From Herbiconiux sp. (GTDB lineage: Bacteria; Actinomycetota; Actinomycetes; Actinomycetales; Microbacteriaceae), in NCBI RefSeq assembly GCF_023264855.1, contig NZ_JAHFUW010000038.1, positions 1 to 44,408 of the forward strand: 44,408 nt of DNA. The letters run 5' to 3'. Under the pieces are notes generated by a model. That model ran no database searches. It was not told the origin of the DNA and saw nothing but the letters and a program-made list of their open reading frames with translations. Below, one piece after another: positions 1-44,408 of the stretch (the stretch's first letter is position 1; every line of letters starts with the position of its first letter). Made by a program: the position numbers and the translations under genes.

Positions 1-1
1 T

Positions 2-682
2 CTGGCCCTGGTTCTCGGCAAGCGCGTCGGATTCCAGAAGGGCATCCAGAAGCCGCACAACGTGCCGCTCACCCTGCTGGGCGCCGCACTGCTGTGGTTC
101 GGCTGGTTCGGCTTCAACGCCGGTTCCGAGGCCGCGGTCGACGGCGTCGCCGCCATCGCCTGGATCAACACCCTCGCGGCTCCCGCCGCCGGTATCCTCG
201 GCTGGCTCATCATCGAGAAGATCAAGGACGGCAAGCCCACCTCGATCGGTGCCGCATCCGGTGCCGTCGCGGGCCTGGTCGCCATCACCCCGGCCTGTAA
301 CATCCTGACCCCGGGCTGGGCGATCGTGCTCGGCATCCTCGCCGGTGCCGTCTGCGCCCTGGCCGTCGAGCTCAAGTTCAAGCTCGGCTTCGACGACTCG
401 CTCGACGTGGTGGGCATCCACCTGGTCGGCGGCCTCATCGGAACGCTCTACATCGGTATCTTCGGCGCCGGCATCGGCCTCATCGACACCGGCTCGCTCG
501 AGCAGCTCTGGAAGCAGTTCGCTGCCGCCATGGTCGTGCTGATCTACTCCTTCGTGATGGCCTTCATCATCGGGTTCGTCATCCAGAAGACCATGGGCTT
601 CCGGATCAAGAACGAAGACGAGGTGGCCGGCGTGGACACCACCGTGCACGGCGAAGAGGGCTACGTGCTCGAGACCGTCTAG
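2..682 (+). CDS. amt: Ammonium transporter Amt, C-terminal part (5' end outside window)
   Basis: The reading frame is open from base 2 and encodes the last 226 residues of an Amt/MEP/Rh ammonium channel, an inner-membrane trimer that passes ammonium or ammonia. Visible family signatures are LLWFGWFGFNAGS, the TPACN segment, and DVVGIHLVGGLIGT, which carries the second histidine of the conserved pore pair; the first lies upstream of the window. The hydrophobic helices run to about residue 190 and are followed by a short hydrophilic cytoplasmic tail of the kind that contacts the PII protein GlnK. No glnK or glnB gene follows; the gene ends just before a hairpin terminator. The family assignment is secure; the start cannot be seen. 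Confidence 0.95.
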   Translation: MALVLGKRVGFQKGIQKPHNVPLTLLGAALLWFGWFGFNAGSEAAVDGVAAIAWINTLAAPAAGILGWLIIEKIKDGKPTSIGAASGAVAGLVAITPACNILTPGWAIVLGILAGAVCALAVELKFKLGFDDSLDVVGIHLVGGLIGTLYIGIFGAGIGLIDTGSLEQLWKQFAAAMVVLIYSFVMAFIIGFVIQKTMGFRIKNEDEVAGVDTTVHGEEGYVLETV

Positions 683-728
683 GTCTCCGCACCCTCCGCG
701 CACACGCGCCGGAGTCACACGAACACAG

Positions 729-761
729 CGGGGCGTCATCCTTCGGGATGGCGCCCCGTTT
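729..761 (+). terminator. Hairpin terminator shared by converging genes
   Basis: CGGGGCG and CATCC pair with GGATG and CGCCCCG around a TTCG tetraloop, followed by GTTT. The hairpin lies after the amt stop and also covers the stop codon of the converging EI24-like gene, so it may end transcription from both sides. The T run is short. Confidence 0.7.
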
Positions 762-1506
762 GCGTGTTCGGCCCGATCGCGTCGCGGGCGAGGAGAGTGG
801 CGCCCACGACGGCGCTCGGCATGGCGAGCACCGCGCCGAGCGGGATCAGGAACGTCAGGTAGCACAGGATGCCGAAGCCGAGCGTGCGGGCGCGACGCGC
901 GCCGAGCATCCGTCGCCGGTCGCGCAGGGTCAGGCCGCGGGCGTCGAAGGCGAAGCCGGTGAGCTCGAGTGCCAGCACCCACCCGCCGAACACCGCGGCG
1001 AGCACGGGGGAGAGGATCGGGCCCAGCAGGGGGATGAGACCCACCACGAAGAGCAGCAGGGCGACTCCGAGCGTCAGCACCAGGATGCGCAGCCCGGTGC
1101 CGATCCCGCGCAGCAGGAGCCGCCAGAAGCCGCCTGACGCCTCGTCGGGCGCCTCGCCGAGGGTCTCTTCGGAGGCGCGCCAGATGCGCTCGTAGAACAC
1201 GTCGCCGACCGCGAGGGTGATGGCGGTGAAGGTGAACACGACCAGTAGCACACCGGCCGCGACGAGTGCGAGGGCGGCGGAGACCCGCACGATGCTGCGC
1301 CACGGTTCGTCCCATCCGTCGGCGAACGGTGTGGCCCACTCGGCCAATCCGGGGGAGTTGACCGCGAGAACGACCAGTCCGGTCCCGTAGACAGCGGCCA
1401 CGATCAGCGCCGGTACGGCTCCGAGCAGCATCAGCCGGGGCCTCGTGCCCCACATCCGCACCCCGCGCCAGAACAGCCCGGCCCCACCCAGCAGCTCACG
1501 CACCAT
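736..1506 (-). CDS. EI24/CysZ-like integral membrane protein
   Basis: This 256-residue protein belongs to the EI24 (etoposide-induced 2.4/CysZ) domain family. Four to six hydrophobic segments are visible, at about residues 25-50, 75-100, 135-180 and 210-240, with the family-typical GLIPLLGPILSPVLAAVFGGW stretch in the middle and a basic loop (residues about 193-206, RRRMLGARRAR) after it. CysZ of enterobacteria imports sulfate, but actinobacterial members are not shown to do so and no sulfur-assimilation gene is nearby, so a sulfate role is only a possibility. The ATG at 1506 has no ribosome binding site; instead TACGCT lies exactly six bases upstream, which fits a leaderless transcript. Confidence 0.85.
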   Translation of the reverse strand: MVRELLGGAGLFWRGVRMWGTRPRLMLLGAVPALIVAAVYGTGLVVLAVNSPGLAEWATPFADGWDEPWRSIVRVSAALALVAAGVLLVVFTFTAITLAVGDVFYERIWRASEETLGEAPDEASGGFWRLLLRGIGTGLRILVLTLGVALLLFVVGLIPLLGPILSPVLAAVFGGWVLALELTGFAFDARGLTLRDRRRMLGARRARTLGFGILCYLTFLIPLGAVLAMPSAVVGATLLARDAIGPNTQTGRHPEG

Positions 1507-1512
1507 CCCCGA

Positions 1513-1518
1513 AGCGTA
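1513..1518 (-). promoter_or_regulatory. Probable -10 element for leaderless EI24-like gene
   Basis: On the minus strand TACGCT is followed by six bases and then the ATG at 1506. A TANNNT hexamer at this distance is the known actinobacterial pattern for leaderless mRNAs. No good -35 is visible. Confidence 0.5.
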
Positions 1519-1524
1519 AACGAC

Positions 1525-1552
1525 GAAAGGCCCCCTGGAGAGGGAGCCTTTC
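1525..1552 (-). terminator. Hairpin terminator after tRNA-Val(CAC)
   Basis: GAAAGGC pairs with GCCTTTC and CCCT with AGGG around GGAG, with one mismatch. It lies ten bases beyond the 3' end of the minus-strand tRNA. The T-rich tail is interrupted (CGTCGTTT). Confidence 0.65.
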
Positions 1553-1561
1553 GAAAATGCG

Positions 1562-1634
1562 TGGGCGATACCGGACTCGAACCGATGACCTCTTCCGTGT
1601 GAAGGAAGCGCGCTACCAACTGCGCCAATCGCCC
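1562..1634 (-). tRNA. tRNA-Val (anticodon CAC)
   Basis: Read on the minus strand, GGGCGAT and ATCGCCC form the acceptor stem. The anticodon stem CTTCC/GGAAG encloses the seven-base loop TTCACAC, giving anticodon CAC for GTG codons. The GGTTCGAGTCC T-arm is intact and the discriminator base is A. CCA is not encoded. It is very similar to the tRNA-Val(GAC) gene at 2016 on the other strand. Confidence 0.95.
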
Positions 1635-1729
1635 GCTGGGGTGTGAGCCCTGAACAGTTATCGATAGTACCGGATGCCGAGGGGTGCTTCGTACACAGAA
1701 ACCGTGCGACACGCCATGACCATGTCGAT

Positions 1730-1759
1730 TTGGCTAACGCCGAATGAATCGGATAGAGT
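1730..1759 (+). promoter_or_regulatory. Promoter of the Gly-Cys-Val tRNA unit
   Basis: TTGGCT at 1730 and TAGAGT at 1754 are separated by 18 bases, a reasonable vegetative sigma factor promoter. It ends about 26 bases before the tRNA-Gly gene, and no other promoter-like pair is visible before the tRNAs. Confidence 0.5.
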
Positions 1760-1785
1760 CTCTCCCGTTGCAGAAATGCAGCGGT

Positions 1786-1857
1786 GCGGATGTGGCGCAG
1801 TGGTAGCGCATAACCTTGCCAAGGTTAGGGTCGCGAGTTCGAATCTCGTCATCCGCT
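1786..1857 (+). tRNA. tRNA-Gly (anticodon GCC)
   Basis: The acceptor stem is GCGGATG with CATCCGC. The anticodon stem TAACC/GGTTA encloses loop TTGCCAA, giving anticodon GCC for GGC and GGT codons. The T-arm has GTTCGAATC and the discriminator is T. CCA is not encoded; CGA follows. First gene of the plus-strand tRNA unit. Confidence 0.95.
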
Positions 1858-1908
1858 CGAGTGAAGTTACTCGTAGTGAGAATCGCCAGTTCTCACATGC
1901 ACGAACTG

Positions 1909-1982
1909 GGTGGCGTGGCCGAGAGGCGAGGCAGCGGCCTGCAAAGCCGTCCACACGGGTTCAAATCCCGTCGCCACCTCCA
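1909..1982 (+). tRNA. tRNA-Cys (anticodon GCA)
   Basis: The acceptor stem is GGTGGCG with CGCCACC. The anticodon loop CTGCAAA gives GCA for cysteine codons. The T-arm has GTTCAAATC and the discriminator T is followed by an encoded CCA at 1980-1982, unlike the three neighbouring tRNA genes. It lies 51 bases after tRNA-Gly and 33 bases before tRNA-Val. Confidence 0.95.
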
Positions 1983-2015
1983 CTCTCGTCAAAGAATTTT
2001 GGCACCACCACCATT

Positions 2016-2087
2016 GGGCGATTGGCGCAGCGGTAGCGCGCTTCCCTGACACGGAAGAGGTCACTGGTTCGATCCCAGTATCGCCCA
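2016..2087 (+). tRNA. tRNA-Val (anticodon GAC)
   Basis: The acceptor stem is GGGCGAT with ATCGCCC and the anticodon loop is CTGACAC, giving GAC for GTC and GTT codons. The T-arm has GTTCGATCC and the discriminator is A; CCA is not encoded. It differs from the inverted tRNA-Val(CAC) copy at 1562 by only a handful of bases. A strong terminator follows eight bases later. Confidence 0.95.
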
Positions 2088-2095
2088 CACACGAG

Positions 2096-2126
2096 AAAGG
2101 CCCCCGAGAATGCTCGGGGGCCTTTT
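2096..2126 (+). terminator. Strong intrinsic terminator of the tRNA unit
   Basis: The ten-base stem GGCCCCCGAG pairs perfectly with CTCGGGGGCC across an AATG loop and is followed by TTTT. It closes the Gly-Cys-Val tRNA transcript. Confidence 0.9.
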
Positions 2127-2160
2127 CCGATTCCGTCCCCGACGAGGAAGGTGTTCAGTG

Positions 2161-2664
2161 ATGGTTGCTTCTGCCGAAGAGGGAAACGGCCCGGCCGTGG
2201 TGCTGGTCCCGGAGCAGGGCGAGGGCATCGCTCAGCTCGCCGGGCTGGCGCACTCGATCGCCCAGGAGGATTTCCGGGTCGTGCGGATCGCGGCGGAATC
2301 CGCTCAGCACGTCGTCGAGGTGCTCGACGAGCTCGGGGTGACGGATGCCTGGATCGGCGGCCACGGGTACGGCGGTTCGATCGCGCGTGAGGTCGCGACG
2401 GCGCACCACGATCGCGTGAACGGCGTGATCCTGCTCGGGGTCGAGTCGGGCGAGACGGTTCCGGCGCTGGCCGAGGGCATCCCGGTGCTCGTCATCCAGG
2501 GTGCCGACGACGACGTCACCCCTCCGGCCAACGGCGACGCCCTGCGCGAGGCCGCCCCCGGCCTGGTGAGTGTGGTGACGATCGACGCCGCAGGTCATGG
2601 TTTCCCCTCGACCCACGCGGGTGAGACGGCCTGGGCGATCGAGGACTACCTCGACTGGGACTGA
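2161..2664 (+). CDS. Alpha/beta-hydrolase-fold protein lacking the nucleophile serine
   Basis: This 167-residue protein has a short alpha/beta-hydrolase fold: an early strand AVVLVPEQG, the nucleophile-elbow region WIGGHGYGG at about 65-72, the late strand VLVIQGADDDVTPP with candidate acid residues at about 120, and AGHGFPS with a candidate catalytic histidine near 148. The usual G-x-S-x-G elbow reads G-H-G-Y-G here: the serine position (69) is glycine, so normal esterase chemistry is unlikely. It may be a non-catalytic or binding member. AGGAAGG at 2145-2151 supports the ATG at 2161; the GTG at 2158 is an alternative three bases upstream. It lies just after the tRNA terminator and 57 bases before thrS. 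Its substrate is unknown. Confidence 0.8.
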   Translation: MVASAEEGNGPAVVLVPEQGEGIAQLAGLAHSIAQEDFRVVRIAAESAQHVVEVLDELGVTDAWIGGHGYGGSIAREVATAHHDRVNGVILLGVESGETVPALAEGIPVLVIQGADDDVTPPANGDALREAAPGLVSVVTIDAAGHGFPSTHAGETAWAIEDYLDWD

Positions 2665-2721
2665 TCGCATCCGCCGGTAGGCTTGAGGGGTTCTCTTTCA
2701 CCTAGGCAGGAGCCCTCACCC

Positions 2722-4692
2722 GTGGCAACAGGATTCGATCTCTTCACCGACCGGGCCGTCGTGGCCCTGCGGGTCAACGGCGAACTGAAAGATCTTGCGA
2801 CCACGGTGACCGACACGGATGCCGTCGAGCCCGTGACGATCGACAGCCCCGATGGCCTCGCCATCCTGCGCCATTCCGCTGCGCACGTGGCCGCGCAGGC
2901 CGTGCAGGCGATCAACCCGGAGGCGAAGCTCGGTATCGGCCCGCCCGTCACCGACGGCTTCTACTACGACTTCGACGTGGCCGAGCCCTTCACCCCGGAG
3001 GACATGAAGGCGATCGAGAAGGGCATGGAGCGCATCGTGCGGGCCGGCCAGCGCTTCGTGCGCCGAGTCGTCACCGAAGACGAGGCGCGCGCCGAGCTCG
3101 CGAATGAGCCGTACAAGCTCGAGCTGATCGGCCTCAAGGGCGGCAGCGCCGATGAGGGTGGCGACAACGAGTCGGTCGAGGTCGGTGGAGCCGAGCTCAC
3201 CATCTACGACAACGTCGACCCGAAGACCGGCGAGACGGTCTGGAAAGACCTCTGCCGTGGCCCTCACCTGCCGAGCACGCGGATGATCGGCAACGGTTTC
3301 GCGCTCACCCGACTGGCCGCCGCCTACTGGCGCGGCTCGGAGAAGAACAAGCAGCTGCAACGGGTCTACGGCACCGCCTGGCCCACGAAAGACGAGTTGC
3401 GCGCCTACCAGGCCCGCATCGAGGAGGCCGCCAAGCGCGACCACCGCAAGCTCGGCAACGAGCTCGACCTGTTCTCCTTCCCCGACGAGATCGGATCGGG
3501 CCTCGCGGTCTTCCATCCCAAGGGCGGCATCATCCGGGCCGAGATCGAGAACTACCTGCGCGAGCAGCTGATCGCGAACGACTACGAACTGGTGAACACG
3601 CCGCACATCACCAAGGCGCACCTGTTCGAGACCAGCCAGCACCTCAACTGGTACAAAGACGGCATGTTCCCGGCGATGCACCTCGACGAGGAGCAGGATG
3701 CCGACGGCAACATCACCAAGCAGGGCCAGGACTACTACCTGAAGCCCATGAACTGCCCGATGCACAACCTGATCTTCCGGGCGCGCGGCCGCAGCTACCG
3801 CGAGTTGCCGCTGCGGCTGGCCGAATTCGGCACGGTCTACCGCTACGAGAAGAGCGGAACGCTCTCGGGGCTCACCCGAGTGCGGGGCCTCACCCAGGAC
3901 GACGCCCACATCTACGTGTCCCAGAGCGAGGTGCGCGAAGAGCTCACCCGGCAGATCGACTTCATGCTCGACGTGCTGCGCGGCTACGGCCTCGACGACT
4001 TCTACCTCGAGCTGTCCACCCGCGACCCCGAGAAGTCCGTCGGCACCGACGAGATGTGGGAGACCGCCACCGAGACCCTGCGCGAGGTGGCGATCGCCTC
4101 CGGTCTCGAGCTCGTGCCCGATCCGGGGGGAGCGGCCTTCTACGGGCCGAAGATCTCGGTTCAGGCGCGCGACGCGATCGGCCGTACCTGGCAGCTCTCC
4201 ACCATCCAGCTCGACTTCAACCAGCCCGAGCTGTTCGAGCTGGAGTACACGGCGCCGGATGGCACGAAGCAGCAGCCCGTGATGATCCACCGCGCGCTGC
4301 TCGGCTCGATCGAGCGGTTCTTCGCCATCCTGCTCGAGCACTACGCCGGGGCGTTCCCGGTGTGGCTGGCTCCGGTGCAGGTCGTGGCGATCCCGATCTC
4401 CGACGACCACGCCGACTACCTGAACGAGATCGTGTCGCGGCTGAGGAAGCGCGGCATCCGGGCCCAGCTCGACGACTCGTCCGACCGCATGCAGAAGAAG
4501 ATCCGCACCCACACCAAAGACAAGGTGCCCGTGTTGCTGATCGCCGGCAGCGACGACCTGGCGGCCGGTTCGGTTAGCTTCCGCTTCCGCGACGGCTCGC
4601 AGGAGAACGGTGTCGCGGCCGACGAGGCGATCGAACGCATCGTGCGGAGCGTTCAGAATCATCTGCAGGTGAGCACCGCGGGGCAGCTCTGA
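2722..4692 (+). CDS. thrS: Threonyl-tRNA synthetase
   Basis: A cytosolic class II aminoacyl-tRNA synthetase that charges tRNA-Thr. In order there is a short, diverged N-terminal TGS-like segment (about 1-50), the editing domain with HSAAH and CRGPH motifs, the catalytic core with the zinc-ligand segment MNCPMH, motif 2 around [11 protein letters not shown] and RGLTQDDAH, motif 3 around [13 protein letters not shown], and a C-terminal anticodon-binding domain starting near VWLAPVQV. The 656-residue length is normal. The GTG at 2722 is preferred because GCAGGAG ends nine bases before it; an in-frame ATG at 2683 lacks a binding site. The stop overlaps the ATG of the HIT gene by one base (TGATG), so the two are coupled, as in mycobacteria (Rv2614c-Rv2613c). 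Confidence 0.97.
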
Positions 4693-5264
4693 TGGAGCGC
4701 CCGATCGAGGAGTCCGGCGACTTCGCCGGGATCCCGGATGCCTTCCAGCGGCTCTGGACGCCGCACCGGATGGTCTACATCCAGGGCGGCGAGCAGCCGC
4801 ACATCGACGAGTGCCCGTTCTGCCGGGCGCCCTCGCTGAGCGATGAAGAGGGGCTGATCGTGGCGCGCGGAACGCACGCCTACGTGCTGCTGAACCTCTT
4901 TCCGTACAACTCCGGTCACCTGCTGGTGTGCCCGTACCGTCATGTCGCGACCTACGATCTGGCGACGCCGGAGGAGACGCAGGAGATCGCCGAGCTGACG
5001 CAGACCGCGATGCGCGTGCTGACGACGGTGGCGCGCTGCGACGGCTTCAACATCGGGATGAACCAGGGCCGGGTCGCCGGCGCGGGAGTGGCCGGGCACC
5101 TGCACCAGCACATCGTGCCGCGCTGGATGTCGGACTCCAACTTCTTCCCGGTGATCGCCCGCACGAAGGCGCTTCCTCAGCTTCTGGGCGAGGTGCGGGC
5201 CGAGATCCAGGCGGCCTGGCCCGCTTCCGGATCGGCCCCGGCCGGCGGCGTCCCGGCTCTGTGA
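4692..5264 (+). CDS. HIT-family hydrolase, Ap4A-phosphorylase-like
   Basis: A 190-residue histidine-triad protein. The triad HLHQHIV lies at residues 136-142, the middle histidine acting on nucleotide phosphate, and CPFC near residue 40 may bind metal. Length and the flanking sequence GMNQGRVAGAGVAGHLHQH resemble the M. tuberculosis protein Rv2613c, characterised as a diadenosine tetraphosphate phosphorylase. It is translated from an ATG overlapping the thrS stop. The pairing is sensible because aminoacyl-tRNA synthetases make Ap4A as a by-product, which this enzyme would break down in the cytosol. Exact substrate preference (phosphorolysis or hydrolysis) cannot be told from the sequence. In mycobacteria pgsA follows; here jetA does. 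Confidence 0.92.
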   Translation: MERPIEESGDFAGIPDAFQRLWTPHRMVYIQGGEQPHIDECPFCRAPSLSDEEGLIVARGTHAYVLLNLFPYNSGHLLVCPYRHVATYDLATPEETQEIAELTQTAMRVLTTVARCDGFNIGMNQGRVAGAGVAGHLHQHIVPRWMSDSNFFPVIARTKALPQLLGEVRAEIQAAWPASGSAPAGGVPAL

Positions 5265-5287
5265 CGGCCGGTGTCGGTGGCACCGCT

Positions 5288-5293
5288 TAAGTT
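5288..5293 (+). promoter_or_regulatory. Probable -10 element for leaderless jetA
   Basis: TAAGTT is followed by six bases (GAGGAT) and the jetA ATG at 5300. The GAGG at 5294 is too close to the ATG to serve as a ribosome binding site, so the pattern favours a leaderless mRNA starting at the ATG and a promoter separate from thrS. Confidence 0.5.
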
Positions 5294-5299
5294 GAGGAT

Positions 5300-6766
5300 A
5301 TGACAGGATCACGAGCCGAAGCCGCGTATTCCCGCGCGGTGACGGCCTTCACCACGCCCACACTCGACCTGCTGCACGGCCGGTTCGCCCCGTTCGTCGT
5401 GGCCGCTCTGTCGATCGTGTTCACCGCCGACCGCGCATCCGTGGCGATCGCCGACGGGCATGCGGAGCTGTCGGAGATCCTGGACGAGTTGCGGGCGGCC
5501 GGCTATGACGACGACGGTCGCAAGATCCCGGCGGGAACCGGTCGCGACGTCTGCCGCAACTGGGTGCGACTGGGGTGGCTGGTGCAGCAGATCGACGACG
5601 ACGTCGAGGTCTACCGTCTGTCGGCGCACGCCGTCGAAGCGCTGGAGATCGCTGGTCGCACCGGGGCCGGCCGTACACGGGTGTCGAACTCGCGGGTGCG
5701 AACGCTGCTCGAGGCCGTGGAGCATCTCACCGACAGCGCGGAGGCCGATCCGGTGCGCCGGCTCGTCCGCCTGGGCGCCGAGCGCGATGTGCTCGACGCC
5801 GAGATCGCGCGCATCCAGGCGAGCGGATTCGCCGACCCGCTCGACGACGACGAGCTGCTAGAAGAGGCCGAGAACGTCTTGCACCTGGCCCGCGAGCTCC
5901 CCGCCGACTTCACCCGGGTGGCGGAGTCGCTCAGGGCGATGCAGCGGGATGTGGTGGCGTACCTCAGGCGCGACGAGCGACCGACGGGCGAGGTGCTGCG
6001 GGAGTACCTGCAGCGCGCGCAGGACGTCATGCAGGCGACCCCCGAGGGCCGGGCTTTCGCGGGTGCTCTGCGGCTGATCGGCGATCCGGATCGCATCGAC
6101 GCGCTCACCGAGCAGCTGCACGGCCTGCTCCGGCAGCCTTTCGCGCGGCTGCTCGACAGCACCCAGCGCGCCGAGCTCGATGCCATCGGGCGACGGGTGG
6201 AGCTCGGGGTCGAGGAGGTCCTCGCGGCGCAACGCCGGGCCTCGCACGTCATCACCGGTCAGGTGAAGACGCACGATCCGCTGCGCGACCGCCAGATCGA
6301 CGACCTGCTGCGCGACGTCATCGCCGGGCTGCACGCCTGGAGCGGTGCGGGTGCCGTGGAGCCCGTGCGCAGCATGCCTCTGCTGGATCTCGGGCATCTG
6401 CGCCAGGCCGTGAGCGACATCCGGCCGCCCGGGTCGCCGGCACCGCTCACCCAGGCCGTCGACGTCGAGTTCGCCGACGTCGACTCGAGAGCCTGGGGCG
6501 GGCCGCGGTACGCCGAACTCGAGGCGTACGTCGCCGGTCTCGGCGAGGTCTTCGATCTCGCCGCCGCGTTCACCGACGCCGCAGCCGACACCCGCCGCCC
6601 CGTCGACCTCCTCGGACTACTCGAGATCGCCCACCGCAACGGGATGAGCGAGAGCGCCGAGGTGTCGATGGTCGAGGCCGTGCGACCCGACGGCACCACG
6701 CGCCGATTCGCCTTCGCCGCGGTGACGGCACGCACCACGAAAGAGGACGATGAGCATGATGGATGA
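5300..6766 (+). CDS. jetA: JetA/MksF-like kleisin of a Wadjet-type SMC complex (DUF3375)
   Basis: This 488-residue protein matches the DUF3375 family: an N-terminal winged-helix part (residues about 10-110, with [21 protein letters not shown] and RNWVRLGWL), long charged helices in the middle (about 130-340) and a C-terminal winged-helix part (about 370-480). In Wadjet and MksBEF systems this is the MukF-like kleisin that bridges the heads of the SMC ATPase. The start at 5300 fits a leaderless mRNA; an in-frame GTG at 5339 is the alternative. It overlaps jetB by about ten bases and heads the three-gene operon jetA-jetB-jetC. It starts only 35 bases after the HIT gene, although its function is unrelated to thrS-HIT. 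Confidence 0.88.
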
Positions 6767-7418
6767 CGACTTCGGGTCCGAACCGGCGACCGACGACCCG
6801 TTCATCTCGCCGGTGGCGATGGAAGACGATCTCGAGGAGCATTTTCCCGGTGACCGGGGAACCCTCGATCCGGAGGTGCGGCGTGTGCTCGTCCATCTGC
6901 TCCAGCGCCGGTTCCTCGCGGCCGAGCGCCACAAGGCCGAATGGAAGCTGATGCTCGATCACCAGCAGATGATCGAGTCCCGGCTGAACGACCTGTATCT
7001 GCGGCTCGTGATCGACCACTCCCGCGGGTTCGCCTACAAGCAGCAGCTGCGTTCCGACGAGGTCGACATGCCGGTCCTGCTCAAGGATGCTCCCTACTCC
7101 CGGGCGGAGACGCTCGTGCTCGTGCACCTGCGCACCGTCTACCAGCGCGAATCGGCCGCTGGCGAAGCCTCCGTCCGGGTCGACATCGAAGACGTGGAGC
7201 AGACCGTGCTGAGCTACTTCACCGAGGCCGACGGCAGCACCGCCCGGCACCAGAAGGCGATCAGGAACGCCATGGAGCGACTGGATCGCGAAGGCATCGT
7301 CGGCGAGGAGACGAGCGGGCGCTATCGGATCAGTGCTCTCGTCGAGGTCGTCCTCAGTGCGGAGACGCTCAAAGAGCTGCGGGATTGGCTGCGCGAACAG
7401 GAAGTGGTCGCACGATGA
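6756..7418 (+). CDS. jetB: JetB/MksE-like subunit (DUF4194)
   Basis: This protein of about 220 residues has the size, position and helix pattern of DUF4194 proteins, the MukE-like winged-helix subunit that sits on the kleisin in Wadjet/MksBEF complexes. Recognisable parts are an acidic N-terminus (residues 1-30), [20 protein letters not shown] and the two winged helices up to [16 protein letters not shown]. Three ATGs are close together (6750, 6756, 6759); 6756 has the best spacing from AAGAGG at 6741-6746. Its stop overlaps the jetC start in ATGA, showing translational coupling. Its role is structural and regulatory for the ATPase, not enzymatic. Confidence 0.86.
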
Positions 7419-10400
7419 CGATGATCGACACGCTCTTCGGTCTCATCCCGGCGGCGTCGCGCGGGCAGCAGTGGATCGTCGAGGATCTGCAGCTGATCAA
7501 CTGGGGCGGCTACGACGGCGGCCCGCATCTGGTGCGGTTCTCGCCCGGTGCGACGCTGCTCTGTGGCGGGTCGGGCTCCGGCAAGTCGACCATGATGGAC
7601 GCCTACATCGCCCTCATGATGCCCCACACCACGCCGTTCAACGGGGCCTCGAACGGCGGCGTGACCGGCCGGCCCCGCGGCGACGACCAGCGCAACATCC
7701 TGTCGTACGGCCGCGGCAAGATCGACGAGTCGCGCACCGAAGACGGCACGAAGCTGCGCGTGCTCCGCGGCGACGGCGAAGACACGTGGAGTGCGATCGC
7801 AGCCACCTGGCTCGATCACGACGGGTCGCGTTTCACGGCCATCAGGGCCTGGTACATCCCCACCGACGCGCGCACGCTCGACGACACGATCCGGGTGCGC
7901 GCCACCGTCACCGGCGCCTTCGATCTCGGCCGCCTGGAGCAGGCGGCGGCCCAGCGGCTCTCCGATGCCGCCGTTCGAGCGGCCGGCCTGGAGACGCTGG
8001 CCACCGACCGCGAGTTCTCTGCCCGGCTGCATGCGGTTCTCGGGATCGGCGCGGCCGGCTCCGGCGCGAAGGCGATCAGTCTCCTCGCCCGGATCCAGGC
8101 CGGCCAGCAGATCACGACCGTCGACGATCTGTACAAGCGTCTCGTGCTCGAGGAGCCGGAGACGATGGCCATCGCCGATGCGGTGGTCTCCCACTTCGAC
8201 GAACTCGAGAGCACCCGCACGCGGATGCTCACGGCCAAGCAGCAGGTGAACGCGCTCGAGCCGATCCGGGGGATCACGGCGAAGATCGAGGCCGCGGCGG
8301 AGCGCGTGCGCCTGATCGACGAGGTCGGGGTCTTCTCCGAGCCGAGCTCGCCGGCGTCTCTCTGGAGCGCCGAGCGCCGCCTCGGCCTGCTCCGGGAGGT
8401 CGAGATCGAGCTGCGCGCTCGAGCCCGATCCCTGGAGCTCGCGGTGCGCGAGAAGCATGCTCTGATCGAGGCGGCGGATCTCGAGCGCGAGGGACTGCTC
8501 GACGTGCTGCGGCTCTCCGGCGGCGACCGGCTCGAAACCGCCCAGCGCGAGCTCCGGCTGGTGGAGCGCCGTCTCGACGAGGTTCGGCGGGAGCGTGCGA
8601 AGTTTGAAGAGGTCATCCGGGAGCTCGGCGTCGACGTGCAGTCCGCCGCGCAGTTCGAGCGCCTCGTTGCAGGAGACCTGGTGGCCCGGCCGGGTTCCGG
8701 GGTGCGCCAGGCCCGGGCCGTGTTCGCCGAGGCGGAATCCGAACGCCGGGCGGCCGACGCGGAGCGGCTGCGTGTGCAGAAGGAGCGGGACACCGCCAGC
8801 CGGATGCGGGGCAGCATCCCGCCCGCGCTCGACGAGACACGCAGGCTCCTGGCGCACGCGGCCGGGCTCGACCCCTCCGACCTCCCGTTCGTGGGCGAGC
8901 TGGTCGAGGTGCGCACCGAGTTCGAGCCGTGGCGGGAGGCGTTCAACCTCGCCCTCGGGGGATTCGCCAGAACCCTGCTGATCGATGCCTCCCAGCTCGA
9001 CGCCTTCCGGGCCGCCATCAACTCGGTCCGCACGCAGGAGAGGCTGAACTACGAGGGAGTCCACACCGGGCTCGCCGAGATCACGACCCTCGACGCGAGC
9101 ACGCTGCCGGGGCGCCTCGACTACCGGTCGACGCCTTTCACCGGGTGGCTCCAGCAGCGGCTCACCGATCGCTTCGGGTTCGTCTGCGTCGACGCCTCGT
9201 CGCAGCTCGGCCGGCATCAGAAGGCGCTCACGATCACCGGGCAGGTCTCGCGCGGGAGCCGGGGCGCGCACGGCGGTCAGGGGCGCGGCAACGTGCTCGG
9301 CTTCTCCAACGTGCGCCGCCTCCGCGAGCTCGACGACCACGTGCAGCGCCTGACCGACCGTCTCGACACCGCCGCGCGCGCCGCGCACGACGCCGACATC
9401 GCGCTGGACCACCTGGCGGCTCGCTCGACGGCGTTCGCGAAGATCGAAGACCTCACCTGGGAACAGATCGACGTCGACACGGTCGTGGCCGAACGCGAGC
9501 GCTGGCTCGCCGTCGAAACCGAGGTGACGGCGGCCAACCCCGAGATCGCCCACCTCACCGAGCAGGCCGAGGAGTGCAAGACCCGGGCCGCACGGCTCCG
9601 CGCCGAGGAGGCGCGACTGGCCGCCGACCTCGCTCAGAGCAAGGAGCGCTGGGGGTCCGTGACGGATGAGGTCGACGCCTGCCAGCGTGTGATCGACGAC
9701 GCCGACGCCGGGGGAGTGACGCTCGGCGACGGGCACGCCTCGTTCCTCGACGACCGTTTTCTCGACGTGGCCGCCGACGGCACCTCGTCCGCGGGGGAAC
9801 GGCTCGCCCACCTCGACACCGCGCTCCGCACGGCGGCGCAGCGGCTCGGCGACGATCGCCGGGCCGCCTCCGACGCCCACCAGGAACAGCGCGAGAGCAT
9901 GCGCCGGCTGATGAGCGGATTCGTGGAGCGCTGGGACAGCCTGACCGTCGTGCCCGATCCCGACGAGTCGGTGGCCGAGTTCGAGAGCATCCTCGAAGCC
10001 CTGGAGACCAGCGGGCTGCACGAGCTCGAGACCGAATGGCGCGACAGCCTGCTGAAGCTGTCGGGCAACGATCTCACCAGTCTGGATTCCACCCTCGCCC
10101 GCTCGCTGCGGGAGATCAAGGACCGCATCGATCCGATCAACCGCATCATGGAGGAACTGCCCTTCTACGACGATCGCCACCGGCTGCAGATCGCGCCGCG
10201 CGAGAACCAGTCCGAGGCCCGCAAGCGCTTCCGGCGGGAGCTGCGCGAGGTGCGCGCCCTGATCGAGGCCGCCTCGACCGACACGGATCGCGAGAACGCC
10301 TACCGGCGGATGAGCCGCCTGATCGGCCGGATGCGGCGCTCGGCGCCCGACTTCGCCGAACTCATCGACGTGCGCAACCACGTGCGCGTGAGTGCGGAGC

Positions 10401-10774
10401 GGATCGACGCCCAGACGCGGGAGCACGTCGCGCTCTATGACCACATCGGCGAGAAGTCCGGCGGCGAGTCGCAGGAGCTGGTCGCATTCATCGTCGGCGC
10501 CGCGCTGCGCTACCAGCTCGGTGACGCGGGGGCGCCCCGGCCGCGCTACGCGCCGGTGTTCATGGACGAAGCGCTGATCAAGGCGGATGCGCACTTCACA
10601 AAGCGGGCGATCGGCGCCTGGCGCGGCCTCGGCTTCCAGCTCGTCATCGGCGCCCCGAACGACAAGTACAGCGCCATCGAGCCGCACGTCGATGTGGAGT
10701 ACACCATCCTCAAAGACACTCAAGGTCGCTCCTGGGCGAAGGCCAAGGTCGGTCTCCCGGAGCCCGCGCGCTGA
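7415..10774 (+). CDS. jetC: JetC/MksB-like SMC ATPase of a Wadjet-type system
   Basis: A 1119-residue SMC-like ATPase. The Walker A motif GGSGSGKST lies at residues 51-59 with lysine 57, an ABC signature SGGES starts at 1015, and Walker B VFMDEA lies at about 1048-1053 with the catalytic glutamate at 1052. Between them are two long heptad-like charged regions (about 270-470 and 640-900) flanking a hinge-like segment with RSSHDR-like absence of catalytic motifs, as in MukB-type condensins. In Wadjet systems JetABC extrudes DNA loops on small circular DNA and JetD then cuts it. It starts in ATGA overlap with jetB (a second ATG is at 7421). No jetD gene follows: the next gene, 58 bases downstream, is yebC. 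Confidence 0.9.
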
Positions 10775-10787
10775 AACGGGCGCGGGC
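10762..10787 (+). terminator. Possible hairpin terminator after jetC
   Basis: GCCCGCGC pairs perfectly with GCGCGGGC across a ten-base loop that contains the jetC stop codon. The bases after it (GGCCTTCTCG) are only weakly T-rich, so termination efficiency is uncertain. Confidence 0.45.
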
Positions 10788-10799
10788 GGCCTTCTCGCG

Positions 10800-10805
10800 T
10801 AGACT
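10800..10805 (+). promoter_or_regulatory. Possible -10 element for yebC
   Basis: TAGACT lies 27 bases before the yebC GTG, after the jetC hairpin. There is no matching -35, so this rests on the hexamer and its position. Confidence 0.35.
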
Positions 10806-10832
10806 TGACCGAGATTCCTGAAGGAGATTTTC

Positions 10833-11591
10833 GTGTCCGGACATTCCAAGTGGGCGACGACCAAGCACAAGAAGGCGATCATCGATTCGCGCCGTGCCAA
10901 GTCGTTCGCGAAGCTGATCAAGAACATCGAGGTCGCAGCCAAGATGGGCGGCGCCGACATGGCCGGTAACCCCACCCTGGTCGACGCGGTGCAGAAGGCG
11001 AAGAAGACCTCTGTTCCGATCGACAACATCAATCGCGCGGTCAAGCGCGGCGCGGGGCTCACCGGTGAGTCGATCGATTACCAGACGATCATCTACGAGG
11101 CCTACGGCCCGAACGGCATCGCGCTGCTGGTGGAGTGCCTCACCGACAACAAGAACCGTGCGGCCGCAGACGTCCGTACCGTGATGTCGCGCAACGGCGG
11201 CACCCTGGCCGACCCCGGCAGCGTGGCCTACAACTTCGCCCGCAAGGGCGTCATCACCGTCGCGCACGCCGACGGCATCACCGAGGACGACGTGCTCGCC
11301 GCCGTGCTCGACGCCGGGGCCGAAGAGGTCACCGACCGCGGTGAGTCCTTCGAGGTGCTCACCGAGCCCTCCTCGATGGTGGCCGCCCGTGCCGCCCTGC
11401 AGGAGGCCGGGATCGACTACGACTCCGCCGACGTGGAGTTCGTGGCGAGCCTGCAGGTCGAGGCCGACGCCGAGACCGCACGCAAGGTGTTCCGCCTGAT
11501 CGACGCCCTCGAAGACTCCGACGACGTGCAGAACGTGTACACGAACATCGACATCACGCCCGAGGTGCAGGCCGAGCTCGAACAGGACTGA
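10833..11591 (+). CDS. yebC: YebC/TACO1-family protein
   Basis: A 252-residue member of the YebC/TACO1 family, recognisable from its start [20 protein letters not shown], the basic first domain, [20 protein letters not shown] in the middle and the acidic C-terminal part. Family members include DNA-binding regulators and ribosome-associated factors that help translate proline stretches; which applies here is not visible. The GTG start follows AAGGAG with good spacing. yebC precedes ruvCAB in many bacteria, as here (77 bases to ruvC). In mycobacteria pdxT lies before yebC; here jetC does. Confidence 0.95.
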
Positions 11592-11668
11592 GCTCCGCAC
11601 CCCACCTCATCACCCAGCACCTCACCACATCGATCAGACGCAGGCCGGCGCGAGAAAGAAGAGAGTGG

Positions 11669-12289
11669 ATGCGAGTCCTCGGAATCGATCCTGGCCTGAC
11701 CCGCTGCGGCGTGGGCATCGTCGACGTCTCGGCGACGCGCAAACCGGTGCTGGTGCACGTCTCGGTCATCACGACCGGCACGGAACTCGCGCTCGAGGAG
11801 CGCCTGCTGATCGTCTCCCGGGGGATCGAGGCGCTGCTGGACGAGCACCGGCCCGACACCGTCGCGGTCGAGCGCGTCTTCGCGCAGCACAACGTGCGCA
11901 CGGTGATGGGCACGGCCCAGGTGAGCGGGATCGCGCTGCTCGCCGCCGCGCGCCGCTCACTGCCCGTGGGGCTGCACACGCCCAGCGAGGTGAAGGCCGC
12001 GATCACCGGGTACGGGCAGGCCGACAAGAAGCAGGTCGGCGCGATGGTGGCCAAGGTACTGCGGCTCGAGAGCGTTCCCAAGCCGGCGGACGCGGCCGAC
12101 GCGCTGGCTCTGGCGATCTGTCACGCGTGGCGGGTTCCGCTCGGCGCGGCCGTCACCGGAGCGACCAGCGGATCGACGCTGCCGCGCACCGCGGTCGACC
12201 GTTCGGCGCTCACTCCGGCACAGGAGGCGTGGCGCGCCGCCGAGCAAGGCACAGCCCGGCGCACCGCCGCCCATAGGCTGGTTCGATGA
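11669..12289 (+). CDS. ruvC: Holliday junction resolvase RuvC
   Basis: RuvC is a dimeric magnesium-dependent nuclease that cuts Holliday junctions during recombinational repair. The four acidic catalytic positions can be placed: Asp7 in [10 protein letters not shown], the glutamate of VAVERVF near 70, and the aspartates in [15 protein letters not shown] near 140-145. At 206 residues it is longer than the usual 170-190 because of a C-terminal tail (about 165-206) of no known function. The ATG at 11669 follows GAAGAGAG. Its stop overlaps the ruvA start in ATGA. Confidence 0.96.
12274..12279 (+). promoter_or_regulatory. Probable internal -10 element for leaderless ruvA
   Basis: TAGGCT lies inside the 3' end of ruvC and is followed by six bases and the ruvA ATG at 12286. 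This fits the leaderless pattern and would give ruvAB an additional start independent of ruvC. Confidence 0.45.
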
Positions 12290-12918
12290 TCTCTGCGTTG
12301 CGCGGCACCGTCCTCTCCATCGCGGGAGGCACGGCCGTGATCGACGTCGGCGGCGTCGGCTACGCGGTGGCCGTCACCGGCCGGCACGCGCTGACGCTGC
12401 GTACCGGATCCGAGGCGGCTGTGCTCACCTCGCTCATCGTGCGGGAAGACAGCCTCTCGCTGTTCGGCTTCCCCGACCAGGATTCGCTCGACATCTTCAC
12501 GCTCCTCATCGGCGTCACGGGCGTGGGCCCGAAGTCGGCCCTCGGCGTTCTCGCCGAACTCACGCCGGGCGAGGTCGCGCTGGCGGTCGCCCGGGAAGAC
12601 GACGCCGCCTTCCGCAAGGTCACCGGCATCGGGCCGAAGACGGCCAAGCTGATCGTGCTGCAGCTCACCGGCAAGATCGCGGCGCGACCCGTCGCAGCCG
12701 GAGCATCCGTGACCGGGGCGCCCGCTGCGGCCCCCCACGTCCGCGGCAATGTGGAGCGCGCCCTCGTGGGCCTCGGCTGGCCCGAGCGCAGCGCGACCGC
12801 CGCCGTCGACGAGGTGCTCGAGACGGCGTCGCCGGTCGAGGCCGGCGACGTGCAGGCGCTGCTCCGGCTCGCTCTGGCCGTGCTCGGTCCGGCCCAGAAC
12901 ACCGGGAGCACGCGGTGA
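12286..12918 (+). CDS. ruvA: Holliday junction branch migration protein RuvA
   Basis: RuvA binds the four-way junction and loads the RuvB motor. The 210-residue protein shows the N-terminal OB-fold ([28 protein letters not shown]), two helix-hairpin-helix motifs ([17 protein letters not shown] and [17 protein letters not shown], about residues 70-125), a flexible linker rich in Ala and Pro, and the C-terminal domain (about 155-205) that contacts RuvB. It overlaps ruvC by four bases and ruvB by four bases (GTGA). Confidence 0.97.
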
Positions 12919-13964
12919 GCGAGCGTTACGACGGCGAGGCCCTGGTCAATCCCGAGGTCGAGTCCGAGGCCGAGGTCGCCTTCGAGGGCGCCCTCCGCCC
13001 GAAATCGCTCGCCGAGTTCGTGGGGCAGCGGAAGGTGCGCGGCCAGTTGCAGCTGCTGCTGGATGCGGCCGCCATCCAGAGCCGCACGCCCGACCACATC
13101 CTGCTGGCCGGCCCTCCCGGCCTCGGCAAGACCACGCTCGCCATGATCGTCGCCCACGAGACCGACCGTCCCCTGCGCCTCACCAGCGGTCCGGCCATCC
13201 AGCACGCCGGTGACCTCGCGGCAGTGCTCTCCTCCCTGGTGCCGGGGGAGGTGCTCTTCATCGACGAGATCCACCGGATGGCCCGCCCGGCCGAGGAGAT
13301 GCTGTACCTCGCGATGGAGGACTTCCGCATCGACATCATGGTGGGCAAGGGTGCCGGGGCGACATCCATTCCCCTTGATCTCTCCCCGTTCACCCTGGTG
13401 GGAGCCACCACACGGGCCGGTCTGCTGCCGAACCCGTTGCGCGACCGTTTCGGCTTCACCGCGCACCTGGAGTTCTACGAGACCGAAGAACTCGTGCGGG
13501 TGCTGCACCGGGCCGCGCAGTTGCTCTCGGTGCAGATCGACGAAGAGTCGCTGCGTGAGATCGCCTCCCGCAGCCGGGGCACGCCCCGCATCGCCAACCG
13601 GCTGCTGCGCCGGGTGCGCGACTACGCACTGGTCACCGGGGGAGGCGCGACGCTGACCGCGGTGCGGGCAGCGCTCGAGCTCTACGACGTAGACGCCCTC
13701 GGGCTGGACAGGCTCGACCGGGCCGTCATGCAGATCCTTCTGGAGCGATTCAACGGCGGGCCGGTCGGCCTCAACACCCTCGCCGTGTCGGTCGGTGAGG
13801 AATCGGAGACCATCGAGGCCGTCGTGGAGCCCTTCCTGGTGCGCATCGGTCTGATCTCCCGAACCCCGCGCGGCCGGATCGCCACCAATGCCGGCTGGCA
13901 GCACTTCGGGATGCGACGCGATAATCCGCCCGGCGCCCCTGCGCTTTTCGGCGATGGCCTATAA
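12915..13964 (+). CDS. ruvB: Holliday junction helicase RuvB
   Basis: The AAA+ motor that drives branch migration with RuvA. In 349 residues it has an N-terminal segment with [12 protein letters not shown], Walker [12 protein letters not shown], Walker [10 protein letters not shown], sensor 1 VGATTRAG, the arginine finger region NPLRDRFG, and a C-terminal winged helix that ends with QHFGM. The GTG start overlaps the ruvA stop. Its TAA stop lies within a TATAAT hexamer that may be the promoter of the downstream yajC-secDF genes. Confidence 0.97.
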
Positions 13965-13965
13965 T
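13960..13965 (+). promoter_or_regulatory. TATAAT -10 element upstream of yajC
   Basis: A perfect TATAAT overlaps the ruvB stop codon, 78 bases before yajC. No consensus -35 is visible at 16-18 bases upstream, so this may be weak, or chance. Confidence 0.45.
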
Positions 13966-13995
13966 TCAAGCTGGTCTACAGGAGACACCCCTAGG

Positions 13996-14061
13996 ATGAT
14001 CTCCGACCATCACCCCCACCCTCTTGGAAGGCGCCCTTTTTCATGGCTCTCGATCCGTTAA
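13996..14061 (+). CDS. Possible 21-codon upstream reading frame overlapping the yajC start
   Basis: An ATG 31 bases after the TATAAT opens a 21-codon frame (MISDHHPHPLGRRPFSWLSIR) that ends at 14061, beyond the yajC ATG at 14043 and in another frame. AGGAG at 13980-13984 is 11 bases upstream, rather far. The yajC ribosome binding site (TTGGAAGG) lies inside it, so translating it would affect yajC initiation. It is histidine- and proline-rich, with no membrane or signal segment. Its existence as a translated peptide is only a suggestion. Confidence 0.22.
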   Translation: MISDHHPHPLGRRPFSWLSIR

Positions 14062-14465
14062 CAATCATCATGCTGGTCGTTCTGGCCGTGCTGGTGATCT
14101 TCATGTTCCGCAACAGCCGCAAGCGCCAGGCGCAGGCTCGCGAACTGCAGAGCAAGGTGGCGGTGGGCGCTGAGGTCATGACCAACTTCGGCCTGTACGG
14201 CACGATCCTCGAGATGGACGAGGAAGAGAACCAGGTTCTGCTGGAGACCACCCCCGGCACCGTGCTCAAGGTGCACCGCCAGACCGTGACCCGCGTGGTC
14301 ACCCCCTCGCCCCTCGAAGCCCTCGACGACGAGACCCCCGCCCTCGACGGCGAGCCCGCCTATGGCGAGCGGATCGACGAGCCCACCACCTCCCACGAAG
14401 ACATCGCCCCTGCCGCTGTCGACTCCCCGGTCGAGAAGAAGACCGAGAAAAAGGGCGACGAGTAA
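14043..14465 (+). CDS. yajC: Preprotein translocase accessory subunit YajC
   Basis: A 140-residue YajC protein: an N-terminal membrane helix (about residues 4-20, LTIIMLVVLAVLVIFMF), a basic stretch RNSRKRQAQAREL, the conserved soluble part VGAEVMTNFGLYGTILEMDEEENQVLLETTPGTVLKVHRQTVTRVV (abridged here by function: a small beta fold) and an acidic, low-complexity C-terminal tail from about residue 95. YajC associates with SecDF at the inner membrane to support Sec export. It follows TTGGAAGG and precedes secD by 70 bases. Confidence 0.93.
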   Translation: MALDPLTIIMLVVLAVLVIFMFRNSRKRQAQARELQSKVAVGAEVMTNFGLYGTILEMDEEENQVLLETTPGTVLKVHRQTVTRVVTPSPLEALDDETPALDGEPAYGERIDEPTTSHEDIAPAAVDSPVEKKTEKKGDE

Positions 14466-14522
14466 CTTCGTCCTCCTTTCCGACCCACGCTCGCCGCACC
14501 GGCGCCCGAGCGGCACAGAAAG

Positions 14523-14535
14523 CTGAGTAACTCAG
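14523..14535. repeat. Perfect palindrome abutting the secD start codon
   Basis: CTGAGT, a central A and ACTCAG form a perfect inverted repeat that ends directly before the secD GTG at 14536. As RNA it could form a five-base stem with a TAA loop. It occupies the place where a ribosome binding site would lie, and none other is obvious. Confidence 0.5.
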
Positions 14536-16251
14536 GTGGCACAAACTACCGCGGTCAAAAAGGCGTGGAAGACGCTGATCTGGCTGGCCGTCATCTTCGC
14601 CGTCCTGGCGGGCACCATCGCCGGAGGCGTGATTTTCAGCACGGCCACCTGGACGCCGAAGCTCGCCCTCGACCTCGAGGGCGGAACGCAGATCATCCTG
14701 ACCCCGAAGCTCGAGTCGGGCCAGCAGGTCTCGTCCGAGCAGCTCGACCAGGCGGTCTCGATCATCCGTCAGCGTGTCGACGCGAGCGGCGTGTCGGAGG
14801 CCGAGGTCACCACCCAGGGCGGCACGAACGTCGTGGTGTCGATCCCCGGTTCGCCGGATCAGGCCACCCTCGACCGCATCGAGTCCTCGGCCAAGCTCGA
14901 CTTCCGCGCGGTGTTGCTGGCGGATGTCGCGACTCCGAGCGCCTCGACGTCGCCGGCTCCCACTGTCGATCCGAGTCTGTCGACCACGCCGACCGCGAGC
15001 CCCACCAACGGCAGCGACCTGGCCTACGTCACACCGGCTCTGCAGGCGCAGTTCGACACCTTCGACTGCGGTTCGACCGAAGCCGAAGACGCCGGCCAGG
15101 CTCCCGCCGACCAGCCACTGGTCACCTGTGACGAGAACGGCGTGAAGTACCTGCTCGGCCCGGTCGAGATCGAAGGCGCCGACATCGCCGATGCGTCCAG
15201 CGGGGTGGCTACCACCCAGCAGGGCTCGTCCACCGGCCAGTGGGTCGTCGACATCTCGTTCAACGACGAGGGAACCGCCAAGTTCGCCGACGTGACCACC
15301 CGCCTCTACGGCCTGACCGGCGTGCAGAACCAGTTCGCCATCGTGCTCGACGGCAAGGTCATCACGGCGCCGACCACCGGCGGATCCTTCACCGACGGCC
15401 GGGCCCAGATCTCCGGATCGTTCACGCAGGACTCCGCCAAGACGCTGGCCGACCAGCTGAAGTTCGGCGCACTACCGATCGGCTTCACCACGCAGTCCTC
15501 CGAGGCCATCTCGGCGACCCTCGGTTCGACCCAGCTCCTGTCGGGACTGATCGCCGGTGCGATCGGTCTGCTCCTGGTCGTCATCTACTCGCTCATCCAG
15601 TACCGCCTGCTCGGACTGGTCACCATCGCCTCGCTGATCGTGGCGGCGGCCCTGACCTATCTGCTGGTCACGCTGATGTCGTGGCGCATCGACTTCCGTC
15701 TCTCGCTCGCGGGTGTCGCCGGTCTGATCGTGGCGATCGGTATCACCGCCGACTCGTTCATCGTGTACTTCGAGCGAATACGTGACGAGCTGCGTGACGG
15801 CAAAGCCCTCACGTCGTCGGTACAGGCCGGCTGGAAGCGGGCCATCCGCACCATCACCGCCTCGGACGCGGTGAACTTCCTCGCCGCCGCCGTGCTGTAC
15901 GTGCTCGCCATCGGCAACGTGCGCGGGTTCGCCTTCACCCTCGGCCTGACGACCATCGTCGACATCATCGTCGTGATCTTGTTCACGCACCCGTTGATGA
16001 CGCTGCTGGCCGAGCTGCCGTTCTTCCGCGACGGCCACAAGCTCAGCGGGCTCGATCCGCGCGCTCTCGGGGCGGTCTACCGTGGTCGTGCCCAATTCCG
16101 GGCTCCGGCCGCGAGCGTCTCCTCCGCCAAGCGAGGCTCGTCGAGCCGTGAGGTCGCCAAGCGGCAGACCATCGCGGAGCGCAAGGCCGCCGAGCTCTCG
16201 GGCGCGCCGTCTGATTCGAAACGCTCCAGCGACGAGGGGAAGAACTCCTGA
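14536..16251 (+). CDS. secD: Protein translocase subunit SecD
   Basis: SecD is an inner-membrane RND-type protein that uses the proton motive force to complete Sec-dependent export. The 571-residue protein has a first membrane helix (about 14-38), the periplasmic P1 region with LALDLEGGTQIILTP and IIRQRVDASGVSEAEV, a Ser/Thr/Pro-rich insertion (about 130-155), FADVTTRLYG and QISGSFTQDSAKTLADQLKFGALP, then five C-terminal helices including GLIVAIGITADSFIVYFERIRDE (split in function across helix 4). A basic C-terminal tail follows. The GTG start has no clear ribosome binding site and is preceded by a perfect palindrome. It is coupled to secF by TGATG. Confidence 0.95.
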   Translation: MAQTTAVKKAWKTLIWLAVIFAVLAGTIAGGVIFSTATWTPKLALDLEGGTQIILTPKLESGQQVSSEQLDQAVSIIRQRVDASGVSEAEVTTQGGTNVVVSIPGSPDQATLDRIESSAKLDFRAVLLADVATPSASTSPAPTVDPSLSTTPTASPTNGSDLAYVTPALQAQFDTFDCGSTEAEDAGQAPADQPLVTCDENGVKYLLGPVEIEGADIADASSGVATTQQGSSTGQWVVDISFNDEGTAKFADVTTRLYGLTGVQNQFAIVLDGKVITAPTTGGSFTDGRAQISGSFTQDSAKTLADQLKFGALPIGFTTQSSEAISATLGSTQLLSGLIAGAIGLLLVVIYSLIQYRLLGLVTIASLIVAAALTYLLVTLMSWRIDFRLSLAGVAGLIVAIGITADSFIVYFERIRDELRDGKALTSSVQAGWKRAIRTITASDAVNFLAAAVLYVLAIGNVRGFAFTLGLTTIVDIIVVILFTHPLMTLLAELPFFRDGHKLSGLDPRALGAVYRGRAQFRAPAASVSSAKRGSSSREVAKRQTIAERKAAELSGAPSDSKRSSDEGKNS

Positions 16252-17252
16252 TGGCCAGCTTCTCCCAATTCGGAAACGACCTCTACTCCGGAAAGCGCTC
16301 GATCGACTTCGTCGGCCGTCGCAAGCTCTGGTACGCCATCTCGGCGGTCCTCATCCTGATCGCCCTCGTGGGCCCCTGGTTGCGCGGCGGATACGAGTTC
16401 GGCATCGAGTTCCGCGGTGGATCCGAGTTCACTGTCTCCCAGGTGACGACCCAGGACCAGACCCTCGCCACCGACGCCGTCAACCAGACCGCTCCCGGAT
16501 CGAACCCCAAGGTCACCACGCTGGCGCAGGATGCGGTGCGCGTGCAGACCGACGAGCTCGACAAGACGCAGAGTGCGGCGGTGGCCGAGGCGCTGGCCAC
16601 GGCCTACGACGTGCCGGTCGCCGACGTGACCACATCGTTCATCGGCGCCACCTGGGGTGCCGACATCACCACGCAGGCCATCCGGGGTCTGATCATCTTC
16701 CTCGTGCTGGTGGCGATCTTCATGGCCATCTACTTCCGCACCTGGAAGATGGCGGCGGCGGCGCTGATCGCGCTGCTGCACGACCTCGTGATCACGGCGG
16801 GTGTGTACGGGCTCACGGGGCTTGAGATCACCCCCGCGGCGGTGATCGGCTTCTTGACCATCCTCGGCTACTCGCTGTACGACACCGTGGTGGTGTTCGA
16901 CAAGATCCGGGAGAACACGGCGAGCATGGGGGAGCGCGGATCCCAGACCTTCCCCGAGATGGTGAACCTCGCGATCAACCAGACCCTGGTGCGCTCGATC
17001 AACACCTCGATCGTGGCCGCCCTGCCCGTCGCCTCGATCCTCATCATCGGATCGTTCGTGCTCGGCGCCTCGACGCTACGCGACATCTCGCTCGCGCTGC
17101 TGATCGGAATCATCGTGGGAACGTATTCCACGATCTTCGTGGCGGCTCCGCTCTACGTGCAGTTCCGTCAGAACGAAGCGAAGATGAAGAAGCACGACGC
17201 CCTGGTGCGCTCCGATCGCGAGCGCGCGGCGAAGGCCACGGTCTCTGCCTGA
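16251..17252 (+). CDS. secF: Protein translocase subunit SecF
   Basis: The 333-residue partner of SecD. It shows the family start FGNDLYSGKRSIDFVGRRKLWY, a first membrane helix, the FGIEFRGGSEF motif, a periplasmic loop, and the five-helix C-terminal block with ALLHDLVITAGVYGL and GYSLYDTVVVFDKIREN followed by NQTLVRSINTS. The ATG overlaps the secD stop by one base and GAGGGGAAG lies just upstream, so the two subunits are made together. The last 30 residues are charged and cytoplasmic. Confidence 0.95.
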   Translation: MASFSQFGNDLYSGKRSIDFVGRRKLWYAISAVLILIALVGPWLRGGYEFGIEFRGGSEFTVSQVTTQDQTLATDAVNQTAPGSNPKVTTLAQDAVRVQTDELDKTQSAAVAEALATAYDVPVADVTTSFIGATWGADITTQAIRGLIIFLVLVAIFMAIYFRTWKMAAAALIALLHDLVITAGVYGLTGLEITPAAVIGFLTILGYSLYDTVVVFDKIRENTASMGERGSQTFPEMVNLAINQTLVRSINTSIVAALPVASILIIGSFVLGASTLRDISLALLIGIIVGTYSTIFVAAPLYVQFRQNEAKMKKHDALVRSDRERAAKATVSA

Positions 17253-17319
17253 TCCGATGCGGAGGGTCCTGCTCGCGCACAGCGCAACGCGCGCGTACGG
17301 CAGGGCCCGCCCGCTGGGG

Positions 17320-17325
17320 GATAAT
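17320..17325 (+). promoter_or_regulatory. Possible -10 element for rel
   Basis: GATAAT lies 17 bases before the rel ATG, leaving room for GGTGGAGG as ribosome binding site only in a very short leader. No -35 is recognisable in the GC-rich upstream sequence. Confidence 0.3.
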
Positions 17326-17342
17326 CGTGGTGGAGGCCTGAC

Positions 17343-19601
17343 ATGACCGAGACCAGCACCAACTCGACTGCGTCGCTGCGGCGACTGGTGCCGCGTCTGT
17401 TCTCGCGGGCTCAGCCCGTGGGCGCGGTCGACACGCTGATCCGCACGGTGCGGGCCAACCACCCCAAGGCCGACCTCACCATCCTCGAGCGGGCCTACGC
17501 CTCGGCCGAGCGCGCGCACGACGGTCAGAAGCGTCGCAGCGGCGAGCCGTACATCACGCACCCGGTCGCCGTGGCGCAGATCCTCGCCGAGCTCGGTCTC
17601 GGCTCGAAGGCCGTGGCCGCCGCTCTGCTGCACGACACGGTCGAAGACACCGAGTACTCGCTCGACATGCTGAGGCACGACTTCGGTGACGAGGTGGCGA
17701 TGCTGGTCGACGGCGTCACCAAGCTCGACAAGGTCAAGTACGGCGACAGCGCGCAGGCCGAGACCGTGCGCAAGATGATCGTGGCGATGTCGCGCGACAT
17801 CCGCGTACTCATCATCAAGCTCTGCGACCGCCTGCACAACGCGCGCACCTGGGGCTTCGTGCCCGCCGAATCGGCGCAGCGGAAGGCCAAGGAGACCCTC
17901 GAGATCTACGCGCCGCTCGCACACCGGCTGGGCATCCAGTCGATCAAGTGGGAGCTCGAAGACCTCTCGTTCGCCGTGTTGTACCCCAAGCTCTACGTGG
18001 AGATCGAGAACCTCGTGCGCCAGCGCACGCCGCAGCGCGAGGAGTACGTGCAGCAAGTCATCGACGCGGTCGGCGACGACCTGAAGTCGGGCCGCATCCG
18101 GGGCAAGGTCGTGGGCCGCCCCAAGCAGTACTACTCGATCTACCAGAAGATGATCGTGCGCGGCCGCGAGTTCGACGAGATCTACGACCTCGTCGGCATC
18201 CGTGTGCTCGTGAACACCGTGCGCGACTGCTATGCGGTGCTCGGATCGATCCATGCGCGCTGGAACCCGATCCCGGGCCGCTTCAAGGACTACATCGCAA
18301 CCCCCAAGTTCAACCTGTACCAGTCGTTGCACACCACGGTGATCGGCCCCGGCGGCCGCCCCGTGGAGATCCAGATCCGCACCAACGAGATGCATCAGCG
18401 CGCCGAGTTCGGTGTGGCGGCGCACTGGAAGTACAAAGAGCGGATGAACGGCGGCAAGGCCTCCACCGCCGTGACCACCACCTCCTCCGACACCGACATG
18501 GCGTGGCTGGCCCGCATCTCCGACTGGCAGGCCGAGACGGTCGATCCCGGGGAGTTCCTCGACTCCCTGCGCTTCGAGATCGGCGCCAAAGAGGTCTACG
18601 TCTTCACCCCGAAGGGCAAGGTCGTGGGCCTTCCCGCGGGAGCGACGCCGGTCGACTTCGCCTACGCCGTGCACACCGAGGTGGGGCACCGCACGATGGG
18701 CGCCAAGGTCAACGGCCGTCTCGTGCCGCTGGACTCGACGCTCGGCTCCGGCGACGTCGTGGAGGTGTTCACCTCCAAGAACCCCGACTCCGGCCCCTCG
18801 CAGGACTGGCTGAGCTTCGTGCAGAGCCCGCGCGCCCGCAACAAGATCCGCCAGTGGTTCACGAAGGAGCGCCGCGACGAGGCCATCGAGCAGGGCCGGG
18901 ATGCGATCGCCCGGGCGATGCGCAAGCAGAACCTGCCCCTGCAGAAGCTGATGAGCCAGGACTCCATCGCCGATGTGGCCTCGCAGCTGCACTACGACAA
19001 CGTCTCCGGCCTGTACGCGGCCATCGGCGAGGGCCACATCTCCACCCAGTCGGTGATCGAGAAGGTGCTCGCCTCGCTGCAGACCGAGGTTGAGAGCGAA
19101 GACTCCGATCTCGACGTGTTCGTGGGCAACCGCCCCCGGGTCACCCACAGCGACTCCGGCGTTCTCGTGCGCGGGGCTCCCGACATCCTGGTGAAGCTCG
19201 CGAAGTGCTGCACCCCCGTGCCGGGTGACGACATCGTGGGCTTCGTGACCCGCGGATCCGGCGTGTCGGTGCACCAGTCGGACTGCCACAACGTGGCCTC
19301 GCTGATGAACGAGCCCGAGCGGATGATCGAGGTCGAGTGGGCTCCCTCCTCCAAGAGCGTCTTCCTGGTGCAGATCCAGGTCGAAGCCCTCGACCGCTCC
19401 GGACTGCTCTCCGACGTCACGCGCGTGCTCTCGGAGCATCACGTGAACATCCTCTCGGCCTCGGTGAACACCTCCAGCGATCGTCTCGCGCTCAGCCGCT
19501 TCGTGTTCGAGATGGGCGACACCACCCACCTCGACCGCGTTCTGAACGCCGTGCGGCGGATCGACGCCGTGTACGACGTGTACCGCGTCAGCGGCGGTTG
19601 A
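17343..19601 (+). CDS. rel: Bifunctional (p)ppGpp synthetase/hydrolase Rel
   Basis: This 752-residue RSH enzyme makes and degrades the stringent-response alarmone. The hydrolase domain carries [11 protein letters not shown] and HDTVED (His97-Asp98). The synthetase domain carries RFKD at 313-316, the charge pattern of bifunctional enzymes rather than the EXDD of synthetase-only RelA, and [11 protein letters not shown]. Then come the TGS domain (about 415-475, [20 protein letters not shown]), the helical and zinc-finger region with KCCTPVPGD, and a C-terminal ACT domain (about 675-750). GGTGGAGG precedes the ATG. Its 3' end overlaps the converging gene at 19588 by 14 bases. Confidence 0.97.
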
Positions 19602-20184
19602 GCCGGGCGAAACCCGCCAAGGCCGGCTGCGTGCCGAACCCGGGCAGCTCGTCGAGCCGCCTCAGCGCTCTCTGCTTGTGCGCGAGGTGGGGGACGGCGC
19701 GGAGGCGAGCCCGGCACTCCCGCCCGTCGGCGCCTGCGGCGAGCAGCAGCGTGCGGATGCACAACGCCAGCTGCTCGTCGAACTCCGGCTCCCAGCGCAG
19801 CAGGTCGATCGCCGTGCGGAAGAACGTGGTGACGCCCAGAGGCCCCGCCCTGGCCAGCTCGGAATCGGCCAAGACGACCTGACGCACCGATCGCTCCGCA
19901 CACTTCGGCGTGTGGATGCGGCTGGTCGAACGGACGCAGAGCTGCAACGGCATCGGAAAGCGGCTGGAGGCTCCGTGCAGCCAGGCCGCCGTCATCCGCT
20001 CGGCGATGAGACCGCGGGGGATGGATGGCGCCAGCGCCTCGGCGCGCAGCTGCGCCGAGGGATGCACATCGATCGAGCAGTACGCCGCGGCGAGCGGGCG
20101 CACGTCGCCGTCGAGGGCGGCCGCCCGGAGTTCGGCATCGGGAAGTGACCGGTCGTCGAGGATGAGCGGAAGCGAGGGTGTCAT
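19588..20184 (-). CDS. Hypothetical protein, weakly AbiEi-antitoxin-like
   Basis: A 198-residue protein that I do not firmly recognise. It begins with an acidic-hydrophobic segment and a helix rich in alanine. The middle (about 60-130) reads like the region of actinobacterial AbiEi-type or DUF559-linked proteins that has [15 protein letters not shown], then a beta segment with [21 protein letters not shown], then [14 protein letters not shown]. The nuclease-like C-terminal domain of DUF559 proteins is missing and the tail is basic. No cognate toxin gene is adjacent. The ATG at 20184 has only CGAGG directly before it, so the start is uncertain. It converges on rel with a 14-base overlap. Confidence 0.6.
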
Positions 20185-20216
20185 GCCTCGAGAATGGCCC
20201 CCACCGCCGCACGCAG

Positions 20217-20260
20217 AACGGGCACGGCCCGATCTGTGGAGAGATCGGGCCGTGCCCGTT
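20217..20260 (-). terminator. Long perfect hairpin terminator after the DUF349 gene
   Basis: A 19-base arm AACGGGCACGGCCCGATCT pairs perfectly with its complement across a six-base loop. It lies 36 bases past the stop of the minus-strand DUF349 gene and upstream of the hypothetical gene. There is no T run beyond the stem in either direction except the GTT within it. Confidence 0.75.
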
Positions 20261-20295
20261 GCTGTGCAGAACTCAGGCGGAGTTCAGAGGCCGGA

Positions 20296-21525
20296 TCAAC
20301 CCAGGGCGTCCAGCCACACCTTGCGGGCGTCGAGCGCCTCTTGCAGCTCGGCCGCCTTCTTCGTGTCGCCGGCGCTCGTGGCGTCGTCGATCTCGCGCTG
20401 GAGCTTGTCGATCGCCCCGGTGAGCTGGGAGGCGAGGCCCTCGGAACGCGCCTTCTTCTCGGGGTTGTTGCGGCTCCAGTAGTCTTCGTCGAGCTTGCGC
20501 ACGGCGGCTTCGACACGGCGCAACCGGTCTTCGACCGGCTTGACCTGGTCGCGCGGGACCTTGCCGATGGCGTCCCAGCGCTGCTGGATCGAGATCAGCG
20601 CCTCGCGGGCCTTCGTGCGGTCGGTCTCCTTGAGCAGCGGTTCGGCCTCGTCGAGCAGGGCGAGCTTCTGGGTGAGGTTCTCGCCGTACTCCTCGTCGTC
20701 GCGCGCCACGACTTCGCTGCGAGCGGAGTAGAGCACGTCACCGGCGGCCTTGAACCTGTCCCAGAGCGCGTCGTCGTACTTCTTGCCGGCACGGCCCGTG
20801 GCCTTCCACTGCGCGAGCAGGTCGCGGTAGGCGCCGATGCCGTCGACACCGCGGTCGGCGAGGCCTTCGGCCTGGTCGACCAGCGCCTGCTTGCGCGTGC
20901 GGGCATCGCGGTGCACCTGGTCGAGCTCGGAGAAGAACGCCTTGCGCTGCGTCTCGAGCGAGGTGCGGGCCTCGCGGAATCGCTTCCACAGCTCGGTGGC
21001 CTCGGTGCGGGGCAGCCGTGGGCCCTCGTGCTGGTGCTTCTGCCAGCGGGCGAAGAGCGAGTCGATGGAGGCCGTGACCGACTTCCACTGCGCCTTCGCC
21101 GGATCGTGCGCCGCGAGGGCCTCGATCTCGGCGACGATGGCGGTGCGGTCGACGATCGCCTGCGCGACCTCGGCCTGAGCCTCGGCCGACTGCTTCTCGG
21201 TGATCTCGGAGACGGTGGAGGAGAGGGCTTCGAGCCTCTTCTGCAGCGAGGCGAGATCGCCTACGGCATTCGCGGTGAGGACGGACGAGCTCAGGGCCTT
21301 GACGGCCTTGGAGATGTCGCCGGCCGGAGCGCCGCGCTTGGCGCGCTGCTCGAGCAGGGTCACCTGGCCCGCGAGGTCGGTGTACTTGCGCTCGAAGTAG
21401 GCGATCGCCTCCTCTTTGCTGCCGTCAGGATATTGGCCGACCAGCCGCTCGCCGGACGCCTCGAGGACATAGACGGAGCCGTCTTCCTCGACTCGCCCCC
21501 ACGGGTGTTGATCACTAGCGGTCAC
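20296..21525 (-). CDS. DUF349 domain-containing protein
   Basis: A 409-residue, strongly charged, helical protein with several DUF349 repeats of about 70 residues, each with a pattern like W..L..RWK..G: visible at AAHDPAKAQWKSVTASIDSLFARWQ, IGAYRDLLAQWKATGRAGKKYDDALWDRFK and REALISIQQRWDAIGKVPRD. The N-terminal 50 residues (HPWGRVEEDGSVYVLEASGERLVG) form a small beta region typical of actinobacterial members. Biochemical function is unknown. The GTG at 21525 is chosen because AGGATGG lies upstream and the conserved part begins there. It is cytosolic (no signal or membrane helix). Confidence 0.85.
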   Translation of the reverse strand: MTASDQHPWGRVEEDGSVYVLEASGERLVGQYPDGSKEEAIAYFERKYTDLAGQVTLLEQRAKRGAPAGDISKAVKALSSSVLTANAVGDLASLQKRLEALSSTVSEITEKQSAEAQAEVAQAIVDRTAIVAEIEALAAHDPAKAQWKSVTASIDSLFARWQKHQHEGPRLPRTEATELWKRFREARTSLETQRKAFFSELDQVHRDARTRKQALVDQAEGLADRGVDGIGAYRDLLAQWKATGRAGKKYDDALWDRFKAAGDVLYSARSEVVARDDEEYGENLTQKLALLDEAEPLLKETDRTKAREALISIQQRWDAIGKVPRDQVKPVEDRLRRVEAAVRKLDEDYWSRNNPEKKARSEGLASQLTGAIDKLQREIDDATSAGDTKKAAELQEALDARKVWLDALG

Positions 21526-21618
21526 GGAACCATCCTGTCGACGATGTCTGGAGTACGGCGTCAAGCCTATTGCACGGCGCCGTCGGCGTTACAGAACTGT
21601 GATTCACCGCTCGGATGC

Positions 21619-22428
21619 TCACTGCACCGTCACGCTGGAGATCACGGCGGGCGCGACCGGCTTGCCGTCGGTGGCGCCACCGGTCACACCCTGGGCGATG
21701 ACGCCGCTCTGCAGCGCGTCCAGCCCCGACGTGACCTGACCGAGGACGGTGTAACCGCCGGCGCTGTCGGTCGGCAGCGTGGTGTCGGCGTAGACGATGA
21801 AGAACTGGCTGCCGTTGCTGTAGCCGTTGTCACCCTGGCGCGCCATCGCGATGGTGCCCGCCGGGTAGAGGTTGTCGGCGGGGGCGTTCTCGACCGGGCC
21901 GTAGCTGTAGCCGGGGCCGCCGGTGCCGGTGCCCGTGGGGTCACCGCACTGCAGCACGAAGAGGCCGCTGGTGGTGAGGCGGTGGCAGGCCGTGCCGTCG
22001 AAGAAGCCGCTCTGCGCCTGCGAGATGAAGGCGGAGACGGCCTGTGGCGCGGCTGCCCCGTCGAGGCTGATGCCGAGCTGAGCGCCGTCGATCGTCATCG
22101 AACCCGTCCAGGTTCGGTCTTCGGCGACGGTGGAGGGCGGCACGTCGCCCGTGTTCTGGCCGGCCGCGGTGTCGTCGCCCGCGTCATCGGTGGCGGCGGG
22201 CGTGGGAGTGGCCGACGCCGAGGCCACCGGCGCGCCGGGCCCGTCGCTGAAGTAGAACAGCTGGGCGGCGGTGACGCCGCCGATCAGGACGACCACGACC
22301 ACGGCCGCGATGACGTTGTCGCGGATGCGGCGACGGCCGCGCTCCGAATACGCCTTCTGCCGGGCCTGGTAGTCGCGCAAACGAGTGCGTGCCTCTCGAG
22401 CGGCGCGCTCCTGATTGCTGGGTGCCAC
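21619..22428 (-). CDS. Membrane-anchored cyclophilin-type peptidyl-prolyl isomerase
   Basis: A 269-residue protein with a basic cytoplasmic N-terminus (1-37), one membrane helix (about 38-58), a Thr/Ala/Pro-rich linker (about 62-100) and an extracytoplasmic cyclophilin domain (about 105-269). Cyclophilin landmarks are [28 protein letters not shown] and [21 protein letters not shown]; the catalytic arginine is present, whereas the usual Trp and His of the KHTVFG loop are replaced (GGYTVLGQV), as in other actinobacterial forms. It should assist folding of exported proteins. GTG at 22428 follows AGGAGG. It diverges from rarA across 61 bases. Confidence 0.9.
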
Positions 22429-22477
22429 GGGTCCTCCTGTGGTTCTCTGTCGGCCGGGCGGTGTCGGCCCATCACAG

Positions 22478-22484
22478 TACCCTA
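22478..22484. promoter_or_regulatory. Possible shared -10 for rarA and the cyclophilin gene
   Basis: TACCCT on plus lies six bases before the rarA ATG (leaderless pattern). The same bases read on minus give TAGGGT, shifted by one, at a distance suitable for the cyclophilin gene with its AGGAGG. The two promoters would exclude one another. Confidence 0.4.
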
Positions 22485-22489
22485 GACGT

Positions 22490-23899
22490 ATGGCCTATCA
22501 GCAACCGGGACTCCGCTCCGGGGCGGTCCCACTCGCCGTGCGGATGCGCCCCCGCAGTCTCGACGAAGTGGCTGGTCAGAGGCACCTTCTACGCCCCGGT
22601 TCACCGCTCGTGAACCTCGCCAGCGACAAGGGCGGCACGAGCGGATCGGTGTCCGTCATCCTCTGGGGCCCGCCCGGCACCGGCAAGACCACACTCGCGC
22701 AGGCCATCGCGCATTCCTCGGGGCGCAAGTTCGTCGAGCTCTCGGCCGTCACCGCCGGCGTGAAAGACGTCCGCCAGGTGATGGAGGAGGCCTTCCGCAA
22801 CCGCGACCTGTACGGGCTGTCGACGGTGCTCTTCCTCGACGAGATCCACCGCTTCACCAAGGCTCAGCAGGATGCGCTGCTCCCGGGGGTCGAGAACGGC
22901 TGGGTCATCCTGGTGGCGGCCACCACCGAGAACCCCTCGTTCTCGGTCATCTCCCCTCTTCTTTCCCGCTCGCTGCTGCTGACCCTCGAGCAGCTGACCG
23001 ACGACGACCTGGGCGTGCTGATCGACCGGGCGGTGACGGATCCGCGCGGGCTGGCGGGCAAGGTCGCGCTCGACGACGAGGCACGCGCCGCGATCATCCG
23101 GATGTCGTCGGGCGATGCCCGTCGTGCTCTGACCGCCCTCGAGGCCTCCGCGGGCACCGTGCTCGCCGGTGCGGTGGCGCCGGTGGACGACGACGAAGAC
23201 ACGCTCGACCTGGTCGACGAGGACGAGGGCGAGGGCGAGGGCGAAGAACCCGCCGTGCCGCTGATCACCGCCGAGGTGCTCGAGCAGTCGGTCGACCGGG
23301 CGCTGCTGCGCTACGACCGCAACGGCGACGAGCACTACGACGTGATCAGCGCCTTCATCAAGTCGGTGCGCGGCTCCGACGTGGATGCCTCCCTGCACTA
23401 TCTGGCCCGCATGTTCGAGGCGGGGGAGGATCCGCGGTTCATCTGCCGCCGGGTCATCATCCTCGCCTCCGAAGACATCGGGATCGCCGATCCGCAGGCG
23501 CTGCCGATCGCGGTGGCCGCAGCGGAGGCCGTGCAGATGATCGGCATGCCCGAAGGGCGCATCCCGCTCGCCGAGGCCGTCGTCTACCTGGCGACCGCCC
23601 CCAAGTCGAACGCGGCCTACATGGGCATCAACGCCGCGATCGCCGACGTGAAGGCCGGCAACTTCGGGCGGGTGCCCAAGCACCTGCGCGACGCGCACTA
23701 CGCCGGCGCCAAGCGCCTCGGTCACGGCAAGGGCTACAAGTACCCGCACGACAGCGACGTGGGCGTGGTGAAGCAGCAGTACCTGCCCGACGAACTGACC
23801 GGGACGACCTATTACAACCCGACCGATCACGGGCACGAGCGGGAGGTGTCGGCGCGATTGCAGAAACTCCGCGACATCACGCGGGGAAAGCCGAATTAG
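22490..23899 (+). CDS. rarA: Replication-associated recombination protein A (MgsA/RarA)
   Basis: A 469-residue AAA+ ATPase related to clamp loaders that acts at stalled replication forks. Walker [12 protein letters not shown], Walker [11 protein letters not shown], sensor 1 [10 protein letters not shown] and sensor 2 [11 protein letters not shown] are in order; the C-terminal half carries the tetramerisation region with [21 protein letters not shown] and [11 protein letters not shown]. An acidic insertion (about residues 232-252, [19 protein letters not shown]) separates the ATPase and lid regions. The ATG at 22490 begins at a leaderless pattern and at the conserved start of the protein. The rpsD promoter begins 13 bases after its stop. 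Confidence 0.93.
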
Positions 23900-23911
23900 C
23901 AGCCGTCGCTG

Positions 23912-23920
23912 TGCTAATCT
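23912..23920 (+). promoter_or_regulatory. Extended -10 promoter of rpsD
   Basis: TGC directly precedes TAATCT, an extended -10 element, just after the rarA stop. The -35 is poor, as is common with extended -10 promoters. The implied leader before rpsD is about 165 bases. Confidence 0.55.
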
Positions 23921-23983
23921 TGCAGACGCCTAATCAGCGTCATTTCGGAGCGGCTGCCGATCGACGTTCGATGACGGGATCGT

Positions 23984-24091
23984 GTCCTTTAGCCGGACCG
24001 CCTGGCATATCCCTCTTACTTGGACTCCTGTGGAGTCACGCGCACTCCTGTGCGCAATCCATCTTGTAAGAATTTCTACGAAAGGACGTAA
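23984..24091 (+). promoter_or_regulatory. Structured rpsD leader, candidate S4 autoregulatory RNA
   Basis: The leader before rpsD is less GC-rich than its surroundings and can fold. TCTTAC (24014) pairs with GTAAGA (24066), enclosing two hairpins: GACTCC/GGAGTC (24023-24037) and GCGCAC/GTGCGC (24040-24055). Both carry the same nine bases ACTCCTGTG across their loops. GTCCTTT (23984) is complementary to AAAGGAC (24081), which holds the ribosome binding site; this site also sits in the loop of a TACG/CGTA mini-hairpin. S4 represses its own synthesis in other phyla; that it does so here is inference. Confidence 0.5.
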
Positions 24092-24721
24092 GTGGCTACC
24101 AAGTCGCGTACGCGCAGCAAGACCCGCCTCTCCCGGGCACTCGGCATCCCGCTCACCCCGAAGGCGGCCAAGTACCTCGAGAAGCGCCCCTACGCTCCCG
24201 GTGAGCACGGCCGCACCAAGCGCAAGCAGGACAGCGACTACGCTGTGCGTCTGCGCGAGAAGCAGCGCTTGCGCGCCCAGTACGGCATCCGCGAGAAGCA
24301 GCTGAAGATCGCGTTCGAAGAGGCCCGCAAGGCCAAGGGCCTGACCGGTGAGAACCTGGTCGAGCTGCTCGAGATGCGTCTGGACGCCCTCGTGCTCCGT
24401 GCCGGCTTCGCCCGCACGACCGCCCAGGCCCGTCAGATGGTCGTGCACCGTCACATCCTGGTCGACGGCCAGCTGGTCGACCGCCCCTCCTTCCGCGTGA
24501 AGCCGGGTCAGCTCATCCACGTCAAGGCGCGCTCCGAGGGCACCGAGCCCTTCCAGGTCGCCGCGGCCGGCGGTCACATCGACCTGCTACCGAAGACGCC
24601 GGGCTACCTCACGGTCGAGCTCGACAAGCTGCAGGCCCGCCTCGAGCGCCGCCCGAAGCGCGCCGAGGTCCCCGTGACCTGCGAAGTGCAGCTCGTCGTC
24701 GAGTACTACGCGGCCCGCTAA
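24092..24721 (+). CDS. rpsD: 30S ribosomal protein S4
   Basis: S4 is a primary 16S rRNA-binding protein of the small subunit. The 209-residue sequence begins with the N-terminal region KSRTRSKTRLSRALGIPLTP, which lacks the four zinc cysteines of other S4 types, followed by the KQRLRAQYGIREKQL helix region and the S4 RNA-binding domain (about 95-160, RLDALVLRAGFARTTAQARQMVVHRHILVDG). The GTG at 24092 follows AAAGGAC. Here the gene stands alone, outside the rpsM-rpoA cluster, as in other members of this family. A terminator follows 25 bases after its stop. Confidence 0.97.
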   Translation: MATKSRTRSKTRLSRALGIPLTPKAAKYLEKRPYAPGEHGRTKRKQDSDYAVRLREKQRLRAQYGIREKQLKIAFEEARKAKGLTGENLVELLEMRLDALVLRAGFARTTAQARQMVVHRHILVDGQLVDRPSFRVKPGQLIHVKARSEGTEPFQVAAAGGHIDLLPKTPGYLTVELDKLQARLERRPKRAEVPVTCEVQLVVEYYAAR

Positions 24722-24746
24722 GGCGAGTCGTCACGACATACTAGAG

Positions 24747-24774
24747 AGCGGGTCACCCCAGGGTGGCCCGCTTT
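24747..24774 (+). terminator. Terminator after rpsD
   Basis: AGCGGG and CACCC pair with GGGTG and CCCGCT around CA, with one G-T pair between the blocks, followed by TTTCGTCGTT. Confidence 0.8.
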
Positions 24775-24830
24775 CGTCGTTCGTAGCATCCCGGGGTCCG
24801 TCCCCGCCGAACCCAATGAAGGGGTACCTC

Positions 24831-25238
24831 ATGACGGGTGGAGACATCGCCGGCCTGATCTGCGCAGGCGTGTTCGCCGTACTGGTGGGCTTGATCGCGA
24901 TTCCGCTGGTGAAGCTCGGGGGCGTGTTCGACCAGACCCGCGACTCGATCAAAGACGTCAGCGACGGCATCACGCCGATCCTCGCCGAGTCGACGGTGAC
25001 GGTGCAGGAGGCGAACAAGCAGCTCGCCCGCGTCGACGTGATCACCCGCAACGTCGAGGAGGTCACGGGCAACGTGTCGTCACTGGTGGCGCTGTTCGCG
25101 GCATCCGTCGGCGGTCCGTTGATCCGCCTGGCCGGCTTCAGCGCCGCCGTGCGCGCCGGCATCCTCAGCTTCCGGGCGACCGGGGGAGACGACTCCGAAT
25201 CCGGTGCGAAAAAGAAGCGCCGCCGCTCGTCGCACTAA
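24831..25238 (+). CDS. DUF948-family membrane protein
   Basis: A 135-residue protein with one N-terminal membrane helix (about residues 5-28, IAGLICAGVFAVLVGLIAIPLVK), a long helix with the DUF948 pattern of hydrophobic and polar residues (about 30-90), a second weakly hydrophobic stretch (GGPLIRLAGFSAAVRAGIL) and a basic end KKKRRRSSH. DUF948 proteins are common in Gram-positive bacteria; their role is unknown. The ATG at 24831 is preferred because GAAGGGG ends six bases before it; an ATG at 24816 would place that site inside the gene. Like other actinobacteria, it precedes alaS together with a tiny membrane protein gene. Confidence 0.85.
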   Translation: MTGGDIAGLICAGVFAVLVGLIAIPLVKLGGVFDQTRDSIKDVSDGITPILAESTVTVQEANKQLARVDVITRNVEEVTGNVSSLVALFAASVGGPLIRLAGFSAAVRAGILSFRATGGDDSESGAKKKRRRSSH

Positions 25239-25322
25239 ACTCGTCACGGGCTTACTCACCAGAGGCTTTCGCCTCGACACCGGCCGGAGGCCTCGCGCCC
25301 CGACACGAACAAGGAGAACGAC

Positions 25323-25541
25323 ATGAAGAAGGTTCTGTGGTTGATCGCCGGCATCGGCATCGGATTCGTGGTGGCGCACCAGTTCAATCAGACCAAAAGC
25401 GGCAAGCAGTTCTTCAGCGAGTTCGACAAGAAGACCAAGGAATTCAGCGACTCGCTGATCGACGGCTACCGTGAGCGCGAGTCCGAGCTGCGCGCCGCGA
25501 TCGCCGACGGGGCCGACAAGGTCTCCAAGCTCGCCAAGTAG
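25323..25541 (+). CDS. Small membrane protein, 72 residues
   Basis: The protein has a short N-terminal membrane helix (residues 4-18, VLWLIAGIGIGFVVAH) followed by a charged amphipathic helix rich in Lys, Glu and Ser. It resembles the YtxH-like or DUF6167 type found between DUF948 and alaS genes in actinobacteria; no function is known. AAGGAG lies seven bases before the ATG. It is followed by a perfect hairpin. Confidence 0.8.
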   Translation: MKKVLWLIAGIGIGFVVAHQFNQTKSGKQFFSEFDKKTKEFSDSLIDGYRERESELRAAIADGADKVSKLAK

Positions 25542-25550
25542 TCCCTCGCA

Positions 25551-25584
25551 CCGCCCGTCGCGTCATCACGCCGACGGGCGGTTC
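25551..25584 (+). terminator. Hairpin between the small gene and alaS (terminator or attenuator)
   Basis: The ten-base stem CCGCCCGTCG/CGACGGGCGG encloses an 11-base loop and is followed by TTCT. Only 36 bases remain before the alaS ATG, too few for a separate promoter plus leader unless the promoter overlaps, so it might modulate alaS. Confidence 0.65.
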
Positions 25585-25620
25585 TGCGATCCGCCCTCGC
25601 TCAGGAAAAACCCGACACGC

Positions 25621-28287
25621 ATGCTTACCGCTGACATCCGCTCCCGCTGGCTCGACTTCTTCGGCGATCGGGGGCACACGGTCGTGCCCTCGGCATCACT
25701 CGTGAGCGAAGACCCGTCGCTGCTGTTCACGGTGGCCGGCATGGTGCCGTTCATCCCGTACCTCTCGGGCCTCGTGCCCGCGCCGTACCCGCGTGCCACG
25801 AGCGTGCAGAAGTGCATCCGCACCCTCGACATCGAAGAGGTGGGCAAGACCACCCGGCACGGCACGTTCTTCCAGATGAACGGCAACTTCTCGTTCGGCG
25901 ACTATTTCAAAGAGGGCGCCATCGGCTACGCCTGGGAGCTGCTGACCACGCCCGAGAGCGACGGCGGCCTCGGCATGGCCGAGCGCGACCTCTGGGTGAC
26001 GGTCTACGAAGACGACGACGAGGCCATCGACATCTGGAAGCGCGTGGCCGGCGTGCCCGACTCGCGGATCCAGCGGTTCGGCAAAGAAGACAACTACTGG
26101 TCGACCGGCCAGCCCGGCCCCGCCGGCCCGTGCTCGGAGATCTACTTCGACCGCGGCCCGGCCTACGGCGCCGAGGGCGGCCCGGCCGCCGACGAGAACC
26201 GGTACATCGAGATCTGGAATCTCGTGTTCATGCAGTACCTGCGCGGCGAGGGCACCTCCAAGACCGAGTTCGAGATCTTGGGCGAACTGCCGCGCAAGAA
26301 CATCGACACCGGCATGGGCCTGGAGCGCGTCGCTTTTCTGAAGCAGGGTGTCGAGAACCTGTACGAGATCGACCAGGTGCGCCCGGTGCTCGACCGCGCC
26401 GCGGAGATCTCCGGCCGCCGCTACGGCGCCGATCACGACGACGACGTGCGGATGCGCGTGGTCGCCGACCACGTGCGGTCCGCCCTGATGCTGATGAGCG
26501 ACGGCGTGACCCCGTCGAACGAGGGTCGCGGCTACATCCTGCGCCGCCTGCTGCGCCGCACGGTTCGCTCGATGCGTCTGCTGGGTGTCGACTCGGCGAC
26601 CATGCCCGAGCTGCTGAGCGCCTCGCGCGACGCCATGAAGGCCGCCTACCCCGAGGTGGAGCGCGACTACGGCCGCATCTCGCGGAGCGCCTACGCCGAG
26701 GAGGAGTCGTTCCTGCGCACCCTCACGGGCGGCACAACCATCCTCGACACCGCCGTGACGGCCACCAAGGCGGGCGGGGCATCCGTTCTCGAGGGCGGCA
26801 CCGCGTTCCTGCTGCACGACACCTACGGCTTCCCGATCGACCTCACGCTCGAGATCGCCGAGGAGTCGGGCATCACCGTCGACCGCGTGGCCTTCGAATC
26901 GCTGATGGCCGAGCAGAAGCAGCGCGCCAAGGCCGATGCCAAGGCGAAGAAGCTCGGCATCACCGATCTGACGGTCTACAGCGCCTTCCGCGCGCTCGGT
27001 GAGACCGTGTTCCGCGGCTACGACGCACTCGAAGCCGAGTCGAGCATCCTGGGTCTGATCCTCGACGGCGTCTCGGTGAACTCGGCGGTGGCGGGGGAGC
27101 AGCTCGAGGTCATCACGGCCGAGACCGCCCTCTGGGCCGAGTCGGGCGGTCAGGAAGCGGATGCCGGCACCATCGTGGGCGACGGCTTCGAGCTGACCGT
27201 GCTCGACGTGCAGAAGCCCGTGAAGGGCCTCATCTCGCACCGTGTGGAGGTGACCAGCGGCCAGGTCGCCGTGGGCGATCTCGCCCGCACCGTCGTCGAC
27301 GCCGACTGGCGCCGCGGCGCCACCCAGGCGCACTCGGCCACGCACCTCATCCACGCCGCCCTCCGCGAGACCCTCGGCGAGCAGGCCCACCAGGCCGGCT
27401 CGTACAACAAGGCCGGCTACATGCGCCTGGACTTCACCTGGAACCAGCCGCTCTCGGGCGAGACGCGCAGCGAGATCGAGGAGATCGCGAACCTCGCCAT
27501 CCGCTCGGACTACGAGGTCGTCACCCGTGAGCTGCCGATCGACGAAGCCCGCTCGATGGGCGCCATGGCGCTGTTCGGCGAGAAGTACGGCGACGTCGTG
27601 CGGATGGTCGACATCGGCGGCCCGTTCTCGCGCGAGCTCTGCGCCGGCACGCACGTGTCGTCGAGCTCGGAGATCGGCATGATCAACCTGCAGTCGGAGT
27701 CGTCGATCGGATCGACGAATCGGCGGGTCGAGGCGCTGGTGGGCATCGAGGCGTTCCGGGAGTTCGCCACCGAGCGGGCCCTCGTGGCCCAGCTCACCTC
27801 GTCGCTGAAGACCCCGCGCGACGAGCTCGCCACGCGGGTGGCCGAACTGACCGCCAGCCTCAAGGCCGCCGAGAAGAAGATCGCGGCGTTCGAGTCGGGC
27901 GCTCTGGCGACCCGCATCCCCACGCTCGCAGCCACCGCACGTCCGTCCGGTTCCACCACGCTCGTGGCCGAAGACCTCGGTGCGCTGAACTCGGCCGACG
28001 ACGTGCGGCAGCTCGTCACCGGCGTGCGCGAAGCCCTCGTGGCCGGTGGCGGCGCCTCGGCGGTCGTCGCCCTCGCGGCGAACGTCAACGACAAGCCGGT
28101 CGTGATCGTGGCCACCACCGACGGAGCCCGCGCGGCCGGGCAGAAGGCCGGTGCGCTGGTGAAGCTCGCCGCCGGTGTTCTCGGCGGCGGCGGCGGCGGC
28201 AAAGACGACCTCGCCCAGGGCGGCGGTACCGACGTGACCGCGATCCGGGCCGCCCTCGACGCCATCTCGGCAGCGGTGGCCGGCTAG
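25621..28287 (+). CDS. alaS: Alanyl-tRNA synthetase
   Basis: An 888-residue class II synthetase. The catalytic domain has SLLFTVAGMVPFIPYL and TTRHGTFFQMNGNFSFG, followed by the class II motif GMGLERVAFL, the tRNA recognition region, and the editing domain with zinc ligands HSATH and the CAGTHV motif. The C-terminal oligomerisation part ends with a glycine run (GGGGGGKDD) and QGGG, typical of C-Ala domains. The ATG at 25621 begins the conserved sequence LTADIRSRWLDFF; CAGGAAA lies upstream. ruvX follows after three bases. Length is normal for the family. Confidence 0.97.
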   Translation: MLTADIRSRWLDFFGDRGHTVVPSASLVSEDPSLLFTVAGMVPFIPYLSGLVPAPYPRATSVQKCIRTLDIEEVGKTTRHGTFFQMNGNFSFGDYFKEGAIGYAWELLTTPESDGGLGMAERDLWVTVYEDDDEAIDIWKRVAGVPDSRIQRFGKEDNYWSTGQPGPAGPCSEIYFDRGPAYGAEGGPAADENRYIEIWNLVFMQYLRGEGTSKTEFEILGELPRKNIDTGMGLERVAFLKQGVENLYEIDQVRPVLDRAAEISGRRYGADHDDDVRMRVVADHVRSALMLMSDGVTPSNEGRGYILRRLLRRTVRSMRLLGVDSATMPELLSASRDAMKAAYPEVERDYGRISRSAYAEEESFLRTLTGGTTILDTAVTATKAGGASVLEGGTAFLLHDTYGFPIDLTLEIAEESGITVDRVAFESLMAEQKQRAKADAKAKKLGITDLTVYSAFRALGETVFRGYDALEAESSILGLILDGVSVNSAVAGEQLEVITAETALWAESGGQEADAGTIVGDGFELTVLDVQKPVKGLISHRVEVTSGQVAVGDLARTVVDADWRRGATQAHSATHLIHAALRETLGEQAHQAGSYNKAGYMRLDFTWNQPLSGETRSEIEEIANLAIRSDYEVVTRELPIDEARSMGAMALFGEKYGDVVRMVDIGGPFSRELCAGTHVSSSSEIGMINLQSESSIGSTNRRVEALVGIEAFREFATERALVAQLTSSLKTPRDELATRVAELTASLKAAEKKIAAFESGALATRIPTLAATARPSGSTTLVAEDLGALNSADDVRQLVTGVREALVAGGGASAVVALAANVNDKPVVIVATTDGARAAGQKAGALVKLAAGVLGGGGGGKDDLAQGGGTDVTAIRAALDAISAAVAG

Positions 28288-28290
28288 CGG

Positions 28291-28770
28291 ATGCGCACCG
28301 GCGTGCGGATCGGCATCGATGTGGGCAAAGCCCGCATCGGCGTCGCGCGCACGGATCTGCACGGCATGCTGGCGACGCCCGTGGAGACCGTGCCGCGGGC
28401 CGCCGAGGGTTCAGGCGACGCCGACCTGGCGCGCATCCGGGACATCGCCACCGAGCTCGACGCGTTCGAGTACGTGGTGGGCCTGCCGCTGTCGATGAGC
28501 GGCGGCGAGACGCCCTCGACCCAGGATGCGCGCGACTTCGCCGAACGCCTGGCGTCGACCGGCGGCCTGCCCGTGCGGATGATCGACGAGCGCCTCAGCA
28601 CCGTGTCCGCCCAGGCGGCCCTCCATCGTTCCGGACGGAACACTCGCAGCTCCCGCCCCGTGATAGATCAGGTGGCCGCGGTTATACTCGTGCAGCACGC
28701 TCTGGACAGTGAGCGTTCCTCGGGAAAGCCGCCCGGCATCCTCATCGACCCGAGTCAAGGAATCAGGTAG
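28291..28770 (+). CDS. ruvX: RuvX/YqgF family RNase H-fold nuclease
   Basis: A 159-residue RNase H-fold protein with GIDVGKARIGVA at the N-terminus, VVGLPLSMSGGE in the middle, and the DERLSTV and IDQVAAVILVQHAL motifs. Family members act in 16S rRNA 5' maturation and were proposed as Holliday junction resolvases. It starts three bases after alaS and its stop overlaps the mltG GTG by one base, an alaS-ruvX-mltG order conserved in actinobacteria. Confidence 0.93.
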   Translation: MRTGVRIGIDVGKARIGVARTDLHGMLATPVETVPRAAEGSGDADLARIRDIATELDAFEYVVGLPLSMSGGETPSTQDARDFAERLASTGGLPVRMIDERLSTVSAQAALHRSGRNTRSSRPVIDQVAAVILVQHALDSERSSGKPPGILIDPSQGIR

Positions 28771-30098
28771 TGACTGACCGACAGGCACCAGACGACCACC
28801 CGTTCGCCGAGTTCTTCCGCCCGGAGGAGCCGGCTCCCGCTGCCGTGCAGCCGACCTCGCGCCGGGCTGCCCGGCAGGCTGCGCCCGAAACCGTGACCCA
28901 CCATCGCGCACCCAGCGGCGGTGTGCGAGGCGGTGGTGCGGGCGATGGGGGCATCGGCGGAGACGGTGGCGGCTCGGGTGGCCGTGGCGGCTCGCGTGGG
29001 AGTGGCGGAGGCGGCTCGCGCGCACCGCGTGAGCGAAAGCCCCGGCGCTGGATCCCCGGTCTGATCGTCACGGTCGTCATCCTCGGGCTGCTCGTGGCCG
29101 GAGGCGCCTTCGTGTGGAACACCTTCGGTAGCCAGATCACCGCGCTGGCGGCCGGCAAGCCCGCGGCCGACGACTACGAGGGGTCGGGAACCGGCGAGGT
29201 CACTTTCGTGATCAACGACGGCGATGTCGGCGAGACGATCGGCGACAACCTCGCGGCCGCCGACATCGTGAAGAGCTCGCGCGCGTTCTACGAACTGCTG
29301 CTGCAGGCCGACCCCGCGCCGGTCTTCCAGGCCGGCACGTTCAAGCTCGCGTCGCAGATGAGTGCGCAGGCCGCCCTCGACGCTTTGCAGAACCCCGACA
29401 ACAAGGTCGACTACACCGTCGCCATCCCGGAGGGGTCGAGCGCCAAGGGCATCTACCAGGAGCTCGCCGACGTCACCGGAATGCCGCTCGCCGACTTCCA
29501 GGCCGTGGGCGCGAACTACACCGCCCTCGGAGTACCCGCCGAAGCACCGAGCATCGAGGGCTATCTCTTCCCGGCCACCTACGTCTTCCAGCCGGGCCAG
29601 ACGCCCACCGACATGATCACCACGATGGTGAACCGCACCTTCGAGTCGCTGGACGCCGCCGGGGTGGCTCCCGAGGACCGGTTCCGGGTGCTGACGCTCG
29701 CCGCACTGATCCAGAAGGAGGCCGGCAGCGTCGAAGACATGTCCAAGGTCTCCCGGGTGTTCACCAACCGCCTCGCCGAGGGCATGAACATGGAGTCGGA
29801 TGCGACCATCGCGTACGGCGCCGGTCACAGCCGCGTCGAGACCACCTCGGCCGAGCGGGAAGACCCGTCGAACATCTACAACACGTACCTGTACCCGGGG
29901 CTGCCCGCCGGGCCGATCTCGAACCCGGGAGACGACGCGATCAACGCGGCGCTGCATCCGGCCGACGGATCGTGGCTGTTCTTCGTGACCGTCGACCTCG
30001 ACACCGGCGAGACCGTGTTCTCCGACACGATCGAGGAGCACGATGCGGCGGTGCTGCGCCTGCAGGAGTGGTGGGACGCCCACCCCGAGGTGCAATAG
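28770..30098 (+). CDS. mltG: Endolytic transglycosylase MltG
   Basis: MltG cleaves nascent peptidoglycan strands at the outer face of the membrane. The 442-residue protein has an unusually long cytoplasmic region (1-90) with a glycine-rich, low-complexity tract at about 49-83, then a membrane helix (about 93-116), a LysM-like segment (VTFVINDGDVGETIGDNL), and the YceG catalytic domain with EGYLFPATY and LAALIQKEAG, whose glutamate is the expected catalytic residue, followed by the ATIAYG and NTYLYPGLP motifs. It starts at GTG 28770 overlapping ruvX. Confidence 0.94.
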   Translation: MTDRQAPDDHPFAEFFRPEEPAPAAVQPTSRRAARQAAPETVTHHRAPSGGVRGGGAGDGGIGGDGGGSGGRGGSRGSGGGGSRAPRERKPRRWIPGLIVTVVILGLLVAGGAFVWNTFGSQITALAAGKPAADDYEGSGTGEVTFVINDGDVGETIGDNLAAADIVKSSRAFYELLLQADPAPVFQAGTFKLASQMSAQAALDALQNPDNKVDYTVAIPEGSSAKGIYQELADVTGMPLADFQAVGANYTALGVPAEAPSIEGYLFPATYVFQPGQTPTDMITTMVNRTFESLDAAGVAPEDRFRVLTLAALIQKEAGSVEDMSKVSRVFTNRLAEGMNMESDATIAYGAGHSRVETTSAEREDPSNIYNTYLYPGLPAGPISNPGDDAINAALHPADGSWLFFVTVDLDTGETVFSDTIEEHDAAVLRLQEWWDAHPEVQ

Positions 30099-30102
30099 CG
30101 TC

Positions 30103-30981
30103 ATGACCGCTCCGTTCTCGGCGCAGGATGTGAACCGCCTCGCCGTTCTGGGGTCGCCGATCGCGCACTCGAAGTCGCCCCTGCTGCACGAGACCGCCTA
30201 CGCGGCGCTCGGACTGCCCTGGGAGTACCAGAGGCACGAGATCGACGTCGAACGGCTCGGCGGATTCGTCGCCGGGCTCGGGCGTCCGTGGCGCGGGCTC
30301 TCGCTGACGATGCCGCTCAAGGAGGCGATCGCCGGCGCCCTCGACTCGATCGACGCGGTCGCGACCGCGAGCGGGTCGGTGAACACCGTACTGATCGACT
30401 ACGCCCCGGATGCGACGCGCCGGCTCTCGGGGTTCAACACCGACGTCTACGGGATGGTGACCGCCCTGCAGCGTGCCGACGTCACGGCGGGGCTCAGCGC
30501 CCTGGTGGTCGGCGGGGGAGCCACGGCGCGCTCGGCCGTCGTCGCGGCGGCCCACCTCGGCGTGGAGCACGTCGACATCGTGCTGCGCTCCCCGGCGAAG
30601 GCCGCCTCGGTCGTCGCGGCCGCTCACGCCTCGGGCCTCACCACCTCGGTGCGGGCGCTCTCCGACCCGGCGACCGCCGAACTCGAGCCGGGGGTGACGA
30701 TCAGCACGCTGCCCGGCGGGGCCGGTGCATCCGCTGTCTTCGCCGGGGCGCGTGCGCCGCACACCTCCACCCTGCTCGACGTGGCCTACCACCCGTGGCC
30801 GAGCGAGTTCGGTGCGCTGTGGGACGCCGCCGGATCGACCACCGTGTCCGGCCTCGCGATGCTCGTGCACCAGGCGGTGGCGCAAATCCGCGTCTTCCTG
30901 AACGGCGACCCGCTGCTGCCCCTGCCCGACGAGGAGGCGGTCACGCGAGCGATGCTGCAGGCGGCCGGCCTGGAGAGCTGA
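30103..30981 (+). CDS. aroE: Shikimate dehydrogenase
   Basis: Reduces 3-dehydroshikimate to shikimate with NADPH. The 292-residue protein shows the substrate motif LGSPIAHSKSP, the catalytic lysine in SLTMPLKEAI, the aspartate in GFNTDVYGM, the nucleotide-binding VVGGGATARSAVVAA and the closing segment LAMLVHQAVAQ. The ATG at 30103 lies four bases after the mltG stop. The rest of the shikimate genes (aroC, aroK, aroB, aroQ) begin only at 40901: nearly 10 kb of unrelated genes separate them. Confidence 0.94.
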   Translation: MTAPFSAQDVNRLAVLGSPIAHSKSPLLHETAYAALGLPWEYQRHEIDVERLGGFVAGLGRPWRGLSLTMPLKEAIAGALDSIDAVATASGSVNTVLIDYAPDATRRLSGFNTDVYGMVTALQRADVTAGLSALVVGGGATARSAVVAAAHLGVEHVDIVLRSPAKAASVVAAAHASGLTTSVRALSDPATAELEPGVTISTLPGGAGASAVFAGARAPHTSTLLDVAYHPWPSEFGALWDAAGSTTVSGLAMLVHQAVAQIRVFLNGDPLLPLPDEEAVTRAMLQAAGLES

Positions 30982-31000
30982 CCGCCCTCCGCGCCCAGTC

Positions 31001-31031
31001 GCCGGTGTACACCTAGACGCCGGTGTACACC
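31001..31031. repeat. 18-base direct duplication at the 3' end of the aldehyde dehydrogenase gene
   Basis: GCCGGTGTACACC occurs twice, starting at 31001 and 31019, and each copy contains the palindrome GGTGTACACC. The second lies within the last codons of the dehydrogenase; the first lies past its stop and before the aroE end. It sits at the border between the aro genes and the accessory operon. Confidence 0.8.
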
Positions 31032-32449
31032 GTCTTGCCCCAGGTGAAGAACTCGAGGGCGGTCGCGCCCTGTTCCCGGAACGTGTTCGTGGACGAGTCC
31101 TTGGTTCCCCCGAACGGAACGTTCAGATCGAGGCCGGCCGTCGGGCGATTGACCTTCACCACCCCCGCCTGCACGCGTTCGGAGAAGTCGGTCGAGCGGG
31201 CGAGGCTGTCGGTACAGATACCCGCGGTCAGGCCGTACGGCGAATCGTTGACGGCGGCGAGTCCCGCTTCGTAGTCGTCGACCGGGAGAACCGCCACGAC
31301 CGGGCCGAAGACCTCGTCGGTGGCGATCGGATCGTGCTGGGGGACATCCGTGACCACCGTGGCGGTCAGCGACTGTGCGCTCGCGGTCCCGCCGGAGAGC
31401 ACCCGGCCCCCGCGGGATACCGCTCCCTCGATGGCGGCGAGGTCGGTCGCCAGCTGCGACTCGCTGACCACGACGCCCATCCGGGTGCGGGCATCGAGAC
31501 CGTCACCGGGGGTGAAACCCTCCGCCAGCCGGGCCAGTTCGTGCAGCAGCCGGTCGTGGATGCCGGGCGTGGCGTAGACCCGGGACGTGGCGGTGCACGC
31601 CTGCCCCGTCAGGCCGAAGCCTCCGGTCGCGATGACCTGGGCGGCGGCCTCCGGCGACGCGTCGTCGAGCACCAGCACCGCGTTCTTTCCGCCCATCTCC
31701 AGCTGCACGCGCGCTCGCCGCTCGGCGAGCACCCGGTGCAGCCCGAGGCCCACCGCGGTCGAACCGGTGAACGACAGGGCGGAGACCCGGCGGTCGGCGG
31801 CCAGCCGCGCTCCGACGACGGAGCCCCGGCCGTGCACGAGATTGAGAACGCCGGCGGGAAGACCCGCCTCGACCAGCGCCGCCACCAGGTGCGTGGCCGA
31901 CATGGGGGTGAGTTCGGCGGGCTTCAGCACGACGCTGTTGCCGGCGAGCAGTGCCGGCGCGAGCTTCCAGGCCGGAATCGCGATCGGGAAGTTCCAGGGC
32001 GTGATCAGAGCGACGACGCCCAGCGGTTCCCGTCGCGTGTGGATGGTGGTTCCCGGCAACGAGCTGGGCAGAACCTGGCCGGTGGATGCCCAGCCGAGCG
32101 ATCCGAAGAACCGCAGCACGTCGGTGGCACGTGCGACCTCGCCGGTGGCCTCGGCGAGGGTCTTGCCCTCCTCCCGCACCAGGTCGACGGCCACGGACTC
32201 GCGGCGGCCGTGCAGGATCTCCGCCGCCCGGAGCAGGATCGCGCCGCGGGCGGGAAGCGGCCGCCGGGCCCATTCGCTCTGCGCCTGGACGGCGGCCGCG
32301 ATCGCGTCGTCGGCGGTCTCGGCCGACGACGACGGCGCGACCACGGCGACGTCGTCGGGACGCGCGGGATTGATCCGCTCGAAATCGGTACCGTCGATCC
32401 ACTCGCCGTCGACGAGGTTGCGGGCTCGGGATGTCTGCAGGGTGTTCAT
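31013..32449 (-). CDS. Aldehyde dehydrogenase, 2-oxoglutarate-semialdehyde-dehydrogenase-like
   Basis: A 478-residue NAD(P)-dependent aldehyde dehydrogenase with the substrate/cofactor loop TPWNFPIAIPAWKLAPAL, LKPAE, the glutamate in LEMGGKN (Glu251) and the catalytic cysteine in TGQACTATSR (Cys285). The C-terminal NRPTAGLDLNVPFGGTKDSS resembles 2-oxoglutarate semialdehyde (2,5-dioxovalerate) dehydrogenases, which finish pentonate, aldarate and hydroxyproline breakdown. It is the last gene of the operon, 27 bases after the SDR gene, with GGAGA before its ATG. With the DHDPS-family gene in the same operon this substrate is plausible, not shown. Confidence 0.85.
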   Translation of the reverse strand: MNTLQTSRARNLVDGEWIDGTDFERINPARPDDVAVVAPSSSAETADDAIAAAVQAQSEWARRPLPARGAILLRAAEILHGRRESVAVDLVREEGKTLAEATGEVARATDVLRFFGSLGWASTGQVLPSSLPGTTIHTRREPLGVVALITPWNFPIAIPAWKLAPALLAGNSVVLKPAELTPMSATHLVAALVEAGLPAGVLNLVHGRGSVVGARLAADRRVSALSFTGSTAVGLGLHRVLAERRARVQLEMGGKNAVLVLDDASPEAAAQVIATGGFGLTGQACTATSRVYATPGIHDRLLHELARLAEGFTPGDGLDARTRMGVVVSESQLATDLAAIEGAVSRGGRVLSGGTASAQSLTATVVTDVPQHDPIATDEVFGPVVAVLPVDDYEAGLAAVNDSPYGLTAGICTDSLARSTDFSERVQAGVVKVNRPTAGLDLNVPFGGTKDSSTNTFREQGATALEFFTWGKTVYTGV

Positions 32450-32476
32450 GAGGTCTCCAAAGGAATCGGTTGGTGA

Positions 32477-33250
32477 TCAGAGGGAGCGGACGAGGCCACC
32501 GTCGCAGCGGAGAGCCACTCCGGTGATGTACGACGCGGGCTCACTGCACAGGAAGGCGGCCGCGGCGGCGAACTCGGCGGGCCGGCCGTAACGGCCGAGG
32601 GGGATGGCTGCCCGCGACTCGGCCTGCACCGCTTCGACGGCGATGCCGCGACGCTCCGCGGCGATCTCGTCGAGCGAGGCGACCCGATCGGTGGCGATCC
32701 GGCCGGGTAGCAGGAGGTTGGCGGTGACGCCGCGGTCGGCCACCTCCGCCGCGAGCGTCTTGAGGTAGGCGGCGAGCGCCGCGCGGGCCGTGTTCGAGGC
32801 GGCCAGTCCCGCGATCGGCGCGACGACGCCGCTGGATCCGATGGCGAGGATCCGGCCCCAGCCCCGGTCGAGCATCCCGGGGAGGGCGGCGGAGATCATC
32901 TGCTGGGGCGCGGACAGGAGCCCGTCGACGGCCTCGCGGACAGCCTCGGTGGACAGCTCGGCGGCGAGCGCCGGGCGCGGACCGGGCCCGTTGGTGACGA
33001 GGATGTCGATCGGCCCGTCGGTCGAGGCGATCGTGTTCACCGACGCAGCGAGGTCATCCGTGCGGCTGAGATCGATCTTTCGCGCGACTGCACCGGGGAG
33101 CCTCTCGGCGACGGCCCGGCATCGGGCCTCGTCACGACCCGTCACGATGACCCGGGCACCCTCCTTCGCGAGGGCTTCGGCGACCGCGAGACCGAGCCCG
33201 CCGGTGGACGCGGCGACCAGAGCGACGCGATCGCGGATCCCGAGGTCCAT
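32477..33250 (-). CDS. Short-chain dehydrogenase/reductase with altered active site
   Basis: A 257-residue Rossmann-fold SDR. The cofactor turn STGGLGLA lies at about 15-22 and ILVTNGPGP replaces the usual NNAG. Ser139 or Ser140 corresponds to the catalytic serine, but the Tyr-x-x-x-Lys pair is not there: the aligned residues are Ser152 and Arg156 (ASNTAR). Other SDRs with a similar SNxxR pattern exist. The closing GVALRCDGGLVRSL is normal. The ATG at 33250 overlaps the upstream stop by one base (TGATG). It might oxidise a hydroxy intermediate of the pathway or be a non-standard reductase. Confidence 0.83.
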   Translation of the reverse strand: MDLGIRDRVALVAASTGGLGLAVAEALAKEGARVIVTGRDEARCRAVAERLPGAVARKIDLSRTDDLAASVNTIASTDGPIDILVTNGPGPRPALAAELSTEAVREAVDGLLSAPQQMISAALPGMLDRGWGRILAIGSSGVVAPIAGLAASNTARAALAAYLKTLAAEVADRGVTANLLLPGRIATDRVASLDEIAAERRGIAVEAVQAESRAAIPLGRYGRPAEFAAAAAFLCSEPASYITGVALRCDGGLVRSL

Positions 33251-34185
33251 CAGCGGTCGCCGATCAGGGTGGCCGGACGAACCGACCCGGACTGCTCGAT
33301 CGCGTGCAGGTGCGCGGCGAGGAGCGCATCCAGCCCGTCCGGGAACCCGGCCGCGGGGGAGCGCACGCCGCTCTCGGCGATCAGTCCGCGACGCCGCAGC
33401 ACCTCTTTGCGGATGGCCAGCGCGATCCGGGGCTGCTGCTCGAAGGTGATCAACGGCAGGAAGGGCATCAGCGCCTCGCGCGCGGCAGGGAAGCCGCCCG
33501 TTCGCCACGCATCGACACAGGAGATCAGTGCTTCCGGGTACGAGAACCCGGTCATCGCGCCGGCGGCGCCGGCCTGCAGCTCGTCGAGCAGGCCGAGGCC
33601 GCCGAGGCCGCCGAACACCGGGACGTCGACCCGGGCGTCGAGGAGTCCGACCGCCACCGCGGTCGGCGGCGACTCGGACTTCACCGCGCACACGAAGGGG
33701 CAGGATCGCACGATCGCGGCGATGGCCTCGGCGGTGGTGCTCACGCCGCTCGCGACGGGGTAGTCCTGGAGCACGATCGGCACGCCGACGGCGCTGTGCA
33801 GGGCGGTGAGGTGGTCGATGACCACGTTCGTGTCGGCGGACGGGATCTGCACCATCACAGCGGCCAGGCGCGCACCCGCGGCCGACACCGCTTCAGCCGC
33901 CTCCTGGATGGCGGGACGGGTGTACAGCGAGGTCAGCCCGATCACGAGAGGGAGAGCGGAGGACTCCACCACCGTCTCGATCACGTCGGCCCGCTCGGCG
34001 GAGCTGAGGCCGGCAGCCTCGCCGAAGACGCCGAGCACGGTCAGCCCGGTCGCGCCGATCCGGTCGTAGAACACCGCGAGGTTCGCGACCGCGTCGGTAT
34101 CGACGTCCAGGGCGCTGCCGAGGAAGGGTGTAGCGAGCACGCCCCAGACTCCCGGCTCGAGGGATCCGTTCCGGTAGCGGGTCAT
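33250..34185 (-). CDS. Dihydrodipicolinate-synthase-family lyase/dehydratase
   Basis: A 311-residue (beta/alpha)8 class I aldolase-fold enzyme. The Schiff-base lysine is Lys169 (CAVKSES), the partner tyrosine Tyr142 (VLQDYPV) and the carboxylate-binding loop GVFGEAAG lies at 52-59. The features FGGLGGLGLLDELQAGAAGAMTGFSYPE and QPRIALAIRKE resemble 2-keto-3-deoxyarabonate dehydratases and related acid dehydratases/deaminases rather than lysine-pathway DapA. Such enzymes yield 2-oxoglutarate semialdehyde, the likely substrate of the downstream dehydrogenase. The ATG at 34185 overlaps the ECH stop in ATGA. True substrate unknown. Confidence 0.84.
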   Translation of the reverse strand: MTRYRNGSLEPGVWGVLATPFLGSALDVDTDAVANLAVFYDRIGATGLTVLGVFGEAAGLSSAERADVIETVVESSALPLVIGLTSLYTRPAIQEAAEAVSAAGARLAAVMVQIPSADTNVVIDHLTALHSAVGVPIVLQDYPVASGVSTTAEAIAAIVRSCPFVCAVKSESPPTAVAVGLLDARVDVPVFGGLGGLGLLDELQAGAAGAMTGFSYPEALISCVDAWRTGGFPAAREALMPFLPLITFEQQPRIALAIRKEVLRRRGLIAESGVRSPAAGFPDGLDALLAAHLHAIEQSGSVRPATLIGDR

Positions 34186-35030
34186 TCCCGGGCTCCGTTC
34201 GGGTCTGCGGCAGACACGCCGGGCTGCGAGGGCGGCGCGGACGGCACCCAGGCGGGCGACCTCTTCTGCTGGAAGGCTGCGACGCCCTCGTGCTGCTCGT
34301 CGCCCTGCAGCGAGGCCGAGAGCGCAGGGACGAGCGCGGCGCGCGCCTCGGCAGCGGGGAGGTGCCCCGCCCGTGTCACCATCTGCTTCACGGCCCGAAC
34401 CGACGTGGGAGCGCACGCCAGGATCTGATCGATCCAGCGATCCACCGCGGCATCCAGTCCGTCCATCGGTGCGACCTCGTTGACGAGGCCGTGCTCGTGC
34501 AGCTCCTGCGCCGAGGCCATCCGGCCGGTGAGGAGCATGCCCATGGCCACGTTGTGGGGCAGCTTCCTCGGCAGCAGCGCGATCCCGCCGTCCAGGGCCA
34601 GCCGGCCCACACGGGGTTCGGTGAGGCCCAGACGCGCGTGATCCGCCGCGACGACGATGTCCGCGCCGAGCACCATCTCCAGCCCGCCACCGAGGGCGAA
34701 GCCGTTGACGCGCGCGATCACGGGCACGTCGAGCGTTCCGCGGAGACTGAAACCGCCGAAGCCGTTGGGATCCATGTCGGCCCAGTACTCCAGGCCGGTC
34801 TTCTCGACGGCGGACTGCGACATGTCGGCTCCGACACTGAACGCCCGCTCGCCGGAGCCGGAGAGCACCACCACCCGCACCTCCGGGTCGTTCTCGATGC
34901 TCTGCCAGATCGCGTTGAGCCGCTCGGCCGTCGTGCCGTCGACGGCGTTCAGCACCGGGGGCCGATCGATCGTCACCCGGGCCACTCCTCCGACGACGTC
35001 GTAGAGGACGCCGTCCTGCAGCCCGCTCAT
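34182..35030 (-). CDS. Enoyl-CoA hydratase/isomerase family protein
   Basis: A 282-residue crotonase-fold enzyme. The oxyanion-hole sequences GADMSQSA and NGFALGGGLEM are visible, and both glutamate positions of hydratases are kept (GGGLEM and LTEPRVG). The C-terminal tail after ~260 is proline-rich and not conserved. It lies between a family III CoA transferase and a DHDPS-family gene with four-base overlaps on each side. The neighbouring CoA transferase suggests it hydrates (or isomerises) the CoA thioester that enzyme makes; carnitine-type CaiD proteins are a comparable partner of CaiB. Confidence 0.87.
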   Translation of the reverse strand: MSGLQDGVLYDVVGGVARVTIDRPPVLNAVDGTTAERLNAIWQSIENDPEVRVVVLSGSGERAFSVGADMSQSAVEKTGLEYWADMDPNGFGGFSLRGTLDVPVIARVNGFALGGGLEMVLGADIVVAADHARLGLTEPRVGRLALDGGIALLPRKLPHNVAMGMLLTGRMASAQELHEHGLVNEVAPMDGLDAAVDRWIDQILACAPTSVRAVKQMVTRAGHLPAAEARAALVPALSASLQGDEQHEGVAAFQQKRSPAWVPSAPPSQPGVSAADPNGARE

Positions 35031-36256
35031 CGGAGCACCCCATCGGCGCGCAGACGCTCGATCGTCTCGTCGTCGACCCCGTACTCGCTCAGGATCTCGG
35101 CGTTGTGCTCGCCCAGACGCGGCGCGATCCGGCGCACGGTCGCGGGAGTGGCCGACAGCCGGATGGGGGCGTTCAGCATCTTCACCGTGCCGACACCCGG
35201 ATGCTCCGCCGACACGATCATGTTGTTGGCCGTGGTCTGCGGGTCGGCGAGCGTCTGCTCCAGCGACAGCACCGGGGCGTTGAGCAGCCCCTCCGCCTCA
35301 AGCCGGTCACACCAGTACTGCGTGCTGCCGGTGGCGAATCGTGCCGCGAAGATGCGGTGCAGCTCGGGTTTGGCTGCGAACTGCTGTTCCAGGGTGGCGA
35401 GGTCGGCGCGTTCACTCAGGTCGTCGTCCAGATCGAGCGCGCGGGACAGGTGGTGGAGCGGATTCGCCGTGAACCCGCCGACCAGGCAGAGCGCGCCGTC
35501 GGTGGTCTCGAACACCCCGCTCAGCGGCATCTCGGCCCAGTTGACCTCGTAGCCGCGGTTGAGCTGCATGCACGCCTCCTGCATCTGCATGTGCAGCATG
35601 GAGTCGTACATCGTGACCTCGACCTTCTGGCCCGATCCGGTGCGATCCCGGGTGCGCAGCGCCAGCAGGATGCCCTGGAACAGATGCATGCCGGTGGTGT
35701 AGTCGCACAGGGTCGTGGGATACATGCTGAGCGGGGTGTCGGGGGACTCGCGGCGCCACATCACGCCGGAGTACGCCTGGGCGATCGCATCCTGTCCGCC
35801 CTTGTGGGCGTAGGGACCCTCGGTGCCGAACCCGGTGCCCGAGGCCCAGATGAGCCCCGGATTGGCCGCGGAGAGCTCTTCGTAGCCGAAGCCCATCCGC
35901 TCCATGACCCCGTGCCGGAAGTTGCTCACCACGACGTCGGCCTCCGCGATGATGCGCCGGAGCACCGCCCGACCCTCCTCCTGCCGGGTGTCGACTGAGA
36001 GGCTGCGCTTGTTGCGGTTGATCGACAGGAAGATCGGGTTGTCCTGGCCATCCGGATCGGGAAAGGAGTTGCGGGAGATGTCGCCGAGGCCCGGTCGCTC
36101 GACCTTGATCACGTCCGCGCCGAAGTCGCCGAGTAGCTGCGTGGCGCTCGGGCCCATGTACACCTGGGTGAAGTCGACCACGGTGATGCCGGCGAGCGGC
36201 TGCTCCTCGGCGGCACCCGCGCTGCCCACCCCTGCTGCTGTGTCGGTCATGGTCAT
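35027..36256 (-). CDS. Family III (CaiB/BaiF) CoA transferase
   Basis: A 409-residue CoA transferase. N-terminal LAGITVVDFTQVYMGPSATQLLGDFGADVIKVERP and the GFGTEGPYAHKGGQD segment, with candidate catalytic Asp156, mark the family, which transfers CoA between carboxylic acids through a mixed-anhydride intermediate. ATG 36256 follows AAGGAG and overlaps the upstream flavoprotein stop in ATGA; its own stop overlaps the ECH start in ATGA. Donor and acceptor are unknown; formate, succinate, carnitine and aromatic acids are used by relatives. Confidence 0.88.
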   Translation of the reverse strand: MTMTDTAAGVGSAGAAEEQPLAGITVVDFTQVYMGPSATQLLGDFGADVIKVERPGLGDISRNSFPDPDGQDNPIFLSINRNKRSLSVDTRQEEGRAVLRRIIAEADVVVSNFRHGVMERMGFGYEELSAANPGLIWASGTGFGTEGPYAHKGGQDAIAQAYSGVMWRRESPDTPLSMYPTTLCDYTTGMHLFQGILLALRTRDRTGSGQKVEVTMYDSMLHMQMQEACMQLNRGYEVNWAEMPLSGVFETTDGALCLVGGFTANPLHHLSRALDLDDDLSERADLATLEQQFAAKPELHRIFAARFATGSTQYWCDRLEAEGLLNAPVLSLEQTLADPQTTANNMIVSAEHPGVGTVKMLNAPIRLSATPATVRRIAPRLGEHNAEILSEYGVDDETIERLRADGVLR

Positions 36257-37620
36257 GCCGTCGCTCCTTCCAGAACCGCGTCGATGGTCGCGTTCGCCGC
36301 CGGGACGTCTCCCGGATCGGCGCCGTGCCGGCGCATGCCCGCCTGGATGTCGGTGGCATCGACCTCGCGCACGAACGTGCCGGCATCCAGTGCCAGCGCC
36401 GCGGCGATGCCGACAGCCTGGCCCATGGCCATGCACGGCGGGATCTCGCGCGAGGACTTCTGGGCCGCCGGTGTGGCCGAGTAGTGCCGCCCGGCCACCA
36501 GCAGCTGGTCGACCTCGCGGGGGAGCAGCGAGCGGTAGGGGTAGTAGTAGTCGCGGCCCCGGGCCACCGAATCGGCGAAGTGGCGGCGGGTCGTCACGTC
36601 GTCCTTGGTGACCACGTACTCGCCCTGCAGCAGCCGGGTCTGGCGCACACCCATCTGCGGTGCCGCATCGACGATGTAGCAGTCCGCGAAGCCGGGGAGG
36701 TGCTTCTTGACGTGGTCGAGGGCCTCGGCGATCCGGTCGCGGGCGGCGAACTCGGCCCGGGTCAGATCATCCGGATCCGAGCCGTCGTAGCCGGTCATGT
36801 GCGGCGCGTTGCACCAGACCACCCCCGGCAGGGGTGTTTTCAGCCACCACAGGTCCCAGGCCCCGCCGAGCAGGCGCTTGATGGTGCGGTTGATGGCCCG
36901 GGCCTCTTTGGGGTTCTCCTGCTCGAACCGCTCCGCCTCGGCGGTGTCCACGCCGCCCAGCCGGAACACGAGCGTGGTGAGGTAGCTGTCCTTGATGTGA
37001 CTCGCGCCGGCCCGGGCCGCCACGTCGATGTCGCCCGTGGTGTCGATGACCACACTGCCGAGGTAGGCCCGCGGCCCGGCCTTCGTCTCGCAGACGACGC
37101 CCTTCATCACGCCCTCCTCGACGATCGGGCGGCTGAACCAGGCGTGTAGCACGAGCTCGACGCCCGCCTCTCGCACCAGATCGTTCGACACCCGCTTCCA
37201 GCCGTCGGGATCGAAGGCGGCGGCGTAGCAGATGGGCTTGGGCTGGGTGTGCGAGTGGAAGTCGAAGAGGCCGTAGCGGCCCCACTTGTTCCAGGTCTCC
37301 CGCGAGGCGTAGCGGTCCTCCTGCGGGGCGACCACCACCAGCCCCAGCCGGTCCAGCCGCTCGATGTACTCAGAGACGATCCCCGTGACGGAGATTTCGG
37401 AGCCGTTGATCATGTCGTCCAGCACCAGCACCATGCCGCCGCTGGCGAGGCCGCCGAGGTACGGGTAGCGCTCGATGAGGGTGACGGATGCACCGGATCG
37501 GGCGGCGGTGACCGCGGCGGAGACGCCGGCCGGCCCTCCGCCCACGACGACGACGTCGGAGCGCGAGGCGATCGGTGCGGTCAGGTCTGAGGGGTGCACG
37601 CGGAGGTCGTGTTCTGTCAT
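36253..37620 (-). CDS. FAD-dependent oxidoreductase (FAD_oxidored family)
   Basis: A 455-residue flavoprotein. The dinucleotide motif DVVVVGGGPAGVSAAV is at about 23-38, followed by LIERYPYLGG; VVIDTTGDIDVAARAGA and the closing LLVAGRHYSATPAAQ with CMAMGQAVGIAAALAL are typical of PF12831 proteins. No signal peptide or iron-sulfur cysteines are evident. Members oxidise or reduce a variety of organic acids. It lies 11 bases after the permease gene and is coupled to the CoA transferase gene, so it may take the imported compound as its substrate. Confidence 0.86.
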   Translation of the reverse strand: MTEHDLRVHPSDLTAPIASRSDVVVVGGGPAGVSAAVTAARSGASVTLIERYPYLGGLASGGMVLVLDDMINGSEISVTGIVSEYIERLDRLGLVVVAPQEDRYASRETWNKWGRYGLFDFHSHTQPKPICYAAAFDPDGWKRVSNDLVREAGVELVLHAWFSRPIVEEGVMKGVVCETKAGPRAYLGSVVIDTTGDIDVAARAGASHIKDSYLTTLVFRLGGVDTAEAERFEQENPKEARAINRTIKRLLGGAWDLWWLKTPLPGVVWCNAPHMTGYDGSDPDDLTRAEFAARDRIAEALDHVKKHLPGFADCYIVDAAPQMGVRQTRLLQGEYVVTKDDVTTRRHFADSVARGRDYYYPYRSLLPREVDQLLVAGRHYSATPAAQKSSREIPPCMAMGQAVGIAAALALDAGTFVREVDATDIQAGMRRHGADPGDVPAANATIDAVLEGATA

Positions 37621-37631
37621 GGTCTGATTCC

Positions 37632-38930
37632 TTACTTTCCGACGTAGAGTCCGTTGCGCCGACGCGCAAGGAGGTAGAGGAGCACGCTGATCGCGCTGAG
37701 CACGGCGACGTAGACCGGGAAGATCCAGCTCAGGCCGATCGACTGCAGCCAGACGAGCAGGTATGACGCGGTTCCGCCGAACAGGGCGACGCCGATTCCG
37801 TAGCCGAGGGACACGCCCGCGCCTCGCGAGGCCTTCGGCATCAGCGAGGTGGCCACGACGTTGTAGAGGGTCATGTTGACCACCAGCACGATCGAGCCGC
37901 CGAGCAGCACCAGCGCGAACCCGCCGATCCCCGGCTGGGTGTAGCCGAGCATGAGGAACACCGACGGGATCGCCAGCAGGCGTGCCACGATGAACCAGGT
38001 CGACATCGGCCGGCCGTCGACCAGCCGGCCGACCAGCCAGCTTCCGGCCACCATGATCAGGCCGAGGAGAGTGGTGAGCCCGAACACGGCCGTGGGATCC
38101 TCGCCGAAGCTACTGCGAGCCGCACTGGGAAGGCCGGTGTTCCAGGCGTAGCTGTAGGCCTGGACCGCTCCGACCACGAAGATGATCGCGAGTACCCCGA
38201 GCCAGTTGCGGCGAACACCCTGCCACACCGATTTCGTCGACGTTCGGGCCAGCTCGTCCGGCCGCATGGTCTCCGGCAGCGTGCGGCGCAGGTAGAGCAC
38301 GACGAAACCGAAGAGGGCGCCGACGATGAACGGAAGCCGCCACCCCCACTCGCCCATCGCCTCGGCGCCGAGCGCCAGACTGCAGAAGAAGCTCACCAGG
38401 GAGGCCAGGAGGATGCCGACGTTGACGTACACCGACATGATGCCGGCGACCGCACCTTCACGGCCTTCCGGAGCGAGCTCGACGGCGTGGGCGGTCGAGA
38501 GCGGAGCCTCGATCCCGGTCGAGATGCCCTGCACGATGCGGCAGGCCAGCAGGATGACCCCGGCCCAGACTCCGATCTGGTCGTAGTCCGGAGTGATGGC
38601 GATGATGAGCGTCGTCACGGCGATCATCGCGATCGACAGCAGCATCACCCGCCGGCGGCCGACCCGGTCGGCCAGGGTGCCGAGGAGGATGCCTCCCAGG
38701 GGCCGGAAGGCGAATCCGACGGCGAACACCGAGAGGGCGCCGAGCGTCGCGGTGACGGGGTCGCTGGAGGGGAAGAAGCTCGGCCCGATGAAGGCCGAGA
38801 GGAGCCCGAAGATCATCCAGTCGTACCACTCGAGGGCGTTGCCGAGGCCGAGGCCGAGAAGGCCCCGACGCACGACGGGAGTGAAGCGGGTGCGATCCCG
38901 AGTCGGACGGGTGACGCCGATGTCAACCAT
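37632..38930 (-). CDS. MFS transporter of the metabolite:H+ symporter type
   Basis: A 432-residue, twelve-helix major-facilitator protein. The GNALEWYDWMIFG segment and the loop motif GTLADRVGRRRVML are those of metabolite:H+ symporters such as KgtP, ProP and ShiA, which import organic acids or zwitterions. It follows the regulator gene by 97 bases (GAAAGGGG before the ATG) and precedes the flavoprotein gene by 11. It probably brings in the substrate of the operon. Confidence 0.88.
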   Translation of the reverse strand: MVDIGVTRPTRDRTRFTPVVRRGLLGLGLGNALEWYDWMIFGLLSAFIGPSFFPSSDPVTATLGALSVFAVGFAFRPLGGILLGTLADRVGRRRVMLLSIAMIAVTTLIIAITPDYDQIGVWAGVILLACRIVQGISTGIEAPLSTAHAVELAPEGREGAVAGIMSVYVNVGILLASLVSFFCSLALGAEAMGEWGWRLPFIVGALFGFVVLYLRRTLPETMRPDELARTSTKSVWQGVRRNWLGVLAIIFVVGAVQAYSYAWNTGLPSAARSSFGEDPTAVFGLTTLLGLIMVAGSWLVGRLVDGRPMSTWFIVARLLAIPSVFLMLGYTQPGIGGFALVLLGGSIVLVVNMTLYNVVATSLMPKASRGAGVSLGYGIGVALFGGTASYLLVWLQSIGLSWIFPVYVAVLSAISVLLYLLARRRNGLYVGK

Positions 38931-39027
38931 GGAGTGCCCCTTTCTGGGCGTGCGGAAGAGCGCTCGCTGCAGCCGTCGATCGGCCTGCGGAGCGTGATGG
39001 GTGTGAGGAGGAGAGCCGGAGTACCGC

Positions 39028-39630
39028 TTACCAGCTCGGGGGAGTGCTCACCCAGATGGAGACGCAATCCTCGTCGTAGGGGTTCACGTACCAGTGGGCG
39101 ATCTCGGAGGAGAAGTTGATCGAGTCGCCGGCGTTCACGGTGTGCTTGACGCCGTCGAGGTAGACGTCCTGCTTGCCGGACAGGATGATGCCGAACTCTT
39201 CGCCGACATGGCGGAACGGGGTGGCACTGGTGTCGTGCCCGGGCGGGCTCACGACCCAGTGCGCCTCGAGCGCGCCGTTCAGATCCGGTGTCAGCTGTTC
39301 GTAGACCGCGTCGCCGACCGCCTCGCGGGAGACCTTCTTGAGGTTCTGCCGTTCGTGCCGGCGCACCACGGGCGACCGCGTCTCCTCGCCGGTGGCGAAG
39401 AACCGGCCGACGGGGATGCTCAGACCGTGGGCGATCTGCACCAGGGTCGAGAACGACGGATTGGCGAGACCGCGCTCGATCTGGCTGACGATGGCCGAAC
39501 TCACACCCGATTTCTCCGAGAGGGCGGCGAGGGTGAGTCCGCGATCCTTCCGGAGAGCCTTCACTTGAGATCCCACGGACAACAGCAGGGTCTCCACTGC
39601 GGCCGGTGAAACGGGGGTGCTGTCGGTCAT
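39028..39630 (-). CDS. XRE-family regulator with C-terminal cupin domain
   Basis: A 200-residue transcription factor: a Cro/C1-type helix-turn-helix (about 18-75, VKALRKDRGLTLAALSEKSGVSSAIVSQIERG) and a cupin domain (about 120-198, HVGEEFGIILSGKQDVYLDG and GDSINFSSEIAHWYVNP) that binds a small ligand. ATG 39630 is chosen because GGAAGG ends six bases upstream; earlier in-frame ATGs lack this. It is the first gene of the minus-strand unit and its promoter holds a palindrome, so it probably controls itself and the catabolic genes. Whether it represses or activates is unknown. Confidence 0.88.
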   Translation of the reverse strand: MTDSTPVSPAAVETLLLSVGSQVKALRKDRGLTLAALSEKSGVSSAIVSQIERGLANPSFSTLVQIAHGLSIPVGRFFATGEETRSPVVRRHERQNLKKVSREAVGDAVYEQLTPDLNGALEAHWVVSPPGHDTSATPFRHVGEEFGIILSGKQDVYLDGVKHTVNAGDSINFSSEIAHWYVNPYDEDCVSIWVSTPPSW

Positions 39631-39655
39631 CGACATCCTTCCTCGAGTTCCATTT

Positions 39656-39683
39656 ACTTTATTGAAGAATTTCATTAAGTCAA
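39656..39683 (-). promoter_or_regulatory. Promoter and overlapping palindromic operator of the XRE-cupin gene
   Basis: On minus, TTGACT (39683-39678) and TAAAGT (39661-39656) are 16 bases apart. An imperfect palindrome with arms ACTTTATTGAAG and AATTTCATTAAGT is centred on 39668 (8 of 12 pairs) and spans exactly the promoter. The strip is AT-rich in otherwise GC-rich DNA. Confidence 0.6.
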
Positions 39684-39713
39684 GGATTTCTGGCTCGTTT
39701 TGCCCGAGCACGC

Positions 39714-39719
39714 TACCGT
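39714..39719 (+). promoter_or_regulatory. Probable -10 element for leaderless Tat-protein gene
   Basis: TACCGT lies six bases before the ATG at 39726, with GGGGGC between. This fits the leaderless pattern seen at other genes here, although GGGGG could also be read as a ribosome binding site of short spacing. Confidence 0.45.
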
Positions 39720-39725
39720 GGGGGC

Positions 39726-40850
39726 ATGTCTGAGCCGATTTTCCCTACACCTGTGCACCTCGACAACGGTCTGGACGGGGGTGCTGACGGCGCCGGACCC
39801 CTCTCGCGCCGGACGGTGCTCACGGCCGCCGCCTGGAGTGCACCCGTCGTGGCCATCACGCTGGCCGCTCCTGCCGCCAGCGCCAGCGAGGCCGGCTTCG
39901 ACCTGACCTTGGACCCGCTTCAGCTGGGCGACTCCCTCCCGGTGTTCAGCGCCGACTTCAGCCGCCGGTGGTTCGCCGGCGCTCCCCTCGGGATCGTCGT
40001 CGGCAACCACGGGACACTGGCATCGCCGGCCGGAGCCACGCTGACCGTCAGTGTCGACTCCCGGGTGTTCCAGCTCACCGGGATGCGCGGAGCGTTCCCC
40101 GGCGACGACACCCCCGAAGCCCTGACCATCGTGTCGAACACGGTCGACGGTAACCGCTCGACCATCACCGCCACGATCCCCTACGCCATCCCGGCGGGCA
40201 CGGATTCGTACACGGGCTTCCGCATCTCCATGGACTTCGACACGGTCGCCGTCTACCCGAACGACGGCGTCCAGCCGGTGCTCGACTCCACCTGGGTGCT
40301 CGGGTCTCCCTCGGGCGACATCGACCCGGGCAACAACTCCGTCAGCTACACCGGCTACCGGGACGTCGGCCCCGCGACCGCCTGGGGCGTGCTCGCCGAC
40401 GCCGTCTGGGAGCGCGTCGATTTCGCGGGCGGCACCGGCTACAGCCACCGTGCGACGAGCTTCACGCTGACCTCGACCGGGCCGACGCCGGCCGTGGCCG
40501 GCGGGGAGATCATGATCCTCACCGACCAGCGCGTCAGCACGGCCATCACGGTCGAGGACATCCAGCTGAACGGGGAGCCGGCGGGTGACGCCATCGTGTT
40601 CGATCGCGACGACTCGTATGTCGGTCAGGTGCTCTACAAGTACTACACGAACACCGTCGACCTGGTCGAAGGCGACGTCGTGACGTTCTCGCTGAGCTAC
40701 ACCGACGGTCTCCCGGACACCGTCCCCGAGAACCTCTCGGGCTCGCAGATCAACTTCATCGGCGTCATCCCGAACGACGACAACCGCCGCGGCACGAACA
40801 TCAGCGCGGCGACGAACACTGACCGGACCGGGTTCGAAGCGACCCCCTGA
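39726..40850 (+). CDS. Tat-exported protein of unknown function
   Basis: A 374-residue protein with a twin-arginine signal: SRRTVL at 27-32, a hydrophobic stretch (about 33-50) and AAPAASAS as probable cleavage site. The mature part is acidic, rich in Thr, Ser, Asp and Gly, and looks all-beta, with repeated strand-like segments such as [24 protein letters not shown] and [11 protein letters not shown]. No LPXTG motif, lipobox or membrane anchor is present, so it should be released. It is not recognised as an enzyme. It is transcribed away from the XRE-cupin regulator across 95 bases that hold both promoters. Confidence 0.8.
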
Positions 40851-40852
40851 GC

Positions 40853-40875
40853 GGTGCCGCGTGCCGGGGGGCACC
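40853..40875 (+). terminator. Possible hairpin between Tat-protein gene and aroC
   Basis: GGTGCC can pair with GGCACC, or alternatively GTGCC with GGCAC around GGGG. Only a weak terminator: no T run follows. Confidence 0.35.
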
Positions 40876-40900
40876 TCGCGTCTGTGGGAGGATCGTAACC

Positions 40901-42103
40901 ATGCTTCGTTGGCTCACCGCCGGCGAGTCCCACGGTCAAGAACTCATCGCGATCCTCGAGGGCCTCCCGTCCGGCATCCCCGTCACTCTCGACCACCTCC
41001 GCACCGACCTCGCGCGGCGCAAGCTCGGCTACGGCCGCGGTGCGCGCATGAAGTTCGAGCAGGACGAACTCACCATGTCGGGTGGGGTCGTGCACGGGCG
41101 CACGCTCGGCAGCCCGGTCGCGGTGCGCATCGGCAACACCGAATGGCCCAAGTGGACCGAGGTGATGGGCGTCGAGCCGCTCGACGAGGCCCTGCCCGGC
41201 CGCGGCCGCAGCGCGCCCCTGACCCGTCCCCGACCCGGCCACGCCGACCTGGTGGGCATGCAGAAGTACGACTTCGACGAGGCGCGGCCGATCCTCGAGC
41301 GCGCGAGTGCCCGCGAGACCGCCGCCCGTGTCGCCCTCGGCGCCATCGCCAAGGCCTTCCTCGGCGAGCTCGGCATCACCCTCGTGAGCCACACCCTCTC
41401 GATCGGCCCCGTGCGCGTACCCGATGGCAGCCCGCTTCCCGTGCCCTCCGACGTCGACGCGCTCGACGCCGATCCGGTGCGTTGCTGGGACAAGACCACG
41501 AGCGACCTCATGGTCGCCGAGATCGACGACGCCCACAAAGAGGGCGACACGCTCGGCGGCGTCGTCGAGGTGCTGGCCTACGGACTGCCGCCGGGACTGG
41601 GTTCGCACGTGCACTGGGACCGCCGCCTCGACTCGCAGCTGGCCGCCGCCCTGATGGGCATCCAGGCGATCAAGGGCGTGGAGGTCGGTGACGGCTTCGA
41701 GACCACCCGGCGCCGGGGATCCGCCGCCCACGACGAGCTGTACCGCGAGGGCGGCTCGATCTCGCGCTCGAGCGATCGAGCCGGCGGCACCGAGGGCGGA
41801 ATGTCCACCGGTACCGTGCTGCGGGTTCGTGCCGGGATGAAGCCGATCGCGACCGTGCCTCACGCGCTGCACACGATCGACGTGGCCACCGGCGAAGAGG
41901 CGGCCGCGCACCACCAGCGCTCCGACGTCTGCGCCGTTCCGGCCGCCGGTGTCGTCGCCGAGGCGATGACCGCCCTCGTGCTGGCGAACGCCGTGCTGGA
42001 GAAGTTCGGCGGCGACTCGGTCGGCGAGACCCGCCGCAACCTCCAGTCGTACCTGGCGGCCATCCCCGAGGCACTGCGCACCGACATCGTGCGCGCCGAC
42101 TAG
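40901..42103 (+). CDS. aroC: Chorismate synthase
   Basis: Converts 5-enolpyruvylshikimate-3-phosphate to chorismate using reduced FMN. The 400-residue protein begins [21 protein letters not shown] and shows the conserved [35 protein letters not shown] and [13 protein letters not shown] regions (each shortened here). GGGAGGATC precedes the ATG. First of the second shikimate block aroC-aroK-aroB-aroQ. Confidence 0.96.
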
Positions 42104-42112
42104 GGCGAGCGC

Positions 42113-42664
42113 ATGAAAATCGTGCTGATCGGCCCGCCCGCGGCCGGCAAATCGCGCATCGGCAAGCGGGTCGCCCGGCTGCTGGATGTGCCCTACGTCG
42201 ACACCGACAAGCTGATCGTGGCGGCGCACGGCCCGATCGTCGACATCTTCAGCGCGCACGGCGAACCGCACTTCCGCACGCTCGAGCGCGCCGAGGTCGT
42301 CAAGGCCCTGGCCACCGACGCCGTGGTCTCCTTCGGCGGCGGAGCGGTGCTCGACCCCGACACCCAGCACGACATCGCCGGTCTGCCGGTGCTGCTGCTG
42401 ACCGTTCAGCCGCACGCCGTAGCCGGACGGCTCGGCAGCGGCAAGCGGCCGCTCGTGCGCGATGTCGACTCGTGGATCGCCCTGTACGAGCAGCGCCGCG
42501 ACCTCTACCGGCGGCTCGCCGACCACACCATCGACACGACCGACCGCGCCACCGACGACCTCGCCGAGGAGGTCGCCGAGTGGGCACGAGCGCAGGCCGT
42601 TGCCCGCGGCACCGCCTTCGACGCGACGACCGACCGCACCCAGCACGAGGAGAGCATCCGATGA
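42113..42664 (+). CDS. aroK: Shikimate kinase
   Basis: Phosphorylates shikimate at the 3-hydroxyl with ATP. The 183-residue protein has Walker A GPPAAGKSRIG, the substrate-binding pair DTD at 31-33, the shikimate contacts FRTLE and SFGGGAV, and a lid with GKRPLV, followed by RRDLYRRLAD. It starts nine bases after aroC and its stop overlaps the aroB ATG in ATGA. Confidence 0.94.
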   Translation: MKIVLIGPPAAGKSRIGKRVARLLDVPYVDTDKLIVAAHGPIVDIFSAHGEPHFRTLERAEVVKALATDAVVSFGGGAVLDPDTQHDIAGLPVLLLTVQPHAVAGRLGSGKRPLVRDVDSWIALYEQRRDLYRRLADHTIDTTDRATDDLAEEVAEWARAQAVARGTAFDATTDRTQHEESIR

Positions 42665-43746
42665 CCGACGCCCCCACCGTCATCCCGATCACGGGCGACG
42701 ACGGCTACGACGTGCTGATCGGCCGCGGCATCCTCGACCGCGTGGCCGACGGCCTCCCCGCAGGCGTGAACAAGGTGCTGGTCGTGCATCCGCCCACCCT
42801 GGGCGCCCGCGCCGCCGAGCTGCGCGAGAGCCTGCTGGGCCTCGGCCGTTTCGACGTGCTGCTGGCCGAGGTTCCGGATGCCGAGGCCGGCAAACGGGTG
42901 GAGGTCGCCGCTTTCTGCTGGCAGGTGATGGGCCAGGCCGACTTCACCCGCACCGACGCCGTGATCGGCTTCGGCGGGGGAGCGGTCACCGACCTCGCCG
43001 GCTTCGTCGCCGCCACCTGGCTGCGCGGCGTGACGCTGGTTCAGGTGCCGTCGACACTGCTCGGGATGGTCGACGCCTCGGTGGGAGGCAAGACCGGCAT
43101 CAATACGAACGAGGGCAAGAACCTCGTCGGGGCGTTCTACGCGCCGTCGCTGGTGGTGGCCGATCTCGATCTGCTGACCAGCCTGGCGAAGAACGAGATC
43201 CTGGCGGGCTTCGGCGAGGTCGTGAAGTGCGGTTTCATCGCCGAGCCCGAGATCCTCGACATCATCGAGGCCGACGTGGAGCGGGCGACCGATCCCGCAT
43301 CGGAGGAGATGCAGAGGCTGATCGAGCTCTCGGTGGCGGTCAAGGCCCGCGTCGTCAGCGCCGACTTCAAGGAGGCAGGCCTCCGCGAGATCCTGAACTT
43401 CGGTCACACCCTGGGGCACGCGATCGAGCACGCCGAGCGCTACCAGTGGCGGCACGGCGCAGCGGTCGCCGTGGGCATGATGTTCGCCGCCGAGCTCAGC
43501 CGGCTCACCCGCGGACTCCCCGACGAGCAGGTCGACCGGATGCGCCGCATCCTGGACTCCCTGAGCCTGCCGCACAGCTACCCCGCCGGCCGCTGGCCGA
43601 CGCTGCTGGCCACGATGCAGCGCGACAAGAAGACCCGCGGCGCGATGCTGCGCTTCATCGTGCTCGACGGGCTCGCCCGGCCGAGCGTGCTGCAGGGGCC
43701 GGAGACGTCGCTGCTGTTCGCCGCCTACCAAGAGATCGCGTCCTAG
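42661..43746 (+). CDS. aroB: 3-dehydroquinate synthase
   Basis: Converts DAHP to 3-dehydroquinate using NAD+ and a divalent metal. The 361-residue sequence has IGFGGGAVTDLAGFVAATW, VPSTLLGMVDASVGGKTGIN, ILAGFGEVVKCGFI and LNFGHTLGHAIEH, which contains a metal-binding histidine. The ATG at 42661 is chosen over a longer upstream frame because it overlaps the aroK stop and begins the conserved protein. Confidence 0.96.
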   Translation: MTDAPTVIPITGDDGYDVLIGRGILDRVADGLPAGVNKVLVVHPPTLGARAAELRESLLGLGRFDVLLAEVPDAEAGKRVEVAAFCWQVMGQADFTRTDAVIGFGGGAVTDLAGFVAATWLRGVTLVQVPSTLLGMVDASVGGKTGINTNEGKNLVGAFYAPSLVVADLDLLTSLAKNEILAGFGEVVKCGFIAEPEILDIIEADVERATDPASEEMQRLIELSVAVKARVVSADFKEAGLREILNFGHTLGHAIEHAERYQWRHGAAVAVGMMFAAELSRLTRGLPDEQVDRMRRILDSLSLPHSYPAGRWPTLLATMQRDKKTRGAMLRFIVLDGLARPSVLQGPETSLLFAAYQEIAS

Positions 43747-43756
43747 GAGGTACCCG

Positions 43757-44221
43757 ATGGCATCCGTCCTCGTACTGAACGGCCCCAACCTGGGCCGGCT
43801 GGGCAGCCGTGAGCCCGACGTCTACGGGTCGCAGGATCTGGAGGCGCTCGGCGAGCTGCTGCGGGTCGACGCCGAGGCGATCCCCTCGCCCGAGCCGATC
43901 CGGATCGACCTGCGCCAGACCAACGACGAGGCCGAGTTGATCTCATGGCTCTACGAGGCCGTCGACACCAAGACGCCGGTCATCCTGAACCCGGCCGCGT
44001 TCACGCACTACTCGTACGCGCTGCGGGATGCGGCGGCGCTCGTGACCAAGGCCGGCCTGCCGCTGATCGAGGTGCACATCTCGAACCCGCACGCGCGGGA
44101 GACCTTTCGGCACACGAGCGTGATCTCGGGGGTCGCCTCGGGCGTGATCGCCGGGTTCGGCTTCACCTCGTACCGGCTCGCGCTGATCGGGCTGCTGCCC
44201 TTCCTGACGCCCGAAGCCTGA
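43757..44221 (+). CDS. aroQ: Type II 3-dehydroquinate dehydratase
   Basis: Dehydrates 3-dehydroquinate to 3-dehydroshikimate. The 154-residue protein shows [21 protein letters not shown], whose tyrosine is catalytic, [18 protein letters not shown], and [21 protein letters not shown] with the catalytic histidine (each segment shortened). AGGAGG lies seven bases before the ATG. It is the last gene of the aro block. Confidence 0.95.
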
Positions 44222-44226
44222 CCCGG

Positions 44227-44232
44227 TACACT
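44227..44232 (+). promoter_or_regulatory. Probable -10 element for efp
   Basis: TACACT lies 57 bases before the efp ATG, just after the aroQ stop. The -35 is not clear. Confidence 0.4.
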
Positions 44233-44288
44233 CTTTCAGGACCGAAACGCCGGTCTCACCTCATACTTCGAAACGGATCACTTCTTAC

Positions 44289-44408
44289 ATGGCTTCAACG
44301 AACGACATCAAGAACGGCACCGTGCTCGACATCGACGGTCAGCTCTGGAACGTCATCGAGTTCCAGCACGTCAAGCCGGGCAAGGGCGGCGCGTTCGTGC
44401 GCACCAAG
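44289..44408 (+). CDS. efp: Elongation factor P, N-terminal part (3' end outside window)
   Basis: The first 40 residues, [20 protein letters not shown] and [14 protein letters not shown], are those of EF-P, which rescues ribosomes stalled on proline runs. The residue expected at the tip of the modified loop is the lysine of PGKGGAF. The gene runs off the window. aroB-aroQ-efp order is shared with other actinobacteria. Confidence 0.95.

Follow-up and report, generated by a model that had tools for sequence, protein, structure and literature searches.

What can a Wadjet-type SMC complex be for when its genome holds no JetD nuclease? The type I Wadjet system (JetABCD) is the same as MksBEFG in Corynebacterium glutamicum and EptABCD in Mycobacterium smegmatis. 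JetABC is reported to be a dimeric loop-extruding motor, with JetD cutting once the circle is fully extruded (PMC10586767, PMC12647877), and plasmid suppression in Bacillus subtilis is reported to need all four subunits (PMC10586767). The window, by which is meant the whole 44,408-nucleotide stretch of DNA from a Herbiconiux species that was analysed, carries the genes of the motor. A previous reading made from the letters of the DNA (the sequence-only reading) noted that jetD is missing from it, and offered, with no preference among them, three uses for the remaining complex: to organise the chromosome, to recruit a nuclease encoded elsewhere or to use a new effector.

The operon comprises three genes on the + strand, overlapping as the sequence-only reading had described and now confirmed by coordinates, Pfam and PADLOC. 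Starting at the 5′ end, jetA (5300–6766) encodes an mksF-like kleisin of the DUF3375 family (488 aa from the given start; 346.9 bits against a Pfam cut-off of 28.6). After an overlap of 17 bp the operon continues as jetB (6750–7418), encoding an mksE-like KITE subunit of 222 aa that matches DUF4194 with 131.7 bits (cut-off 32.7), and after a further overlap of 4 bp (ATGA) as jetC (7415–10774), encoding an mksB-like SMC ATPase of 1119 aa with matches to SbcC_Walker_B (74.3 bits) and AAA_29 (69.4 bits). The PADLOC type I Wadjet models are matched at near-full model coverage by each protein (JetA1 700.1, JetB1 371.2 and JetC1 1651.7 bits). The PDB matches of JetC are solved JetC chains at near-full length (8dk2, E 1.8e-42; 8as8, 3.5e-42; and 9qxt), and those of JetB are solved JetB chains (9qxt, 8as8 and 8dk1). 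A motif check found the Walker A motif, the signature (KSGGESQEL) and the Walker B motif (APVFMDEA) of JetC all intact, as had been read. The operon is flanked upstream by a HIT-domain gene that lies outside the system (4692–5264, + strand, Pfam) and ends 35 bp before jetA, and downstream by yebC (10833–11591, + strand, Pfam). The latter does begin 58 bases past the jetC stop, and the gap (10775–10832) occupies the position at which jetD starts in JetD-bearing relatives. The hairpin that had been described 3′ of jetC was considered as a terminator and rejected. It folds no better than shuffled sequence (z = -1.05; 30 of 200 shuffled versions do as well or better), and a terminator scan found no terminator-like site on the + strand, so the hairpin carries no evidential weight. 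An open frame of 1246 aa runs antisense to jetC (7322–11062, - strand), and is probably a shadow of the high G+C coding sequence. Four tRNA genes (Val, Gly, Cys and Val) lie at 1561–2088, some 3 kb upstream of jetA.

The absence of JetD from the window is confirmed, and extends to the whole host genome (4.37 Mb in 97 contigs, 95.01% complete). Neither JetD_C (PF09983) nor DUF3322 (PF11795) has a match anywhere in this assembly; both models do find their target in C. glutamicum, used as the control. A profile built from an alignment of 11 JetD proteins of relatives gave no match in the host genome either, and tblastn with 36 JetD proteins found no jetD remnant in the 58 bp that separate jetC from yebC. 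Had a standard jetD lain at another site in the genome, it would have spoken against the sequence-only reading; the two Pfam models and the profile found none. Within the limits of the assembly a standard JetD acting in trans is excluded.

Comparison with relatives shows that jetABC without jetD is recurrent. JetC relatives occur at 106 places in 398 genomes of the family, leaving out seven short JetC pieces (45–131 aa) and merging split pieces by their coordinates in G072, G110, G118, G162, G185 and G270. Sixty-two of the 106 places have no adjacent JetD; 53 of these are in genomes without any JetD match, and nine in genomes with a JetD match elsewhere. JetD lies directly downstream at 4 of 19 places in the window's own clade (61–100% identity), at 3 of 38 in the next band (35–39%) and at 37 of 49 in the remaining band (25–32%). 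Seven of the 12 JetD-less places of this last band are on the JetC tree, all in one clade with the JetD-bearing genome G367. In genus g50 every species (7/7) carries JetC at 91–100% identity, and a JetD match is found in none. Among the best 80 of 118 GTDB relatives, judged with a trimmed JetD model, JetD is absent from 49 loci, present in 26 and broken in one, while four (L126, L144, L147 and L152) are undecidable as their contigs end soon after jetC. The 36 Microbacterium loci among these best 80 of 118 comprise 33 without JetD, one with a broken copy (M. helvum) and two that are unjudgeable; JetD is present in 9 of 11 loci of Actinomadura, 6 of 7 of Actinoplanes and 3 of 3 of Microbispora in the same set. 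A phylum-wide draw of 396 genomes gave 18 DUF3375 places above the cut-off. JetD is nearby at eight of them and not at ten, and none was found in the stretches read around those ten. In the Wadjet branch to which the window belongs, JetD-less is thus the commoner state and one with many separate origins, which the sequence-only reading had not noticed.

Further JetD-less DUF3375 operons were seen in other genera of the Actinomycetota (L191 and L193–L197), with distant JetC proteins (around 600 bits against the window-clade profile). Matches of the JetD profile at model positions 1–62 in ten loci, JetD-less or JetD-bearing, are an artefact, because the start of the first JetD query was over-long and crossed jetC in another frame.

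The direction of change can be read from the trees and from what is left behind jetC. On a JetC tree of 132 rows (128 scored) there are at least 15 changes between the JetD and no-JetD states, or 20 losses if no regain of JetD is allowed; the tree holds two genomes twice, at zero branch lengths and with contigs of equal length (G305 = L119 and G333 = L148). The JetD proteins of the window's clade fall together with those of the sister clade in a single group (support 100/99), as do the JetC proteins of the two, so that JetD is ancestral there. Comparison of JetD-less loci with their nearest JetD-bearing kin revealed a series of scars. Sphaerisporangium rufum (L188) keeps an in-register N-terminal stub of jetD, Pseudosporangium (L183) two separated pieces of the gene and Actinoplanes palleronii (L175) some 43 bp, while Actinomadura litoris (L162) has, close behind jetC, the flank that follows jetD in L190. 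In L130 jetD is broken into two frames. No jetD remains were found on comparison with kin in Nocardia L182 or in L053 (G118). When 36 JetD proteins were searched by tblastn against the sequence 3′ of jetC in 97 loci without an intact JetD, clear remains were found only in L130 and L188. Matches in L076, L140 and L131 (E 0.02–0.05) are at chance level, and an apparent C-terminal JetD relic in L086 was rejected, as the stretch is flank common to L085. From these comparisons jetD appears to have been lost, and not gained, in most cases. Genus g55 may be an exception. In G367 the JetD gene is located between jetC and a syntenic flank, G190 and G313 being without it, and JetD may have been gained in G367 rather than lost in the others, because the G367 protein occupies a long branch in another part of the JetD tree, apart from the relatives of its JetC.

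Three loci of one genus (L085, L086 and L087) share about 18 kb of synteny, and what follows jetC is jetD, some 40 bp, or a 1.5-kb transporter-like gene; they form a natural presence/absence series for jetD. Inspected by eye, the 1.5-kb gene that separates jetC from the flank in L087 reads as a frame for an MFS-like transporter.

Coding sequences of jetABC without JetD bear the marks of constraint. For chosen close pairs, dN/dS was calculated by the Nei–Gojobori method with a custom script. For JetC it is 0.058–0.258 in 22 JetD-less pairs and 0.104–0.266 in four JetD-bearing pairs; between the window and its nearest relative (L111) it is 0.108 for JetA, 0.106 for JetB and 0.164 for JetC. Among JetD-less pairs the ratio peaks at 0.451, for JetA of G035/G110. 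These ratios indicate that jetABC is under purifying selection in the absence of JetD and, with the intact motifs, make an inactive jetC, the other finding that would have undermined the sequence-only reading, unlikely. Fifty-one positions of JetA, JetB and JetC are conserved in JetD-bearing rows and variable in JetD-less ones; they form no clear cluster, and the JetD-less rows are more variable overall.

JetC is found in 3 of 16 genomes of the window's genus, so that jetABC looks accessory there rather than housekeeping. The window's JetC lies inside a JetD-less Microbacterium group in the tree (in sets of 10, 14 and 15 rows, none of which has JetD) and apart from G159 and G162, the other two carriers in the genus, where the operon sits elsewhere. 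In three of the 15 other genus genomes (G011, G159 and G162) the HIT gene directly precedes yebC with no jetABC in between; in the other 12, the 1.5 kb read upstream of yebC showed neither HIT nor thrS. Four Microbacterium loci (L117, L118, L120 and L122) also have jetABC between HIT and yebC, together with other genes. Most simply, the operon would have been without JetD already when it was acquired by, or exchanged into, this genome, in which case jetABC would travel and persist without JetD. Plasmid and phage matches are limited to three plasmid records (31–38% identity) and one phage record (29%), none of the window's clade.

Taken together, we consider it reasonably probable (roughly 0.6) that this jetABC encodes an SMC complex derived from type I Wadjet, whose lineage lost JetD before the operon arrived in the genome, and that it is kept because it is useful alone. 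The motor is likely to serve a purpose that requires no DNA cleavage. By analogy with the family, JetABC would bind DNA and reel it in by ATP-driven loop extrusion, and the extruded DNA would then be compacted, bridged or held instead of being cut. The likely outcome would be either a nuclease-free organisation of the chromosome, as for Pseudomonas aeruginosa MksBEF, or control of small circular DNA, the expression, copy number or inheritance of which could be lowered without cleavage. Such an organising or plasmid-controlling motor is favoured because extrusion in the family runs before JetD cuts, and because of the P. aeruginosa precedent. Chromosome and small circles are both compatible targets, as the sequence does not separate the two. 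Against this reading stand the accessory look of the operon in its genus, the jetB genes split in two relatives, the lone JetD-less tips, the possible gain in g55 and the conserved N-terminal segment of JetB, as well as the report that C. glutamicum MksBEFG, which has its nuclease, acts on plasmids and has no role in chromosome organisation (PMC7083940).

A more specific form of this reading is tentative, and we would put it well short of an even chance. The branch might constitute a separate nuclease-free immune or DNA-control system that still picks out small circles by extruding them fully and then silences, traps or mis-segregates them uncut, in the manner proposed for the silencing of extrachromosomal DNA by Smc5/6, or hands them to a new effector with its gene elsewhere. 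If the branch were such a system, the loss of a risky nuclease would be a repeated adaptive switch and not decay.

Somewhat less probable again is that JetD has been replaced by an unrelated effector (a nuclease, topoisomerase or other protein) encoded elsewhere, which JetABC still loads onto extruded circles. The N-terminal segment of JetB is conserved in both JetD-bearing and JetD-less forms, as would be expected if another partner were bound there; an N-terminal IFDR motif is reported to mediate the contact of type I JetB with JetD (PMC10586767), although that motif could not be mapped onto the proteins here. Purifying selection equal in strength to that of JetD-bearing pairs is also consistent with a replacement. 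In seven Microbacterium loci jetC is followed 3′ by a 166-aa gene that has no Pfam match and by one for topoisomerase IB (L112, L113, L115, L116, L146, L150 and L123, where the pair is at 10382–11965 and begins 10 bp after jetC). However, this pair is limited to one syntenic Microbacterium group. Moreover, when the 1234 genes lying up to 7 kb from jetABC were clustered (blastp E 1e-8, 30% identity, 60% coverage) and the top 25 clusters inspected, JetD was the only family adjoining jetABC across many genera (33 loci, 32 of them JetD-bearing and one broken). The ten cluster members that were scanned are ordinary (MFS transporter, LacI regulator, ABC transporter, dehydrogenase, RsfS and the like) or have no Pfam match. 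No common replacement gene was seen near JetD-less operons within 7 kb at these blastp limits, and the new effector offered by the sequence-only reading thus has no recurring candidate around the loci examined.

That the operon is a decaying remnant of Wadjet is improbable. Decay would account for the jetD scars in several relatives, for the patchy presence of the operon in the genus, and for jetB being split into two frames in 2 of 35 JetD-less family loci (G135 and G273; L051 10368–11062 and L076 5653–6818), where either decay or sequencing error could be the cause. Lone JetD-less tips beside JetD-bearing sisters may indeed be dying systems. In the window, however, frames and motifs are intact, JetC dN/dS in JetD-less pairs is far below 1 and similar to that of JetD-bearing pairs, the JetD-less Microbacterium clade has a long shared history, and the operon's JetC is retained throughout genus g50.

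It is very improbable that a JetD is present and was missed, either in the unassembled part of the genome (97 contigs at 95.01% completeness leave some room for this) or through divergence beyond the reach of the models. Against this, yebC follows jetC on the same contig, and the JetD profile is silent in 36 of 36 JetD-less carriers, the host included, and matches in both of two JetD-bearing controls; these 36 are a subset of the 53 places without any JetD in the genome, and several are assembled in one or two contigs. Least probable of all is that JetABC borrows the JetD of a second Wadjet system in the same genome, since the nine of 62 JetD-less places with a JetD match elsewhere, mostly beside another JetC, are set against 53, the window included, without one.

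Compared with type I Wadjet, the operon has the same three subunits, gene order and overlaps and matches the same PADLOC models, and differs in lacking the JetD Toprim nuclease in both operon (where yebC follows jetC) and genome. JetABC without JetD is as such already known. Sets of JetABC/MukFEB that lack JetD are filed by PADLOC as 'other' (PMC9252829), and a JetA-JetB-JetC match is listed beside a full system in Paenarthrobacter lasiusi (PMC11719660). The PADLOC class ('wadjet_other') likewise holds JetABC without JetD, but it is a bookkeeping class that makes no claim on function or common descent. Searches of the open-access literature listed nothing on repeated JetD loss in the Actinomycetota. 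JetABC-only finds may not be broken defence systems, and some caution in their annotation is warranted.

MukBEF, which replaces Smc-ScpAB in enterobacteria (PMC10586767), has the same architecture of SMC ATPase, kleisin and KITE subunits without a nuclease. The MukB, MukE and MukF Pfam models, in contrast, have no match to JetA, JetB or JetC of the window at E 0.001. It has been proposed that the nuclease-free chromosome organisers MksBEF and MukBEF descend from Wadjet-type defence, a switch that is ancient and hard to study. The closest precedent for the operon in the window is MksBEF of P. aeruginosa PAO1, a three-gene, nuclease-free SMC complex (PMC7485682); the operon in the window likewise encodes three subunits and no MksG/JetD. 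The sequence relation seen here is a weak match of JetB to the Pfam MksE model (33.9 bits, cut-off 27), with DUF4194 far better. The present case differs from P. aeruginosa in the many losses within the Actinomycetota, the surviving JetD-bearing sisters and the deletion scars. Nuclease loss has occurred many times here among close relatives, where JetD-bearing sisters and scars stand next to long-lived JetD-less clades, and because the loss recurs in this setting the role of an SMC defence motor after its cutter has gone becomes testable.
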